From contig CALVAM010000007.1 of the NCBI GenBank assembly GCA_944325545.1, positions 1 to 64,000 on the forward strand: a DNA stretch of 64,000 nucleotides, written 5' to 3'. The notes below the pieces were generated by a model. That model did no database searches and was not told the DNA's origin. It saw only the letters and a list, made by a program, of their open reading frames with translations. Below, one piece after another: positions 1 to 64,000 of this stretch (the stretch's first letter is position 1; every line of letters begins with the position of its first letter). This DNA comes from Candidatus Gastranaerophilales bacterium. GTDB taxonomy: Bacteria; Cyanobacteriota; Vampirovibrionia; Gastranaerophilales; Gastranaerophilaceae. The translations under genes and the position numbers were made by a program.

Positions 1-172
1 TTATCTTCCGAATTTAAATCCAAATCATTGTTTTCTTCAATATTAACAATATCAGAATCAAAATTGATATTATCTTCTGAATTTAAATCCAAATCATTGT
101 TTTCTTCAATATTAATAATATCAGAATCAAAATTGATATTATCTTCCGAATTTAAATCTAAATCATCGTTTT
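1..172 (-). repeat. 69-bp in-frame tandem repeat
   Basis: Nearly identical 69-bp units begin at 1, 70 and 139; the third is partial and degrades after about 172. The period is a multiple of three, so the repeat encodes a 23-residue acidic unit (NSEDNINFDSDIINIEENND, then LDL) in the minus-strand gene. The units differ at only a few positions, which suggests recent expansion. The array continues past the left edge, so its full copy number is unknown. Confidence 0.9.
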
Positions 173-917
173 CAGAATTAATAATATCTATGTTGAAATC
201 ATGCATATCACTAATACTATCATTTAAATCTAGAGAAACTTCGTCATTTATTTCTTTATTATTGATACCATCAGATAATGATATAAAATTAAATATATAT
301 TGAGCTTTTGCTAGTTTTGCTAGTTTTAAACGTGCATCTTTAGATTTAGTTAATTTATTAAAAAAATCATTATTAGGTATCTTGCCCATTAAATAATCAT
401 CTAAGGCAGTATCCTCAATTTCAATAAATTCTTCATTATTGATAAGATATGGTTCAATATCATAAAAAGAGTACAAGTCTGATTCATTTATAATAAATTG
501 ATTCTCATAAATATTTTCATGGTTAATATCCTCTGGACGAATAAAACCTATAACTTCAGCATTAGAAAGCTCTGAATTAATTTTAAGAAAACAAAAAGCA
601 ACCGGCAATACCCCATTATTTAAAAGAGAGCATGGAATACTAGGGGAGTCTTCTTCAAAAAATATTCTGACATCAATATAATTGCTATTTATATACAAGT
701 CTGATATATCAATATCAGAGTGTATATTGGGAATATTATGAAGCCCTGATATTGTATCAATATCATATTTTTCTGTATCAAAGAACTTCCCTGCAATGTT
801 AACAGCAAAAACACTAGCAATAGCTTTGCTTCTTAAGGTTTTATCATTTATAAACTTCCCGATACTTTGGGCTAATTCTAAATCAGTATTGTCTATCAAT
901 AATTCAGTTGTATTCAC
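1..917 (-). CDS. DUF1822-like protein (3' end outside window)
   Basis: An open minus-strand frame runs from a GTG at 917 to the window edge with no stop (305 codons seen). A GGGAG Shine-Dalgarno lies about 8 nt before the GTG. The first 170 residues are a mixed alpha/beta region with a hydrophobic stretch (RSKAIASVFAVNIAGKF), and the order of hydrophobic and acidic segments recalls the cyanobacterial DUF1822 family. That family match is by eye and tentative. After about residue 225 the protein becomes very acidic and Asp/Asn-rich and enters a 23-residue tandem repeat that continues off the edge. There is no signal peptide or membrane segment. The function is unknown. Confidence 0.6.
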   Translation of the reverse strand, partial: MNTTELLIDNTDLELAQSIGKFINDKTLRSKAIASVFAVNIAGKFFDTEKYDIDTISGLHNIPNIHSDIDISDLYINSNYIDVRIFFEEDSPSIPCSLLNNGVLPVAFCFLKINSELSNAEVIGFIRPEDINHENIYENQFIINESDLYSFYDIEPYLINNEEFIEIEDTALDDYLMGKIPNNDFFNKLTKSKDARLKLAKLAKAQYIFNFISLSDGINNKEINDEVSLDLNDSISDMHDFNIDIINSENDDLDLNSEDNINFDSDIINIEENNDLDLNSEDNINFDSDIVNIEENNDLDLNSED

Positions 918-1089
918 CTAACACTCTCCCATACTTAGTTAGATGATATCATATTATTAAAAAAAAATCTACCTGAAAAGCATGCTTTGACTTTAAAAAT
1001 AAAATAATTAAATCATATGATGTATATTTAACGTAAAAATTAAATAAAAGAATTTTTTATTCGTTATATCGATTGAAAGGAATTTTATT

Positions 1090-1761
1090 ATGTTTTCTTC
1101 AATGATACAAAATTTATTGAATAACTCAGGAAAATCTGCAGCTATGCAAAGAGCTGTGCAGATGAATAATTATATAAATAATCTCAATTCACAGTGGATT
1201 CCTGTAAATAAGGAAGATAGTATTGGGCAGAATATTCAAAATCCTTCTATTCAATCTTTTGATAAGGTATTGCAAAACAGTGCAAAAGTAAAATTTGGTG
1301 ATCTTTTAACAAACCCTACTACAAGAGTTAATGCTAATATATATACGCAAAAAGCTGATACTTTTAATGATAGTAAGAATATAACTAAAGACCAGATAAA
1401 GAATATAGTATTTCGTATGTCAAAAAAGCATGGAGTTGATGAAAAATTAGTAAATGCGTTGATTAAACAAGAATCTGGTTTTAACCCAAATGCAAAATCA
1501 AGAGTAGGTGCAATGGGTTTGATGCAATTAATGCCTGCAACTGCAAAAGGTTTAGGTGTTACAAATCCTATGGATCCTGAGCAAAATGTAGAAGGAGGGG
1601 TGAAATATCTTAAATCAATGTTAAACAGATATAATGGTAATATAATTTTAGCATTAGCAGCATATAATGCCGGCCCAGGTGCAGTTGATAAATACGATGG
1701 AGTTCCTCCTTATAAGGAAACCCAAAACTATGTTAAATCTATTTTGGCATCATATCTCTAG
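1090..1761 (+). CDS. Lytic transglycosylase (SLT domain)
   Basis: This 223-residue protein has a C-terminal Slt-type (GH23) lysozyme-like domain at residues 102-223 that should cleave peptidoglycan. The catalytic Glu is E128 in IKQESGFNP, followed by the family motifs GLMQLMP (143-149) and AYNAGPGAV (191-199). The N-terminal 100 residues are low-complexity and carry no obvious signal peptide, as in muramidases exported with flagella or released by other routes. An AAAGGA ribosome site precedes the ATG. The stop codon overlaps the stop of the convergent 629-residue gene in a shared CTAG. A role in flagellar assembly is possible because a flagellin gene lies nearby, but this is inference. Confidence 0.9.
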
Positions 1762-3647
1762 GCTTTTGTCTGAAGCTTTTGTGCTTCTTTTATTGCTTTT
1801 TCTTTATCTTGTTTTTCATGAATTCTTCTGGTATTAGCGTAAGTTAATCTAGGAATAAACCAACCTAATAGATACGGTGATATTAAGAATGTTGTCAATA
1901 ATGCTGGAACAGAGTTTAGACCTCTTGCAAAAGTTGCAATTTTGTTATTTTTACTACCAATTCCGCCTTTCATTACCTTTGTTATAATCTCATTGGCATT
2001 AGTTTTATCAAATTTTTCAATAAAGTTTAGAATTTTTGCGTTTCGTTCTTTTTTATTTATATTTTTTAATGATTTAAGATTTAATGTATTATTGCTAAAT
2101 AGTTCATTAACATTTTTAGATTTAGAAATTATTTTGTATAAATCTCCATCATTTTTATCAACAAATTTACAGAAATTAATCATTTTTTCTTTTGAATCTA
2201 TGTTATTGTAAAGAGAATTAATTTCTGAATTTGTTAAAACATGGGTTTTGCTATATGGGTTTAATAAATCTAAGATTGTTTTTAATTTATTTTTTTGAGT
2301 TCTATCTTTATCAAGAAGTACAAATCCTGAATTTTTTTCATAAGCAGTCACACAAGCTCTTGTTCCCATAGGCACTGCAAAAACCACGGCTAGCGATGAT
2401 GTTAAATCTCTTAAGCAAATTTCCCAAAGTTCAGTTAAATCTTTTTTACCATCTTCATCAACTTGAGCTCTACTATAAGCTCTTAGTCCTCTTGGAGTTA
2501 ACAACCCGAATACAGACAAACCAGCCATTAAAGTGTTTGTAAAATTATGTCCATTGTATTCAAGTTCAGAAGATGCAAAATCACTTTTATTTTTATTTAT
2601 TAATTCTCCCAATTTTTCAAGCAGACTTTTATTGCCTCTGCCTTTAAATGCTATGTTTTCACTAATATTTTTTTCTTCATCTTTTTTTCTAGCTCCTGGA
2701 GCCGTGTTGCTTCTTGCATATATTTTAGGAAGCACAGATAACACTCCTAATGTTGCTATCATAGTTGAAATATTTGTAATAACTCTTTTTGCTAATGATT
2801 TATTTTTTATACCTTCGGCTTGCAATTCATTCAATTTATCAAGATGTTTGTTAGCAATAATTGCATCGTCAGTATACTTTATCATTGCATCAATTGTATT
2901 TTTAGTATCAAATACTTTTTGCTTGTCTAAGGAATTTCCTAATTTAATTTTATTAAGCATATTTAATTCGTCGCTGGTTTTGTATTTTATATTGTTTATA
3001 TGTTCAACAATATTATTCATACATTCTTGACGATATTTACTTTTTCCTCTAAATTTCTTTAATGTAACGTCTTTAGGGATATTCTCGTAATTTTTTATTT
3101 GTTTAAGGATGTATTCAACTGATTCCTTTTTAACGTTTTCTTTACCTAAGGTGTTGTTTAATATGTTTTCAATATTTTTAATATAGAATTCTTCTTTGAA
3201 TTTTTGAGAATTTTTCAATAGTGATTTATCAAAATTAGGATTTGCGACTATTTCTTTAAGGCTATTGCCAAAACGTTTTATTAGTTGAGTGTTTACACTG
3301 GTTGATTTTCCAAATTTAGCAGCAATAAGTAGTGCAATTGGCGCAACTGCCATCATGCAAGGTCCTGTTAAGCCTTCTCTTCCAAGTACCTCAAAACCTT
3401 CTTGCATGTTATATTGTCCTGTGTGTTCTTTATCTCTTAAAAAACCCGCAGCTGTTCTAGGAATAGTCATGCCTGCAAAATCTTGAATTAAGAATGAAGC
3501 TACAAACCCTCCGTTTTCAATTCCTTGCATAATATTTCCGGAAGCGTTTAAAGCTCCTGTAAATCCTGATTTAAAACTCGGAGTTTGATTTTTATTAATC
3601 GCTCTTTGATTAGAGTTTATATCATTATTATTAACTTTCAAACACAC
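1758..3647 (-). CDS. Large membrane protein of unknown function
   Basis: This 629-residue protein is not recognised. About five hydrophobic segments are visible, near residues 97-111, 285-305, 367-385, 412-430 and 580-605. A Lys/Asn-rich, probably soluble helical region lies between the first two (115-280) and another near 440-570. An N-terminal motif [11 protein letters not shown] (59-69) and a region rich in Gly and Arg look conserved in style. The start is GTG at 3647; a TTG two codons downstream has better spacing from the AGGTAGG ribosome site and could be used instead. An upstream promoter-like motif is shared with two other small unknown genes in this window. I assign no function. Confidence 0.8.
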
Positions 3648-3660
3648 CTACCTATAAGCC

Positions 3661-3679
3661 TATATGTAGATAAAGTATT
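3661..3679 (-). promoter_or_regulatory. Shared upstream motif, copy 1
   Basis: The minus strand reads AATACTTTATCTACATATA. It lies 14-32 nt before the GTG of the 629-residue gene. The same core ACTTTAT(A/C)TAYA occurs before the genes starting at 35858 and 36209. The TATCTA part could be a -10 box, but no -35 box is seen at normal spacing. Confidence 0.45.
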
Positions 3680-3700
3680 TTACTAATTAAAACTTGATAA

Positions 3701-3732
3701 AATGTAACAAAATAAAATAATATTGTTACATT
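3701..3732. promoter_or_regulatory. 10-bp inverted repeat AATGTAACAA
   Basis: AATGTAACAA at 3701-3710 is matched perfectly by its reverse complement at 3723-3732, with a 12-bp AT-only spacer. A further half-like site, TTGTAAC, lies near 3753. The site sits between the divergent 629-residue gene and flagellin, upstream of the flagellin promoter. It could be a regulator-binding site or an AT-rich hairpin. Confidence 0.5.
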
Positions 3733-3776
3733 ATTTAACTTTATTTGGATAATTGTAACGATAATGTAATAAATAA

Positions 3777-3805
3777 TTGCATAACGGATATATACGCGTT
3801 ATACT
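3777..3805 (+). promoter_or_regulatory. Sigma-70-like promoter of the flagellin
   Basis: TTGCAT (3777-3782) and TATACT (3800-3805) are separated by exactly 17 bp. Transcription from here would give a leader of about 200 nt before the flagellin start, containing the G11 tract and the hairpin. No sigma-28 type sequence was found. Confidence 0.6.
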
Positions 3806-3848
3806 GGGAATATAGATATGTGTACAACCCTAGGGATATGATGCTCAA

Positions 3849-4004
3849 ATGAATGGAATTATTGTTGGTTTAGAAATAGAAAGTATCTCAAACGCTTGTT
3901 CTGCAGGAGTTTTAGCTCTTCGGGGGGGGGGGCAATGCTCTATTTGTAAGCTTTTTGACGGGTTTTTCTATTCAAAAATCTCACTTTTTGGAAAAAGAAA
4001 GTGA
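3849..4004 (+). CDS. Possible leader peptide upstream of flagellin, with G11 tract
   Basis: A 51-codon frame starts at ATG 3849 and reads through the 11-G run as Arg-Gly-Gly-Gly. It ends at TGA 4002-4004, inside the flagellin ribosome site and 9 nt before the flagellin GTG. The peptide contains CSICKLFDGFFYSKI and has three Cys. It has no strong ribosome site of its own, although a tiny upstream frame ending in ATGA could feed ribosomes to it. Whether it is translated is unknown; the frame depends on the exact G count. It resembles no family I know. Confidence 0.3.
   Translation: MNGIIVGLEIESISNACSAGVLALRGGGQCSICKLFDGFFYSKISLFGKRK
3922..3932 (+). repeat. Homopolymer tract of 11 G
   Basis: Eleven consecutive G residues stand out in very AT-rich DNA, in the transcribed leader of the flagellin gene. 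Such tracts are typical slipped-strand mispairing sites in phase-variable surface genes of other bacteria. A change of one or two bases would alter the frame of the 51-codon leader ORF. Confidence 0.85.
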
Positions 4005-4005
4005 G
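3980..4005 (+). promoter_or_regulatory. Hairpin occluding the flagellin ribosome site
   Basis: CTCACTTTTT (3980-3989) pairs with AGAAAGTGAG (3996-4005), with one G-T pair, around a 6-nt loop. The right arm includes the GAG of the GAGGTG Shine-Dalgarno (4003-4008), so the closed hairpin would partly hide the flagellin ribosome site. The leader-ORF stop lies in the same arm. Confidence 0.5.
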
Positions 4006-4013
4006 GTGTTTTT

Positions 4014-5678
4014 GTGTCATTAACAATTAATACAAATCTTTCAAGTTTTATGGCACAGTCTTCATTAAAAAGTTCAACCTCATCATTAAATCAAGCGATA
4101 GAGCGGATGAGTACAGGGTTTAAGATAAATCATGCAAAAGACAATGCGGCAGGATATTCTATAGCGAACAGTATGTCCTCAAAGTTGTCATCCTATGAAG
4201 TAGCAACAGATAATACTTCATATGGTTTGGAGTTAATAAGTACCTCAATAAGTAATTTGGATTTAATAACCTCACATTTACAACGAATACGAGATTTAGC
4301 GGAACAGGCATCAAACGGGACATATGGAGTAGAGTCATTGACTGCACTTCAATCAGAAGTAGAAGCAAGAATGAATGAAGTAAATAGAATAATATCGAAT
4401 ACAGAATATAATGGAATAGGTTTGTTTAGTGATACGACAAATACTAACACAGTAACAACATTTGCTTCATCTAAGGATATAGTAGTAGATGAGAGTAAAC
4501 GAGTAGTAAATCAGACTACATTCCAATCAGGTGAAACATATTATTTAACGACAAGCGAAGATTTAGTAAAGCTCCAAGATTTAGTAAATAGTGGCGTAGA
4601 CACAACAAATGTGACTTTTAACCTTGCAAATGATATAAATATGAGAGGAGTGAGCTATAGAGGTATAGGTAAAGATTCAAAAAACGCTTTTAAAGGAATA
4701 TTCAACGGAAACAATCATATTATTTCTAATTTAACTATTAATTTGCCAATAACTAATTGTGTTGGTTTATTTGGTTATTTTGTTGATGGAATAATAGACT
4801 CTGTTGGCTTAGAAAATATAGATATTACCGGTAGAGATTTTGTTGGTGGTCTTGTGGGGGCTGCATATGGTAGTATAATTAATTCATATTCAACAGGTAG
4901 CGTGAGTGGTAATCAATATGTTGGAGGGCTTATTGGTGGACAACATGGTGATAGTATAATAAATTCCTACTCAACATGCGGTGTGAGTGGAGATCGATAC
5001 GTTGGCGGTCTAGTGGGTGGACAAGAAGGTGGTAGTATTATTAAATCTTATTCAATAGGTAAAGTAAGTGGAGCTGGAGCTTATGGTGCCCTTGTGGGAT
5101 ATGTTAATGCTAGTCCAATAATAAATGGATATTATGATAAAGAAAAATCAGGTCTGTTAGTTGGAGTAGGTTCAGGAGGAGGTTATAGCGGAACAGTCAC
5201 AGGATTAACAACTGCTGAATTAAAAAATTTGATAGATAATGGAACATTACCAAAATATGATTATGGAATACAAGGTGGTATTACAATAGGTGAAGGGCGA
5301 GAGTTTATTTTGCAGGTAGGAATAGATTCTTGTGTTTATTCCACAATAAAGTTTGATATGATGTTTGAGTTTGATTTGAGTGTGGATTTAACAACACAAG
5401 CCGGAGCATTGCAGTCTATAACGAATATAGATAGTGCATTGAGTTCAATAAATTCAAAGCAGACGGAATTAGGAGCTGCTGAAAATAAATTGATGTCGGT
5501 ATTGGATGCATTGAGTATAAATATAGAGAATTTGACTTCATCCTTGTCAACAATCCGAGATGCTGATATAGCAGAGGAAAGCAGCGAATATATAAGGAAT
5601 CAGATATTGCAGCAGGCAAGTGCGACATTATTATCAACAGCCAACCAAAACCCGAGTATAGCGTTACAGTTGTTGTAA
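4014..5678 (+). CDS. fliC: Flagellin with GLUG-repeat variable domain
   Basis: This 554-residue filament subunit has intact flagellin ends. The N-terminal D0/D1 region is residues 1-140 (MSTGFKINHAKDNAAGYSIA, 32-51). The C-terminal region, about 427-554, includes IRDADIAEESSEYIRNQILQ and ends ALQLL. The surface-exposed middle (about 145-425) is unlike ordinary flagellin domains. It has a segment typical of GLUG proteins (AFKGIFNGNNHIISNLTI, 225-242), then four to five GLUG repeats of 23-27 residues (YVGGLIGGQHGDSIINSYS and similar, 247-365). GLUG repeats are known from bacterial surface proteins such as IgA peptidases. The start is GTG after GAGGTG. It is a single gene with no other flagellar genes beside it. 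Confidence 0.95.
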   Translation: MSLTINTNLSSFMAQSSLKSSTSSLNQAIERMSTGFKINHAKDNAAGYSIANSMSSKLSSYEVATDNTSYGLELISTSISNLDLITSHLQRIRDLAEQASNGTYGVESLTALQSEVEARMNEVNRIISNTEYNGIGLFSDTTNTNTVTTFASSKDIVVDESKRVVNQTTFQSGETYYLTTSEDLVKLQDLVNSGVDTTNVTFNLANDINMRGVSYRGIGKDSKNAFKGIFNGNNHIISNLTINLPITNCVGLFGYFVDGIIDSVGLENIDITGRDFVGGLVGAAYGSIINSYSTGSVSGNQYVGGLIGGQHGDSIINSYSTCGVSGDRYVGGLVGGQEGGSIIKSYSIGKVSGAGAYGALVGYVNASPIINGYYDKEKSGLLVGVGSGGGYSGTVTGLTTAELKNLIDNGTLPKYDYGIQGGITIGEGREFILQVGIDSCVYSTIKFDMMFEFDLSVDLTTQAGALQSITNIDSALSSINSKQTELGAAENKLMSVLDALSINIENLTSSLSTIRDADIAEESSEYIRNQILQQASATLLSTANQNPSIALQLL

Positions 5679-5681
5679 GTT

Positions 5682-5702
5682 GGTGACTATTCACTAGTCA
5701 CT
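5682..5702 (+). terminator. Weak hairpin after flagellin
   Basis: GTGACTA (5683-5689) and TAGTCAC (5695-5701) form a 7-bp stem with a 5-nt loop just after the flagellin stop. It is followed by an AT-rich stretch rather than a clean T run, so termination is only possible. Confidence 0.35.
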
Positions 5703-5716
5703 AATTATAAGATTTT

Positions 5717-5741
5717 GGTGCAAAGAATTGCACCCTACTAG
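5717..5741. repeat. Palindromic repeat copy 1
   Basis: GGTGCAA (5717-5723) and TTGCACC (5728-5734) form a hairpin. The 22 bp TGCAAAGAATTGCACCCTAC plus TA (5719-5740) recur exactly at 5920-5941. The flanking sequence (TTCACTAGTCACTAATT before copy 1, TTCACTACTCACTAATT before copy 2) is also similar. Confidence 0.85.
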
Positions 5742-5754
5742 TTCAAAAAAACTC

Positions 5755-5838
5755 GTCACCCTGAATTTATTTCAGGGTCTTACAAATTGAGAAATAAAAC
5801 TTCTTGTAGGTAAGATTCCGAAATAAATTTGGAATGAC
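5755..5838. repeat. MITE-like element with 29-bp imperfect inverted ends
   Basis: The left arm 5755-5783 and the right arm 5810-5838 are reverse complements at 22 of 29 positions. Each arm is itself a palindrome (ACCCTGAA/TTCAGGGT on the left; ATTCCGAAAT/ATTTGGAAT on the right). The 26-bp centre has no coding potential. The arms resemble the widespread short repeat of the form GTCA(T/C)CCTGAA...TTCAGGATCT, found in many unrelated bacterial genomes (recalled, not searched). Confidence 0.7.
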
Positions 5839-5860
5839 AAAATAGATAATTAAAAAGTAG

Positions 5861-5877
5861 GTTGGGTGAAGCCCAAC
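5861..5877. repeat. GTTGGG/CCCAAC hairpin repeat
   Basis: GTTGGG (5861-5866) pairs with CCCAAC (5872-5877) around TGAAG. The flank reads AAAGTAGGTTGGGTGAAGCC. Similar GTTGGG...CCCAACCTAC palindromes are common dispersed repeats in cyanobacterial genomes (recalled, not searched). Confidence 0.6.
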
Positions 5878-5919
5878 AAAAACTTCTCTTCACTACTCAC
5901 TCTTCACTACTCACTAATT

Positions 5920-5941
5920 TGCAAAGAATTGCACCCTACTA
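5920..5941. repeat. Palindromic repeat copy 2
   Basis: This is an exact 22-bp copy of 5719-5740. The two copies flank the MITE-like element and the GTTGGG hairpin, as if the intervening DNA had been inserted into or duplicated with the repeat. Confidence 0.85.
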
Positions 5942-5965
5942 ACTACTTACTTTTGAATAATAAAA

Positions 5966-6010
5966 CCCCACCCCGAAATCAAAGATTTCGACCCTCCCTC
6001 AAGGGGTGGG
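5966..6010. repeat. Nested G/C-rich palindrome
   Basis: CCCACCCC (5967-5974) pairs with GGGGTGGG (6003-6010). Inside it, CGAAATC (5974-5980) pairs with GATTTCG (5984-5990). It stands out against the AT-rich background and looks like another dispersed repeat. Confidence 0.7.
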
Positions 6011-6110
6011 TATAAAAAACTTTACCCTCTAACGTCTCCCCAAAACAGGTCCCTAAAATATATACATTTACCCCTGACCCTTTCTCAAAGTGTGAGTAGT
6101 TCTTTAAGCT

Positions 6111-6134
6111 AAAAAAAAGAGTCTTATCGACTCT
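6111..6134 (-). terminator. Minus-strand intrinsic terminator without a clear gene
   Basis: On the minus strand AGAGTC-GATAA-GACTCT is followed by eight T (complement of 6118-6111). No recognised minus-strand gene lies immediately upstream. Only the 83-codon frame starting at 6230 would meet it, after about 32 codons. Confidence 0.5.
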
Positions 6135-6309
6135 AAAAACTTTTAATGTGTGAAGTGTAGTATATATGTGTATGTTTTTTATTCTATCCTCATATATATT
6201 AAGTATTTTTTCTTTGAATAATTGATACATTATCCTTCTATTCTTTACATAACTTTACATATCAATGACAAATTAAAATTTCACATTAATAAATATTTGA
6301 GGTGATAAA

Positions 6310-6687
6310 ATGTTTTTAACGGAGTTCTTCAAGATTAAGAAAAAGTGTCAACATGTAAGTGTCATGCCAAATTTAGAAAAATCATATTGCCCAGATTGTG
6401 GAAAATTAATAAAAAATGATTGGTATATAACAAGATGTGCTTGTTGTGGAGTTAAGCTAAAAACAATGACAAGAAATGGAAAAATAGTACCCCAAAATCA
6501 TTATTGTACTAATTGTGGTTCTTCTGAATACGTAGAAGAAAAGTTAGAGGGTATTAATTTTATAGATATAAATTTTGCAGTATTGGTAAAAACAGAGATT
6601 GAAGAAGATTTTTCACGTCCACTAACAACTATGTGTTGGGAAGAAAAAATAAACGAGCCACCCAAATTGCTAGTACAATACCTGTAA
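6310..6687 (+). CDS. Small zinc-ribbon protein
   Basis: This 125-residue protein has four CxxC-type pairs that could bind two zinc ions: CPDC (27-30), CACC (43-46), CTNC (66-69) and a Cys/His pair near CQHV (13-16). The N-terminal part reads MPNLEKSYCPDCGKLIKN. It has no signal peptide or membrane segment. A good GAGGTGATAAA ribosome site precedes the ATG. The last 59 bp overlap the 3' end of the convergent spmB, so the C-terminus (after about residue 105) is less certain. The role is unknown; zinc ribbons of this kind often bind nucleic acid or act as structural modules. Confidence 0.75.
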   Translation: MFLTEFFKIKKKCQHVSVMPNLEKSYCPDCGKLIKNDWYITRCACCGVKLKTMTRNGKIVPQNHYCTNCGSSEYVEEKLEGINFIDINFAVLVKTEIEEDFSRPLTTMCWEEKINEPPKLLVQYL

Positions 6688-7147
6688 AGTCTGCAATCAA
6701 TCCTGTTAATATTGCATAGCGATATTTTTTTATTCCTATAGAACCAAAATAAACTGCTAAAACATAGAATGTAGTTTCGGAGCTTCCTACCATAATTGCA
6801 GCAAGTTTTGTTGTAAAATTGTCAGGGCCCAATTGATTAGCTATGTCTGAAAAAATTCCTAAAGTTGCCGAGCCTGACAAGGATCTTGTGAATATAATAG
6901 GGATTATTTCTGCGGGTATTATATTATTTGTAAAATTTTTTAAAAATTCCAGAATCCCGGAAGCATTAAACATTGAAACTGCAACAATTATAGCTACAAG
7001 ATAAGGAATAATTTTTATAGAGACTTCAAAACCATCTTTTGCACCATTTATGAATTCTTCATAAATGGGAACTTTTTTTATAAAAGCAAAAGTTAATATT
7101 GTTAATATTAATAGTGGAAGAATTAAAACTGATATTTTTTCAATCAT
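6629..7147 (-). CDS. spmB: Spore maturation protein B homologue
   Basis: This 172-residue membrane protein of the nucleoside-recognition (Gate) family has four to five hydrophobic segments. The conserved SLSGSATLGIFSDIANQLGP and VGSSETTFYVLAVYFGSIG are clearly SpmB. In Bacillus, SpmA and SpmB are needed for spore core dehydration, but homologues are widespread in non-sporulating bacteria, where the role is unclear. It overlaps spmA by 8 bp and has a GGAGG ribosome site, so the two are co-expressed and probably act as a pair. Confidence 0.92.
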   Translation of the reverse strand: MIEKISVLILPLLILTILTFAFIKKVPIYEEFINGAKDGFEVSIKIIPYLVAIIVAVSMFNASGILEFLKNFTNNIIPAEIIPIIFTRSLSGSATLGIFSDIANQLGPDNFTTKLAAIMVGSSETTFYVLAVYFGSIGIKKYRYAILTGLIADFTGIVLAIWVARLFFLPNT

Positions 7148-7724
7148 ATTTCCTCCATATTTTTTTGAAAATTAAAGCAAATATTACTGCTATTATAAAT
7201 GATAATGAAGTTACAATTAGAGTAGGTAGAATTATTTCTGTTGGATTTTTTGCACCTACTCCTACTAACACAGCAATTACAGTTGTTGGGATAATTTGAA
7301 ATCCCGCTGTATTCATGCTTAAAAACATACACATTGAATCAGATGCGATATCTTTATTTGTGTTTTCAGACTGTAATTCTTGCATAACTTTTATTCCTAT
7401 AGGAGTTGCAGCATTGGTTAATCCTAAAGCATTTGCTGAAAGGCTCATTGCAATATTACCTGTAGCAGGATTTTTTTTATCTATATCACTGAATAAAATT
7501 CGAGTTATTGGAGTAATTATCTTTGCGATAAGTTTTATAAGGCCGGATTTTTCGGCAATACGCATTATACCTAACCAAAAAGCCATTATTCCTATTAATG
7601 AAAAAGAAATCTTAACAGCTAGGTTGCAAGCATTTAACATTGCATTTGTAACGTTATTTAAAGTATTATTATATACCCCTATGATAATAGAAATAGCTAT
7701 TAATGTAAAAAATATGTAATTCAT
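7140..7724 (-). CDS. spmA: Spore maturation protein A homologue
   Basis: This 194-residue membrane protein has SpmA hallmarks: IGIMAFWLGIMRIAEKSGLI near residue 44, ANALGLTNAATPIGIKVMQ, and SMNTAGFQIIPTTVIAVLV. It partners with SpmB downstream. There is no Shine-Dalgarno before the ATG. Instead the -10 box ends 6 nt upstream, which predicts a leaderless transcript. The -35 box is shared with the divergent giant coiled-coil gene. Its function in an organism with no sporulation genes in view is unknown; transport of a small solute or an envelope role are guesses. Confidence 0.92.
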   Translation of the reverse strand: MNYIFFTLIAISIIIGVYNNTLNNVTNAMLNACNLAVKISFSLIGIMAFWLGIMRIAEKSGLIKLIAKIITPITRILFSDIDKKNPATGNIAMSLSANALGLTNAATPIGIKVMQELQSENTNKDIASDSMCMFLSMNTAGFQIIPTTVIAVLVGVGAKNPTEIILPTLIVTSLSFIIAVIFALIFKKIWRKYD

Positions 7725-7730
7725 ATTTAA

Positions 7731-7759
7731 ATTTTAAAAAAAAAATTAGTATTTGTCAC
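7731..7759 (-). promoter_or_regulatory. Promoter of spmA, leaderless type
   Basis: On the minus strand GTGACA (7759-7754) and TAAAAT (7736-7731) are 17 bp apart. The -10 box ends 6 nt before the spmA ATG, so the predicted transcript starts at or next to the start codon. The -35 box overlaps that of the plus-strand promoter. Confidence 0.6.
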
Positions 7760-7781
7760 TATTTTTGTATTAGTATATAAT
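7753..7781 (+). promoter_or_regulatory. Promoter of the giant coiled-coil gene
   Basis: TTGTCA (7753-7758) and TATAAT (7776-7781) are 17 bp apart. The start codon is 36 nt downstream. The -35 hexamer overlaps the -35 of the divergent spmA promoter (TTGTCAC reads GTGACAA on the other strand), so the two promoters may compete for polymerase. Confidence 0.75.
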
Positions 7782-7817
7782 AGGTAGAGAATATAGAGGT
7801 TGGGATAAAGTAGGTAT

Positions 7818-10800
7818 ATGGCAGATATAAATAATTTTTCACAAATAGAAGAGAATTTTGATACTATTAAAACTTTATTGAATTCTATAAGGGCTCAAGG
7901 TATTTTAAATACTTCTGATGTTGATAAGTTGCTTTCAGGTATAAATTCTAAGCTGGAAAGATTGAATACTGGCGAAGATATTGATTTGATTAAGATATTT
8001 TTGTCAGAACTGAAGCAAAATTTGGATGAACGTCATAGTGTTTTAATTTCAAAATTCGGGGCAATAGAGTCTTTATTTACTAATTTGTTGAAAAATAGTG
8101 CAGATTCTTTAAAATCAAGTGAAGTTAAAGAATTATTTGATATTGTTGCAACTAATTTATCTGTGTTTTCTCGTGAAGTAGTTTCTCAAAAAGAAACTTT
8201 AACTGATATTATTTTACGCCTTGATTCGATGAGATCTGATGACTCTTTGAAAAAAGACGTTGTAAAAAATATTGCTGTTTTAAAAAATGATTTGGAACAT
8301 CTAAATAACGGATTTGATTCAATTGTTTTGAGTTTAAATGAAAATTTTAAAACTCTAATAAAAACTTTATCTAATGTAGATCAGTCTGATGCAATAAATA
8401 AGTTTGGCAGTGAAATTGCAGATGTTGTTGCAACTTCAAACTCTATTTTATCTGCAATTCAGTTATTAGATAAGAAAAATCTTCAAATAGAAGATTCTAT
8501 TAAAGTTTTAGCAACTCAAGATGATTTGTCCAGTACTAAAAAGTGGATCAGTGATTTAGCCGTACAACAAAATAACTTAAATAATGCTATCGAGGCTCTG
8601 TCTGATAAGTTTTATAAAGTAGATAATTTAGCTGAAAAAATTGATGCTTCGGTCAATATTGTTGTAGGATTAAAATCTTTAATATCTGATAATAGTGAAG
8701 AATCTTCAAAATTAATCTTAGCTAGTTTAGATAAAATAGAAAATTCTATCAAAGATGATATAACAGCTTTGAATGTTGAAGAATTTAAAGAGTTGGTAAA
8801 ACAAGCTTTAAATAGTTTAATGGATGGAACATTGAAACAAGATGTTTCTATAGATAATTTAAAAACTGAAATTGATAAATTAGAATCTTCAATAAATATA
8901 TTAGCATCAAGTATTAATGTTCAAGAAATAGTTTCATTGATAAAAAATTTAAAAGATTTTGTTACAGAACAGTTTGGGTTAAATACTGATAAAGTTATTA
9001 AAAAGATTGATATTAATGCCGATAAAACTATTGCTGAAATTGTTTCAAAGACACAAAATTTAGAAGATAAATTTAAAGAAATTTCATCAGAGGTTTCTAA
9101 TTTATGTGTAACTAATTTTGTTGAAATATCTGATAGTGTTAAAGCATTAAAATCAATATTATCTCAGCTTGATGAAAATTATGTTTCTGGAAATAATGCT
9201 ATTTTTTCTAATATAACTGACAGGTTGGCTGTTTTTGAAAATAGTTTAAAATTATCATTGGATAAACAAGAAGATTTTGTTTCTAATTCAGCAACAAAGC
9301 TTGTAGAACAATTAAATGAGGTAAAAAATTTATCAGGGGTTTTAGACTATAAATTGGATGCGTCTGTAATTGAGCTTAACAATGCAAAAAGAGAGTTTTC
9401 AGAATTAAAAACTTCTGTAAATGAAGTCTTAGGTTTAGATTTTGTTACTGCTGTGAAGGATTTAAGAGTAGATCTTTATGCTTCAAAGCAAGATTTAACA
9501 AATGTTGTCGAAAATTCTGCATCTGAAATTTCTGAAAAGCTTACTAATGATTTATTTAGTAAGTATGAGCTTTTGGTTAGTAAATTAGATAGTATGGAAG
9601 ATGCTTTTAAAAGTCTTCAAAAAATTTCATTAAATGATATAAAGCAATTATTAGACGGATTATCTTCTTCTCTTCTCGATATTTTATCATATGTAAGTAA
9701 TCAAAAAGATTTTGATATTGTTTCTATTGATAAAAAGTTGGAGAGTGTTACTGAATCAATAAAAGATAATAATTTGAATTATATAGAAGATGTAAGATCT
9801 ATTGTTGAAGTTATTAAAACTCAAGTTGAAGCAAATTTGATTCAAATTCAACAAGATACAATTAATAAAGTAAATGAATTAAATTCTACGATATATAAAT
9901 CTGAAGGTAGTATTAAAGAAGAAATAAAGTATTCTTACAATAAATTGTTAGAAATTCAAGATAAATTTACTGATATAGAAAATTCAATATCATTAAATAA
10001 TGAGAAGTTGACGACGGATATTTCTGATATTTTAAATTTTTCAAGTGAGTTTCGTAAAGATTTTGAACAAAAATTATTGAATTTAAAAAGTATATTTGTA
10101 GATAAGGTTGAAGAGTTTAAAAATGAAATTTCTTGTGAAAATACAGATAATTTGAGTGAAGTAAAATTTGTATCTGAGGATTTATTTACAAAAACTATAC
10201 AAGCTAATGAGGCTTTAAATAATGGTTTAAAAGGTGAAATTATTCAATTAATCGGAAGTTTAAAATTAAACATAGAAGAGTTAGCGGAGCAAATTATTGC
10301 AACTACTTTAAAAATTGAAACAGGAAATAAAGAAGTTTCAAATAATATTAAGTTAAATCTATCAAGTAGCTTGAAGTCTTTTGTTGAATTATTAACTGAG
10401 AAATTAGATAGTTTAGACAGTGGAGTTAAAAATAAAACAATAGAAGTTGAAAATAGTGTGCATATATTAGAAAATTCAATGAATTCTTCTTTAAGTTCAC
10501 TAGAGGGTATGTTGTCGGATTTAAAAACTGCTGTTACTTCTTCTGTGGGGAATTATACCAATGATTTACAAAAAGACAGTAGAGAAGTAAAAGATCTCGT
10601 TGTGGGTTTGAATGAAAATATACAAAATGTTCATTCTGATATTGATGCATTGAATGAAAAGACAACAAAGTCATTGTCATCTGTTTTAGCACAAATTTTA
10701 GATAATTTTGTTGCGTTAAAAACTATAATAACAACAATTAGTGAAAATTCTGCAAACAATATGAATGTCTTATTTGAAGATGTAAAAAAAGAATTTGAAG

Positions 10801-13800
10801 ATATTGGAAATTTAATTAATAATGTTGATTCTAATATTGATGAAGATATTACAAGACAAATTTCAATAATAGAAGATAAATTTGAACTTTTGGAAAAAAG
10901 AATAAGTGATTCATTTGAGCAATCACAAGATTTATTATCTAACGCGATTAAAACAGGTTTAGATGATGTAAATAGTGATTTAAGAGATACATTAACTCAA
11001 AAATTAGACGAATATGTTGCTAATTTTGATAAGTTGTTTACCAATTTATTAGAAAGTAATAAAAATCAAGTAGAATTTGTAAATTCTAGCGTAAAGTCTT
11101 TAAATACTGTATTGGGAGAAGCAATACAAAAACAAAATAAAGATATAGATATTAGATTGTCAAGTGTAGTTGATACTTTTAGATCAATGTTGGATGATAA
11201 TTTAAAAGTATCTTCTGATGAATATGAAAATTTGAGATCAAAATTAGCGGATTTATTTATTGGAATTGAACAATCAAATAAAAATATGATGTCAGATTTA
11301 AAAGCACAGTTTGACGATATAGTTAAATTTATTGATTCAGGCTTGGAAATACAATCTCAAGAGGTTGAAAACAGGGTATCAGACGTATTTACAAATATTA
11401 ATGATTTGAAAGATTCTATTTTGAATTTAAGTGGTTTGGCTAAAGAGAAATATGATATCTTATTGAATTCTGTTGACTTGGTCAGAAAGGATTTAGTAAG
11501 TGAGTTAGATACAACCAGGACTTATGTAGCAGAACAGAATTCTTCTATGATACATAGTTTGAGTAATAATTTAAGCGAAGATTTAAATAGTTTGTGTACT
11601 AAGCTTACTGATTTTATAAAGGATCAAGCTGTAAAAATAGAAAATTCAAATATTGAGTGTGTGTTGAATTCAAATAAGGATTTTGTGCTTGCTGTTAAAT
11701 CTTTAGAAGAAAAATTCTCTAGTTATTCAGAAAATATAAAAAATGGTATTGATGTAAACTCATTAGATTTAAAGTCAGATTTAGATAAAACTTATAATTT
11801 ATTGGATGATATTAGAAATTCTTTTGAAAAGGATATATTAAATCAATCAGAGACTATAAAGATAAATGTAAATAATTTGGAAACAACTATTACAAATTCT
11901 TGGGAAGAAGTTGAAAAGTCTATAGATGAAAAAGTTAATAATTTACTTGTGACATATACGGATTTGTCTGCTGGTGAGTTACAATCTTTAGAAGCTTTTG
12001 TTGATAAAATTTTGCAAAAATTATTGGATGTAAAGGCGAATTCAAATGATTGTGCAAATTTAGTAAAAGATTTTGTTAAACAAGAGATCAATTCTGTAGT
12101 TTCAGAGTTGGAGAAAGAATCTGACTTAATAATTTCTGATGTAATAGCCCAATTTAATTTGTTTAAGGATATTCAAAAAGATGAGTTGTCAAAAATGACT
12201 CTTCATCTAGAATCTACAATAGAAGATTATGTATATAATCATATTAATGATTTAAAATCTTATTTAGATGTAAAAACTGATAATACTGTAATCAATCATA
12301 AATTAGATAGTTTGATAAGCGATATAGATTCATCTGTAGATTCTGTACTAAATAATTTAAATAAATTACTAGAAACAAATGTTTTCGAAACAACTATTTC
12401 AGATTTAAAGAAAACAAATGAAGTTTTAGTTAGTACTATGTCTGATAACTTAAATGAAAAAATAGAAAAATTTATAACTGATAATATTAAAAAAGATATA
12501 GAAGAAAAATTTACTATATTTGATAAGAAATTTATAGATACTATTGTCGAAAATTATGAGGAGATAAAGTTAGTATCAACAAATTATAATTCATCTCTTG
12601 AAAGTTTAAAAGAGTTTTTAACTAATTTTGTAGATAAATTTAACCAAACAAAAAATGATTTGAATAATAATATATCAGATGTTTTAAATGGTATAAATAT
12701 TTCGATTGGAGAATTAAATAAAAGTTTCATAGATTTAAAGGCTCAAATTTTAAATAAATCATTTGACGAGGCTTTTCAAGCATCAATGAATACTCAAATT
12801 CGCGGAATAGAAGACTTGATATCACGTCAGTTTGGGTATTTGGAAGATATTAGTACTTTGTGTTGTGATAATCTTCCTGAATTAACGGAAATGAATGCTA
12901 TAGTTAAACATGGAATTGTTGTTTCTATAGATGCTCTTAGAAATCAATTGGATGATAGTTCTAAAAATATAGATAAATTGTTAAAGGATTTTAAGACAGA
13001 TGTGATAACACAATTTATTAATATATTTAATCAAATATCTTTTGTAGCAGAGCAAGAAGAAATAGTTGATTTTATTCAGGAAAAGCATTCTGAATTGATT
13101 ACGGTTTTAAGTCATATTGTAACAAATTTTGATGGAATAGATGGTGTAAAAGATTCTGTTACTGTAATTGATACAAAAATTGAAAATATAAAAGATGATA
13201 TAAAATCAATAAATGAAAAAATATCTTCGATAATGTCCTCAGAAGAGGATGTTGATTATGTGTACAGTTTGCAAGATTTAGAATCTGATATAGCAAATTT
13301 ACGTTTGATATTGGAAGATGTAAAAAAATCTAATAAATCAGAGGAATTACAAGAGTTACAAAAATCAACAGAAAATATTTATAATTTGGTTGAATCTTTA
13401 AAGGATAGTTTTCCTAAGTTTGAATATGATGAATTTAAGCAAGATTTTGAAGCATTGACAGAAGACATTGTAAGTATAAGTACAAGAACGAATAAGTTGA
13501 TATTGGCTTCTGATGAATCTTATAAAACATTACAGGATAATTTGCAGGATTTTAAACTAGTAATAAACGATTTGGATGAAAGGACCAGAAATTTTGCACA
13601 AGAAGCAGGATTTGATAAAATAGATAATAAATTATATTCAATAAATCAAATGATACAAAATGGTGCTAAAACAAACCAGGTATTTAATCAGGTATTTGAA
13701 TATTTAGCAGAGTGGGTTGATAAAGCAGGCGAAAAAATAAATAAAATTTCTGATAAAGTAGAAACATTAGATGAAATTGGTCAAATAAAAGTAATGTTGG

Positions 13801-14195
13801 AAGATTTAAAAGTCAGTTCGGAAGATAATTCTGAAAGTATTGAACTTATTGAAGCCTTAGGTAATATTTTTGATAAGCAGGTAAAGAAAATTTCATCATT
13901 AGAAATGAAACTAGATAGAATGATAGTTGAAACAACAATAAATAATAAAAATAATAAAATAGATATGTTACCAATGGAGACAACTCTAAATAAGTTTTTA
14001 GTAGCAATAGATGATAAGTTTTCTTCTCAACAAGAAAAGATAAATGTTTTAGAATCAAAGCTTGAAGAAGTATTGTCAATAGTAGATTCAAAAGATACAA
14101 CGCAGCTAACTAAAAAAGTCGGTGGTATGGATAGACAAATTGCGAAATTGAATAAGAGTATTGAAAAGATAGCATCTCATGTTGTTGAAAAATAA
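7818..14195 (+). CDS. Giant coiled-coil protein, 2125 residues
   Basis: The frame is unbroken for 6.4 kb. The protein is almost wholly heptad-like helix, rich in Leu, Ile, Asp, Glu, Lys, Asn and Ser and poor in Pro, Gly, Cys and Trp. No signal peptide, membrane segment or catalytic motif is visible. The helix is broken near residue 1675 by DISTLCCDNLPELTEMNAIV and by a few Gly/Pro positions. The C-terminus is a basic coil (QIAKLNKSIEKIASHVVEK). It could be a cytoskeletal, scaffold or chromosome-associated protein; long fibrous proteins of this type also occur as surface or gliding components. The next gene overlaps its last 17 bp, so it is co-transcribed with glcD, cutA and others. I recognise no family. 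Confidence 0.9.
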   Translation: MADINNFSQIEENFDTIKTLLNSIRAQGILNTSDVDKLLSGINSKLERLNTGEDIDLIKIFLSELKQNLDERHSVLISKFGAIESLFTNLLKNSADSLKSSEVKELFDIVATNLSVFSREVVSQKETLTDIILRLDSMRSDDSLKKDVVKNIAVLKNDLEHLNNGFDSIVLSLNENFKTLIKTLSNVDQSDAINKFGSEIADVVATSNSILSAIQLLDKKNLQIEDSIKVLATQDDLSSTKKWISDLAVQQNNLNNAIEALSDKFYKVDNLAEKIDASVNIVVGLKSLISDNSEESSKLILASLDKIENSIKDDITALNVEEFKELVKQALNSLMDGTLKQDVSIDNLKTEIDKLESSINILASSINVQEIVSLIKNLKDFVTEQFGLNTDKVIKKIDINADKTIAEIVSKTQNLEDKFKEISSEVSNLCVTNFVEISDSVKALKSILSQLDENYVSGNNAIFSNITDRLAVFENSLKLSLDKQEDFVSNSATKLVEQLNEVKNLSGVLDYKLDASVIELNNAKREFSELKTSVNEVLGLDFVTAVKDLRVDLYASKQDLTNVVENSASEISEKLTNDLFSKYELLVSKLDSMEDAFKSLQKISLNDIKQLLDGLSSSLLDILSYVSNQKDFDIVSIDKKLESVTESIKDNNLNYIEDVRSIVEVIKTQVEANLIQIQQDTINKVNELNSTIYKSEGSIKEEIKYSYNKLLEIQDKFTDIENSISLNNEKLTTDISDILNFSSEFRKDFEQKLLNLKSIFVDKVEEFKNEISCENTDNLSEVKFVSEDLFTKTIQANEALNNGLKGEIIQLIGSLKLNIEELAEQIIATTLKIETGNKEVSNNIKLNLSSSLKSFVELLTEKLDSLDSGVKNKTIEVENSVHILENSMNSSLSSLEGMLSDLKTAVTSSVGNYTNDLQKDSREVKDLVVGLNENIQNVHSDIDALNEKTTKSLSSVLAQILDNFVALKTIITTISENSANNMNVLFEDVKKEFEDIGNLINNVDSNIDEDITRQISIIEDKFELLEKRISDSFEQSQDLLSNAIKTGLDDVNSDLRDTLTQKLDEYVANFDKLFTNLLESNKNQVEFVNSSVKSLNTVLGEAIQKQNKDIDIRLSSVVDTFRSMLDDNLKVSSDEYENLRSKLADLFIGIEQSNKNMMSDLKAQFDDIVKFIDSGLEIQSQEVENRVSDVFTNINDLKDSILNLSGLAKEKYDILLNSVDLVRKDLVSELDTTRTYVAEQNSSMIHSLSNNLSEDLNSLCTKLTDFIKDQAVKIENSNIECVLNSNKDFVLAVKSLEEKFSSYSENIKNGIDVNSLDLKSDLDKTYNLLDDIRNSFEKDILNQSETIKINVNNLETTITNSWEEVEKSIDEKVNNLLVTYTDLSAGELQSLEAFVDKILQKLLDVKANSNDCANLVKDFVKQEINSVVSELEKESDLIISDVIAQFNLFKDIQKDELSKMTLHLESTIEDYVYNHINDLKSYLDVKTDNTVINHKLDSLISDIDSSVDSVLNNLNKLLETNVFETTISDLKKTNEVLVSTMSDNLNEKIEKFITDNIKKDIEEKFTIFDKKFIDTIVENYEEIKLVSTNYNSSLESLKEFLTNFVDKFNQTKNDLNNNISDVLNGINISIGELNKSFIDLKAQILNKSFDEAFQASMNTQIRGIEDLISRQFGYLEDISTLCCDNLPELTEMNAIVKHGIVVSIDALRNQLDDSSKNIDKLLKDFKTDVITQFINIFNQISFVAEQEEIVDFIQEKHSELITVLSHIVTNFDGIDGVKDSVTVIDTKIENIKDDIKSINEKISSIMSSEEDVDYVYSLQDLESDIANLRLILEDVKKSNKSEELQELQKSTENIYNLVESLKDSFPKFEYDEFKQDFEALTEDIVSISTRTNKLILASDESYKTLQDNLQDFKLVINDLDERTRNFAQEAGFDKIDNKLYSINQMIQNGAKTNQVFNQVFEYLAEWVDKAGEKINKISDKVETLDEIGQIKVMLEDLKVSSEDNSESIELIEALGNIFDKQVKKISSLEMKLDRMIVETTINNKNNKIDMLPMETTLNKFLVAIDDKFSSQQEKINVLESKLEEVLSIVDSKDTTQLTKKVGGMDRQIAKLNKSIEKIASHVVEK

Positions 14196-15564
14196 TATAA
14201 AGTTAATAAAATCAATATTAGGAAATAATAAGGTTTTGACTTCAAAAGAAGAACTGTATTGCTATGCACAAGATTCAACAAATTCTGGAGAAGATTGTGT
14301 TTTACCGGATTGTGTTGTATTTGTGGAATCAATAGAAGAAGTTCAAGAGATTTTAAAGTTAGCAAATAAAAATAAAATACCGGTAGTATGTAGAGGTGCT
14401 GGAACAAATATGGTAGCTGCTTGTACTTGTCCTTTTGGTGGTATTGTTTTAAATTTTTCAAGAATGAATAAGGTTTTAGAATTTAATCCAATAAATATGA
14501 CAATGCGTGTGCAGCCTGGGGTAATATTAAATGATATAAAAGAATTAGCATTAAAAGAGGGGTTATTTTATCCTCCGGATCCTTCAAATTATAAAGTTTC
14601 AACGATAGGGGGAAGTATCGCTCAATCTTCAAGCGGAGCAAAATCTTTAAAATATGGAACGACAAAAGATTATATTTTAAGTTTAAAAGTAGTGTTAGCG
14701 GATGGAACTTTAGTAACATTAGGGGCAAATACTATAAAAGATGCTGTCGGTTATCATTTAAATCAACTTATAGTCGGTAGTGAAGGAACTTTAGCTATTG
14801 TAGTGGAGGCAGAGTTAAAACTAATTCCGAAACCAGAAACCAGAAGTGTTATAACAGCATATTTTAATTCAATTGAAGAAGCAATGCAAGCTTCTACAGA
14901 AATATTAAAATCTAAAATTTTACCATCAACAATTGATTTTATGGATAGTAATTCTATAAAGACAGTTGAAAATTTTTGTGCAATTGGGCTTGATACTTCA
15001 AAGGAAGCATTGTTAATAATTGAGTTAGAAGGTTTTGAATCGTCTATGGAGTATCAAAAAAATATAGTTTTAAAGGTATTAAAGAATAATAGGGCTGAAA
15101 AATTTGAAATAGCATCAGATGAAATTGAAATAGAGAAAATATGGACTTCAAGGCGGTCAAGCTTTGCTGCCACTGCAAGATTAGCCCCTGATGTTGTTTC
15201 TGATGATATTATAGTTCCAAGAGACAGATTAGCTGAATTAGTTATTGGTTGTAAGAATATTTGTAAAGAAAATCATTTAGATGTGTGTATAGTTGGTCAT
15301 GTTGGTGATGGTAACATTCATCCTCAAGTTGCATTAGACTTAAATAATGATGATAAGTTTAAAAGTTATTTAAGTGCAAAATCTCAAATGTATAAATTAG
15401 CAATGAAATTAGGCGGAACTATATCAGCAGAGCATGGAGTAGGAAAAGAAAAAGTTTCTTATATCGAAAATGTATTAGATAAGAATTCAATTCTAATAAT
15501 GAAACAAATAAAGAAGATTTTTGATCCTAATAATATATTAAATCCTGGTAAAATATTTAAATGA
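14179..15564 (+). CDS. glcD: FAD-linked oxidase, GlcD / D-lactate dehydrogenase type
   Basis: This 461-residue flavoprotein oxidises a 2-hydroxy acid such as glycolate or D-lactate. The N-terminal PCMH-type FAD domain shows CRGAGTNMVAACTCPFGG (71-88), STIGGSIAQSSSGAKSLKYG (141-160) and VGSEGTLAIV (199-208). The C-terminal domain has GHVGDGNIHPQ (about 373-383) and AEHGVGKEK (417-425), whose His residues bind the metal and substrate. The end, FDPNNILNPGKIF, is typical. The ATG lies inside the 3' end of the giant gene (17-bp overlap). GlcD often works with GlcE/GlcF, which are not here, so it may be a stand-alone enzyme. The exact substrate cannot be decided. Confidence 0.9.
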   Translation: MLLKNNIKLIKSILGNNKVLTSKEELYCYAQDSTNSGEDCVLPDCVVFVESIEEVQEILKLANKNKIPVVCRGAGTNMVAACTCPFGGIVLNFSRMNKVLEFNPINMTMRVQPGVILNDIKELALKEGLFYPPDPSNYKVSTIGGSIAQSSSGAKSLKYGTTKDYILSLKVVLADGTLVTLGANTIKDAVGYHLNQLIVGSEGTLAIVVEAELKLIPKPETRSVITAYFNSIEEAMQASTEILKSKILPSTIDFMDSNSIKTVENFCAIGLDTSKEALLIIELEGFESSMEYQKNIVLKVLKNNRAEKFEIASDEIEIEKIWTSRRSSFAATARLAPDVVSDDIIVPRDRLAELVIGCKNICKENHLDVCIVGHVGDGNIHPQVALDLNNDDKFKSYLSAKSQMYKLAMKLGGTISAEHGVGKEKVSYIENVLDKNSILIMKQIKKIFDPNNILNPGKIFK

Positions 15565-15583
15565 ATGAAGAAAGGTAGTTGAA

Positions 15584-15898
15584 ATGGATATAATTGTAAT
15601 ATATTGTACAGTACCTGATAAAAAGTTAGCAAAAGAAATAACAAAAGTTTTAATGAAACATAAGTTAGCAGCTTGTGTTAGCATGATAGAAAATGTAAAA
15701 TCTGTTTTTTCTTGGGATGGAGAAATTTGTGAAGAAAAAGAAATTTTATTAATGATTAAAACTAGACGACCTAATTATGCAAAGATAAAACTCGTAATAG
15801 AAGATATGCATTCTTATAATGTTCCTGAAATAATTGCATTACCTATAGTTGATTGCAGCGAAGAATATTTAAAATGGTTAGTGAAAGAAACAGAATAA
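15584..15898 (+). CDS. cutA: CutA1 divalent-cation tolerance protein
   Basis: This 104-residue protein has the whole CutA1 fold: MDIIVIYCTVPDKKLAKEIT at the start, LAACVSMIENVKSVFSWDGE (about 28-47), then EILLMIKTRR and HSYNVPEIIALPI. The family forms very stable trimers and is linked to copper tolerance, though its true role is debated. An AAGG ribosome site precedes the ATG, and it lies 19 bp after glcD in the same run. The next gene starts inside its 3' end. Confidence 0.95.
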   Translation: MDIIVIYCTVPDKKLAKEITKVLMKHKLAACVSMIENVKSVFSWDGEICEEKEILLMIKTRRPNYAKIKLVIEDMHSYNVPEIIALPIVDCSEEYLKWLVKETE

Positions 15899-16656
15899 AC
15901 AAGATAGTTGATTATTTAGAATCAAATGGTGTACAAGTTAATATTTCAAAGAATAAAGCTCAAGGAAATAAAGGCTTTTTTAGGATTGATAAAAAGTCTC
16001 AGTATAGAATTGATATATCAAAAGAACTTTCAGAAAAAGAGGTTTTGAGAACTTTAGTTCACGAGTATATACATTATGTACATTATAAGTATGATACGGA
16101 TTTTTCGTCTTTAGAGTTTATTTTTCCTGAGTATAATGATAATGATTTAATAGAAAAAGAATTAACCGATATAACAGTAGATTATATTCCTAAAGATTTT
16201 GCAAGTTCTTTATTTAATCAAAAAGAGTATTATCAGAAAGAAATAAATTCTTTATTGGATAAGTTAAAGTCTTACAATTTTGATATTTTAAGAAAGCGTT
16301 CTTATCCTTATCCAATACCATATTTTATAAAATATGATAAAATAAGTTATAATAATAAGGTATATTTATTAGATAATATTTACAGAGATTTTGAGTTTTT
16401 GTCAAACGAAGATGTTATGTATATCAATTTAAAATCATGTCAGTATAAATTAAAAAGAATAAATTCTAAAATTAGTAGGTTGAACAGGTACTATAATAAA
16501 AAATCAGAGTTATTAGCGAGGTTTTGTGAAATATTTTTTTTACAAAAAGAAAAAGCATATAAAATAGCTCCATTATCATCCAGAATTTTTATAAAAAATA
16601 TAGAGAAGCTAAAAATAGATGAATTGAGAATATTGAATAAAATATTGACAACATGA
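15874..16656 (+). CDS. Putative HExxH metallopeptidase-like protein
   Basis: This protein of about 260 residues has LVHEYIHYVHY at residues 62-72, a zinc-binding HExxH motif (H63, E64, H67). It is preceded by YRIDISKELSEKEVLRTL, an arrangement like the ImmA/IrrE or SprT-type peptidases. A possible third ligand is in IEKELTDITVDYI (about 107-119). The C-terminal half is a Lys/Tyr-rich helical region of unknown role. I chose ATG 15874, overlapping cutA by 25 bp, over an in-frame TTG at 15853. No signal peptide, so it is likely cytoplasmic. The substrate is unknown. Confidence 0.7.
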   Translation: MVSERNRINKIVDYLESNGVQVNISKNKAQGNKGFFRIDKKSQYRIDISKELSEKEVLRTLVHEYIHYVHYKYDTDFSSLEFIFPEYNDNDLIEKELTDITVDYIPKDFASSLFNQKEYYQKEINSLLDKLKSYNFDILRKRSYPYPIPYFIKYDKISYNNKVYLLDNIYRDFEFLSNEDVMYINLKSCQYKLKRINSKISRLNRYYNKKSELLARFCEIFFLQKEKAYKIAPLSSRIFIKNIEKLKIDELRILNKILTT

Positions 16657-16705
16657 GTATTTAAAAATTTGAATTTTTTTAGTAGAATATCTTAGGAGCG
16701 AAGAA

Positions 16706-17482
16706 ATGATAATAAGATTAAATAAGAAAACTAGGAAGGAAGATATAAAATTTTATTGTACTGTATTGTTAATTTTTATTCTATTGGTTTGGTTTTGTAC
16801 CCCTCCAGGGAATAAATTTTTTCAATTGTGTTTATGGGGTAATAATACTAGGTATTTAATAGAAAAATATATTAAAAAATCTGATACAAGTGAGTATATA
16901 TTTCATAGAAATAATGCAGTTTACCTTGCACGAATGTACAAAGATAAAAGACAATCAATAAATGAGATGAATTTGGCAATAAAGACGCTTCCATCATTTG
17001 CATCAGATAAAGAATTAAAAAGATTATATAAGGAGAGAGCTCAAATACGTTTAATGGCAAAGGATTATAATGGAGCTTTAAATGATTTTATTAATTCCGG
17101 TAGTGTAAATTTGAGCGATTATTTAACAGTTGCGATGTTATTTAAAATGGGTGGCAATTATCGAGAAGCAATGTCTTATTGCAATGCGATTTTAGAAAAG
17201 GATAATACTGCTTATGCCGGTTATGCTTGCTTATCTGATATCTATGATTCTTATGGAAGACCTGATTATTCTTTAAAGGTATGGAATTTAGCGATAGATA
17301 GAATAGCTTCAAATCCAAAATTTTATGTAGAAAGAGCAAAAATAAAGAAAAAAATGGGTGATATTTCTGGTTATGAAGCAGATATTGCAAAAGCAAAAGA
17401 ATATTCTCCAATGATAAATATAGAAGAATCAATTGTTCAAGATGCAATATCTCCAAAAATTTTAACATTGACTATAAGATAG
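16706..17482 (+). CDS. Membrane-anchored TPR protein
   Basis: This 258-residue protein has one N-terminal membrane segment (about 15-34, FYCTVLLIFILLVWF) and then TPR-like helical pairs. Recognisable pairs cover about 64-95, 105-135 (YKERAQIRLMAKDYNGALND), 136-170 (GGNYREAMSYCNAILEKD), 171-200 (GYACLSDIYDSYGRPDYSLK) and 205-235. Such proteins scaffold protein complexes. The basic N-terminus suggests that the repeats face the periplasm. It has its own AGGAG ribosome site 49 bp after the previous gene and is followed by a long AT hairpin. The specific partner is unknown. Confidence 0.75.
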   Translation: MIIRLNKKTRKEDIKFYCTVLLIFILLVWFCTPPGNKFFQLCLWGNNTRYLIEKYIKKSDTSEYIFHRNNAVYLARMYKDKRQSINEMNLAIKTLPSFASDKELKRLYKERAQIRLMAKDYNGALNDFINSGSVNLSDYLTVAMLFKMGGNYREAMSYCNAILEKDNTAYAGYACLSDIYDSYGRPDYSLKVWNLAIDRIASNPKFYVERAKIKKKMGDISGYEADIAKAKEYSPMINIEESIVQDAISPKILTLTIR

Positions 17483-17499
17483 TGATAAAAGAAATTAAT

Positions 17500-17536
17500 T
17501 ATATTAAAACAAACTTTTTATGTTTGTTTTAATATA
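17500..17536 (+). terminator. AT-rich terminator-like hairpin
   Basis: A 15-bp perfect stem (TATATTAAAACAAAC against its complement at 17522-17536) surrounds a 7-nt loop after the TPR gene. The right arm is rich in T. It probably ends the run that began at 7818, before nadB. Confidence 0.6.
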
Positions 17537-17566
17537 TAGTTATGGTTTGTAAAGAGGAAATGTAAA

Positions 17567-19189
17567 ATGAAATATTCTGAATATTCTGTAGTAATAGTAG
17601 GAAGTGGTATAGCAGGTTTATATTCAGCTTTAAAAATTTCAAAACAGATAGAATTACCAGATGGATTATTGATCATTACAAAGTCAAATTTAGGAGAAAG
17701 TAATTCAATGTATGCTCAGGGAGGAATTGTTGGTGTTGTTCATCAGAATCATGATGACAATATTGATTTACATGTGAGTGATACATTAAAAGCCGGTGCA
17801 GGATTGTGTGAAGAATCAGTTGTGAGAGGGATCTCGGAAGCTTCTGATGTAGTAATAAATGATTTAATAAATTCAGGAGTAGAATTCGATAGAAATAAAG
17901 ATGGAGATTTGACATTTACATTAGAAGCTGCACATTCAGTAAGAAGAATTTTACATTTTGGAGGTGATGCGACAGGAGCTGGAATTACAAATGCTTTAAA
18001 AAAACAGGTTATGGAAAATAAAAATATAAATGTACAAGAAAATGCTATAGTAACAGAGCTTTTGATAGATTCAGATAATATATGTAAAGGTGTTATTGTA
18101 TACAATGAGTTAACAGGTGAGCATGAAATTATATATACTTCTGCTTTAGTATTGGCAACAGGTGGTGTAGGACAAGTTTATAAATACACAACCAACCCCG
18201 AATGTGCTACCGGTGATGGTATAGCATTAGCATATGAAGCAGGAGCAATAGTTCAAGATATGGAATTTATTCAATTCCATCCTACAGCATTAGCATTGTC
18301 TGAAAACGATAAAAACAGATTTTTAATTTCTGAAGCGGTAAGAGGTGAAGGTGCAAAGCTTTTAAATAGTAAGGGTGTAGAATTTATGTCAAATTATCAT
18401 GACAAGCGAGAATTAGCACCAAGGGATATCGTAGCAAGAGCGATTTTTTCGGAGATGAAAAATGAACATAAAAGTAATGTTTTTCTTAATGCTTCAATAA
18501 TAGATCCAACAAAACTATGGCAAAGGTTTCCAACTATATCAAAACGTTGTAAAGAAAACGGTATAGATATATCAAAAAAACCAATTCCTGTTGCCCCAGC
18601 TGCTCATTATACGATGGGGGGTATAAAAGCTACAATTGAAGGAAAAACTTCAATTAGGGGGTTGTATGCAATAGGAGAAGTTGCTTCAACAGGATTACAC
18701 GGTGCTAATAGGCTAGCAAGTAATTCTTTATTAGAATGTGTTGTTTGTGCATATCTATTAGCCGATTATTTATCTTTTGCTAATTTAGCTGTTCCTCAAA
18801 AGATTGATGAATCAATAAAGTCTATAATAGATAAGTATTCAGAACCTTTGGGTGAAGAAGAGTATAATATTAAATTATTAAAGCAAAATTTGAAAAATAT
18901 AATGTGGGATAATGTTGGTATAATTCGTTCCGAAAATTCTTTAAAAAAAGCAAAAGAAGAAATTTTAAAATTAATTGCTAATTTTAAAAGAGATAGAAAA
19001 TGTACAAATACTGGTGAATATGAATATAGAAATATGTTAACTGTTGCATTGTTAATAATTAATAGTGCTTTAAACCGTAAAGAATCAAGAGGTGCTCATT
19101 CTCGAATTGATTATAAGCAAACAAGCGGAAATGTTGGGCATACAGAATTATTTAAAAAATGTGAAAGGAAGTTAGTAAATGTTAAATGA
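17567..19189 (+). CDS. nadB: L-aspartate oxidase
   Basis: NadB oxidises L-aspartate to iminoaspartate, the first step of NAD synthesis. The 540-residue protein has the FAD dinucleotide fold VVIVGSGIAGLYSALKI (8-24), the family motif NSMYAQGGIVGV, LATGGVGQVYKYTTNP, and HPTALAL in the substrate region. The C-terminal helical domain ends with KESRGAHSRIDYKQT, as in NadB and succinate dehydrogenase flavoproteins. The distance to nadC is an 11-bp overlap. nadA, needed for the next step, is not in the window. Confidence 0.96.
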   Translation: MKYSEYSVVIVGSGIAGLYSALKISKQIELPDGLLIITKSNLGESNSMYAQGGIVGVVHQNHDDNIDLHVSDTLKAGAGLCEESVVRGISEASDVVINDLINSGVEFDRNKDGDLTFTLEAAHSVRRILHFGGDATGAGITNALKKQVMENKNINVQENAIVTELLIDSDNICKGVIVYNELTGEHEIIYTSALVLATGGVGQVYKYTTNPECATGDGIALAYEAGAIVQDMEFIQFHPTALALSENDKNRFLISEAVRGEGAKLLNSKGVEFMSNYHDKRELAPRDIVARAIFSEMKNEHKSNVFLNASIIDPTKLWQRFPTISKRCKENGIDISKKPIPVAPAAHYTMGGIKATIEGKTSIRGLYAIGEVASTGLHGANRLASNSLLECVVCAYLLADYLSFANLAVPQKIDESIKSIIDKYSEPLGEEEYNIKLLKQNLKNIMWDNVGIIRSENSLKKAKEEILKLIANFKRDRKCTNTGEYEYRNMLTVALLIINSALNRKESRGAHSRIDYKQTSGNVGHTELFKKCERKLVNVK

Positions 19190-20009
19190 TTTTTTTATAG
19201 AGAATCATGTAAAAATGGCGTTACAAGAAGATATAGGTTTTGGAGATATAACAACAGACTATTTAACAAATGAAGAAGATGAGATGTTTTGTATTCTAAA
19301 TACAAGAGTAGATGGAATTTTTTGTGGGAAAAATGTTTTTGAAAAAGTTTTTAAAGTATTGTCTCCTAAAATAGATATAAAATTTTATTTTAAAGATGGT
19401 GCAGTAATAAAAAAAGGTGATAAAATAGCAGAAATAAGTGGTCCTGCAAGATATATTTTAATGGGTGAGAGAACAGCTTTGAATTATATTCAAAGGATGA
19501 GTGGTATAGCGACAGAAACAAATAAATATCAATCGGCAATAGGAAATTTAAAAGCAAAAGTTGTTGATACAAGGAAGACTACTCCGGGTTTTAGAGCTTT
19601 TGAAAAATATTCAGTAAAAGTAGGTGGTGGAAGTTTACATAGATTTAATTTATCAGATTGTGCCATGATAAAGGATAATCATATAAAATATGCAGGTTCT
19701 TTGACAAAAGCCGTAGAAATTTTAAAAAAACAAATATCTCACGCTCATAAAATAGAAGTAGAGTGTGACACTGTTGAGCAAGTGAAAGAGGCAATATCTT
19801 GTGGTGTCGATATAATAATGCTTGATAATATGACTTTAAGCCAGATGAAAGAATGTGTACAGCTAATTTCAGGTCGTGCTATAGTTGAAGCGAGCGGTAA
19901 TGTTAATTTAGAAACTATAAGAAATATAGCGGAAACGGGTGTAGATATCATATCTTCCAGTGCAATTGTTGCAAAAGCACCAACTTTGGATTTAGGATTG
20001 GATATGTAA
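19179..20009 (+). CDS. nadC: Nicotinate-nucleotide pyrophosphorylase (quinolinate PRTase)
   Basis: NadC converts quinolinate and PRPP to nicotinate mononucleotide. The 276-residue protein has ALQEDIGFGDITTDYL near the start, GERTALNYIQRMSGIATET (about 102-120), DTRKTTPGFRAFEKY and KDNHIKYAG, then EVECDTVEQVKEA and IIMLDNM. All are hallmarks of the family with PRPP- and quinolinate-binding Arg, Lys and His. It overlaps nadB by 11 bp and is preceded by an AAAGGAAG ribosome site. The tRNA-Arg gene starts 10 nt after its stop and may be processed from the same transcript. Confidence 0.97.
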   Translation: MLNDFFIENHVKMALQEDIGFGDITTDYLTNEEDEMFCILNTRVDGIFCGKNVFEKVFKVLSPKIDIKFYFKDGAVIKKGDKIAEISGPARYILMGERTALNYIQRMSGIATETNKYQSAIGNLKAKVVDTRKTTPGFRAFEKYSVKVGGGSLHRFNLSDCAMIKDNHIKYAGSLTKAVEILKKQISHAHKIEVECDTVEQVKEAISCGVDIIMLDNMTLSQMKECVQLISGRAIVEASGNVNLETIRNIAETGVDIISSSAIVAKAPTLDLGLDM

Positions 20010-20018
20010 AATTTAAAA

Positions 20019-20092
20019 CTCCTTGTAGCTCAGATGGATAGAGCGTAGGTCTCCGAAGCCTAAGGTCATGGGTTCAATTCCCATCAAGGAGG
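20019..20092 (+). tRNA. tRNA-Arg (anticodon CCG)
   Basis: A 74-nt cloverleaf is visible by eye. The acceptor stem is CTCCTTG with CAAGGAG and a G discriminator. The D arm AGCTCAGATGGATAGAGC is followed by the anticodon stem TAGGT/GCCTA with loop CTCCGAA, which gives anticodon CCG. The T arm is ATGGG-TTCAATT-CCCAT. No CCA is encoded. It reads the rare Arg codon CGG. Confidence 0.95.
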
Positions 20093-20094
20093 TT

Positions 20095-20301
20095 TTAAGC
20101 TCTTGTGTTTGTGTTTTCAAAAACAATTCTACTTTGACTTAAAGCTAGCATTTTTAATGAACATTCACCCTGTGTACGTCCAATAATACCTATGGAAGAT
20201 AATTTTGAAACAACAAATTCATTTAAATCATCCGGAGATACATATAAAGGACAGTTTTCATCACACTCTTTGTTATCATTGAAAGGACAAGTCTTTATCA
20301 T
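20095..20301 (-). CDS. Small Cys-rich protein
   Basis: This 68-residue protein begins MIKTCPFNDNKECDENCPLY, with three Cys spaced C-x7-C-x3-C, and has a fourth in QGECSLKMLALSQSRIVFEN. The four Cys could bind a metal or an iron-sulfur cluster. A GGAG ribosome site precedes the ATG, and the 3' end lies 3 nt from the tRNA. It follows the transketolase half on the same strand (10-bp gap) and is probably co-transcribed with it. The function is unknown. Confidence 0.7.
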   Translation of the reverse strand: MIKTCPFNDNKECDENCPLYVSPDDLNEFVVSKLSSIGIIGRTQGECSLKMLALSQSRIVFENTNTRA

Positions 20302-20311
20302 AAAGTTCTCC

Positions 20312-21145
20312 TTAATTTGTATAGATTTCTTTTAGAGCAATTTGGAGTTGTTCATCATTAGGAGCTTTTCCATGCCATTCAGCTTTATTTTCCATGAAAG
20401 AACAACCTTTCCCTTTTACGGTATTTGCAATTATTGCACAAGGTTTTAATGATTTTTTTGCCTTTTCAACTGCATTATAAATTTCATTATAATTGTGTCC
20501 ATCAATTTCAATAACATCCCAGTTGAAAGCTTTTAATTTGTTATTTAAATTGTCCAAAGCCATTACATATTCAGTGCAGCCATCTATTTGCAATTTATTT
20601 CTATCAACAATAGCGATTAAATTGTTTAAATTTCTATGGGCTGCTTGCATAAAAGCTTCCCAGCAAGAACCTTCTTGAAGTTCCCCATCACCGGTATAGA
20701 CAACGACATTTGCGTTATTATTATTTAATTTTAAAGCAAGTGAAATTCCGCAAGCTATTGATAATCCCTGACCTAAGGAGCCTGTAGACGTTTCAATTCC
20801 AGGTAAATAATTTTTAGCCGGGTGTCCTTGTAAACGTGATTTAAATTTTCTAAAAGTCATAAGTTCTTCTTCAGGAATAATTCCTTTTAATGCTAGAATT
20901 GAGTATAAAAGTGGTGATGCATGTCCCTTAGAAAGAATAAAACGATCTCTATTATTAAAATTAGGGTCATTTTCCCACAGGGTAGGAATGTTTAAGGATT
21001 TAGTAAAGAGTACGGTTAATATATCCGCTCCGGATAAAGAACCTCCTGGATGTCCTGATTTTGAGTTATGAACCATTTTTACTATGTTAGCTCTGACTTT
21101 TTGAGCGTTTTCTTTAAGTTCCATGATTTCATTATCTGTAAGCAT
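20312..21145 (-). CDS. Transketolase, N-terminal subunit
   Basis: This is the thiamine-pyrophosphate half of a split transketolase, which moves two-carbon units between sugar phosphates. It has NSKSGHPGGSLSGADILTVL near residue 27, the catalytic-site HASPLLY, and the TPP motif VYTGDGELQEGSCWEAFMQA followed by NKLQIDG. At about 277 residues it ends where two-subunit transketolases end. The partner C-terminal half is not adjacent; the next gene downstream is the small Cys protein. I chose ATG 21145, nine nt from the GAGG ribosome site, over an in-frame TTG at 21151. Confidence 0.92.
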   Translation of the reverse strand: MLTDNEIMELKENAQKVRANIVKMVHNSKSGHPGGSLSGADILTVLFTKSLNIPTLWENDPNFNNRDRFILSKGHASPLLYSILALKGIIPEEELMTFRKFKSRLQGHPAKNYLPGIETSTGSLGQGLSIACGISLALKLNNNNANVVVYTGDGELQEGSCWEAFMQAAHRNLNNLIAIVDRNKLQIDGCTEYVMALDNLNNKLKAFNWDVIEIDGHNYNEIYNAVEKAKKSLKPCAIIANTVKGKGCSFMENKAEWHGKAPNDEQLQIALKEIYTN

Positions 21146-21158
21146 AACCAATACCTCA

Positions 21159-21878
21159 TTATATTTTATTTTTATACGTTAAAGCTTTAATTAAAAACAT
21201 TGGTAAAGTTGGGAATATTCTTTTAAATCTTGAAGGTTGTGTAATTGTTCTATAAAGCCATTCAATTCCTAGCTTTTGGAAGATTTTAGGAGCTCTTTTT
21301 ACATATCCGGACCATACATCTAAACCTCCGCCAATTCCTATCATTAGAGCAGGATTAATTATATTTTTAGCATTATAAATAAATTCTTCTTGGCGAGGAG
21401 CTCCTAAGGCTACTAAAATAAGTTTTGGAGATTTTGCCTTGATTTGTGAATAGATTTCTTCATCATTGTCAAAATAGCCGTTATGAAAATAAACGATATT
21501 AAGCCCAGGAATTTCTTGTTTTAAATTAAAAACCGCTTTATTTACGACTTCTTCCTTTGCACCTACAATAGCAACAGGAATATTACTTTTTGCAGATTCT
21601 TCAAGAAGTTTTCTGGCAAAATCTACACCAGGTATTCTTTTAATTTTATATCCAGTAAGTTTTAGGGCTAATTCAACACCAACTCCATCAGCAATAACCA
21701 TATCAGCATTATTTATTATATTGGCAAAGTTTTGATTTTTTTCAGCAGTTTGAAACATTTCAGGATTTATTGTAATTACTTGAGAAACTTGGGGAGTATC
21801 AATCAATATTCTTGCTTTTTTTATGGCAGATTCAAAAGTTAAATCATCAATATTAAAACCTAGTAACTCTACACTCAT
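21159..21878 (-). CDS. WecG/TagA/CpsF family glycosyltransferase
   Basis: This 239-residue enzyme belongs to the GT26 family, which adds N-acetylmannosamine or a similar sugar to a lipid-linked carrier in teichoic acid or surface polysaccharide synthesis. Motifs include TINPEMFQTAEKN (about 35-47), ADGVGVELALKLTG (63-76), IPGVDFARKLLEES, VALGAPRQEEFI, MIGIGGGLDVWSGYVKRAP and the basic C-terminus GIEWLYRTITQPSRFKR. A GAGAGG ribosome site precedes the ATG. It lies about 13 bp upstream of the transketolase half on the same strand. The sugar is not determined. Confidence 0.93.
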   Translation of the reverse strand: MSVELLGFNIDDLTFESAIKKARILIDTPQVSQVITINPEMFQTAEKNQNFANIINNADMVIADGVGVELALKLTGYKIKRIPGVDFARKLLEESAKSNIPVAIVGAKEEVVNKAVFNLKQEIPGLNIVYFHNGYFDNDEEIYSQIKAKSPKLILVALGAPRQEEFIYNAKNIINPALMIGIGGGLDVWSGYVKRAPKIFQKLGIEWLYRTITQPSRFKRIFPTLPMFLIKALTYKNKI

Positions 21879-21919
21879 AATTAAAACCTCTCAAAACTTT
21901 TTCCTAACAAACATTATAC

Positions 21920-21948
21920 TTGAAAAAGAAAAAAAAGTAAGTTAAAAT
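21920..21948 (+). promoter_or_regulatory. Promoter of the small exported proteins
   Basis: TTGAAA (21920-21925) and TAAAAT (21943-21948) are 17 bp apart. The leader to the ATG is about 35 nt with an AAAGGAG ribosome site. Confidence 0.6.
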
Positions 21949-21990
21949 CACAATAAGATTGTTTTTTGCGTATAGAGAAAGGAGTTTAGT

Positions 21991-22305
21991 ATGAAAAAAT
22001 TATTATCGTTATTAGCAATTATAGCTTTATCTTCAAGTTTGCTAGCAAATGCAGCAGAATCACGATTGGAAAATTTTGTAAATAAGAAGTTATCTCCAAT
22101 TACGCAAAAAGAAAAAGATTTTAATGCGAAAGTAGAGGCTCAACAAAAAGCTAATGCTGCAAAACAAGAGGAATACAAAAAACAACAAGAAGCAAGACAA
22201 GCGGCTATAGAAAAACAAAAACAAGAAGCTGCGGCAAGAAGACAAGCCACAAAAGATGCAGTACAAGCTGAAAAAGATTACTGGAATTCTATACTTAAAA
22301 GATAA
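21991..22305 (+). CDS. Small exported coiled-coil protein, copy 1
   Basis: This 104-residue protein has a clear signal peptide (residues 1-21, ending LLANAAES) and a mature part of about 80 residues that is a charged, Gln/Lys/Ala-rich single helix (EEYKKQQEARQAAIEKQKQE). It ends DYWNSILKR. It is a tandem paralogue of the next gene: both share the signal peptide style, ESR(L/F)(E/Q)NFV(N/D)K, LSPIT or ISPIT, VEAQQKA and the terminal W-(N/K)-S. The mature protein should be periplasmic or bound to the envelope. The function is unknown. Confidence 0.8.
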   Translation: MKKLLSLLAIIALSSSLLANAAESRLENFVNKKLSPITQKEKDFNAKVEAQQKANAAKQEEYKKQQEARQAAIEKQKQEAAARRQATKDAVQAEKDYWNSILKR

Positions 22306-22319
22306 GAAAGGAACGTGAT

Positions 22320-22688
22320 ATGAAAAAGTTTTTAACAACTTTAATGATACTTGTATTTACATCTTCATTAGTTGCTAATGCTGCGGAATCAAGATTTCAA
22401 AATTTTGTTGACAAAATGATTTCTCCAATAACAACAAGAGAAAAGAAATTCAACTCTCAAGTAGAAGCTCAGCAAAAAGCTAGAGAAGCTCGTCAGGCTC
22501 AATATGAGAAACAAAAGAAAGAACGAGAAAAAGCTATAAAGAAACAACAAAAAGAAAGGCAAAAAGCTTTAAAAAAACGTCAAAAAGAGGTTGAAAAAAG
22601 ACAAAAAGAGGCTCAAAAAAGAAGATCTGATACAAAAAAAGCAGTAGATTCAGAAGTCAATTTTTGGAAATCAATGTTTAAAAAATAA
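22320..22688 (+). CDS. Small exported coiled-coil protein, copy 2
   Basis: This 122-residue paralogue of the preceding gene has a signal peptide (1-21, SLVANAAES) and a longer, strongly basic helix built of repeated Lys-Gln-Lys-Glu units (KERQKALKKRQKEVEKRQKE). It ends NFWKSMFKK. The spacing to copy 1 is 14 bp and each has an AAAGGA-type ribosome site, so they are co-expressed. A strong terminator follows. The difference in length comes from the repeated helix, probably by slippage. The function is unknown. Confidence 0.8.
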   Translation: MKKFLTTLMILVFTSSLVANAAESRFQNFVDKMISPITTREKKFNSQVEAQQKAREARQAQYEKQKKEREKAIKKQQKERQKALKKRQKEVEKRQKEAQKRRSDTKKAVDSEVNFWKSMFKK

Positions 22689-22700
22689 ATGTTGTGAAGT

Positions 22701-22728
22701 AAAGGAGGGTTTAAAACCTCCTTTATTT
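22701..22728 (+). terminator. Intrinsic terminator
   Basis: AAAGGAGG (22701-22708) and CCTCCTTT (22717-22724) form an 8-bp G/C-containing stem followed by ATTTATT. It ends the exported-protein pair and overlaps the purB promoter region. Confidence 0.8.
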
Positions 22729-22738
22729 ATTATATAAT
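22710..22738 (+). promoter_or_regulatory. Promoter of purB, leaderless type
   Basis: TATAAT (22733-22738) lies 8 nt before the purB ATG. A weak TTTAAA (22710-22715) is 17 bp upstream, inside the loop of the preceding terminator. purB has no Shine-Dalgarno. Confidence 0.5.
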
Positions 22739-22746
22739 TAGTTATT

Positions 22747-24021
22747 ATGATAGATAGATATTCAAGAGAAGAAATAAAAAAGATATGGGAATTAGAGAAT
22801 AAGTTTCAATATTATTTAGATGTTGAACTTGCGGTTTGTGAAGCTTATAGTAAATTAGGTTTGGTACCAAAAGAGAATTTAGAAAAAATAAAAAAAACGG
22901 CATCTTTTACAATAGAGAAAATAGACCGAGTCGAGAAAGAAGTAAGACATGACGTTATAGCTTTTTTAACTGTAATTAATGAATCTGTTGGTAAGGAAAA
23001 TGCAAAATATATTCATATGGGACTAACAAGCTCAGATGTTATCGATACAGCTTTTGCATTACAAATTGAAGACAGTTCTAACATAATATTGAAAGATATA
23101 GAAGAGTTAATTTCTATGATAAAAGAAAAAGCTTTTGAATATAAAAATACTGTTTGTATTGGACGTTCTCATGGTGTTCATGCTGAAGTTATGACATTTG
23201 GATTTAAACTTCTTAATTGGTTGGATGAATTGGAGCGTGCTAAAAAAAGCTTTGAAGTATCTTTAGATGAATTATTGGTTGGTCAAATTTCTGGACCGGT
23301 TGGCACTTATAGCAATCTTCCAATAGAAATAGAAACTTTAACTTGTGAAATTTTAGGTTTAAAACCTGCTAAGATTTCTACACAAATTATTTCAAGAGAT
23401 AGACATGCTAAATTTATGTCAGTGTTGGCTTTAATTGCTTCATTAATAGAAAAATATGCTACAGAAATTAGACATTTACAAAAAACAGAAGTAAGAGAAG
23501 TTGAAGAAGGTTTTGGAAAGAATCAAAAAGGTTCATCAGCTATGCCACATAAAAAAAATCCTGTTTTATGTGAAAATTTATGTGGGTTATCAAGAGTTGT
23601 AAGGTCCAATATGATTACAGCTTTCGAAAATATAAATCTATGGCATGAAAGAGATATTTCCCATAGTTCTGCCGAGCGTATAATATTCCCTGATTCTTTA
23701 ATTCTTGTGGATTTTATGCTGAATAGATTTACGGGAGTTATGAAGAATTTAGTAGTGCATGAAGATAACATGCTTAAAAATTCCGAATTATATGGCGGGA
23801 TTGTTTTTTCACAGAAGGTTTTGTTAAAATTAGTAGAAAAAGGTTATTCAAGGGAGGAAGCTTATAGAATAGTTCAAAAACATGCTTTGGAGGCGTTGAA
23901 TGGCGGGAATTTTAAACAAGGTTTAATATCTGAGCAAATTCTTACAGATGATGAAATTGATGAATGCTTCGATGTAAAAGATTATTTACATAATATAGAT
24001 AAAATATTTGAAAGATTTTAA
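22747..24021 (+). CDS. purB: Adenylosuccinate lyase
   Basis: PurB makes AMP from adenylosuccinate and cleaves SAICAR in purine synthesis. The 424-residue protein shows the fumarase/aspartase superfamily signature GSSAMPHKKNP (about 261-271), HMGLTSSDVIDTAFALQ (about 91-107) and RSHGVHAEVMTFGFKL. RDISHSSAERIIFPD carries the conserved Ser and His region. The length is normal for the short PurB class. No ribosome site is visible before the ATG; instead a -10 box ends 8 nt upstream. The downstream protease gene starts 16 bp after the stop. Confidence 0.96.
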   Translation: MIDRYSREEIKKIWELENKFQYYLDVELAVCEAYSKLGLVPKENLEKIKKTASFTIEKIDRVEKEVRHDVIAFLTVINESVGKENAKYIHMGLTSSDVIDTAFALQIEDSSNIILKDIEELISMIKEKAFEYKNTVCIGRSHGVHAEVMTFGFKLLNWLDELERAKKSFEVSLDELLVGQISGPVGTYSNLPIEIETLTCEILGLKPAKISTQIISRDRHAKFMSVLALIASLIEKYATEIRHLQKTEVREVEEGFGKNQKGSSAMPHKKNPVLCENLCGLSRVVRSNMITAFENINLWHERDISHSSAERIIFPDSLILVDFMLNRFTGVMKNLVVHEDNMLKNSELYGGIVFSQKVLLKLVEKGYSREEAYRIVQKHALEALNGGNFKQGLISEQILTDDEIDECFDVKDYLHNIDKIFERF

Positions 24022-24037
24022 GAGGTAAGAGGTTTAT

Positions 24038-24586
24038 ATGAAAAAGATTTTTACAATTTTATTATTGATATTAAGTATAACTGCTGCTATAGCGATAGAA
24101 AAACCTCGTTGGGTAGGACAACCTATTTATGTGTATATACCAGAGTATGGCAACATGAGTGTTTTAATGAAACAAGCTTTTGAAGCATGGCAAAATACTT
24201 CTAAAAATTTAGTAAGGTTTAAATTTGTATCTTCTCCAAATGATGCGAATATAGAAGTAGAATTTGTAGATTTTGTAGCTAATTGTAGCGATGCAGGAGC
24301 TGTAGGTTGTACAGAGATGATGACAAGAGGTGGTCAATATTACAAATCATATGTAACAATAGGTACAAAAGAATACATGAGAAAAGTTGAAGGTGGACGT
24401 TATGTAAGAAAAATAGTAACTCGTCCCAAAGAACATATTTACGGTGTTATGTTGCATGAAGCAGGTCATGCTTTAGGTTTAGGGCATTCTGCAAATAGTG
24501 GCAGTATTATGTATCCATATGACTTAGATTCTATGCAATATCTAACTGATGAAGATATGAAGCTTTTGTATAAAAAGTATCATTAA
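24038..24586 (+). CDS. Exported matrixin-like zinc protease
   Basis: This 182-residue protein has a signal peptide (1-20) and a metzincin active site, HEAGHALGLGH at 140-150 (H140, E141, H144, H150). The Met-turn is SIMYP (156-160, Met158). It is a compact matrixin-type domain with no pro-domain or anchor visible, so it should be periplasmic or secreted. Two Cys (83 and 91) may form a disulphide. The AGAGG ribosome site and 16-bp gap suggest transcription with purB. A strong terminator follows. The substrate is unknown; host or microbial proteins are possible targets. Confidence 0.88.
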   Translation: MKKIFTILLLILSITAAIAIEKPRWVGQPIYVYIPEYGNMSVLMKQAFEAWQNTSKNLVRFKFVSSPNDANIEVEFVDFVANCSDAGAVGCTEMMTRGGQYYKSYVTIGTKEYMRKVEGGRYVRKIVTRPKEHIYGVMLHEAGHALGLGHSANSGSIMYPYDLDSMQYLTDEDMKLLYKKYH

Positions 24587-24607
24587 AAAATTATTAGAAT
24601 AAAATTC

Positions 24608-24640
24608 AAAAAGCCTTTAAATAATAAAGGCTTTTTGTTT
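24608..24640 (+). terminator. Intrinsic terminator
   Basis: AAAAAGCCTTTA (24608-24619) pairs with TAAAGGCTTTTT (24625-24636) around a 5-nt loop, with a T-rich tail. It ends the purB-protease unit before rpoB. Confidence 0.9.
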
Positions 24641-24706
24641 AAAAACTTAATTGTAAATTTTTGTAAATAAGAGGGTTGAAAAATTGTACAATATACGCTT
24701 ATTAAC

Positions 24707-24734
24707 TTGACGTATTGTTTTGATGTTGTACGAT
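24707..24734 (+). promoter_or_regulatory. Likely rpoB promoter
   Basis: TTGACG (24707-24712) and TACGAT (24729-24734) are 16 bp apart, leaving an AT-rich leader of about 90 nt before rpoB. Repeated TTGTAC words (24684 and 24726) surround it. No ribosomal protein genes precede rpoB in this window. Confidence 0.45.
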
Positions 24735-24834
24735 ATATAACATGCAATAAATGGGATAATTATGTCCGAAATTATAAAATAGAAAAAAAGAAATTATTTA
24801 TATAGTACATCATTAGAATAGATGAGGTGAATTA

Positions 24835-27800
24835 ATGTCGACAGAATATGCAAAAAGAGTAACGCCAATGGGTATTCCTAATACACGTTTGGACGATTTA
24901 CCAGATTTAATTGACGTGCAAAAAAAATCATTTGAATGGTTTTTAAAAGAGGGGCTAAAAGAAGAATTATTAGCATTTTCTCCTGTAAAAGATTATACAG
25001 GTAGATTAGAATTGCACTTCTTACCAAATTACACATTTGATAACGCAAAATATACTGTAGAAGAAGCTAGAATTCATGATACAACTTATGCAAAACAGCT
25101 TCGAGTGATGGTTAGATTAGTAAACCGTGACAGTGGTGAAATCAAAGAACAAGAAGTTTACATTGGTGATATTCCTACAATGACAGATAAGGGTACATTT
25201 ATTGTAAACGGTGCAGAACGTGTAATTGTATCACAAATTGTACGTTCACCTGGTGTATATTTCAAAAGAGAAATTTCTCCAACAGGTAAGAGATTATACA
25301 ATGCGACTATGATTCCTAACAGAGGAGCTTGGTTAAAAATAGAAACAGATTCTAACGATATTATCCACGTTAAGATTGATAAGAATAGAAAAATCTTAGC
25401 AACAACTTTATTAAAAGCAATGGGTATTACAGTTTCTGAAATGGAATCTTTATTTACACACTTTGAATTCTTGAAAAAGACATTAGATAAAGATACAACA
25501 GAAACAACGGATGATGCTTTAATTGATTTATATAAAAAATTAAGACCTGGAGATCCTGCTTCTGCTCAAGGTGGACGCCAAATTTTAGAATCAAGATTCT
25601 TTGATGATAAAAAATATGATATTGGTCGTGTAGGTCGTTATAAATTAAACAAAAAATTAAACTTAAATATTTCTAAAAATCAAAGAACATTAACAGTTCA
25701 AGATATTGTTGCTTCAATTGAATATTTAATTAATTTAACATATGATGAAGGTTCATTAGATGATATTGACCACTTAGGAAACAGAAGAATTCGTTCAGTT
25801 GGTGAATTGTTACAAAATCAATTCAGGGTTGGTTTATCAAGAATTGAAAGAATCGTAAAAGAAAGAATGACTCTTCAAGATTCTGAAACATTGACTCCAT
25901 TGAATTTATTGAACACGAAGCCATTAGTAGCTTCATTAAAAGAATTCTTTGGTTCATCACAATTATCTCAGTTCATGGATCAAATTAATCCATTGGCTGA
26001 ATTAACACATAAAAGACGTATTTCAGCATTAGGACCTGGTGGTTTACAAAGAGAAAGAGCTGGATTTGCTGTACGTGATATTCACCCTTCTCACTATGGC
26101 CGTATTTGTCCGATTGAAACACCAGAAGGTCCTAACGCAGGTTTGATTGGTTCATTAGCTACTCACGCTAGAGTTAATGAATATGGATTCATTGAGTCAC
26201 CATTCTTTGTTGTAAAAGATGGAAAAGTAACTGATGAAGTTGTTTATATGACAGCAGATGAAGATGAAAATTATCGTTGTGCTCCAGCTGACGTACAATT
26301 AAATCCAGATAATACATTTAAAGCAGCTCAAATTCCTGTAAGATATAAATCAGAATTTATCATGAGTGATTCTTCAAAAGTTGACTATATGGGGGTTTGT
26401 CCTATCCAAATTATTTCAGTTGCAACATCAATGATTCCATTTATTGAACACGATGATGCTAACCGTGCATTGATGGGATCTAACATGCAACGTCAATCAG
26501 TACCTCTTTTAATTACAGAAAGACCTGTAGTAGGAACTGGTATGGAAAGAAGAGTTGCAAAAGACTCTGGAATGGTTGTATGTGCTAAAGTTGATGGTGT
26601 TGTTGAAAGAGTAGTTGGTGAAGAAATTATTATTAGAGATGTTAATGGTAAGCAACATTTACATACATTAATGAAGTATGTACGTTCTAACCAAGATACT
26701 TGTATAAATCAAAAACCAATTGTTAATGAAGGTGATAAAGTTCAAGCAGGTGATGTTATTGCAGATGGTGCATCAACAAGTTGCGGAGAGTTATCAATTG
26801 GTAAAAATATATTAGTAGCATATATGCCTTGGGAAGGTTATAATTTCGAGGATGCTATTTTATTATCAGAAAGATGTGTTCATGATGATATCTTTACTTC
26901 AGTTCACATTGAAAAATTAGAAATAGATGCAAGACAAACAAAACTTGGACCAGAAGAAATTACTCGTGAAATCCCAAATGTCTCTGAAGAAGCTTTGAGA
27001 CATTTAGATGAACGTGGTATTGTTCGTATCGGTGCAAGAGTTTATGCAGATGACATATTAGTTGGTAAAGTTACTCCAAAGGGTGAAAGTGAACATCCGC
27101 CTGAAGAAAAACTTTTAAGAGCAATCTTTGCTGAAAAGGCAAGAGATGTTAAAGATAATTCATTAAGAGTTCCACACGGAGAAGGTGGTAGAGTTCTTGA
27201 TGTAAAAGTGTTTGACAGAGAAAAAGGTGATGAATTACCACCAGGAGCAAATACTGTAATTCGAGTTTATATAGCTCAAAAACGTAAAGTTTCTGTAGGT
27301 GATAAATTATCAGGTCGTCACGGAAACAAAGGTATCGTATCTAGAATTCTTCCTAAAGAAGATATGCCATTCTTACCAGATGGTACTCCGGTCGATATAG
27401 TATTAAATCCACTTGGTGTTCCTTCTCGTATGAACGTTGGTCAAACTTATGAATGTTTACTTGGTTTGGCTGCATATTTGACTAAAGAACATTACGAGGC
27501 TCCTTCTTTTGATGAAAGATATGGTGACAATCAATCAGAAATTGCAACTAAAGCTGAATTATTAAGAGGTATAAAAGAATCTGGTTGTGATTGGGTAAGA
27601 GAAGATGGTAAAGTTTACTTAATCGATGGTAGAACCGGGGAACCATTTGATGAACCAATCGCTGTTGGTCTTTCATATATCTTGAAATTAGTTCACTTAG
27701 TAGATGATAAGATTCACGCACGTTCAACAGGTCCTTACTCATTAGTAACACAACAACCACTAGGAGGTAAGGCTCAGTTTGGTGGTCAAAGATTTGGAGA

Positions 27801-28149
27801 AATGGAAGTTTGGGCACTTGAAGCTTATGGTGCAGCATACACACTTCAAGAAATGTTGACTATTAAGTCAGATGATGTTAATGGACGTAACAGAGCTTAT
27901 GAAGCTATTGTTAAAGGTGATAACATTCCAAGACCAGGAATTCCTGAGTCATTTAAGGTACTTGTAAGAGAATTGCAAAGTATCGGTTTAGATATTACTG
28001 TAGCTAAGAAAAACGGTATGGAAGTTGATTTAATGTCTGATATGGATGATTTGCGAAAAGCAGCTCCAAAAAGAACTTTATCAGATATAGATTCAGAGTT
28101 ATTAAATATTAATTTCTTTGATACTTCAACAACGTTAGGCGAAATATAA
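24835..28149 (+). CDS. rpoB: RNA polymerase beta subunit
   Basis: RpoB forms the catalytic core of RNA polymerase with beta-prime. The 1104-residue protein is full length and of the shorter cyanobacterial/Gram-positive type. Clear motifs are [31 protein letters not shown] and [11 protein letters not shown] (rifampicin region), [33 protein letters not shown], and [31 protein letters not shown] and [20 protein letters not shown] complete the active-site side. The rifampicin region looks wild type ([14 protein letters not shown] and H positions kept). A GAGGTGA ribosome site precedes the ATG. rpoC1 follows after 12 bp. Confidence 0.99.
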
Positions 28150-28161
28150 GGAGATAGGAAA

Positions 28162-29871
28162 TTGTCTACAAGTATTGATTATTTTGATTATATACGTATA
28201 AGTATCGCTTCACCAGAGAGAATATTGAAGTGGTCTTATGGAGAGGTTACAAAACCTGAAACTATAAACTATAGAACTTTAAAACCAGAAAGAGATGGTC
28301 TTTTCTGTGAAAGAATTTTTGGACCAACTAAGGACTGGGAATGTTATTGTGGAAAATATAAAAGAGTTCGTCATAAAGGTATTATTTGTGAACGTTGTGG
28401 CGTAGAAGTTACAGATTCAAAAGTTAGACGTCATAGAATGGGACATATTAAATTAGCAGCTCCTGTTTCTCACATATGGTTCCTTAAAGGTATTCCTTCT
28501 TATTTAGGTTTGCTTTTAGATATGACGTTAAAAGATTTAGAACAAGTTATATATTTTAATAATTATGTTGTTTTAGATCCTGCTGATAGCCCATTCAAAA
28601 AATTACAACTTTTAACTGAAGAAGAGTATGAAGATTTTATCATGGAAAATGAAGAATCAAAGCTAGAAGTTGGAATTGGTGCAGAAGCTATTAAAAAACT
28701 TTTAAGTGAAATAAATGTAAAAGAATTAGCAGAAGAAATAAGATCTGAATTAGCAAGGCATGTTACTTCAGTGCAAAGAAAAGGTAAGCTAATCAAGAGA
28801 TTAAGATTATTAGATTCTTTAATTTCATCTGAAACTGATCCTACTTGGATGGTAATGGATGTGTTACCAGTAACTCCACCTGATTTAAGACCAATGGTTC
28901 AATTAGATGGTGGAAGATTTGCTACTTCTGACTTAAATGATTTATATAGACGTGTAATCAATAGAAACAACCGTCTACAAAGATTATTAGAAATGGGTGC
29001 TCCAGAAATTATTGTAAGAAATGAAAAACGTATGTTACAAGAAGCTGTTGATGCTCTTATTGATAACGGTAGAAGAGGCAGAACTGTTGTTGGACCAAAT
29101 AATAGAGCATTAAAATCTCTATCTAATATTATTGAAGGTAAACAAGGGCGTTTCCGTCAAAACTTATTAGGTAAACGTGTTGATTATTCCGGTCGTTCAG
29201 TTATTGTAGTTGGTCCTACATTGAAATTAAATCAATGTGGCTTGCCAAAGGAAATGGCTATTGAATTATTCAAACCATTTGTTGTTAATAAATTAATTGA
29301 AAGAGGATTTGTTCAAAATATCAAGTCTGCTAAGAAAATGATTGAAAGATCAGATGCAAGAGTTTGGGATATTTTAGAAGAAATTATTGATGGTCATCCG
29401 GTTATGTTAAACCGTGCACCAACCCTTCACAGATTAGGTATTCAAGCATTCGAACCAAAATTGGTAGAAGGTCGTGCAATTCAATTACATCCGTTAGTAT
29501 GTACAGCGTTTAATGCTGACTTTGACGGTGACCAAATGGCTGTTCACGTTCCGCTTTCAATTGAGGCTCAAACAGAAGCAAGAATGCTTATGTTAGCAAC
29601 TAATAATATATTAGCTCCAGCGAATGGAAAACCTATTATCACACCTTCTCAAGATATGGTTTTAGGTATGTATTATTTAACTATTATGAAGGATCCGGAA
29701 CAAGATGTTCAAGGATATTTCTATAGTTTCCAAGATGCTATATCAGCATTAGAAGCTAAGGTGATAACTCTTCATGACAAAATTGTTGTTCGTGATGAAA
29801 AGGGTAAGAGAATAGAAACTACTGTTGGTAGAATAATATTTAATGAAGCTGTTAGAAAAGCATTAGCTTAG
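28162..29871 (+). CDS. rpoC1: RNA polymerase gamma subunit (N-terminal beta-prime)
   Basis: This is the N-terminal half of beta-prime. It starts at TTG 28162, with the AAGGAG ribosome site placed over the rpoB stop. The zinc-binding Cys set (CYCGKYKR ... CERCGVEV) is near residues 62-83. The catalytic [15 protein letters not shown], whose three Asp residues hold Mg, is near residue 455. [16 protein letters not shown] and [15 protein letters not shown] precede it. It ends at residue 569 after [15 protein letters not shown]. The beta-prime chain continues as rpoC2 after 32 bp. This split is the cyanobacterial arrangement. Confidence 0.98.
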
Positions 29872-29903
29872 AAATTAAAAGGAATAATTGAGGAAAATAT
29901 AAT

Positions 29904-32900
29904 ATGGAAAATACTTATACACACAAAACTCATACTCCTGATTTCATAAACAAACAAATGGATAAAAAGGGGTTGAATAAGTTATTAGCTCAAATGTATT
30001 TAGAGTATGGTGGTGCTAAAACTGCTGAATTAGCAAATACATTGAAGAATTTAGGATATAAATATGCAACAAAATCTGGTGTTACTATTTCAATAGCAGA
30101 TTTGTCTGTTCCAGAATCAAAGAAAGATTTGTTAAAAGAGGCTGAAGCTGAAATAGAAAAATCAACACACAGATATTTAAAAGGTGAAATTACAGAAGTT
30201 GAAAGATATACAAAGGTTATTGATACTTGGTCTGAAACTACTGCTAAATTAACAGAACAAGTTGTTGAAAATTTTGATAAATTAAATCCAGTTTATATGA
30301 TGGCGTTCTCTGGTGCGAGAGGTAATTTGTCACAGGTTTCTCAATTAGTAGGTATGAGAGGTTTGATGGCTGACGCACAAGGACAGATCATCGACTTACC
30401 GATAACATCAAACTTTAAAGAAGGCTTATCTGTAACTGAATATATCATTTCTTCATATGGTGCTCGTAAAGGTCTTGTTGATACTGCGTTAAAAACTGCT
30501 GACTCTGGATATTTAACTAGACGTTTAGTGGATGTTGCTCAAGATGTTATTATTAGAGCTGAAGATTGTGGTGGGGATAAATATATTAATATGAAGTCTA
30601 TTTGTGATGGCGATAATGTTATTGTTCCATTAATAGACAGATTATTAGGTAGAACTGTTGCTCAAGATATTTTTGATGAAGACGGTAAAACTTTATTAGT
30701 AGCTAAAAATACTACTTTGGACAGAAAAGATATTAAGAAGATTTCTCATTTAAATTTACAAGAATTAAAAGTAAGATCAGGTTTAACTTGTTCTTTAGAA
30801 TATGGTGTTTGTCAAAAATGTTATGGATGGGCTTTAACAACTCAAAAACTGGTTGATGTAGGTGAAGCAATAGGTATTATTGCAGCTCAATCAATTGGTG
30901 AACCTGGTACACAGCTTACAATGAGAACATTCCACACTGGGGGGGCTGTTGGTGTAAAAGAAGCTACTAAAGAAATTCACGCATCAGAAGCTGGTATTGT
31001 TGATTCTAAAATTAAAACAAGAGAATTAAGGACTCGTCACGGGGATGTTGTAAAAGTTTCTATTTATGAAGCTGATATAGAAGTAAAAGGTAAAAAATCT
31101 ATTAAGTATCATATTCCAGCAGGAGCAGTTGTATTCTTTGAAAATGGAATGGAAGTTGATAAAAACTTTAAGTTGGCTGAATATAAACCAAATTCAAATG
31201 ATGCAAGTCGTTTGACAGAGAAAGCAACAAAAGATATTAATGCTGATATGTCTGGCGAAGTTTTATTTGAAGACTTTATTGCAGATGAAAAGAAAGACAG
31301 ACAAGGTAACATTTCTAGAACTGCCAATAAAAATGGTATAGTTTGGATTATTGGTGGAGATGTTTATAATTTACCGGGTGGTTCAAAAGTTCTTGTTGCT
31401 GATGAACAAAAAGTAAAAGCAGGTGATAAGCTTGCAGAAACAATTATGATTTCAGAACACGGTGGTGAAGTTAGATACGCTGAAGATTTGGTTGTTGAAG
31501 AAATCAAATCAGGAAAAAATAAAATTAATAAAATTGTTCAAGGTAAGGAAATTACAATCGTTATTGCATCTTTAAATCCTGCAAATGCGAAATTTGAACA
31601 AACTAAAAAAGAACAATTATGGACAGTTGATAAAACAGGAGAAAGATTCATTGTTAAAGCTCCAATTGATACTACAGTTGAAAATGGTATGATTATTGCT
31701 GAGTTAATTGATGATGAATGTGCTGTTACATCTTCTGGTGAAATTAAATATTTAGATATAGAAGTAGACGATAATCAAATAGTAACAAAACCTGGTAATA
31801 TTGTATTTATTCCGGAAGAAGTTCATCAGATAAATAAAGACTCTTCTTTGAAAATGGTAGATAACGGAACTTTTGTAACTGCTGGAACTGAAATAGTAAA
31901 AGATATCTATTGTCATATTGATGGTATCGTTGAATTTAAAGAGTTTAATGATGTTGTCCATGAAGTAACAATTAGACCAGGAGAAGTACATACTTTATCT
32001 AGTGTTTCTGAATTAAAGGTTGAAGAAGGTACTGTTGTAGAAGAAGGTACTGTTATCGCAAAAGGTATTAAAGCAAAAGAAACTTCTATAGTTACTATTA
32101 TGGAAATGGATTTTGATGATTTAGATATTGATGATCTTGATGAAGATATTGATACTTCTTCATTAGATGAAGATTCAATAGAAGACAAACCTATTCAAAT
32201 TTTAGTTCGTCCTGTTCAACCTATGTTTATTGAACAAAAAGATGTTTCTATAAAATTTGAAACTACTGATGAATTAATTAATATTGTTCCTGTTACTCAA
32301 CTGCAATACAAGGATGGTGCAAGAGTAAGAAATTTAGATGGTGCAACTTTAACTAGAACTAGTTTAGTACTTCAAATGCAAGGTTATTTATCACATCTAA
32401 AAGGTTTGGTAGAACTTGATGCAAGTGGAGAATTAAAGATCGTTGTTCTAGAAACATTAATTGTTCGTCGTGAATTGGAAGGTAATTCAAAAATGAATAG
32501 CTCATTACAAACTGAGTTATTAGTTAATAACGGACAGGTAATTGAACCAAGAACACCAATCGCAAAAACAGAAGTATTAGCAATTAATGATGGTGTTGCA
32601 TCAATTAAAGGTGATGTTTCTGAATCAAGACGTTTATTATTAAATTGCAGTAACTTTGAAACGGTTATAAATACAAAATCAAAACCTACTGTAAAAAAAG
32701 GAAGCTTTATAAAAATTGATTCTGAATTAGCTAGTTCAGGAGAGTTGGCTACTGTTTCCGGTAAAATTATTGACGTTACTGATAAATCAGTAACTATTAG
32801 AAATGGTAGACCATATTTGATTAGTCCAGGTACAATGTTACAAGTTGAAGCAGGGGCTTTAGTATTACGCGGTGATATGCTTGCAACATTAGTTTTTGAA

Positions 32901-33758
32901 AGAGAAAAAACTGGTGATATCGTTCAAGGTCTTCCAAGAGTAGAAGAATTATTAGAAGCAAGAAAACCTAAAGACTGTGCTATTTTAGCAGAATATGATG
33001 GTGTTGCAGAAATCGAAATTGAGGATGATGTACCTAGATTATTCTTAGTAGCGGATGGTGGCAGTAGAACTGAAATTAAATTCGCTATTGATGCAAGTAT
33101 TGTTGTTCAAAATAAACAAAAAATTAAAAAAGGTCAACCTTTAACAAGCGGCCCGCTAAATCCTCATGATGTAATAAGATTATGCGGACCTGAAGAAGCT
33201 CAACAATATTTAGTAGACGAAGTTCAAAGAGTTTATCGCTCTCAAGGTGTTGAAATTGCGGATAAACATATTGAAATTATTGTTCGCCAAATGACTAAAA
33301 AAGTTAGAGTAATTGATTCTGGTGATACAAATTTACTACCAGGTGAATTAGTTGAAGTTCAAACTTTTGAAAATGAAAATAAAGCTGTAAGAGAGCACGA
33401 CGGACAAGAAGCAACATGCGAATACATGTTATTAGGTATAACAAAAGCTTCATTGAATACTGAAAGCTTTATCTCTGCAGCATCTTTCCAAGAAACAACA
33501 AGAATACTTACAGAAGCAGCTGTGGAAGGTAAGAAAGATCTATTAAGAGGTTTGAAAGAAAACGTAATTATAGGTCGTTTAATTCCTGCTGGTACTGGTT
33601 TCCATCACTTATCTTTTGCTAGTGAAGAAAGAGATAAAGAAGCTCAAAAACGTGCAGCTCAAAGAAATCAAGCAAGAAAACCTTCTGCTATTTTAGAAGA
33701 AATAGAAGGTATGTTTGGAACTCCTGATTTACTAGTTGGTGATGATAATAATAAATAG
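29904..33758 (+). CDS. rpoC2: RNA polymerase beta-prime subunit (C-terminal part)
   Basis: This 1284-residue protein is the C-terminal part of beta-prime. It includes the bridge and trigger helices: FSGARGNLSQVSQLVGMRGL, then GYLTRRLVDVAQDVIIR. The second zinc site has its Cys in RAEDCGG and CSLEYGVCQKCYG. GEAIGIIAAQSIGEPGTQLT and MRTFHTGG follow. Between about residues 380 and 930 lies the long sandwich-barrel (SBHM) insertion typical of cyanobacterial RpoC2. An acidic stretch (MDFDDLDIDDLDEDIDT, near 735) sits inside that insertion. The C-terminus has GLPRVEELLEARKPK and SFQETTRILTEAAVEGKKD. A strong terminator follows. Confidence 0.98.
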   Translation: MENTYTHKTHTPDFINKQMDKKGLNKLLAQMYLEYGGAKTAELANTLKNLGYKYATKSGVTISIADLSVPESKKDLLKEAEAEIEKSTHRYLKGEITEVERYTKVIDTWSETTAKLTEQVVENFDKLNPVYMMAFSGARGNLSQVSQLVGMRGLMADAQGQIIDLPITSNFKEGLSVTEYIISSYGARKGLVDTALKTADSGYLTRRLVDVAQDVIIRAEDCGGDKYINMKSICDGDNVIVPLIDRLLGRTVAQDIFDEDGKTLLVAKNTTLDRKDIKKISHLNLQELKVRSGLTCSLEYGVCQKCYGWALTTQKLVDVGEAIGIIAAQSIGEPGTQLTMRTFHTGGAVGVKEATKEIHASEAGIVDSKIKTRELRTRHGDVVKVSIYEADIEVKGKKSIKYHIPAGAVVFFENGMEVDKNFKLAEYKPNSNDASRLTEKATKDINADMSGEVLFEDFIADEKKDRQGNISRTANKNGIVWIIGGDVYNLPGGSKVLVADEQKVKAGDKLAETIMISEHGGEVRYAEDLVVEEIKSGKNKINKIVQGKEITIVIASLNPANAKFEQTKKEQLWTVDKTGERFIVKAPIDTTVENGMIIAELIDDECAVTSSGEIKYLDIEVDDNQIVTKPGNIVFIPEEVHQINKDSSLKMVDNGTFVTAGTEIVKDIYCHIDGIVEFKEFNDVVHEVTIRPGEVHTLSSVSELKVEEGTVVEEGTVIAKGIKAKETSIVTIMEMDFDDLDIDDLDEDIDTSSLDEDSIEDKPIQILVRPVQPMFIEQKDVSIKFETTDELINIVPVTQLQYKDGARVRNLDGATLTRTSLVLQMQGYLSHLKGLVELDASGELKIVVLETLIVRRELEGNSKMNSSLQTELLVNNGQVIEPRTPIAKTEVLAINDGVASIKGDVSESRRLLLNCSNFETVINTKSKPTVKKGSFIKIDSELASSGELATVSGKIIDVTDKSVTIRNGRPYLISPGTMLQVEAGALVLRGDMLATLVFEREKTGDIVQGLPRVEELLEARKPKDCAILAEYDGVAEIEIEDDVPRLFLVADGGSRTEIKFAIDASIVVQNKQKIKKGQPLTSGPLNPHDVIRLCGPEEAQQYLVDEVQRVYRSQGVEIADKHIEIIVRQMTKKVRVIDSGDTNLLPGELVEVQTFENENKAVREHDGQEATCEYMLLGITKASLNTESFISAASFQETTRILTEAAVEGKKDLLRGLKENVIIGRLIPAGTGFHHLSFASEERDKEAQKRAAQRNQARKPSAILEEIEGMFGTPDLLVGDDNNK

Positions 33759-33776
33759 TTAGATTATCTTATAATT

Positions 33777-33809
33777 AAAAGACGATGATTTTACATCATC
33801 GTCTTTTTT
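33777..33809 (+). terminator. Intrinsic terminator of the rpo operon
   Basis: AAAAGACGATGAT (33777-33789) pairs with ATCATCGTC (33795-33803) and the following T run, with a 5-nt loop. The tail has six T. It lies about 20 bp after the rpoC2 stop. Confidence 0.92.
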
Positions 33810-33836
33810 ATGTTAAAATCAAAAAGAGGTGATATT

Positions 33837-34589
33837 TTGACAATAAAAATAGCAATTACAGGGAAAAGTGGCAGTGGTAAAACTACACTTACAAAAGCTT
33901 TTTATAATGTAATACAAGAGATGTTTCCAAATAAATCAATACTTTTATTTGATAATGATTTATCTAGTGAATTAGCCCATTCTTTTGGTTTTGATATAAG
34001 AAATACTATTTATGGGATTAGAAGTGGTAAACATGAATATAAAACAGGTATTCCTCAAGGAATGACAAAACAAGAATATGTAGAATGGGCTTTGGAAGAT
34101 ATTTTAGTTTCTTTAAATGATAATACAGACATTATTGTATCGTGGCTTTCCGGATCTAAAGATTGTAGGTGTCCAATTACAGAGCAAATTAATAATTCTT
34201 GTCAAAAGCTAATAGATAGATACGATTTTGTTCTTTTTGACTGTGAGTTTGATTTAAAATATCTAAATCAGTTAGTAGATGTTGATGCTGATCTATCAAT
34301 TATTGTTTCTAATCCGACAATTGATTCTTTGCATTTAGCGAAAAGAATAAATGAATATTCTATGAAGTATGCTGTAGGTGGACAATTAGGAATTATTATT
34401 AATAAGGTCAATAATCAAGATTTAAGTTTTATAAATCAGCAACTTTCTGATTCAGATTTAGATATCTTAGGAACTGTTCCTTATGACAATAATTTAATTA
34501 CAGGTAATCTTGACAGAAAATCCTTGATTGTGGAGGATGCTGTCAGACAATTTTATTATCGATTGAATTTGCCTCAGGAGAATAAATGA
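33837..34589 (+). CDS. CooC/MinD-type P-loop ATPase
   Basis: This protein of about 250 residues has the deviant Walker A motif ITGKSGSGKTTL (about 7-18). It continues ILLFDNDLSSELAHSFGFD, close to the CooC family that loads nickel into CO dehydrogenase. FVLFDCEFDLKYLNQL supplies the Walker B-like segment, and ADLSIIVSNPTIDSLHLAKR and GIIINKVN follow. A Cys pair (CRCP, near residue 110) could bind metal. I start it at TTG 33837 after AGAGGTGAT; the in-frame ATG at 33810 lies in the terminator T run. folD overlaps its stop (ATGA). No CO dehydrogenase gene is in view, so its client is unknown. Confidence 0.8.
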   Translation: MTIKIAITGKSGSGKTTLTKAFYNVIQEMFPNKSILLFDNDLSSELAHSFGFDIRNTIYGIRSGKHEYKTGIPQGMTKQEYVEWALEDILVSLNDNTDIIVSWLSGSKDCRCPITEQINNSCQKLIDRYDFVLFDCEFDLKYLNQLVDVDADLSIIVSNPTIDSLHLAKRINEYSMKYAVGGQLGIIINKVNNQDLSFINQQLSDSDLDILGTVPYDNNLITGNLDRKSLIVEDAVRQFYYRLNLPQENK

Positions 34590-35410
34590 TGATATTAGAT
34601 GGGAAAAATGTTGCTTCTAAAATTTTAACGATGGTCAAAAATAAAGTTGACAGCTTAGATATTAAACCTCATTTGGTTGTTATTTTAGTAGGTAATAATT
34701 CTGCTAGTAAAATTTATGTGAATAATAAAAAACTTGCAGCAGAAAAAATAGGAATAAGGTCTTCTATTATAGAATTTCCAGATACTATATCAGAAGAAAC
34801 TCTTCTTGATAAAATTATTGAATTAAATAATAATCCGGAAGTAACAGGTATATTAGTTCAATTACCACTTCCTAAACATATTGATAAAAATAAAGTTGTT
34901 ATGACAATTTCACCTAAAAAAGATGTTGATGGTTTTACTCCTGAAAATGTTGGTAAACTCGTAATTGGACTTAAACCATACTTTTACCCTGCTACTCCAC
35001 AAGGTATATTGATGTTATTGGATGAATATTGTATTCCAATAAAAGGTGCTGATGTTGTCGTTATTGGTAGGTCAAATATCGTAGGAAAACCTATGGCCCA
35101 AATGTTTTTGAATAGAGATGCAACTGTGACATTGTGTCATTCTTATACTAAAAATTTAGATGAAAAAATAAAAACCGCTGATATCATCGTATCTGCGGTA
35201 GGTAAAAAGATTGTAAGATGTAAGATGGTTAATAAAAATTCTGTTATCATTGATGTTGGTATCTATAAAGATGTCAATGGTAAACTTACAGGTGATGTTG
35301 ATTTTAATATTGTTGAACCAACTGTTAAATATATTTCACCTGTCCCCGGTGGGGTTGGTCCTATGACTATTGCTTCGTTAATGTATAATGCTTCAATTAT
35401 ATATTCATAA
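34586..35410 (+). CDS. folD: Methylenetetrahydrofolate dehydrogenase/cyclohydrolase
   Basis: FolD interconverts methylene-, methenyl- and 10-formyl-tetrahydrofolate. The 274-residue protein has the catalytic Lys region ASKIYVNNKK (about 40-49), QLPLPKHIDKNKVV, SPKKDVDGFTPENVGKL, the dinucleotide-binding VVVIGRSNIVGKPMAQMFLN, and the C-terminal SPVPGGVGPMTIASLM. It overlaps the ATPase gene by 4 bp and so is translationally coupled to it. The gcv genes elsewhere in the window feed methylene-THF, the FolD substrate. Confidence 0.97.
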   Translation: MMILDGKNVASKILTMVKNKVDSLDIKPHLVVILVGNNSASKIYVNNKKLAAEKIGIRSSIIEFPDTISEETLLDKIIELNNNPEVTGILVQLPLPKHIDKNKVVMTISPKKDVDGFTPENVGKLVIGLKPYFYPATPQGILMLLDEYCIPIKGADVVVIGRSNIVGKPMAQMFLNRDATVTLCHSYTKNLDEKIKTADIIVSAVGKKIVRCKMVNKNSVIIDVGIYKDVNGKLTGDVDFNIVEPTVKYISPVPGGVGPMTIASLMYNASIIYS

Positions 35411-35426
35411 GACCTTTGTGTATTAA

Positions 35427-35858
35427 TTATGATTGTAATAAACCTGTGTCTTGAGCTGCAGTAGAAGTTGCTGTTTTTTCGGATTCTTGTTGAGCTCTTA
35501 ACTCTTCTAACATAGTATCATACATTGTCTTCATTGTATCATATTCAATATCTAAGTCTGCTAATTCTAATGATAATTCTTCATCATATTGTTTTACTTT
35601 CGCATGTGCATATGCATCAGCAATCATTTCATTTTGGTTATTTTCACTTACTCTAACACCACCAACATTTAATTCTTTAGTATTATCAATTGCTGAATCA
35701 AATGCACTTTGCCATTTTTCTTCATATTTAACTTGTTTTTGAAGCTTTTCACTATTTGCTTCATATTTTGCATTCCAAAATATAGATTGTTGAGTATAAT
35801 AATTAATGTCTGCGTTTGTGTTTAATAAATTTCCTAATAATGCTGCTGTATTTGCCAT
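35427..35858 (-). CDS. Helical protein of unknown function
   Basis: This 143-residue protein is mostly helical and acidic, with no signal peptide or membrane segment. The N-terminus is MANTAALLGNLLNTNADINY. The middle is a charged coil (EANSEKLQKQVKYEEKWQSA, VKQYDEELSLELADLDIEYD), and it ends in a Ser/Thr/Gln tail. The style recalls small exported or filament-forming helical proteins, but I recognise no family. An AAGGTG ribosome site and a shared upstream motif (35885-35904) precede it. Confidence 0.75.
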   Translation of the reverse strand: MANTAALLGNLLNTNADINYYTQQSIFWNAKYEANSEKLQKQVKYEEKWQSAFDSAIDNTKELNVGGVRVSENNQNEMIADAYAHAKVKQYDEELSLELADLDIEYDTMKTMYDTMLEELRAQQESEKTATSTAAQDTGLLQS

Positions 35859-35884
35859 TTTCTTACACCTTATGTTTTACATCT

Positions 35885-35904
35885 TACATATATATAAAGT
35901 GTAT
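35885..35904 (-). promoter_or_regulatory. Shared upstream motif, copy 2
   Basis: The minus strand reads ATACACTTTATATATATGTA, 26-46 nt before the ATG at 35858. It shares the core ACTTTATATAYA with the sites upstream of 3647 and 36209. Confidence 0.45.
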
Positions 35905-35953
35905 AAAAAATATGCAATTTCAACTTTATTTTTATTTGTTACAAAACTTAACA

Positions 35954-35985
35954 AAAGGATAAACGTAATTTATCGTTTATCCTTT
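35954..35985 (-). terminator. Terminator-like hairpin
   Basis: AAAGGATAAACG (35954-35965) and CGTTTATCCTTT (35974-35985) form a perfect 12-bp stem with an 8-nt loop. On the minus strand it follows the 36006 stop by about 20 nt and leads into TTTTGTTAAGTTTTG. Confidence 0.7.
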
Positions 35986-36005
35986 ATTCAGAACTATAAT
36001 AATAA

Positions 36006-36209
36006 TTAGTTATTACTTAATACTAATTTAAAAGTTGCTAAATTCTTTATTGAAAGCATTCTATGTTTATTACCTTGCTTTTCAGAAATTGCAAAAATTC
36101 TACAAATTCTTTGAATTTCTTCAACATCCTTTCTTGAATTAAGCTTATAGACATTTTCTATTGGGTCTGCTATTACTGACATTGATGCGTATAATTCTTG
36201 TTCTGTCAT
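36006..36209 (-). CDS. Small protein of unknown function
   Basis: This 67-residue soluble protein starts MTEQELYASMSVIADPIENV and contains two short helices and a basic C-terminal strand (KHRMLSIKNLATFKLVLSN). It has an AAAGGA ribosome site, a hairpin terminator after the stop and the shared upstream motif 26 nt before the ATG. These signals make it a likely real gene despite its size. The function is unknown. Confidence 0.65.
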   Translation of the reverse strand: MTEQELYASMSVIADPIENVYKLNSRKDVEEIQRICRIFAISEKQGNKHRMLSIKNLATFKLVLSNN

Positions 36210-36234
36210 ATATCTTTCCTTTATTTAAACTTCT

Positions 36235-36253
36235 TATGTATATATAAAGTATT
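36235..36253 (-). promoter_or_regulatory. Shared upstream motif, copy 3
   Basis: The minus strand reads AATACTTTATATATACATA, almost identical to copy 1 at 3661-3679. It lies 26-44 nt before the start codon at 36209. Confidence 0.45.
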
Positions 36254-36340
36254 TCATATTTAAAAAATTGACTTTTTAAAGAACATATGTAAAGAAATGT
36301 AAACAAAATCCAATTTTAAATACGTAAAACACTGTAATAA

Positions 36341-36369
36341 TTGCAAAATAGAATGTTTTATAGTATCTT
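36341..36369 (+). promoter_or_regulatory. Promoter of the HEAT-repeat gene, leaderless type
   Basis: TTGCAA (36341-36346) and TATCTT (36364-36369) are 17 bp apart. The -10 box ends 6 nt before a GTG and 15 nt before an ATG of the same frame. No ribosome site precedes either. Confidence 0.5.
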
Positions 36370-36375
36370 AATCTT

Positions 36376-37308
36376 GTGGTTAATATGACAATAGATTTTA
36401 ATGGTATTCTTAGTGATTGTGGAGTTGGTAGTCAGTCCGACGATATTGTTATAAAAAAAATAGCAAATTTAGAAGAATTTTATGATGAGTGTGATTTAAT
36501 AAATATTTATAACTTTCTATTAAAAAATATTAGAATTCCAGAATTATTAATAGGAGTAATTAAATTAACTTCTTCTCATAAAAATCAAGAAACTTTATCA
36601 ATTTTACTAGATTTTTTACTATTAAAAAATATCAATATAGAAGATTCAGATAGCTTAATTAATTTAAGGGTAGTTTGTGCTAAAGAAATTTCTAATTATA
36701 AAGATAAAACTACTGTTGGAGTTTTTTTATATTGCTTAAATAATAAAAACGAACATTATAAAGTTAGATTAGCTTGTGCGGATGCTTTGGGCAGAATTGG
36801 AGATAAATTAGCTGTAAATTCATTAATACATATTGTAGAAGATGAAGAAGAAAAATCTTTATATGTAAAAGAATCTGCAACTTTTGCATTGGGTTTGTTA
36901 GGCGATACCAGTGCAATTGAACCATTAGTTGCTATAATGGATGCAAAGCAAGGACTGCTTGATAAATTCTCATTTTTAAAAGAAAAAATTATAGAAGCTT
37001 TAGGAAAACTAAATATTAATAATAAAAAAGTATTAAAAGTTTTAAAGAATTCATTAATGGATTCTTCTCCAATAGTTAGAATTAACGCAATAGAAGCTTT
37101 AATGAATAGTGATTATGAAGAGTCAGTTGATTTAATTAGGATCAGTCTAAAAGATGAAGATTTTGAAGTAAGAAGAAATGCTTTAATTGCTTTATATAAT
37201 TTAATAGGACGAGATATCTTGGATGAAGTTATTTCTCTTCCTTCTTATGATAATGAATTAAAAAATGAAGCTCAAAGTTTAATAAATGAATACGAGAATA
37301 AGGAATAA
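36376..37308 (+). CDS. HEAT-repeat protein
   Basis: This protein of about 310 residues consists of HEAT/PBS-lyase-type helical repeats. Typical units are YKVRLACADALGRIGDKLAV (about 131-150), VKESATFALGLLGDTSAIEP (about 164-183), VRINAIEALMNSDYEESVDL and VRRNALIALYNLIGRDILDE. Such repeats form curved scaffolds for protein binding; in cyanobacteria some act in phycobilin attachment, but the lyase-specific residues cannot be judged here. The start is GTG 36376 or ATG 36385 (MTIDFNGILSDCG), with no ribosome site. It leads a tight operon: queC follows after 5 bp. Confidence 0.85.
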   Translation: MVNMTIDFNGILSDCGVGSQSDDIVIKKIANLEEFYDECDLINIYNFLLKNIRIPELLIGVIKLTSSHKNQETLSILLDFLLLKNINIEDSDSLINLRVVCAKEISNYKDKTTVGVFLYCLNNKNEHYKVRLACADALGRIGDKLAVNSLIHIVEDEEEKSLYVKESATFALGLLGDTSAIEPLVAIMDAKQGLLDKFSFLKEKIIEALGKLNINNKKVLKVLKNSLMDSSPIVRINAIEALMNSDYEESVDLIRISLKDEDFEVRRNALIALYNLIGRDILDEVISLPSYDNELKNEAQSLINEYENKE

Positions 37309-37313
37309 TTTTT

Positions 37314-37973
37314 ATGATTAAATCTATAATTTTATTATCTGCAGGTTTAGATTCATTAGTAGTATTAGGGTATTGTAAAGATAAGTATGGTATTGATTTA
37401 GCTTTAACTTTTGATTATGGGCAAAAATCAGCTAAGCAAGAAATAGAAGCTTCAAAAAGTATTTGTAATTTTTATAAAATAAATCATAAAGTAATTGTAC
37501 TAGATTGGTTAAAAAATATTACTAAAACTTCTTTAGTTTCAAAAAATAATATTCCTACTGAAAATTTAGGAACTAATGAAAGTGCTCAAGCAGTTTGGGT
37601 TCCAAATAGAAATTCTTTATTTTTAAATATAGCAGCTTCTTTTGCGGATTCTTATGATTATAATTATATTTTATTTGGAGCAAATAAAGATGAGGCTGAA
37701 ACTTTTCCTGATAATACAGAGATTTTTAGAGAAAAAATTTCTGACTTATTTCAAATTTCTACACTTTCAAAACCTAAGGTTATTGCACCCTTGATAAATT
37801 CGACTAAGAATGATATAGTAAGAATTGCAATAGAGAATTCTATTCCATTAGAATTAGTAAGAAGTTGTTACGATTCAGGAAAAAAACATTGTGGTAAATG
37901 TGAGTCCTGTAAACATTTAAAAAATGCTTTATTAAGTAATAATGGGGAAAGATATATAAATATATTATTTTGA
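37314..37973 (+). CDS. queC: 7-cyano-7-deazaguanine synthase
   Basis: QueC makes preQ0, the precursor of queuosine in tRNA. The 219-residue ATP-dependent enzyme has the PP-loop LLSAGLDSLVVL (7-18), DYGQKS, VWVPNRNSLF (95-103), FGANKDEAETFPD (121-133) and the zinc site formed by Cys185, 193, 196 and 199 in SCYDSGKKHCGKCESCKH. The second residue of the usual SGGxDS motif is Ala here (SAGLDS), a small change. It is translationally linked to the DUF366 gene, whose start overlaps the stop region. Other queuosine genes are not in the window. Confidence 0.96.
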   Translation: MIKSIILLSAGLDSLVVLGYCKDKYGIDLALTFDYGQKSAKQEIEASKSICNFYKINHKVIVLDWLKNITKTSLVSKNNIPTENLGTNESAQAVWVPNRNSLFLNIAASFADSYDYNYILFGANKDEAETFPDNTEIFREKISDLFQISTLSKPKVIAPLINSTKNDIVRIAIENSIPLELVRSCYDSGKKHCGKCESCKHLKNALLSNNGERYINILF

Positions 37974-37978
37974 GGACT

Positions 37979-38539
37979 ATGAAGATAAAGTTTATTGAAG
38001 AAGAGGTGAAATATATAGGATCACAATTAGCACCACACTGGATTTATAAAAATTATAAAATTCAAGGAGATGCTATAGTTGCTTTTTGTGGCGAATGTGA
38101 TGTTAAGCTCACAGAGATGGTTGATATAGAAGATGTAATTAATAACGAACCAATTTATAGCAAATATATGCTCAGTTTTATTACGGAGCAATTTGGTGTA
38201 AATTTGATGGAAGGAGTTTTAAGACAACGTTTGTTAATAACTATTATTAAAGAATTACTTGAACAAAAAGGAGTTTTTGTTATACGCAATGGCGATGATT
38301 TAATGATAGATGGTAAAAAATTATCGGTTTCTATTGCTACTAAATCAATAAATTCTATTTTAATACATACAGGATTGAATATAATTTCAGAGGGAGCTCC
38401 AATTGAAGCTTCAGGTTTAAGGAGTGAATTAGGTATTAGTGACATAAAAACATTTGCTCAAGATGTAATGTCAAAATATGTTGCAGAAATTGAAGATATA
38501 AAGCTTGCATGTGCAAAAGTTCGTGGAGTATATGAATAA
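37979..38539 (+). CDS. DUF366 family protein
   Basis: This protein of about 186 residues matches DUF366, a family of unknown function found in archaea and some bacteria (from memory). Visible conserved stretches are EEVKYIGSQLAPHWIYKNYK near the start, GDAIVAFCGECDVKLTEMVD, IYSKYMLSFITEQFG and DDLMIDGKKLSVSIAT. The C-terminus has GAPIEASGLRSELGI. I start it at ATG 37979; an upstream TTG at 37970 is also in frame. It shares one base with the next start (TAATG) and follows queC, which hints at a role in modified-nucleoside metabolism, but this rests only on position. Confidence 0.8.
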   Translation: MKIKFIEEEVKYIGSQLAPHWIYKNYKIQGDAIVAFCGECDVKLTEMVDIEDVINNEPIYSKYMLSFITEQFGVNLMEGVLRQRLLITIIKELLEQKGVFVIRNGDDLMIDGKKLSVSIATKSINSILIHTGLNIISEGAPIEASGLRSELGISDIKTFAQDVMSKYVAEIEDIKLACAKVRGVYE

Positions 38540-39186
38540 TGGGAAAGCAGTTTGGGTATAAGAAATATATGAAAAAAGATGTTCAAAGTAATAATAGTTC
38601 TTTGTTCAAGATTTTTGTGATTTCTTTTTTTGGAATGTTATTAGTTTTTACATTTTTAATAAAATCTTTTTCTCCGACTGTTGATACTTCAATTGGGGAC
38701 TATAAATCTGAAGAACAATTAGATGAAAATTATAATGATAAAGTTGTTAATGTTGATAATAGATTAGAATCAATTCAAAATGAAGATCAAGGAAAGAATT
38801 TTTCAGAATTAATGAGAGCTGCTGAAACAAGTTCTAATAATAGTTCAGTAGAGGGTAATAATAAAATAATAAATGATTCTGTGGCAGATAGTCAGGCTAC
38901 ACCTGCTAATAGTAACGATTCTCAAAGTCAACCGATAGTATCAGTTACTCAACCTGAGCCAATATATAAAGTTTTTGTGGGCTCATATACCTCAGCAGAA
39001 CAAGCGAAAGTTGCAAAAGATATTATATTAGAGTCCGGTAGTTCTTTAAATCCTATTGTTAAATGTATTGGCTCCAATAATTATACTTTGCAAGTTGGTA
39101 TTTTTAAAAATAAAAAAAGTGCAGAAACTTTGTTGTATACAGTACAACAAAGTAATTTACCTGGACGTATTGTTCAGGATTATTAA
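38539..39186 (+). CDS. Membrane-anchored SPOR-domain protein
   Basis: This 215-residue protein has a short cytoplasmic N-terminus, one membrane segment (about 24-43, IFVISFFGMLLVFTFLIKSF), a Ser/Asn-rich linker (50-140) and a C-terminal SPOR domain (about 143-215, YKVFVGSYTSAEQAKVAKDI ... YTLQVGIFKNKKSAETLL). SPOR domains bind denuded glycan strands of peptidoglycan at division sites. The layout resembles FtsN/DedD-type division proteins. It starts on the last base of the DUF366 stop. Confidence 0.88.
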   Translation: MGKQFGYKKYMKKDVQSNNSSLFKIFVISFFGMLLVFTFLIKSFSPTVDTSIGDYKSEEQLDENYNDKVVNVDNRLESIQNEDQGKNFSELMRAAETSSNNSSVEGNNKIINDSVADSQATPANSNDSQSQPIVSVTQPEPIYKVFVGSYTSAEQAKVAKDIILESGSSLNPIVKCIGSNNYTLQVGIFKNKKSAETLLYTVQQSNLPGRIVQDY

Positions 39187-39305
39187 AAAAAACTTTACAT
39201 CGTGAAATATTTTAATTAATTTTAAATATTTTATGTTAGAGTATAAAAAGAAATCCGTTATGGGGAATAAGGTTAGCTATCATAAGTTAGTATAGGAGAT
39301 TTTTA

Positions 39306-39923
39306 ATGTCTAATTATTTGACAAAAGAAGAGATAAGACAATGGCGTAGTTCGTTAGAAAAAATTACTTTAGAGGAATTCGCAGCACGTTTGGGAAAAGA
39401 AGTTGAAGAAAAAAAGAATACAAATGATTTAATAGATATTGTTATGTCAAAGGGTACTTCTTCCACCCCAATAACTAATTCTTCAAGCAATGATTTTTCT
39501 AAAATTGCAGAAAGAGCTTTTAAACGTGAAAGACAAATTTCTCACACTCCTTTTTCTGTAAGTAAAAAAGATTTAATGGAAGAAAATAAAAAGATAAATT
39601 TAAATAAAAATGACGAAAATTCGCCTTCGTTTATAAAGAAGTCAAATATATTAAAGAAACTTTCTGTAGAAGCAAAAATTGAGGATATTAAAACAAAAAA
39701 AGATAATCAAATAATATTAAAAAAATCATTAACCGATAGAGAGCAACTAGTATTCGATTATTTTATGAACAATATTGGAAAAACTGTTTATGCAAAAGAT
39801 TTAGCTGTTTTATTAAATTTACCAAGAGATTATGTATATAAATATATAAAAAATTTAAGAGCAAAAATAGAAGGTGATAGGCTTAAAAATGTTGCTAGTG
39901 GTGGTTACATGTTAGTGGAATAA
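39306..39923 (+). CDS. Winged-helix DNA-binding protein
   Basis: This 205-residue protein has a short N-terminal helix (YLTKEEIRQWRSSLEKITLEE), a disordered basic middle and a C-terminal winged helix-turn-helix (about 140-205). The recognition part is LTDREQLVFDYFMNN, then VYAKDLAVLLNLPRDYVYKY and a wing ending SGGYMLVE. It resembles the DNA-binding half of OmpR-type regulators but has no receiver domain. It could regulate nearby genes or bind DNA structurally. A GGAG ribosome site precedes the ATG, and the next gene begins 2 nt after its stop. Confidence 0.75.
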   Translation: MSNYLTKEEIRQWRSSLEKITLEEFAARLGKEVEEKKNTNDLIDIVMSKGTSSTPITNSSSNDFSKIAERAFKRERQISHTPFSVSKKDLMEENKKINLNKNDENSPSFIKKSNILKKLSVEAKIEDIKTKKDNQIILKKSLTDREQLVFDYFMNNIGKTVYAKDLAVLLNLPRDYVYKYIKNLRAKIEGDRLKNVASGGYMLVE

Positions 39924-39924
39924 T

Positions 39925-41016
39925 ATGAAAGTAGTTAATTTACTGGATTTTATAAATAAAACAAAAGATTTTTATACTCTTAATTATTCATCGCTTAATG
40001 AAGATTTGGTTAATTATTTTGATCTTATTGTAAATGATGATCAATTTGTTCAATCGATTGACTTAGGACTTCTGTATTTAAAAAAAATAGCTCCTGAAAA
40101 ATATATAATAGTTGATGGTGTTAATAGAATTTTGTCATTATCCTTATTATTGCACGCTATTTGTGAATGTTACAAAAAAACTTCTAATCAAAATACAAAA
40201 GCTATTAAAATTATTAATGATAAATATATTGTAAAAAATTTAAAGTATAAATTACATTTAAATGAAAAAGAGGATATTATATATAAAAAAATTATAAAAG
40301 GAGAGAGACTATCCGATAAGGAAAAGCAAAATCCTTTATTCAAATTAATGCATAAATATTGGACAATTATTAAAACTGATAGTATAAAAGCTGCTAATAT
40401 ATTTAAATCATTAAAAAAAATAAATATTACTATTATAGATGTTGATTTAATTTCAGAACGTGAATTATATTATAAGCTTAATTGTTTTAGAAAAATTAAT
40501 CAGTATATTTTAATAGATGATTATTTAAAAGAAATTGGTGTTCTAGGAGATTGGACAAATATAAAAAATTTATATTTAAAAAATGAAAATGATATTTTTA
40601 TGTTTTTAAGAGATTTCTTTATTACAAAGTTTAATTATAAAAGATTTAATCCTGAAAAGGTTTATATAAATTTCGTAAATTATTTTGAAACAATGCTTCA
40701 ATATTTATCAGAAGAATTGATAATAAAAAAAATTCAGAAAGCTGCAAGATTGTATCATAATATGATTAATATAACGTTCAATGATGAGGATATAAAAGCC
40801 GCATTTATAAAAATAAAAGAATATGCTGGAACGGATACTTTTCCATACTTATTAGATGTGTACCAAGATTACAATGATAATAATATTTCCCACCAGACTT
40901 TTATAGAAATTTTAAATACAATTATTGAATATCTCTCTAATAGAAATAAAGATAGTAATAATATTGATTTTAATGAACTCATTGAATATTTGAACGCTTT
41001 TGTAACTTGTAAATAA
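39925..41016 (+). CDS. Divergent DUF262 (GmrSD-like) protein
   Basis: This 363-residue protein recalls the N-terminal ParB/Srx-like domain of DUF262/GmrSD. IIVDGVNRILSLSLLLHAI (about 56-74) matches the place of the DGQQR motif, with Gln-Gln changed to Val-Asn. NITIIDVDLISERELYYKLN (about 168-187) matches the beta-strand and F..LN..G region. The rest is an AT-codon-rich helical bundle (Lys/Asn/Ile). The match is by eye and weak. It is coupled to the winged-helix gene, so the two may form a regulator pair or a restriction/defence module. Confidence 0.6.
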   Translation: MKVVNLLDFINKTKDFYTLNYSSLNEDLVNYFDLIVNDDQFVQSIDLGLLYLKKIAPEKYIIVDGVNRILSLSLLLHAICECYKKTSNQNTKAIKIINDKYIVKNLKYKLHLNEKEDIIYKKIIKGERLSDKEKQNPLFKLMHKYWTIIKTDSIKAANIFKSLKKINITIIDVDLISERELYYKLNCFRKINQYILIDDYLKEIGVLGDWTNIKNLYLKNENDIFMFLRDFFITKFNYKRFNPEKVYINFVNYFETMLQYLSEELIIKKIQKAARLYHNMINITFNDEDIKAAFIKIKEYAGTDTFPYLLDVYQDYNDNNISHQTFIEILNTIIEYLSNRNKDSNNIDFNELIEYLNAFVTCK

Positions 41017-41062
41017 AATAACATAATTGGAAAATACATTAACAATATTTAATTATATCAAT

Positions 41063-41082
41063 ATATACTATATATAGTATAT
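41063..41082. promoter_or_regulatory. 20-bp perfect palindrome
   Basis: ATATACTATATATAGTATAT is a perfect palindrome 31 bp before the ATG of the 103-residue gene. It could be an operator or a simple AT palindrome; no promoter with good spacing is seen. Confidence 0.4.
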
Positions 41083-41113
41083 GGAATTAAGATATTTTAA
41101 TGGAGGCAGTGTT

Positions 41114-41422
41114 ATGGATAAAAACCATAATAGTAATAAACTTATGAATTTTTGTAATCAAGTTTTTTGTGAATTATATGTATTAGACACATTAGTAAAA
41201 ATGACAAAAGAGGCCTGTGAAGATAGAGAATATAATGGTCAATATTACGGAATTCCTGTAGAAAAAATTAATAAACTTAGTGTGGAAAGGAATAATTATA
41301 TAAATATGTTAACTTTATTATCAGAAAAGATAAATAGAGTTATGAATATAAATTTACAAATAGAAGAAGAATTAACTCTAGAGCAAAACCCCGACAATTG
41401 CAGCAGACAAGTAACAACTTAA
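41114..41422 (+). CDS. Small helical protein of unknown function
   Basis: This protein of about 102 residues starts MDKNHNSNKLMNFCNQVFCE and is helical, with no signal or membrane segment. It has Cys in the first helix (FCNQVFCE) and a coiled C-terminal helix (NYINMLTLLSEKINRVMNIN). The ATG has a GGAGG site at 7 nt; a longer in-frame start at 41081 lacks one. The last 45 bp overlap the 3' end of nupC. The function is unknown. Confidence 0.6.
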   Translation: MDKNHNSNKLMNFCNQVFCELYVLDTLVKMTKEACEDREYNGQYYGIPVEKINKLSVERNNYINMLTLLSEKINRVMNINLQIEEELTLEQNPDNCSRQVTT

Positions 41423-42646
41423 TGTTCCACAAATTAGAGCTTTTAAGCCAAGTCTTGCTAAATTTTTCTTTTGATTAGGAGCTAATTCTCCTATTCCACC
41501 AATTTGTATTGCAATAGAACCAAAATTTCCAAAGCTACAAAGAGCAAAACTTGCCAACATAAAACTTTTAGGATCAATATAATTAGCTATATTCGTTAAA
41601 TTAACATAAGCGACCATTTCATTTAATACAATTTTAGTACCCATTAAAGCTCCAACAATAGAAGCGTCTTTTAATGGAACTCCTATTATAATTGCAAAAA
41701 CAGCAAATAGTTTTCCAAGAATAAGTTTTAACGATAGATGAGTTAAAAATGCTAAATTTGAACAGCCAGGAATAAATTTAAACATAAATAACCCCAGAAG
41801 TCCTAGAATCCAATCTATAAAAGCAACTAAAGCAACTAAAGCAAGAATCATTGCAGTAACATTTATCGCAACTTTCATACCTTCAGAAGCCCCATTAGAT
41901 ATTGCTTCAAAAACATTCGCAAAAGTTTTACGTTTTGATATTCTGATATGATCTCTTGTTTCAGGTTCTCCGGTTTCCGGGTAAACAATCTTAGCTAATA
42001 TCATAGCACCGGGAGCCGCCATAATTGATGAGGCAAGAATATAGTGTGCCGGAATTCCCATACCAATATAAATAGGCATTATAGCACCAGATATACAAGC
42101 CATACTACCGGCCATAGATGCTAACAATTCAGAGCGGGTTAATTTCTCTAAGTATGGCTTTATCATTATTTGTGCGAGTATTTGACCAACAAAAGAGCTT
42201 GCTACATTTGAAAGAGCTTCAGCACCAGATACATTCATAATTTTATTCATAGCTTTTCCTAATATAGCTACGACTCTTTGCATAATGCCGTAATAATAAA
42301 GAATATTAACTAAAACCATCATGAAAATATTTGTACAAATCAACTGAACAGCAAATATACTGCTACTTTTTCCAAATAATTCTGAAAGTTTTGTATTATC
42401 TAATAATGGTCCGAATACAAACAGCCCACCTTCAGTCGCAAATTCCAGAATTTTTTGAATAAAAAGCCCTATCATCAAAAATAATTTCTGACCCACAGGA
42501 ACTTTAAAAATAAAAACCGCAAATATAATTTGTAATAAAAAACCTGTTATCATTGTTTTATAATTGATAGCTTTTCTATTATTAGAAAGAGCAAATACAA
42601 TTAAAAATATTACAATAATTCCTATTAATCCAACAAATCTTTCCAT
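41378..42646 (-). CDS. nupC: Concentrative nucleoside transporter
   Basis: This 422-residue inner-membrane protein belongs to the CNT family, which imports nucleosides with protons or sodium. Several hydrophobic helices and the signature GAEALSNVASSFVGQILAQI (about 138-157) are seen. GAIMPIYIGMGIPAHYILAS, then GASEGMKVAINVTAMILALV and SFALCSFGNFGSIAIQIGGI, follow in the expected order. The gate domain is complete. An AGGAG ribosome site precedes the ATG. It lies after gcvPA with a 59-bp gap, containing its own promoter, so it is probably a separate unit. Confidence 0.95.
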   Translation of the reverse strand: MERFVGLIGIIVIFLIVFALSNNRKAINYKTMITGFLLQIIFAVFIFKVPVGQKLFLMIGLFIQKILEFATEGGLFVFGPLLDNTKLSELFGKSSSIFAVQLICTNIFMMVLVNILYYYGIMQRVVAILGKAMNKIMNVSGAEALSNVASSFVGQILAQIMIKPYLEKLTRSELLASMAGSMACISGAIMPIYIGMGIPAHYILASSIMAAPGAMILAKIVYPETGEPETRDHIRISKRKTFANVFEAISNGASEGMKVAINVTAMILALVALVAFIDWILGLLGLFMFKFIPGCSNLAFLTHLSLKLILGKLFAVFAIIIGVPLKDASIVGALMGTKIVLNEMVAYVNLTNIANYIDPKSFMLASFALCSFGNFGSIAIQIGGIGELAPNQKKNLARLGLKALICGTLSCYLSAAIVGVLL

Positions 42647-42658
42647 ATAACTCCTAGA

Positions 42659-42688
42659 ACTATAATGTAATTATGAATATTATAACAA
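42659..42688 (-). promoter_or_regulatory. Possible nupC promoter
   Basis: On the minus strand TTGTTA (42688-42683) and TATAGT (42664-42659) are 18 bp apart, ending 12 nt before the ATG. It lies between gcvPA and nupC. Confidence 0.45.
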
Positions 42689-42705
42689 AAAAATATCTCT
42701 ACAAT

Positions 42706-43947
42706 TTAAACAGCTTCAATATAATTTACAATATCCTCTTCAGTATTCATTTCTGTCGTACAAACCAGAATTTTATCATTATCAATTTTTATACCACCTA
42801 ATATTCCATTTTTCTTAAGATTTGCCAAAAATTTATCAGAATTATCAACGTTAATTACAAATTCGTTAAAGAAATTTTTTGATAATGTTTTAATACCTTT
42901 TCCATTCAACATTTTTGATAATGCGTGAGCTAAATTTGCAGATATAATACCCGTTTGTTTAAACCCTTTTTCGCCTAATAAACTCAAATATAATGTAGAC
43001 ATAAGAGCAATCAAGGATTGATTAGAACAAATATTACTTGTAGCTTTTTCTCTTTTTATATGTTGTTCTCTTGTTTGAATTGTTAATGTAAAAGCCTGTT
43101 CGCCTTCTTTATCTACAGTCCTGCCAACAAGTCTTCCTGGCATTTGTCGCATATATTGTTGTTTACATGCCATATAACCAGCATGGGGCCCTCCATAACT
43201 CATAGGTATACCTAATGGTTGAACGTCACCTACAACTATATCAGCATTTATTGGAGGTTTTATAATAGATAAAGCTGATAAATTTGCACAAACAACTAAA
43301 ATAGTATTTATACTTTTTATTTCTTCAATTTCTCCAAAATAATCAGGATATTGTAATAAAACACAACAATATTCAGAACAATTATCAGGAATTGAATTAA
43401 AAAATTCAATTTCAATATTTTCAGCCCATAAATATGTTTTTATCACACTTATATACTCTGGATTTAGTCTCCTTGAAACTAAAGCTTTATTCTTTTTACC
43501 TTTATTAATTCTATTTGCCATAAGAATAGCTTCAGCACAAGCACTTGCCCCATCATACATTGATGCATTAGCTATATCCATTCCAGTTATTCTAGAGATC
43601 ATTGTCTGAAATTCATAAATAATTTGAAGTGTTCCTTGAGAAATCTCAGGCTGATATGGCGTGTATGCAGTAAGAAACTCAAAGCGTTTTGCAATATAAT
43701 CAATACAAGCAGGTACAAATTTGTTATATACTCCACCGCCCATGAAATAAGAATAATCAACCTTATTTTTATGAGCCAACATTTTTATATATCTTTGAGT
43801 TTCTAATTCACTTAACGGATTTTTTAAATTTAATTCCTTTAATTTATTTGGAATTTTTGTAAATAAATCCTCAACACAGCTTGCATATGAAATTGCTTCA
43901 AGCATCTCATTTCTTATTTTATCGTTATGTGCTATAAAATTTTTCAT
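42706..43947 (-). CDS. gcvPA: Glycine dehydrogenase (decarboxylating) subunit 1
   Basis: This is the N-terminal half of the split glycine-cleavage P protein. The 413-residue protein contains SYFMGGGVYNKFVPACIDYI, PYQPEISQGTLQIIYEFQTM, GMDIANASMYDGASACAEAI and SYGGPHAGYMACKQQYMRQM, then PGRLVGRTVD and TREQHIKREKATSNICSNQS, all normal for subunit 1. The PLP-binding half (gcvPB) is not in the window; nupC follows instead. It shares one base with the gcvH stop (TAATG). Confidence 0.96.
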   Translation of the reverse strand: MKNFIAHNDKIRNEMLEAISYASCVEDLFTKIPNKLKELNLKNPLSELETQRYIKMLAHKNKVDYSYFMGGGVYNKFVPACIDYIAKRFEFLTAYTPYQPEISQGTLQIIYEFQTMISRITGMDIANASMYDGASACAEAILMANRINKGKKNKALVSRRLNPEYISVIKTYLWAENIEIEFFNSIPDNCSEYCCVLLQYPDYFGEIEEIKSINTILVVCANLSALSIIKPPINADIVVGDVQPLGIPMSYGGPHAGYMACKQQYMRQMPGRLVGRTVDKEGEQAFTLTIQTREQHIKREKATSNICSNQSLIALMSTLYLSLLGEKGFKQTGIISANLAHALSKMLNGKGIKTLSKNFFNEFVINVDNSDKFLANLKKNGILGGIKIDNDKILVCTTEMNTEEDIVNYIEAV

Positions 43948-44321
43948 TATTCTATTTCTTCTTTATAATCTGAGTAATCAAGTAAATCCGCAAATTCCAA
44001 TTGATCTGCATTTGATTTAATTTTTACAAACCATTTATTATCATAATTTTCATCATTTAATAATTCAGGGCTGTTAACAATTTCTTCATTGACTTCAAGA
44101 ACTTCACCAGAAATTGGCATATAAACTTCAGATGCAGCTTTTACAGATTCTATTGTAGCAAAAGCTTCGTTTTTACTAAAATTTGTTCCGACATCTGGCA
44201 ATTCAATAAAAACTATGTCTCCTAATTGTTCAATAGCATAATCCGTAATACCAACTAAATATTTATCATCTTGTTCGAGTATATACTCATGAGTTTTAGT
44301 ACATAACATGCTTTCGTTCAT
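43947..44321 (-). CDS. gcvH: Glycine cleavage H protein
   Basis: GcvH carries the aminomethyl group on a lipoyl arm. The 124-residue protein is slightly short but complete: THEYILEQDDKYLVGITDYA, QLGDIVFIELPDVG and the lipoylation motif FATIESVKAASEVYMPISGE with its Lys at about residue 60. VLEVNEEIVNSPELLNDENY follows. An AGGAG ribosome site precedes the ATG; gcvT is 18 bp upstream. Confidence 0.97.
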   Translation of the reverse strand: MNESMLCTKTHEYILEQDDKYLVGITDYAIEQLGDIVFIELPDVGTNFSKNEAFATIESVKAASEVYMPISGEVLEVNEEIVNSPELLNDENYDNKWFVKIKSNADQLEFADLLDYSDYKEEIE

Positions 44322-44339
44322 TCGATAGTTCTCCTATAT

Positions 44340-45440
44340 TTATTTTAATTTATTTCTTTTCGTTACAAATGGACGTTTTACTATTTCCGCATCGTGTAAT
44401 TTATCTCTTATCATAATTTGAATTGTAGAGCCTACAGATAAATTGTCAAGATTTTTAACATATGCTAAACCAATATTATCACCTCGAGAAGGAGAAATCC
44501 CTCCGCTTGTCACAATTCCTATTTTATTATTATTGAAATATACATCATAACCATGACGTGCTATTGATTTATCTAACATTCTAAAACCTACTAATTTTTT
44601 TTCTATGCCATTTTTTAGTTGATTTTCAATAATACATTTACCATTATATTCTTGATTTTTATCTTTAGGAATAGACCAACTTAAACCGGCTTCAATAGGC
44701 GTAGTATTTTCATCCAAGTCATTTCCATATAGATGTAGTGCAGCTTCCAGTCTTAAAGTATCTCTTGCTCCTAAACCTATCGGCTTTATATTATACTCTT
44801 TACCAGCCTCAAGTAATTTATCCCATAAATATTCTGAAAACTCGTTTTTAACTAATATTTCAACCCCATCTTCACCTGTATATCCTGTTCTAGAAATCCA
44901 TACATTTATATTAAATAATTCATCCCGTTTTATTGAGAAAAAAAATGGTAAATTAATTAAACCAATTTCTTTCAAAAACTCGGAAGATTTTGGTCCTTGT
45001 ACAGCTATAAGCGAGTAATTGTGAGATTCATTTATAATATCAACATTAAAACCTAGTTTATTACGCACCATCCAATTTAAATCATCATCTATTCTTGATG
45101 CATTTACAATTAACAAATATTTATAATCTTCTAATTTATATATGATTAAATCGTCAATAATTCCTCCGTTTTTATTTGTTAATTGACAATAAATTGCTTT
45201 CAATGGTATTAATGTATCAATATTTTGTGGAACGATTTTATTTAAATAAGGTAGAGCATCCTCTCCTTTTACAATAATTTCTCCCATATGGGATACGTCA
45301 AAGATACCAACACTATTCCTAACAGCCTTATGTTCTTCTATTATGGAATCATATTGAACAGGCATCTCCCAACCGGCAAAATCTACCATTCTAGCACCTA
45401 GTTTTATATGCTTATCATGTAAAAAAGTCTGCTTTGTCAT
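44340..45440 (-). CDS. gcvT: Aminomethyltransferase (glycine cleavage T protein)
   Basis: GcvT transfers the methylene group from GcvH to tetrahydrofolate. The protein of about 366 residues has KLGARMVDFAGWEMPVQYDS, EHKAVRNSVGIFDVSHMGEI, YCQLTNKNGGIIDDLIIYKL, the family SRTGYTGEDGVEILVKN, PIGLGARDTLRLEAALHLYG and SPSRGDNIGLAYV near the end. I chose ATG 45440 because GGGAGGGG lies just upstream, rather than the ATG at 45461, which lies in the hairpin. It heads the gcvT-gcvH-gcvPA unit. Confidence 0.96.
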   Translation of the reverse strand: MTKQTFLHDKHIKLGARMVDFAGWEMPVQYDSIIEEHKAVRNSVGIFDVSHMGEIIVKGEDALPYLNKIVPQNIDTLIPLKAIYCQLTNKNGGIIDDLIIYKLEDYKYLLIVNASRIDDDLNWMVRNKLGFNVDIINESHNYSLIAVQGPKSSEFLKEIGLINLPFFFSIKRDELFNINVWISRTGYTGEDGVEILVKNEFSEYLWDKLLEAGKEYNIKPIGLGARDTLRLEAALHLYGNDLDENTTPIEAGLSWSIPKDKNQEYNGKCIIENQLKNGIEKKLVGFRMLDKSIARHGYDVYFNNNKIGIVTSGGISPSRGDNIGLAYVKNLDNLSVGSTIQIMIRDKLHDAEIVKRPFVTKRNKLK

Positions 45441-45451
45441 ATCCCCTCCCA

Positions 45452-45486
45452 ATATCCACATTTATTTTCTTAATAAATGTGGATAT
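45452..45486 (-). promoter_or_regulatory. 15-bp hairpin before gcvT
   Basis: ATATCCACATTTATT and its complement (45452-45466 and 45472-45486) form a 15-bp stem with a 5-nt loop, between the dnaJ stop and the gcvT ribosome site. No T run follows on the minus strand, so it is less like a terminator than an operator or mRNA structure. Confidence 0.5.
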
Positions 45487-45492
45487 TGTCAA
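45464..45492 (-). promoter_or_regulatory. Possible gcvT promoter
   Basis: On the minus strand a consensus TTGACA (45492-45487) lies 17 bp from GAAAAT (45469-45464). The spacer is the arm of the gcvT hairpin, so a repressor binding the palindrome would block it. Confidence 0.45.
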
Positions 45493-45498
45493 GAGGTT

Positions 45499-46524
45499 TT
45501 AACCGATATTTTGAATTTGTTTATATAAATCTTTTACTTCTTTCGACATATTTTTAGGTATTACAATTTTAATTTTTACTTTCAAATCTCCATAGCCACT
45601 TTTCATAGGAAGTCCCATTTGTTTTAAACGTAATGTTTGACCGCTTGATACTTCTTGAGGTATTTTAATGTTTAATTTACCGTGCAAAGTTTGTACTTCT
45701 TTTGTACACCCCAAAACTGCTTCAGGAGGAGTAATTTCTAGTTCCTTAATAAGATCTACACCATCAAATTCATATTCACTATCTTTAAAATGAATAACGA
45801 GAAATAAATCACCTTTGTTTCCGTATCTATCTGCTTTACCCTCACCTTTTAAACGAACTTTTTGTCCTTCTTCTATACCTTTTGGTAATTTTACCTTAAC
45901 AGTTTTATTATTTGTAACAATACCGGTTCCACCACAATTAGAACAATAACCGTTTCCGTTACATTGAGTACATTTTTCTACTTCTTTAAAAGAAACACTA
46001 ATCGGTTTTCCATCAAATATTTCTTTAGCAGTAACATTTAAATTCTTGGTTATATTTAAACCTTCTGTAGCACTAGCTTTTCTTTGTCTTGTTTGAGAAC
46101 TATTTTTTGTATTTCTAGTAAAATCAAAGCCACTAAAGCCTTCATTATTCATATTAACACCGGCACCCATCATGTCCCCGAATAAGGAACTGAAGAAATC
46201 TGAGAAACCTCCAGAACCTCCAAAGTCAAAACTTTGAGCTCCACCTTGATTAAAGTTAAAACTAAAATTTTCAAAACCTGGAGGAGGTGTATAATCTGCC
46301 CCACCTTGCCAATTTGCCCCTAGGCTATCATATCTTTGACGTTTTGCTTTATCAGATAAAACTTCGTATGCTTCATTTATATCTTTGAATTTTTCTTCAG
46401 CTTCTTTTGTTTTGTTTACATCAGGATGATACTTCCTTGCTAATTTTCTATATGCAGACTTTATTGTTGCATTATCAGCATCTCTTGTTACTCCTAAAAT
46501 TTCATAATAATCTTTATATTTCAT
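45499..46524 (-). CDS. DnaJ-family co-chaperone with a reduced zinc finger
   Basis: This 341-residue Hsp40 begins with a J domain (1-70, HPD at 33-35) that stimulates DnaK. A Gly/Phe region and the C-terminal substrate domains follow. Only two CxxCxGxG-type motifs are present (CTQCNGNG and CSNCGGTG, about residue 187-202), where DnaJ normally has four. LKITPPEAVLGCTKEVQTLHG-type C-terminal strands complete it. It is thus between DnaJ and CbpA in form, as in cyanobacterial relatives. An AAAGGA ribosome site precedes the ATG. The neighbours are gcvT downstream and a divergent kinase-like gene upstream. Confidence 0.92.
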   Translation of the reverse strand: MKYKDYYEILGVTRDADNATIKSAYRKLARKYHPDVNKTKEAEEKFKDINEAYEVLSDKAKRQRYDSLGANWQGGADYTPPPGFENFSFNFNQGGAQSFDFGGSGGFSDFFSSLFGDMMGAGVNMNNEGFSGFDFTRNTKNSSQTRQRKASATEGLNITKNLNVTAKEIFDGKPISVSFKEVEKCTQCNGNGYCSNCGGTGIVTNNKTVKVKLPKGIEEGQKVRLKGEGKADRYGNKGDLFLVIHFKDSEYEFDGVDLIKELEITPPEAVLGCTKEVQTLHGKLNIKIPQEVSSGQTLRLKQMGLPMKSGYGDLKVKIKIVIPKNMSKEVKDLYKQIQNIG

Positions 46525-46643
46525 ATAACGTCCTTTACTTTAGTTATATAATAATACAAAATTTTATAAATCTTAATAATTTTAATCTTTTTTTAATAGT
46601 ATAATTTTATGATAAAATACAATCAAAGAAGGATGTAAATAGT

Positions 46644-47726
46644 ATGGATATAAAAAAGATTTTATTTAGAACTAATTCTATTGATGTAGAAAAAGCTTTA
46701 CCTGATGCTGTAGTAATGTGTACCAAAGATGGAAAAATAGAATGGGTTAATGATGTGGCTGCTGAAATTTTTGAAACGTCCAAAATGCATTTATTAACAT
46801 CAAATATTTCAGATTTCATTGAGAATTCAATGAACTTGATATTGAACTCTCTTGTTTTACAAAAACCTGTGATAACTAAATTTGTAAATAAAGAAGTTTA
46901 TTTTGATATGACCGTTAAAGAAATTAATGAAGGTTATGTATTAGATTTTAGAGATAATATCTCAAATGAGTTAAATGTGAATAATATAAATATTGAAGAA
47001 AATATAAGTAAAGATAAAAATAATTTTTTATTAAAAATAGCAAATGATTTAAAATCTCCTATTCAGTCTATAGTAGGTTTTTCTCAAGCCATGGCAGATG
47101 GATTGGGTGGGGAATTAAATGAGCAACAAGAAAAGTATATAAAAATTATTAATAAAAATTCGACCGATCTGATGTATTTTATTGCCAAAATGCTTCAGTT
47201 ATCTCAAACAGAACTAGATTTAAATACAATTGAAAATAAAATATTCGATATTCAGAGTTTGGTATCGGCTGTTATTAAATATAATGAACAATTATATAAA
47301 GAGAAAGAAATAAAGTTCTCTATAATACTAGAAGAAGGTGTAAAAAAGACTATAGCAACTGATGAAAATATAGTTAAAAATATATTACAAAATATTTTAG
47401 AAGCTATTTTGAAATCGGTTGATTTAGGCGAAATTGTTATTAACATTACCAATCCCTCTTCTGAGCTTTTGTTTGAAAAAGGACTTAATGAAGCCAATTA
47501 TATTCAAATATCAATTTCATCTTCATCTATGTTATTATCTGAAAATGAATTAGATTTCATGTTTGATCCATATAAAATTTTAGATTCTTCAAACAGAAAG
47601 AATGTATTAAGAGCTATGATCCTTGCAAGTGTTAGAAATTGGATTCAACAATTAAATGGTACTGTTTGGGTAGAATCACAAATATTAAAAAATACTTGCT
47701 TTAATGTAATCATTCCAACTAATTAG
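46644..47726 (+). CDS. Degenerate PAS-histidine kinase
   Basis: This 360-residue soluble protein has a PAS domain (about 14-104, ALPDAVVMCTKDGKIEWVND), a dimerisation helix pair and an ATPase-like region. In the H box the expected HELRTPL reads NDLKSPI (134-140), so the phospho-acceptor His is Asn134. In the N box, NILEAI (250-255) lacks the second Asn (Ala254). The DxGxG motif is SSSSM (293-297), and the second Gly-rich box is absent. It should not autophosphorylate. No membrane segment. An AGAAGG ribosome site precedes the ATG. The ABC ATPase gene starts 8 bp later, so it may regulate that transporter. Confidence 0.8.
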   Translation: MDIKKILFRTNSIDVEKALPDAVVMCTKDGKIEWVNDVAAEIFETSKMHLLTSNISDFIENSMNLILNSLVLQKPVITKFVNKEVYFDMTVKEINEGYVLDFRDNISNELNVNNINIEENISKDKNNFLLKIANDLKSPIQSIVGFSQAMADGLGGELNEQQEKYIKIINKNSTDLMYFIAKMLQLSQTELDLNTIENKIFDIQSLVSAVIKYNEQLYKEKEIKFSIILEEGVKKTIATDENIVKNILQNILEAILKSVDLGEIVINITNPSSELLFEKGLNEANYIQISISSSSMLLSENELDFMFDPYKILDSSNRKNVLRAMILASVRNWIQQLNGTVWVESQILKNTCFNVIIPTN

Positions 47727-47734
47727 GGTAATTT

Positions 47735-48781
47735 ATGAGTAGTGTTATATTAAAAAATCTAGTTAAAAGTTATGATGGTAAGAAAAATATAATTGATAAC
47801 ATAGATTTAAAAATTAAAGATAAAGAATTTATTGTCTTAGTAGGCTCTTCAGGATGTGGAAAATCTACAATATTGCGTTTGATTTCAGGATTAGAAGAAA
47901 TAACTTCTGGAGAGATTTTTGTAGACGGAGAAAAAGTTAACAATGTACATCCAAAAGACAGAGATATAGCTTTTGTTTTTCAAAGTTACGCCTTGTATCC
48001 CCATATGAGTGTTTATGAAAATATTGCTTTTGGCCTCAAAATGCGTAAATATGATAAATTTTATATAAATAATAAAGTACAGTCAGTTGCGAAAGCTTTA
48101 AACTTACAAGATTTATTGGAGAGAAAACCTAAACAATTATCTGGTGGGCAACGTCAAAGAGTCGCTTTAGGTCGTGCAATAGTTAGAAATCCTAAAGTTT
48201 TCCTTATGGATGAACCGCTTTCTAATTTAGATGCAAATTTAAGAATTCAGATGAGATCAGAAATTAAAAAATTACATAAAGAATTGCAAACGACATTCAT
48301 ATATGTTACGCACGATCAGACTGAAGCTTTAACAATGGGAGATAGAATTGTTGTTTTGGATAAAGGAAAAATTCAGCAAGTAGATACACCTGAAAATATA
48401 TACAATAAGCCTAATAATAAGTTTGTTGCAGGCTTTATTGGTCAAATGAACTTTATTGATGCATATATTGAAAATAACAACTTTGAGATAAATGGTGGTA
48501 TATTTACAACTACTTTAAATAGAAATGGAAAAATTATAGTAGGTATTAGAGCTGAAAAGATGACAGAAGGTGATATTAACATTTTTGTAAAACCTGAAAT
48601 TATCGAAATGACAGGAAGTGAAAGAATCGCTTATTTTAAATTAAATGGAAACACTTGTTCAGCACGTTTACCATTAGAATATAAAATTGAAGAAAATTTA
48701 AACTTGAAATTATCTGTAAATAACATGTATTTTTTCGATATTAATACTGGAGATATAATAACAAATGAAAAAAAATTATAA
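47735..48781 (+). CDS. Sugar-type ABC transporter ATP-binding protein
   Basis: This 348-residue ATPase is of the MalK/UgpC/MsmK type, which energises sugar or glycerol-phosphate import. It has Walker A GSSGCGKST (about 37-45), Q-loop FVFQSYALYPHMSVYEN, signature LSGGQRQRVALGRAI, Walker B VFLMDEPLSNLDANLR and the H-loop VTHDQTEALTMGDR. The C-terminal regulatory domain (about 240-348, GFIGQMNFIDAYIEN and VGIRAEKM) is present. No permease or binding protein is in the window, so it may serve several importers, as MsmK does. It overlaps the next gene by 17 bp. Confidence 0.94.
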   Translation: MSSVILKNLVKSYDGKKNIIDNIDLKIKDKEFIVLVGSSGCGKSTILRLISGLEEITSGEIFVDGEKVNNVHPKDRDIAFVFQSYALYPHMSVYENIAFGLKMRKYDKFYINNKVQSVAKALNLQDLLERKPKQLSGGQRQRVALGRAIVRNPKVFLMDEPLSNLDANLRIQMRSEIKKLHKELQTTFIYVTHDQTEALTMGDRIVVLDKGKIQQVDTPENIYNKPNNKFVAGFIGQMNFIDAYIENNNFEINGGIFTTTLNRNGKIIVGIRAEKMTEGDINIFVKPEIIEMTGSERIAYFKLNGNTCSARLPLEYKIEENLNLKLSVNNMYFFDINTGDIITNEKKL

Positions 48782-51700
48782 AAATTTATCTATAATTATA
48801 CTGATACTTTGCATTTTATGCATAACAATATGCTTTATACCTATAAATGCTTCAAAATTTATACCAATCATTGAAAAACAAGTTTCAAATGAATTGGACG
48901 TTAATGTTCATATAGAAAAATTAATTTTTAGATTTGGTCCATCTTTAAAAGTAAAAGCTCCGGTTATGCATGTTATGTATAAAGATGGACAAAAATTTAG
49001 TCAATTTGATAATGTAAAATTTTTTATTCCTTGGTCTGCTTTATTAAAAGATGATGTAAATATAAAAAGAATTTATGCTGATAAATTCATCTTAAAGACA
49101 TCATCTTCAGATAAATATTTAGCTGAACTTATTTCCAAATTAAATAATAAAGAATTTGACGAAACTCCTGATATAACATTCAAAAATTATAATATAAGTT
49201 ACTATGATAAAGAATTAGATAAAAATTTAAAGTTAACTGGAGCAAACTTAGATCTCAAAAAAATTGTTAGTATAAAAAATTATAAGATTTCTACGCTAGG
49301 TGAATTTTATATAAATAATAAGAAATTTATATCATATGATATTTCTGTTTCTCCAAATATAAAAATGCCAGAAAACTTGAATAAAAATATTAAATATAAA
49401 GAAATTATTGAACAAATTATAAGTTTAGATTTCCATTCGGATATTATTGCTGATTTAAATATATACAATTCATTAGATGGAACAAATCAAATATCAGGAC
49501 TTGTAAATATTGATAATATAGCAGTTCTTGACAACGCTCATAAAATGCCCAAAAGTTTTATTTATTTAACTTTTTTAGGAGATAAAGTTGGAGTACTCTC
49601 AAATATATATGCATCTAACGATAAAAAAATATACATAGATGGAGTTATAAACAATTCAAAAAAATTTGGAATAGATTTGAAAGTTAAGTCAGATGAAATT
49701 CAACTATCTGACATATATGATAAATTAAAATTAATTGTAAATTTTTCACAATTTAAAAATATAGATAAAATTTCCGGAACCCTAAAAGCTGATTTTAATA
49801 TAAAAGGTGATATAAATAAATTAAAATCTTCTGGCTATTTGAAAATAAACAATGCAAATGTAAAATCTAATGGGATTGCAATTAGTAAGATTAATTCGGA
49901 TATAGATTTTTCAAATAATGTAATATCAATAACAAACATGGTTGGATATGTAAGTAATTCTCCAATTTTAGTAAAAGGGAAAATTGATAAAAATATTGAT
50001 ATAGAAGTAATAATGAATAAAGTTCCTTTACAACAAATAATACCTAGTGATCTTGGCGTAAAAAATGGAGTGATATCTTTAGTAGCAAATATCTCAGGAA
50101 CCTTTGAAGATATAATACATAAAGAAAATATTCAAATAGAAAATTTTATAGCTCAAACAAAACTTGGCGAAATGAAATTTAATACTTTAAAAATAGACAC
50201 TAACAAAAATAATGTAGCAAGTATAAATAATATAACAATCAAAAATCCTTCTTTAGAATTAATAAAAGTACCAATTTTAAAACTAAATATTGATAGTGAT
50301 TTTATAAAAGTACCTGAAACAAACATATTCATGCCAAATTCTAAATTAGGTTTAAAGGCTGAATTTACTGATTATAGTACAAAAGACATTACTTTTAATA
50401 TTAATATTGATGGATTTATAAATTCCAGAGATATAAAACATTTAAAGACAATTTCTTCTATTTATCCTGTGAAAGCAAATTTAAGTGGTAATAAAGATAT
50501 ACAAAATATTAATTTGCAATTACTTTTTGAAAAATCTTTATTTTTTGATGAACCTTCTTTAATAAATTTAGTGTCAAAAATTGAAAATAACACGCTTAAG
50601 ATTGATGAATTAAGTGTTCTATCATATTCCGGAAAATTTTGGGGAGAACTAAAATCAAATTTAAAAGGACCTAAAAAGCTTATATTAACAGGTAATATTG
50701 ATAATATATATAAAGAGCCTTTATTAAAAAATATACGTTTATTTATACCTCAACCACTTAACATAACAATAGCTGATACTGTATCGCAAATAAAAGGAGA
50801 TATCTTTTTATCAGGAAAAATAAATAAACCTGATATTATCGGACAACTTGCTATACAAAATTTAGTAAATCAATTTTTGGAATTAAACATTAATAATATG
50901 ACAATTGACTTTAATAAAAATGTTGCAATATTAAATATTCCGGCATTAAAGATAGCAGATTCTTTTATGGGGCTTAATTCAACAATATCAACAGATTTTA
51001 CAAAGGGCATAATAGTTAAAAATATCGGAATAAAATCAAAATATATTAATACAGATACTATTTTAATGTATAAAGATAACCCAATAATAAAAACATTCCC
51101 TATTACAATTAAAAATGGCAAGTTCTATTCTGAAAAAGCTTTAATATCAATTTATAATTCGCCCTTATATTTTTCGGCACTAAATACAGATTTCGAATTA
51201 AATAATAACCTTTTATTATTACGAAATCTCTCTTCAGAAATATTTAATGGAAAATTTGCTGGTGATATAGATTTTAATTTAAAAGATGAAAATTTTAAAT
51301 CAAAATTACAAGGCAGAGGCATAAGTGCGGCACCAATATTTGATATAATTTCAATTAAAAAAGATACAGTAAGTGGCATTATGGATTTTGACACAATGAT
51401 AGGAGGGAATATATCTTCTAAAGAATCATTAAAAGGTAATATAAAATTTATAGTACACAACGGAAGAATGGGAACATTAGGAAAACTTGAGCATTTATTA
51501 TATGCACAAAATGTTATTGCTGATAATATGTTAAGAACATCTTTAAGTGTTATAACAAAAGCTATTATATTAAAAGACACAGGTTTGTTTAAATATTTAC
51601 GCGGTGATATTAATTTAAAATCAGGCATAGCACACATTAATTTATTGCAATCTCAAGGACCTTTGATGAGTTTGTATATTAAAGGAACATACAATACATT

Positions 51701-52037
51701 AAATGATTATGGTCGTCTTCAAGTTTTAGGTAGATTGTCTGATGAAATAATTTCAGGTTTGGGGGCATTTGGTGAATTTTCATGGAATAAACTTCTGGTA
51801 ATGCTAACCGGTGAAGATACAAAAAGTAATATTTTACCAGAAGATTTTGATAATTTGCCGCAATTACCTATGAAAAATACAAAAGAATTTAGAAGTATCA
51901 TAAATGGCCCAGTAGAAAGCCCTAATTCAGTTATATTATTTAACTGGGTATCCTATTCTCAAAAATCTATGAGACAAAAAGATGTACCTATGTCTAATGT
52001 AAAAATACCTGAATTTATAAATAATTTACCGTACTAA
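48765..52037 (+). CDS. AsmA-like outer-membrane biogenesis protein
   Basis: This 1090-residue protein has one N-terminal membrane segment (about 8-27) followed by a very long periplasmic beta-rich region. VEKQVSNELDVNVHIEKLIF-type sequence just after the anchor, and the C-terminal AsmA-like part (about 830-985, ISGIMDFDTMIGGNI-like, LKGNIKFIVHNGRMGTLGKL) are recognisable. AsmA/YhdP-type proteins form bridges that move phospholipids to the outer membrane. Its presence implies a two-membrane cell. It overlaps the ABC ATPase gene by 17 bp and has GGAG before the ATG. No other envelope-export genes are beside it. Confidence 0.82.
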   Translation: MKKNYKNLSIIILILCILCITICFIPINASKFIPIIEKQVSNELDVNVHIEKLIFRFGPSLKVKAPVMHVMYKDGQKFSQFDNVKFFIPWSALLKDDVNIKRIYADKFILKTSSSDKYLAELISKLNNKEFDETPDITFKNYNISYYDKELDKNLKLTGANLDLKKIVSIKNYKISTLGEFYINNKKFISYDISVSPNIKMPENLNKNIKYKEIIEQIISLDFHSDIIADLNIYNSLDGTNQISGLVNIDNIAVLDNAHKMPKSFIYLTFLGDKVGVLSNIYASNDKKIYIDGVINNSKKFGIDLKVKSDEIQLSDIYDKLKLIVNFSQFKNIDKISGTLKADFNIKGDINKLKSSGYLKINNANVKSNGIAISKINSDIDFSNNVISITNMVGYVSNSPILVKGKIDKNIDIEVIMNKVPLQQIIPSDLGVKNGVISLVANISGTFEDIIHKENIQIENFIAQTKLGEMKFNTLKIDTNKNNVASINNITIKNPSLELIKVPILKLNIDSDFIKVPETNIFMPNSKLGLKAEFTDYSTKDITFNINIDGFINSRDIKHLKTISSIYPVKANLSGNKDIQNINLQLLFEKSLFFDEPSLINLVSKIENNTLKIDELSVLSYSGKFWGELKSNLKGPKKLILTGNIDNIYKEPLLKNIRLFIPQPLNITIADTVSQIKGDIFLSGKINKPDIIGQLAIQNLVNQFLELNINNMTIDFNKNVAILNIPALKIADSFMGLNSTISTDFTKGIIVKNIGIKSKYINTDTILMYKDNPIIKTFPITIKNGKFYSEKALISIYNSPLYFSALNTDFELNNNLLLLRNLSSEIFNGKFAGDIDFNLKDENFKSKLQGRGISAAPIFDIISIKKDTVSGIMDFDTMIGGNISSKESLKGNIKFIVHNGRMGTLGKLEHLLYAQNVIADNMLRTSLSVITKAIILKDTGLFKYLRGDINLKSGIAHINLLQSQGPLMSLYIKGTYNTLNDYGRLQVLGRLSDEIISGLGAFGEFSWNKLLVMLTGEDTKSNILPEDFDNLPQLPMKNTKEFRSIINGPVESPNSVILFNWVSYSQKSMRQKDVPMSNVKIPEFINNLPY

Positions 52038-52084
52038 AGCATGAGATTTGAATTAAATTAATCTATATATATGACTAATAATTC

Positions 52085-52113
52085 TTGTATTTTAATTGTA
52101 TATTAATTATAAT
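52085..52113 (+). promoter_or_regulatory. Promoter of the PilZ-like gene, leaderless type
   Basis: TTGTAT (52085-52090) and TATAAT (52108-52113) are 17 bp apart. The -10 box ends 7 nt before ATG 52121, so transcription should begin at the start codon. The TTG at 52085, in the same frame, is part of the -35 box. Confidence 0.7.
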
Positions 52114-52120
52114 AGATAAT

Positions 52121-52726
52121 ATGGATTTAATAAAATCAGGACAAAGAGCTAGTATTTATTTTCAAAAAGATGAAAGTCTGGTAGAAATATCTTGTCTGAT
52201 AGATAAAATATTTGACGATAGGATAGTTTTAGAGTTACCTCAATATTTTATGAGATATATTGAGTTTTTGGGAGTTGGAAAATATTTGACAGTAAAAATA
52301 TTCTCAAAACTAGGTACTATAGATTTTAATACAATAGTAATAACGTCACCATTAGAGGAAGAATTTTCTATAGAATTTGATCCAAATGCTGTAAAATTAA
52401 CACCAAATTCAGAAATTCCTTCTATTGGTGCTATTGAAAATTTTTATATACATATAAGTGACGAAGAAACATTACATGAGAAAACCTTTCAATTATCGAC
52501 AAGCTACATAAAATTTTATTGTGATAAATTATTAAAAATCGGGTCTAGTTATAATTGTGAATTAATTTTACCAAATGATTATGGTAAAATAGAAGTTGAG
52601 GTTATAATTTCAGAAATTGATCCTGTCTATGATAATGAATATACAGCATTGTATTCTAAGATATCTGAAGAAGACAGGCAAAAACTACTCTATTATATGT
52701 ATGTATATAGTAATAATATTGATTAG
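52121..52726 (+). CDS. Divergent PilZ/YcgR-like protein
   Basis: This protein of about 201 residues has two beta-rich domains, MDLIKSGQRASIYFQKDESL and an N-terminal barrel (1-95), then a second barrel (about 100-195) in the layout of YcgR: flagellar-brake domain and PilZ. The RxxxR motif that binds c-di-GMP is missing at the start of the second domain (HEKTFQLSTSYIKFYC), so it may not bind the nucleotide. The match rests on pattern and length only. No ribosome site is seen; a promoter lies 7 nt upstream. The TPR gene follows after 9 bp. Confidence 0.55.
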   Translation: MDLIKSGQRASIYFQKDESLVEISCLIDKIFDDRIVLELPQYFMRYIEFLGVGKYLTVKIFSKLGTIDFNTIVITSPLEEEFSIEFDPNAVKLTPNSEIPSIGAIENFYIHISDEETLHEKTFQLSTSYIKFYCDKLLKIGSSYNCELILPNDYGKIEVEVIISEIDPVYDNEYTALYSKISEEDRQKLLYYMYVYSNNID

Positions 52727-52735
52727 GAATTATAT

Positions 52736-54322
52736 ATGAAAAAGACAATTGAAAAAAAAATAAAAAAAAATAAAAATAATAAAGTGTTTGATCAAATTGA
52801 AAGGTGCCGCTTAGATTTACAAAAGGATCCAACAAATCCAAACTTACATGTTAGGTTAGGCGATTTGTACTTAAAGTGGCATTTAGACATATTCAATGCC
52901 TGTCAATATATAGATGAAGCAATAACTGAATATCAACTTGCAATGGAATCCTTAATTGATTCCTATGAGATATTATATAAGTTAGGAGTAGCTTTTTATC
53001 ATAAAGGAGATTTAGATAAAGCTATAAATTATTTTACTCTTGCATTAGAAAAGAAAAATAATTATTATGAAGCTTATTATATGTTGGCAGAAACTTTTGT
53101 TAAAAAAGCACATTTTACAGATGCTATAGATGCAGCGGAAGCAGCAATTATATGTTCTAAATTAAAATCCTCAAGTTCTCATTATTTGTTATACAAATTA
53201 TATGATGCATCTTCTTTTAAAAATTCAAAAACTAAAATTAAAGCTTTTTGTGAAAGATTTTTAGCGTTTTTATTATTACCGTTTGATAAAATTGCAAAAC
53301 AAAATATAATAAAGAATATATTTTATTTAAGATTTTTACCGTTATTTTTAAAAGGATTTTATGAAATTCAAATTAAAGATTATGGGAAAGCAATAGAGTT
53401 ATATAAAAATGCAATTGAGTCTGCTCCTGGATTTGCTCCTTTATATTGTGTACTTGGGGATATATACTTATCGACAGGATATTTTGAAGATGCAATTACA
53501 GAATATAAAATGGCAATTTGGCTAGATTCTTTTAATATAGCTGCTTATAGGCATTTATGTAGAGCTTATGAAGAACAAGGCGATTATAATCAAGCAATTG
53601 AAATTTATAATAAATTAATAGCAATGGCTCCAAATATTCCTGATTTATACTCAAATTTAGCTAATATTTATTATATAAAAGGAGATTTTGATTCTGCAAT
53701 AACAAACTATCAAACTGCAATAACATTAAATCCTAATAAAACTTGGACAAGTGTAATTGCTCAAACTATGGGATTTGTTTATCAAGAAAATAAATCTGAT
53801 CCGGATGCTGCTATTTCTGCTTATCAAACTGCATATGTATTAACTCCTGAAGATATTGATATTTATGTAAACTTAGGTAGTGCTTTTTATGATAAAGAAG
53901 ATTATGCAAATGCTTTGTCTGTTTATAGAAAAGCTCTAGAATTGCAGCCTCATAATCCCAAAATACATTGTAATTTAGGATTTTTATATTGGGGTAAAGG
54001 TGATACAGAAGAAGCAATTAAATCTTATGAATTAGCAATTAAATATAATTCAAAATATGATATAGCTTATAATAATTTGGGAGTTATTTATTTAGATGAT
54101 TTGGGTAAAGTCAATAAATCAATTGAATTATTTAAAAAAGCTGTAGCTTCAAATCCAAATTATGCACTCGCACACTTTAACTTAGCACGTGCAACATCTA
54201 TAGTTGGGGATAAAGTTGAAGCGGCAAAATTGTATCAAACAGCTCAAGATATAAATAAAATAACTCAAGAAATTGATCCTAGAGATATTGCAGATAAAAT
54301 TAGCGAATTATTTGAGTCTTAA
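52736..54322 (+). CDS. TPR-repeat protein
   Basis: This 528-residue protein starts with a very basic coil (KKTIEKKIKKNKNNKVFDQI) and then carries about ten 34-residue TPR units from residue 30 on. Clear copies are VAFYHKGDLDKAINYFTLAL (about 83-102), CVLGDIYLSTGYFEDAITEY, HLCRAYEEQGDYNQAIEIYN, NLANIYYIKGDFDSAITNYQ, NLGSAFYDKEDYANALSVYR and NLGFLYWGKGDTEEAIKSYE. A looser helical stretch (about 140-200) interrupts them. There is no signal or membrane segment. TPR arrays hold protein complexes; partner unknown. It is coupled to the PilZ-like gene by a 9-bp gap. Confidence 0.9.
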   Translation: MKKTIEKKIKKNKNNKVFDQIERCRLDLQKDPTNPNLHVRLGDLYLKWHLDIFNACQYIDEAITEYQLAMESLIDSYEILYKLGVAFYHKGDLDKAINYFTLALEKKNNYYEAYYMLAETFVKKAHFTDAIDAAEAAIICSKLKSSSSHYLLYKLYDASSFKNSKTKIKAFCERFLAFLLLPFDKIAKQNIIKNIFYLRFLPLFLKGFYEIQIKDYGKAIELYKNAIESAPGFAPLYCVLGDIYLSTGYFEDAITEYKMAIWLDSFNIAAYRHLCRAYEEQGDYNQAIEIYNKLIAMAPNIPDLYSNLANIYYIKGDFDSAITNYQTAITLNPNKTWTSVIAQTMGFVYQENKSDPDAAISAYQTAYVLTPEDIDIYVNLGSAFYDKEDYANALSVYRKALELQPHNPKIHCNLGFLYWGKGDTEEAIKSYELAIKYNSKYDIAYNNLGVIYLDDLGKVNKSIELFKKAVASNPNYALAHFNLARATSIVGDKVEAAKLYQTAQDINKITQEIDPRDIADKISELFES

Positions 54323-54340
54323 TTTTTTTCATATTATAAT
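54312..54340 (+). promoter_or_regulatory. Promoter of the uridine-kinase-like gene
   Basis: TTGAGT (54312-54317) and TATAAT (54335-54340) are 17 bp apart. The -35 box lies in the end of the TPR gene. The ATG is 23 nt downstream. Confidence 0.7.
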
Positions 54341-54363
54341 ATTAGAATATCGGAATTAGAAAT

Positions 54364-55245
54364 ATGTTAGAAGATGATATAAATGGGATTTCCCACTTAA
54401 TAAAAAAGGAATTAAGTTCCTCAGATAAAATATTAAAACCTGATTTTAATCAAAAAACAGGAAGAGAATTACTTGCATTTTATCTACAATCAAAGTTTAA
54501 ACAAGTATTAGCATATGATGCAAAAGCTGAAGAACCTATATTTGTAGAAGTTAGATATGATTTTATACAAAAATTTTCAAGAAGACTTATTCAAAACCCT
54601 GCTAAAAGAATTATGATAGGAATAACCGGAGAATCTGCATCAGGAAAATCCACTATTTGTAAAGAAATACAAAATGTCATTACAAAATTTAATATGCCTG
54701 TAACAATATTAACTACTGATAATTATTTTAATGACATTTCTGAATTAATTAAAGAATATGGAACATTTGATAATTTGAGAGATAATGGATATGATGTAGA
54801 CTCTCCAAATAGTTTCCAATTAGATGTTTTAAAAGAAGATTTAGATAAAATCTCACATGGAGAAGATATTTATTCTCCAGAATATCTTTTAAATGGTACA
54901 GGAGTTTCTGTTCCAAAAGCCAAATTTGTTCCTTCAAATAAAATTATTGTTGTAGAAGGAATGGCTTCAATGTTTGGTGAAAATAAAGATATTTTTGATA
55001 TTAAAGTTTATGTTGAAACTGATATAGAGTTAAGAAAACAAAGATTTTTAACAAGAGCTTATACAGAACGAAACCAGGATCTTGAGAATGCTAAAAAACA
55101 CTGGGAATATATCCTAGGGGCAGGAGAAAAGTATGTCAAACCTTACAGAAATGATGCTGATATAATTATTAATGGTGATACTAATTTAGCATATTTCTCT
55201 CAAATTTTAGAATACATTCATACTATTACCAACAACTTCACTTAG
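54364..55245 (+). CDS. Uridine kinase / phosphoribulokinase-like protein
   Basis: This 293-residue protein has a P-loop ITGESASGKSTICKEI (87-102) and a kinase core of the uridine kinase/phosphoribulokinase family: TTDNYFNDISEL after the P-loop, VVEGMASMFGENKDIFDIKV and a basic RKQRFLTRAY. An N-terminal helical extension of about 80 residues is not part of the usual kinase. The substrate could be uridine, cytidine or another small alcohol. A weak GGA ribosome site precedes the ATG. The last 39 bp overlap the convergent FAD gene. Confidence 0.8.
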   Translation: MLEDDINGISHLIKKELSSSDKILKPDFNQKTGRELLAFYLQSKFKQVLAYDAKAEEPIFVEVRYDFIQKFSRRLIQNPAKRIMIGITGESASGKSTICKEIQNVITKFNMPVTILTTDNYFNDISELIKEYGTFDNLRDNGYDVDSPNSFQLDVLKEDLDKISHGEDIYSPEYLLNGTGVSVPKAKFVPSNKIIVVEGMASMFGENKDIFDIKVYVETDIELRKQRFLTRAYTERNQDLENAKKHWEYILGAGEKYVKPYRNDADIIINGDTNLAYFSQILEYIHTITNNFT

Positions 55246-56469
55246 ATATTTAGCAAGACCTTCTCCCATAGAAAAACAAGAAGGAATTATCCTAAGAGCA
55301 GCTTGTGCTTCAAAATCTGCTGAAATACATCTACCTATAACAAATAAATTATCTTTAACTATCAGAGATTCTATTGGTAGTTGATATTCTCTATAAACTT
55401 TTTCTAGAGTTGAACTGTCTTTTTTATTTGAATGTACATCAATAGGGTAATTTGAAATTACGACAGGATTTTTAAATTTTTTACCAGTTCTTAAATCTTC
55501 TGCTGTATAAATATATCTTCCTTTTACTCTATTAGAGACCCTTACTCCTAAAGAGTTTGCAATAGATGAAATGTAAGCTTTTTCAAATCCTCTCAAGTAT
55601 TTTTTACAAAAATTTGAAAGTCTTAAGATACTTGCTCGGCCTTCTATATAAGGATTTTGAGGACTACTTAGAAGCCTTGGACAATTAAACGCAATAGAAT
55701 CAGGAGTTCCAGCGACTGAAAATATTTGAAAATAGTTAGAATCCTCTTCTGTAATGACGCCATCTTCTATAGCACGCTTAAATAAAGGCTTTAAAGCCCA
55801 ATTAACATTGTTATCCCAAGTATAAGCAGTAGATAAGTAGATATTTCCATTAATTTCACAACAGGTAGAAACATTTCTATCTTTATCAAACTCCATTATC
55901 CATTGAGAAAATTCTTTTGTATTTACCCCAGACATTATAAATCTTAAATTAGTTGGTTGTAATTTTTTTTCTAAAAATTCACAATTTAATTTTTCACAAA
56001 TTTTTGCATCGCCTGTTGCATCTACTAGATACTTCGTTTCGATATGTACTAATAAATTATTACTCTTCAGTTGAAAATTATTACTACATATCGTAACGGT
56101 ATATGACAATAAATTTTCTTCTATTATTTCTATATTAGATTCAAATAAAATTTCTACATTTACATCACACAACATTTTATCTAAAACTATTTTGGTTAAT
56201 TCTGGGTTAAACCAACCTTTATTACCATCTATATAAGTAATCGCACCTTTTAAATTAGCTAATTCTTCGTATAACTTGTTAAAAAAATCATTATTAATTG
56301 AATTCTCGGAAGTTTTCATAGCCGGAATAACAAGAGATGAAGTAATGGAACCACCTAAAAAAGAGTTTTTTTCTACTAATAAAACTTTTAAGCCTAATTT
56401 CCCTGCAACATAAGCACACGCACAACCAGCAGTTCCTCCACCAACAATAACTAAATCATATTTATTCAT
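55207..56469 (-). CDS. FAD-dependent oxidoreductase
   Basis: This 420-residue flavoprotein begins with the dinucleotide fold LVIVGGGTAGCACAYVAGKL (about 6-25) and VLLVEKNSFLGGSITSSLVI, and ends with DNLFVIGRCISADFEAQAAL and a second FAD-contact segment. It belongs to the FAD_oxidored group whose members often have unknown substrates. KYLVDATGDAKICEKLNCEF contains the usual ATG(D) turn. A GGGGTGAT ribosome site precedes the ATG. Three AAGGGGT words lie just upstream, between it and the MnmC-like gene, with a 20-bp gap; the two are probably co-transcribed. Confidence 0.85.
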   Translation of the reverse strand: MNKYDLVIVGGGTAGCACAYVAGKLGLKVLLVEKNSFLGGSITSSLVIPAMKTSENSINNDFFNKLYEELANLKGAITYIDGNKGWFNPELTKIVLDKMLCDVNVEILFESNIEIIEENLLSYTVTICSNNFQLKSNNLLVHIETKYLVDATGDAKICEKLNCEFLEKKLQPTNLRFIMSGVNTKEFSQWIMEFDKDRNVSTCCEINGNIYLSTAYTWDNNVNWALKPLFKRAIEDGVITEEDSNYFQIFSVAGTPDSIAFNCPRLLSSPQNPYIEGRASILRLSNFCKKYLRGFEKAYISSIANSLGVRVSNRVKGRYIYTAEDLRTGKKFKNPVVISNYPIDVHSNKKDSSTLEKVYREYQLPIESLIVKDNLFVIGRCISADFEAQAALRIIPSCFSMGEGLAKYLSEVVGNSMNVF

Positions 56470-56489
56470 CTATCACCCCTTGTTTACCC

Positions 56490-57848
56490 CTATTTACCCC
56501 TTGTTTTTATATATTTTGAAGAACTCATTAAGTTACTATGCCTATATTCATATTCTCTTAATTCTAAAATGTCTTTTTTACTAAAAGATAAATTAGGATC
56601 ATGATATGGTATTCCTGCTTTAGTATTACATAATCCAATTTCATAAGAATTAAGCGGATATTTAATTTTTGATTTATCTTTAGAAGCAATTGTACCTACA
56701 AATTTATTTAATTTTTCATTATAAATTTTTCCTACATAAAATTTATTTTCTAATAATGTATTTCTAACCTGAACCGAATTTGAATAAGTTAAAAGCACAC
56801 CTGTTGGAGAAAGTTTTTTGTATAATTCAGCAATAAATTCAACAGACCAAAGCTGAGGAGCTTTTGTATAAGTAAAAGCGTCTAGGAACATGCAGTCATA
56901 TTGCTCATTTAAATTAAGAATAGTCTTTCGAGCATCATTTATATAAAAATTAACGTTAAAGAGGCTCTCAGCAGTCTTAAAATTGACATTTTTATCACGA
57001 AACGATAAATAGTAATAATATATATTATGTAAGAAGACGGATAAAACTGTATATATGGATAAATTATATCCCCAAAATTGATTAAATTTTGCATATTTTA
57101 TCAGAGTCTTATCAAAAAAACGTCTATTTTTACTTTCAGAAAGTATTTTTTTTAGATCTTTAGATGGATAGTTTTCTGATAAGTATTTTGAAAGTGAATT
57201 TATTAAAATATAATTTACATAAGGATGCAACTTATATTCTTTATCGATTTTCATTTCATTAAATTTTATATCCAAAAGTTCATTAATTTCATTTCTATTT
57301 TTTAAACGGATATTTGTATAAAACTTATTAAAACTTAATTTTAAATTATTATAAAATTCAAAACAGTCGAATATGGGAGGTATAAATTTATTAAAAATTT
57401 CATCAGCAGTTTTAATTGTTTTAAAAAAAGGAGATAGTTCTACTAACTCAGAATTAATTTCTAAACAATCAATAAACATTTTTTTATTACTATCTATCGT
57501 ATCGTTAGATAATGATAACTTTTTTTGTTTTTTATTGAATAATTTATCGACACATATCGAAACGATATTATAAGTTTTTATAAAAATTTTTTTTAAAAAA
57601 ATTTTTTTGTTAATTTTATAATTTTGAATATAAAAACTCATCAAAGCTTTTGTATTATATCCAATACCATAACAAATATCTAGAACTCTAATATTATTTT
57701 TATCAATATCACTTAATTCTGATGGAATAACAAATTTTTCCCAAGCTTCAGTTAATGCTCCAAACTTAGAATGAAAAACATCTTTATCAGAGTAAGAATA
57801 GAGCCCAATAGACCCATCTTGTGTAAAATATGGTTCATAATCCCTCAT
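56490..57848 (-). CDS. MnmC2-like methyltransferase with a long insert
   Basis: This protein of about 452 residues has the ends of an MnmC-type tRNA-modifying methyltransferase. YFTQDGSIGLYS and DVFHSKFGALTEAWEKFVIP come first, then the SAM-binding LDICYGIGYNTKAL (56-69). DAFTYTKAPQLWSVEFIAEL (323-342), LLTYSNSVQVRNTLLENKFY and GTIAS follow. Between them (about 75-290) is a Lys/Asn/Tyr-rich helical insert not seen in ordinary MnmC. MnmC finishes the mnm5 group on wobble uridine in some tRNAs. I start it at ATG 57848, 7 nt after a -10 box; the in-frame TTG at 57884 is in the -35 box. Confidence 0.8.
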   Translation of the reverse strand: MRDYEPYFTQDGSIGLYSYSDKDVFHSKFGALTEAWEKFVIPSELSDIDKNNIRVLDICYGIGYNTKALMSFYIQNYKINKKIFLKKIFIKTYNIVSICVDKLFNKKQKKLSLSNDTIDSNKKMFIDCLEINSELVELSPFFKTIKTADEIFNKFIPPIFDCFEFYNNLKLSFNKFYTNIRLKNRNEINELLDIKFNEMKIDKEYKLHPYVNYILINSLSKYLSENYPSKDLKKILSESKNRRFFDKTLIKYAKFNQFWGYNLSIYTVLSVFLHNIYYYYLSFRDKNVNFKTAESLFNVNFYINDARKTILNLNEQYDCMFLDAFTYTKAPQLWSVEFIAELYKKLSPTGVLLTYSNSVQVRNTLLENKFYVGKIYNEKLNKFVGTIASKDKSKIKYPLNSYEIGLCNTKAGIPYHDPNLSFSKKDILELREYEYRHSNLMSSSKYIKTRGK

Positions 57849-57855
57849 AAACCTT

Positions 57856-57884
57856 ATTATAACAGCATTTAAGCCATATTGCAA
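57856..57884 (-). promoter_or_regulatory. Promoter of the MnmC-like gene, leaderless type
   Basis: On the minus strand TTGCAA (57884-57879) and a perfect TATAAT (57861-57856) are 17 bp apart. The -10 box ends 7 nt before ATG 57848. Confidence 0.75.
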
Positions 57885-57891
57885 GGATATT

Positions 57892-57921
57892 TTGACTTTT
57901 AACTTTTAAAAAGTATATAAT
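57892..57921 (+). promoter_or_regulatory. Promoter of the exported HExxH gene
   Basis: TTGACT (57892-57897) and TATAAT (57916-57921) are 18 bp apart, back to back with the minus-strand promoter. The ATG is 22 nt downstream after a GAGGATAGAGG ribosome site. Confidence 0.75.
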
Positions 57922-57943
57922 ACTATAATAAGAGGATAGAGGT

Positions 57944-58612
57944 ATGAAAAAACAATTATTATTAGCTTTAATACTACTATTATTAGGACTTTCAGCTAAT
58001 GCTAAGAGCTATATTGAAGTTCCTTCTAATGTTGAATTGCCTAAAAAATATACCCAAGAGTACATAGATAGTATATCTGAGGAGTACAAAGATATTTCAG
58101 ATGAACAAATTTTTCATGTAGCGTTAGACATGCTTAAAGATACTTCAGGTGAATTTTCAAGGAAGGCCCTCTTAGGGTACAATGTTACCCAAAAGCCTGT
58201 AAAAGTAATGTTTAAAGACTTATCTGAAATAAATGAAGCTTATTCATCATTTGATGCTGTAGGATGGAAAAAAAGAGGAAAATTATATGTATATATAAAT
58301 CCTAAACATGAATATGCACCTCCTGGAGCATTAGCAGCATTGCTAGCCCATGAAGCTTTACACCAAGACGAGTACAATTCTTTAAGTGAGGAGACTTACG
58401 CTTGGACAATGGAAGCTGTTGTATGGACAGAAATTTTAAAAAGATATCCGGAGTCTAATAATTTAGAATCAGCTCTCGTTACAAGAGAAAATATATTAAA
58501 GCAATTACTAGAAAAAGGAAATCATACAAATAAATACATAAAAAAGACAGTATACGCAAATGAAGGATACAAAAATTTACCATTAACATCACCAGGATTT
58601 AGCAATCAATAA
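57944..58612 (+). CDS. Exported HExxH metallopeptidase-like protein
   Basis: This 222-residue protein has a signal peptide (1-20, LLLLGLSANA) and a zinc site LLAHEALHQDEYNSLSEET (133-151; H136, E137, H140, with Glu149 or Glu150 as a possible third ligand). The preceding region (VGWKKRGKLYVYINP) is beta-rich. It resembles no family I can name beyond the HExxH motif, but the motif, signal and length fit a small secreted peptidase. A strong promoter and ribosome site precede it. It lies divergent to the MnmC-like gene and 71 bp before ctpA. Confidence 0.75.
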   Translation: MKKQLLLALILLLLGLSANAKSYIEVPSNVELPKKYTQEYIDSISEEYKDISDEQIFHVALDMLKDTSGEFSRKALLGYNVTQKPVKVMFKDLSEINEAYSSFDAVGWKKRGKLYVYINPKHEYAPPGALAALLAHEALHQDEYNSLSEETYAWTMEAVVWTEILKRYPESNNLESALVTRENILKQLLEKGNHTNKYIKKTVYANEGYKNLPLTSPGFSNQ

Positions 58613-58648
58613 AAAATTATAATAACCTATTTGATGTATTAGTGGATA

Positions 58649-58677
58649 TTGATAATACAATATTCTTGATGTTAAAT
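58649..58677 (+). promoter_or_regulatory. Possible promoter of ctpA, leaderless type
   Basis: TTGATA (58649-58654) and TTAAAT (58672-58677) are 17 bp apart, and the -10-like box ends 6 nt before ATG 58684. The -10 is only a partial match. Confidence 0.4.
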
Positions 58678-58683
58678 ATTTGT

Positions 58684-59934
58684 ATGAAGAAGAAGTCTTT
58701 ATTAATCTTTATACTTTCAATATTAATTTTAGTAATTTTTAATAAAATATTTTTATCAACATTTACTAAGACCAATGCTTTTTTTGCAAATCAAGCATTA
58801 ATAAATAGAGAAGAGGTTTCATCTCAAAAGCTTTTTGATAAAACTTGGAAAATAATAAGTAAAGAATACTATGAACCAACTTTAAATCATCAAGATTGGC
58901 TAAGATGGAAAAATAGATATCAAGGTAAAATTAAAACAGATGAAGATGCAAAAGTTGCTATAGATACGATGATAGCGAGTTTGGATGAACCATATACAAG
59001 ATTTATGAATAAAAAAGAATTTGAAGATTTAACCTCTTCAATAACTTCAAAAATATATGGAATAGGAGTTAACATCTATTCAAATGCAGGTAAAATAGAA
59101 GTTTTCAATGTAATACCTGCAACACCAGCAGACATAGCACAACTTAAACAAGGTGATATTATTACGGCTGTAAATGGCAAAGATATTAGTGGCATGAACG
59201 TTTCAGAAGTTGCTGCATTAGTTAGGGGTCCTGAAAATAGTGTTGTTGAGCTAACTATTCTTAGAAAAGACAAAAAGTTGACTAAAAAAATTAAAAGAAA
59301 AGAAATCAAAATAAAAACAGTAAAAAGTTCTATGCTAGATAATCATATTGGTTATATACAAATCTTAAGTTTTATGAGCGGAGCTACTCCTAATGAATTT
59401 GTAGAAGCTTTAGAAAATACTCAAAAAGCTGATTCGCTTATATTGGATTTAAGAGGTAATACTGGCGGATTACTTGATAACGCAGTTTTTATAGCAGATA
59501 TGTTTATTAACGAAGGGACAATTGTCGATATTATTTATAGAAATGGTTATAGAAAATCAATTAAAGCTCAAGATGAACATTTATTAATGGATAAACCCAT
59601 TGTTGTTCTTGTAAATGGTGCAAGTGCAAGTGCTAGTGAAATACTATCAGGGGCTCTTAAAGATTATCACAAAGCAACTCTTGTAGGTAGAAAAACTTTT
59701 GGAAAAGGTTTAGTTCAAAAAGTAGTTCCGCTCCCTAATCAAACAGGAGTAAATATAACAATTGCACGCTATTTAACACCAAATGGAACAGATATCAACA
59801 AATTAGGTATAAAACCTGATATTGAGATTGGTAATGAATTTGAATTTTTTATTGATAATAAAAAAGATGTACAACTTGAAAAGGCAAAAGATATATTAAA
59901 CAATGAAACAAGAATTAAAAAAGCTGAAAGATAA
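58684..59934 (+). CDS. ctpA: Carboxyl-terminal processing protease (S41)
   Basis: This periplasmic serine protease of about 416 residues has an N-terminal membrane anchor/signal (1-21), a PDZ domain (about 105-200, YGIGVNIYSNAGKIEVFNVI and IITAVNGKDISGMNVSEVAA) and an S41 catalytic domain. The Ser-Lys-Gln triad fits S316 (NGASASASEI), K341 and Q345 (FGKGLVQ). CtpA removes short C-terminal tails; in phototrophs it matures D1, but without photosystems it must act on other envelope proteins. I start it at ATG 58684 (MKKKSLLIF); an upstream in-frame start at 58642 would put residues before the anchor. bioF starts inside its 3' end (32-bp overlap). Confidence 0.93.
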   Translation: MKKKSLLIFILSILILVIFNKIFLSTFTKTNAFFANQALINREEVSSQKLFDKTWKIISKEYYEPTLNHQDWLRWKNRYQGKIKTDEDAKVAIDTMIASLDEPYTRFMNKKEFEDLTSSITSKIYGIGVNIYSNAGKIEVFNVIPATPADIAQLKQGDIITAVNGKDISGMNVSEVAALVRGPENSVVELTILRKDKKLTKKIKRKEIKIKTVKSSMLDNHIGYIQILSFMSGATPNEFVEALENTQKADSLILDLRGNTGGLLDNAVFIADMFINEGTIVDIIYRNGYRKSIKAQDEHLLMDKPIVVLVNGASASASEILSGALKDYHKATLVGRKTFGKGLVQKVVPLPNQTGVNITIARYLTPNGTDINKLGIKPDIEIGNEFEFFIDNKKDVQLEKAKDILNNETRIKKAER

Positions 59935-61018
59935 AGGACAATTTAGACAAATCCCCAATATAGAAGCAAAATCTGACGGAAAAATTGTAATTGACGGGAG
60001 AGAATATATAAATTTTGCTTCAAATGATTATTTAGGAATAAGTACAAAATATGATTTAGAAAAAGAGTTTTTAAGTCAAGCGAGATCGGCTTTATCAACG
60101 GCTTCAGCAAGGCTTTTAACAGGATCTTCTACTGAATATAAAAATTTGGAAAATACAATTGCAAAACTTTTTAATAAAGAGGCTGCTTTAATATTTAATA
60201 CCGGTTATCAGTGTAATTTAGGAGTTATCTCAGCTATAATAAATAAAGGAGATGTTGTTTTTTCTGATAAATTAAATCACGCAAGTATCATTGATGGTAT
60301 GCAGCTTGCAAAAGGAGATTTTTATAGATATAAACATTTTGATTATGATAATCTTGAAAAATTATTAAAAGAAAAAAGAGGAGAATATAATAGAGCCTTA
60401 ATAGTTTCAGAATCAATATTTAGCATGGATGGAGATATAGCTGATATTGATAAATTAATAGAACTTAAGAAAAAATATAATTGTTTACTTATGATAGATG
60501 AGGCTCACGCTTTTTCTTGTATGGGCGAAACTTTAGCCGGAATTTCTTATAACAAAGACGTTGATATCATTACAGCAACATTTGGGAAAGCTATAGGCTC
60601 ATTTGGAGCATTTTGTGTTTCTTCTAAAGAAATAATTGATTATCTTATTAATAAAGCACGCTCTTTTATATTTTCAACATCAATTCCACCGTTAAATATT
60701 GCTTGGTCTAATTGGATTTTAACTGAAAAACGAGACTTTTTAATTTCACAAAAAAATAAATTAAATAATTTAGTAAAAGATGTGCATAATCTTTTAAATA
60801 ATAAGGGAATTTACACGGTATCAAACTCTCAAATAATACCAATAATAATTGGCTCTAATGATGATACAATAAAAATTTCAGAAAAACTTAAATCAGAAGG
60901 ATACTATATCCCCGCAATACGTCCTCCAACAGTACCGGAAGGGTCTTCAAGATTAAGAATTTCTCTAACTGCTGATTGTAAATTAGAAGATTTTGAAAAA
61001 GTTTTAGATATTATTTAA
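59903..61018 (+). CDS. bioF: 8-amino-7-oxononanoate synthase
   Basis: BioF joins pimeloyl-thioester and alanine in biotin synthesis. The 371-residue PLP enzyme has YINFASNDYLGIST (about 35-48), RLLTGSSTEYKNLEN, DKLNHASIIDGMQLAKG, LMIDEAHAFSCMGETLAG and the PLP Lys in TFGKAIGSFGAF (K229), then FIFSTSIPPLN. The end, AIRPPTVPEGSSRLRISLTA, favours BioF over glycine C-acetyltransferase (Kbl). It overlaps ctpA by 32 bp, and its stop overlaps that of the convergent dxr by 4 bp. Other bio genes are not in view. Confidence 0.92.
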   Translation: MKQELKKLKDKGQFRQIPNIEAKSDGKIVIDGREYINFASNDYLGISTKYDLEKEFLSQARSALSTASARLLTGSSTEYKNLENTIAKLFNKEAALIFNTGYQCNLGVISAIINKGDVVFSDKLNHASIIDGMQLAKGDFYRYKHFDYDNLEKLLKEKRGEYNRALIVSESIFSMDGDIADIDKLIELKKKYNCLLMIDEAHAFSCMGETLAGISYNKDVDIITATFGKAIGSFGAFCVSSKEIIDYLINKARSFIFSTSIPPLNIAWSNWILTEKRDFLISQKNKLNNLVKDVHNLLNNKGIYTVSNSQIIPIIIGSNDDTIKISEKLKSEGYYIPAIRPPTVPEGSSRLRISLTADCKLEDFEKVLDII

Positions 61019-62121
61019 AACAATTCTCTTGTTTTTATTCTAATTTCGTTATCAATTTCAAAAATGTCGTCTAATGTCGGGTTTTTAACAACATTATGAG
61101 TATTCATCATTTTTTCTACAGAATCAATGATATCAAATAAATTAATTTTACCATTTAAAAATGCAAAGACAGCTTCTTCATTAGCTGCATTTAAACAAAC
61201 CGTAGCAGAACCACCTTTTTTCCCTGCATCATAAGCCATAGATAAAGCTTTAAACTTATTCCAATCTGGCTCTTGAAAATCCAAACGAGCAATTTGTGAA
61301 AAGCTAAAACTTTTTGATTTAATGCCTTGTACTCTATTAGGGTAAGTAATTGCATACTGTATAGGAATGTGCATACTAGGTAAACCTAATTGTGCAATAA
61401 CACTTCCGTCTTTATATTCAACAGCAGAATGTACAATACTTTGAGGATGAACTACAACTTCTATATTATCGTAATTCATATTAAATAAATGATGAGCTTC
61501 TATAACTTCTAAACCTTTATTCATAAGAGTTGCACTATCAACTGTAATTTTTCTCCCCATATTCCAGCGAGGATGTGCTAAGGCTTGCTCAACAGTTGCA
61601 TTTTTCATATCTTCTATTGATTTATTTAAAAATGGTCCACCTGAAGCTGTAATAATAAGTTTATCAACCATAGATAAATCTTTTATACATTGATGAATTG
61701 CAGAGTGTTCACTATCTACAGGCAAAATATAAACTCCTTTAGATTTTGCTAAATTCATAACAATATCACCTGCCATAACAAGTGTTTCTTTATTTGCTAA
61801 AGCAATATCAATACCATTATTTATTGCAGTAATAGTAGGCTTTAAACCAATTCTTCCTGATACAGCAACCAATATTATATCATTTTCTGTATTAGAACAA
61901 ATATCTTCCATTGTTACATAATTCGCACCAATTATAGCATTTTTATCGGAAGCATAAGCATATTTTGGTCTAAATTTTTTAATTTGCTCATTCAAAAGCT
62001 CAATATTTGAACCAGCTGCTAATGATACAATTTCAAATTTATCTTGTAATTTTTCAATAACTTCTAGAGCTTGTCTTCCTATTGAACCTGTTGACCCTAA
62101 TATACTTATTTTCTTACGCAT
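61015..62121 (-). CDS. dxr: 1-deoxy-D-xylulose 5-phosphate reductoisomerase
   Basis: Dxr makes MEP, the committed step of the non-mevalonate isoprenoid pathway. The 368-residue protein has the NADPH-binding start KKISILGSTGSIGRQALEVI, IALANKETLVMAGDIV, ILPVDSEHSAIHQCI, TASGGPF, HPRWNMGRKITVDSATLMNK and GLEVIEAHHLF, with the metal-binding Asp and Glu residues in place. The C-terminal ends NEIRIKTRELF. GGGAGAAG precedes the ATG, and a TATAAT box lies 34 nt upstream. Confidence 0.97.
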   Translation of the reverse strand: MRKKISILGSTGSIGRQALEVIEKLQDKFEIVSLAAGSNIELLNEQIKKFRPKYAYASDKNAIIGANYVTMEDICSNTENDIILVAVSGRIGLKPTITAINNGIDIALANKETLVMAGDIVMNLAKSKGVYILPVDSEHSAIHQCIKDLSMVDKLIITASGGPFLNKSIEDMKNATVEQALAHPRWNMGRKITVDSATLMNKGLEVIEAHHLFNMNYDNIEVVVHPQSIVHSAVEYKDGSVIAQLGLPSMHIPIQYAITYPNRVQGIKSKSFSFSQIARLDFQEPDWNKFKALSMAYDAGKKGGSATVCLNAANEEAVFAFLNGKINLFDIIDSVEKMMNTHNVVKNPTLDDIFEIDNEIRIKTRELF

Positions 62122-62155
62122 TATTATTAACTTCTCCCTTAAAAATTCTATTACA

Positions 62156-62161
62156 ATTATA
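62156..62161 (-). promoter_or_regulatory. -10 box of dxr
   Basis: A perfect TATAAT on the minus strand lies 34 nt before the dxr ATG. The -35 region is weak (TTTTAA at 17 bp). Confidence 0.5.
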
Positions 62162-62197
62162 CATAAAATATTACTAGTTTAAAACTTTTTCTGTATA

Positions 62198-62206
62198 TGT
62201 TATACT
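62198..62206 (+). promoter_or_regulatory. Extended -10 of the GGDEF gene
   Basis: TGTTATACT is an extended -10 box 31 nt before the TTG start of the GGDEF-HD-GYP gene. It stands back to back with the dxr promoter. Confidence 0.5.
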
Positions 62207-62237
62207 TAAAAGGTAATAAGCTTTAGAGGATAATAAT

Positions 62238-64000
62238 TTGAGCTTTTTCGATAGTTTAAAAAATTTTAAAAATAAATTAGATCAAGTTGAATCAACTGTT
62301 TACGGTAAACAATCTTTGTTGGAAGTTTACGAAAGAAATGCAAAGTTAGAAGCTGAAATTATTAAGAGAACTAATGAACTTGACAGAGCAAATAAACAGA
62401 TGCTCACTTTACAACATATTTGGGACATGATGAATTCTTCCAAACCTTTATCAAGTGTCTTAAATGCCATTGTAAATAGTATCCAAGGAGAACTTGGTTA
62501 TTTATACAGTTTTATAGTTAAACAAAATAAGGATAAAAATAATATTTATTTACAGATAGTAGCATCATCTCGAGAAGATATAGATAACAAATTTTCTGAC
62601 TATCTAAAATGCAATGTTACTGATTTCAAAATGTGTTTTCCTGAATTTGACGAAATTAAAAATGCAGTTAAAAATAACCAAATATACCAATCCAATGATT
62701 TAATAAAATTAATAACAGGCTTTATACCGTCAATAAATATAGAAAACTTGAAGAATTTTCTAAAAGAAGCCAAAATGAAATCTTACATTTTGGTTCCGTT
62801 AAAATCAAAACAAATCCATTTCGGCTCATTAATAGTATTTTCATCAAGAGAAAACATAAGTAAAAGTGAATTAAATTTTCTAAATTTATTTGCAAAACAA
62901 ATTGAACTTGCGATAACAATTGCAGATTTATTTCAAGCAGTTAAAGAACAAGCAATAACTGACCCCATGACAGGTTTATTTAATCGCAGATATTTCGAAG
63001 ATTTTATAAAAAAAGAAGCAATTCGTTCAAATAGACAAAATCAAAAATTTACTGTAATAAGTTTAGATTTAGACCATTTAAAACAAATTAATGATGTTTA
63101 TGGACATAATTACGGAGATATTGCTATAAAAGCAATCGCTAATGTTCTAAAAAATAATGCACGTTCTATCGATATTGCAGCCAGAATGGGTGGAGAAGAA
63201 TTTAACCTGATTTTACCAGGAGTAGACTCTCAAGGAGGTTTAGTTGCAGCAGAGCGTATAAGAAAAGCTATTGAATCTGTAGAACTCGAAAAAATAGAAC
63301 ATGTTACAGCCAGCATTGGAGTTGCAACGTATTTAGAACACTCAGACGATATTGATGAACTTTTAGAATTAGCTGATCAAGCGATGTATGAGTCTAAAAG
63401 AAATGGACGAAATCAAGTAACTTTGGCAAAAATTTCAAATATATCTTCTTGGCAAGAAGTTGCTGTCGATACATTTATCGATATATTATCTAAACACAGA
63501 ATTCCTATCGATGATAAAACTTCAGAATTATTAAACATTAAGTTAAACCAAATAAATAAAAGTAATGACAAATTATACCAGGTTGCCGATAACTTAGTTG
63601 AATTATATAATCCGGAACACAAAGACGGTATTATGAAAGAAAAAGTAGAATTTGCATCATTACTTGCTAAACGTTTTGATTTACCTAAAGAAGCTATTGA
63701 TAAATTAAAAATAGCAATACTTCTCTATGATATTGGCAATACAATGTTACCAAAGGATTTGTTACAAAAAAAAGAACCGCTTAATCAAGATGACAAAGAT
63801 TATATAAAAAAGCATCCCATAATAGCTGCTAGAGAAATTTTGGAACCAATCTCAAATGTTATAGATATAATTCCCATTATTGAAAAGCACCACGAAAATT
63901 GGGATGGTTCAGGATATCCAAATAAATTATCCGGAGATGAAATTCCAATTGAATCACAAATTATATTGATTATAGATGCATACTTTGCACTTTTAGAAAA
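62238..64000 (+). CDS. GAF-GGDEF-HD-GYP c-di-GMP protein (3' end outside window)
   Basis: The frame is open from TTG 62238 (AGAGGA ribosome site) to the edge, 587 codons. An N-terminal coil (20-60) is followed by a GAF domain (about 65-230). A GGDEF domain (about 237-395) has the active motif GGEEF (318-322) and an inhibitory I-site R309-S-I-D312, so it should make c-di-GMP with product inhibition. The HD-GYP domain (from about 470) has HHENWDGSGYP (551-561) and KHP but reads YDIGN (497-501) where HDIGK is expected, so one metal ligand and the following Lys are lost. No membrane segment. Phosphodiesterase activity is doubtful. Confidence 0.92.
   Translation, partial: MSFFDSLKNFKNKLDQVESTVYGKQSLLEVYERNAKLEAEIIKRTNELDRANKQMLTLQHIWDMMNSSKPLSSVLNAIVNSIQGELGYLYSFIVKQNKDKNNIYLQIVASSREDIDNKFSDYLKCNVTDFKMCFPEFDEIKNAVKNNQIYQSNDLIKLITGFIPSINIENLKNFLKEAKMKSYILVPLKSKQIHFGSLIVFSSRENISKSELNFLNLFAKQIELAITIADLFQAVKEQAITDPMTGLFNRRYFEDFIKKEAIRSNRQNQKFTVISLDLDHLKQINDVYGHNYGDIAIKAIANVLKNNARSIDIAARMGGEEFNLILPGVDSQGGLVAAERIRKAIESVELEKIEHVTASIGVATYLEHSDDIDELLELADQAMYESKRNGRNQVTLAKISNISSWQEVAVDTFIDILSKHRIPIDDKTSELLNIKLNQINKSNDKLYQVADNLVELYNPEHKDGIMKEKVEFASLLAKRFDLPKEAIDKLKIAILLYDIGNTMLPKDLLQKKEPLNQDDKDYIKKHPIIAAREILEPISNVIDIIPIIEKHHENWDGSGYPNKLSGDEIPIESQIILIIDAYFALLE

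Follow-up and report, generated by a model that had tools for sequence, protein, structure and literature searches.

What does a run of 11 G do in the leader of a flagellin gene? The question is raised by the window, a 64,000-nt stretch of DNA from an uncultured Gastranaerophilales bacterium whose 1.82-Mb genome is 99.6% complete and whose near relatives are known as metagenome assemblies too. A sequence-only reading had taken the tract for a phase-variation switch, in which the number of G would decide whether leader ribosomes cross the flagellin start and open a hairpin over its ribosome site. Comparing sequences, we conclude with a probability of roughly 0.78 that the tract is a frame switch in a translated leader cistron of indifferent sequence, which would act by translational coupling.

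A G-tract inside the leader frame of a large flagellin

The locus consists of the following parts.

3777..3805, + strand: putative promoter (TTGCAT, 17 nt, TATACT), by direct reading
3832..3840, + strand: AGGGATATG box, the putative ribosome site of the leader, 8 nt ahead of the leader ATG
3849..4004, + strand: leader ORF, from ATG 3849 to TGA 4002-4004, 51 codons with 11 G
3887..3921, + strand: element CTCAAAC...TTC ahead of the G-tract, common to other tract-bearing leaders in aligned flanks
3922..3932, + strand: homopolymeric tract of 11 G, the proposed switch, identified from the sequence, shuffles and the genome count
3980..4005, + strand: hairpin of 10 bp by local fold, which runs into the first bases of the flagellin ribosome site
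4003..4008, + strand: flagellin Shine-Dalgarno sequence GAGGTG, by direct reading
4014..5678, + strand: large flagellin, 554 aa, GTG start, GLUG-motif central region

Because the putative promoter lies at 3777..3805, the tract falls inside the predicted transcript. The -35 match is weak and the promoter is absent from the list produced by a consensus scan. TATA sequence and box are conserved upstream of homologous leaders, and a AAGGATATG-like box followed by the leader ATG recurs before large flagellins. The downstream gene had been rightly named a flagellin, as it carries Flagellin_N and Flagellin_C domains and the GLUG motif. Further along the window, 7818-14195 encodes a 2125-aa coiled-coil-like protein, for which a sub-threshold apolipoprotein match was the only one.

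The tract (3922-3932) does lie within a 51-codon frame (3849-4004) that ends over the flagellin ribosome site, and the stops initially proposed for 10, 11 and 12 G all agree with our recomputation. At 10 or 13 G the frame reaches TAA 4021-4023, an overlap of 9 nt with the flagellin start (57 codons at 10 G); at 11 or 14 G it ends at TGA 4002-4004, 10 nt short of that start; and at 9 or 12 G it ends at TAA 3947-3949. The tract is the sole run of at least 8 G/C in the window, where 0.05 matches to 8 G are expected after shuffling, and at 11 G it exceeds the length that marks simple-sequence-repeat phase variation (at least 7 G/C, above chance).

We propose that the flagellin mRNA would start at the promoter upstream of the leader, and that ribosomes would load at the AGGGATATG box and make a leader peptide of unimportant sequence. 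With a tract of the right length modulo 3 (10 or 13 G), the leader frame would cross the flagellin ribosome site and end a few bases inside the gene, and passing or terminating ribosomes would unmask the site and feed flagellin translation. Leader ribosomes may also protect the leader from premature termination of transcription. With 9 or 12 G they would halt about 65 nt early and flagellin output would be poor, and with 11 G, the assembled state, they would halt just before the start, leaving output reduced or intermediate. As this stop falls so close that re-initiation is plausible, the 11-G state may be leaky. The on/off behaviour first envisaged thus survives as a coupled state at 10 or 13 G and a clear off state at 9 or 12 G, whereas 11 G may be partly active. 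Slipped-strand copying of the tract would flip the state heritably, switching large surface flagellins on or off. We infer the translation of the leader, its coupling, the rate of slippage, the lengths that count as on and the need for an open frame in flagellin expression from the comparisons that follow.

Tract-bearing leaders in this genome and its relatives

Runs of at least 9 G/C occur only three times in the entire genome, each followed by a flagellin start at a distance of less than 180 nt: the window tract on contig C7 (11 G), one on C10 (11 G) and one at C1:122645 (12 C). With nine flagellins counted in the genome, whose leaders at 500 nt each make up 0.25% of it, the chance of all three falling at flagellins is by arithmetic about 1.5e-8. 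At C1:135706, the start of a fourth large flagellin is preceded at 515 nt by a tract of 8 G, so that all four large flagellins (open frames of 557-600 aa) have tract-bearing leaders. Upstream of the five shorter flagellins (285-402 aa), no tract was found in the stretches read. The window switch, reported as a single case, therefore holds up as a real leader of which the genome has four. All four are closed for their box-linked ATG in the assembly. Three of them (C7, C10 and C1:135706) need one G fewer to open. The leader at C1:122645 (145-149 codons) holds two tracts, 8 G and 12 C, and is open only when both lengths fit, its 8-G tract needing 9 to open.

Across the genus, a survey of 17 other genomes found 5 of 90 tracts ahead of a flagellin, at a distance of 129-447 nt and each on the flagellin's strand, against an estimated 0.2 of 90 by chance. 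The five flagellins exceed 570 aa in all but one, whose size was not recorded. A second, frequent class of poly-G (L070-L097) lies away from flagellins, in a dispersed 'GGGGGTAAATATA' repeat or a 'GGGGTAAATA' context.

We gathered 98 flagellin starts with their upstream DNA. If a leader is translated up to its flagellin, the DNA from tract to start must be stop-free in one frame; we therefore counted stops in this segment by frame, with dinucleotide shuffles of each segment as the null. Frame +1 or +2 was open in 23 of 27 segments, where the shuffles predict 6.25 (P about 3e-21). Of the four exceptions, two have a stop that shares a single base with the start codon, one belongs to an unrelated short flagellin, and one has a nearer tract of 7 G from which it is open. 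When one-base overlaps with the start are allowed and five leaders are added, all 32 tract-bearing leaders of the large class in the genus and its sister genus have an open frame +1 or +2, and in none of the 32 is the flagellin frame open; as the leaders include homologous pairs, the effective number is lower than 32. All five additions, two of them from the sister genus, fit the rule, and most were fetched after it had been fixed. Among segments of at least 100 nt the sense strand is open in 17 of 17, versus 1 of 17 with any antisense frame open, a control that keeps composition and repeats constant. This comparison strongly supports the idea that the number of G sets whether leader ribosomes would cross the flagellin start.

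The open segments reach 507, 579 and 1066 nt and differ in sequence. Leader peptides are unlike one another, and a 226-residue piece of the longest leader found no match in Pfam; we thus reject a protein-coding meaning. A known RNA element is likewise rejected, as the leader has no match in Rfam. Part of the C1:122645 leader matches short dispersed repeats of the genome. The frame that would be coupled stops 0 to about +13 nt from the flagellin start in most leaders. We discarded the idea that the tract arose when the region around the flagellin ribosome site was duplicated, as a nominal p below 0.05 was reached in just 2 of 21 leaders. One large flagellin (L255, G062:C6) has its leader in the open frame, with 13 G, and yet an in-frame TAG after codon 77.

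Most tractless large flagellins are still preceded by an ORF that runs over the flagellin start, and a TATAAT...AAGGATATG box stands immediately ahead of many of these ORFs. Among the tractless homologues, those nearest to the window leader have an ORF that starts MNGIF and stops at TAA +9, the very position at which the window leader would end with 10 G. Short flagellins mostly have no overlapping leader ORF, and in a subset of flagellins of about 555 aa the leader is missing and the box adjoins the flagellin start itself. The leader thus has the look of a segment inserted between box and gene.

The proposal that tract lengths be compared in related genomes proved informative, as length differs between close homologues; since each species is one assembly, these differences lie between species or paralogues. 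An orthologous pair has 10 G (open) in one species and 12 G (closed) in the other. Three paralogues of one genome (G031), 91-96% alike, have 11 G, GGGGGGAGGGGG (12) and GGGGGAGGGG (10), and the frame is open only in the GGGGGAGGGG copy, which is probably locked because its tract is interrupted. Between two further genomes (G000 and G043) the tracts are 11 and 8 G long, and by scripted count the G043 leader on C26 requires 11 or 8 G to be open. If the best start is taken for each assembled allele, about 5 of some 27 have an open frame. A scan of genome contigs, which may omit entries from the genome of the window itself, returned no same-species variants.

Two observations bear on how these loci are assembled and exchanged. 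Four contigs of G043 (C7, C9, C30 and C31) break at leaders and flagellin starts, and near-identical copies have thus probably collapsed, leaving the repertoire undercounted. Three leaders (L142, L025 and L022, at G043 C26:36.8k, G022 C42 and G000 C10) share the same upstream flank and differ in leader type, with or without a tract, which suggests exchange of leader-flagellin cassettes between loci.

That no switch exists, the tract being a neutral relic or an assembly artefact and the leader ORF a product of chance, is very improbable to us. The genome encodes MutS1, many tracts of the genus lie away from flagellins, and a 65-C run beside a flagellin at one contig end (L104, end of G047:C2) is probably a sequencing or assembly artefact; all three would sit well with this account. 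It is opposed by the openness statistic, by the recurrence of the same architecture in many independent assemblies and by the placement of tracts within conserved flanks. Given the presence of MutS1, we also reject loss of mismatch repair as the driver of tract change, and slippage may be slower than in Campylobacter.

Together, these comparisons incline us to see a general frame-counting device in the Gastranaerophilales, placed before each variable member of the flagellin family. We find it somewhat probable, as one joint reading, that such leaders need openness only and hold a G-tract, that they range from about 25 to about 380 codons and can absorb intergenic repeats, and that lineages express a changing subset of flagellins while locked copies, with interrupted tracts or none, stay on.

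The hairpin and other routes of action

The hairpin at 3980-4005, thought to hide part of the flagellin ribosome site, does fold there, with an unpaired probability of 0.13 for the Shine-Dalgarno sequence, and is limited to the window copy and near-identical ones. Across the large class this probability averages 0.23-0.25, versus 0.63 for short flagellins and 0.24-0.26 for shuffled leaders. Because shuffled leaders give the same occlusion, an evolved hairpin is unsupported for the class, and we reject a conserved class-wide one: occlusion is no greater than composition predicts. Individually, the leaders of G043 C26 (p 0.016) and C10 (p 0.03) stand out against shuffles, and the window hairpin (p 0.2) does not.

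The same stem raises the main rival to coupling. Under attenuation the tract and frame logic would be unchanged, and a leader left untranslated would let Rho or the hairpin at 3978-4007 end transcription, coupling at the start codon being secondary. A terminator scan finds 12 pairs at 3978-4007 followed by GTTTTT, one hit versus 0.1 in shuffles, and leaders as long as about 1149 nt, if left untranslated, would be expected to attract Rho. However, the T-tail is absent from the homologous leaders of C10 and G043 C26, and nearly all leader frames pass the flagellin start, an overrun that protection from termination alone does not need. We therefore regard attenuation as possible, and coupling as the reading to prefer.

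A direct effect of the tract on the promoter, as at the tpr genes of Treponema pallidum, where poly-G upstream of surface protein genes works in this way (PMC7864442), is the least probable of the alternatives. In the window the tract lies inside an ORF, and the conserved TATA-box arrangement ends at TATACT, 117 nt upstream of it. Additionally, tracts across the leaders lie 47 to 1076 nt from the flagellin start, a range incompatible with fixed promoter spacing.

The tract could also act as nucleic acid, binding a C-rich small RNA with an effect graded by length, as RepG does on the tlpB leader of Helicobacter pylori. Like that leader (PMC8295292), the window tract would be transcribed. Furthermore, an element CTCAAACCC...CTTG...GCTTTT..TTC (3887-3921 in the window) directly precedes the tract in many of about 20 related, otherwise unrelated leaders; it is apparently read in different frames, and may thus be conserved as DNA or RNA. 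This reading leaves the stop-free non-flagellin frame, the tractless leaders and the closed flagellin frame unexplained, and one leader carries a C-tract in place of a G-tract. We consider it improbable, and favour a tract that acts through the frame of a translated leader.

Relation to known systems

PhasomeIt recognizes two classes of repeat tract, in a reading frame or in a promoter region (PMC6321876), and a tract in a leader cistron is covered by neither; such a tract would escape existing tools or be filed as intergenic. The poly-G/C switches of Campylobacter, Helicobacter and Neisseria resemble the window system in their G-tracts of 7-15, their surface-structure genes and their frame-set on/off states (PMC6321876). 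They differ in that the tract sits inside the switched gene, whereas in the window it sits in a separate upstream nonsense cistron, and for this reason the flagellin protein is never altered or truncated.

Other systems share single elements with the flagellin leaders. The tprE/G/J/L and tp0126 genes of T. pallidum likewise have poly-G upstream of variable surface protein genes (PMC7864442), but those tracts are in the promoter and act on transcription, whereas the window tract sits within a leader ORF, a long way from the promoter, and tract positions differ widely among leaders. H. pylori tlpB also has a length-variable G-repeat in its mRNA leader; there, RepG acts by antisense pairing graded by repeat length (PMC8295292), whereas in the flagellin leaders it is the reading frame (length modulo 3) that is conserved. 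Translation of a gene can be raised by a preceding ORF whose own sequence is unimportant and which runs through the ribosome site to overlap or abut the gene's start (review PMC12548453; PMC13255528). The synthetic nfORF is such an upstream ORF but holds no switch (PMC13255528), whereas in the flagellin leaders a homopolymeric tract of hypermutable type sits inside the upstream ORF.

In the literature searched, mostly open papers, we met no account of a tract inside a coupled leader ORF, nor any of phase variation in Melainabacteria. As far as searched, phase variation by simple sequence repeats through translational coupling is thus an apparently undescribed arrangement, and this would be the first phase-variation system described in the gut relatives of Cyanobacteria.

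Flagellins are sensed by hosts and bound by phages, and if the tract acts in a separate translated leader, expression would be switched without damage to the antigen. The leaders may also serve as a naturally occurring example of ribosome coupling that can be tested and that leaves the upstream sequence unconstrained. In Salmonella, Hin inverts a promoter by DNA inversion and so switches heritably among flagellin antigens. The outcome proposed here is alike, the switching of flagellin antigens, but the window system invokes no invertible element. If our reading is true, it would add a third mode of repeat-mediated phase variation, beside tracts in genes and tracts in promoters.
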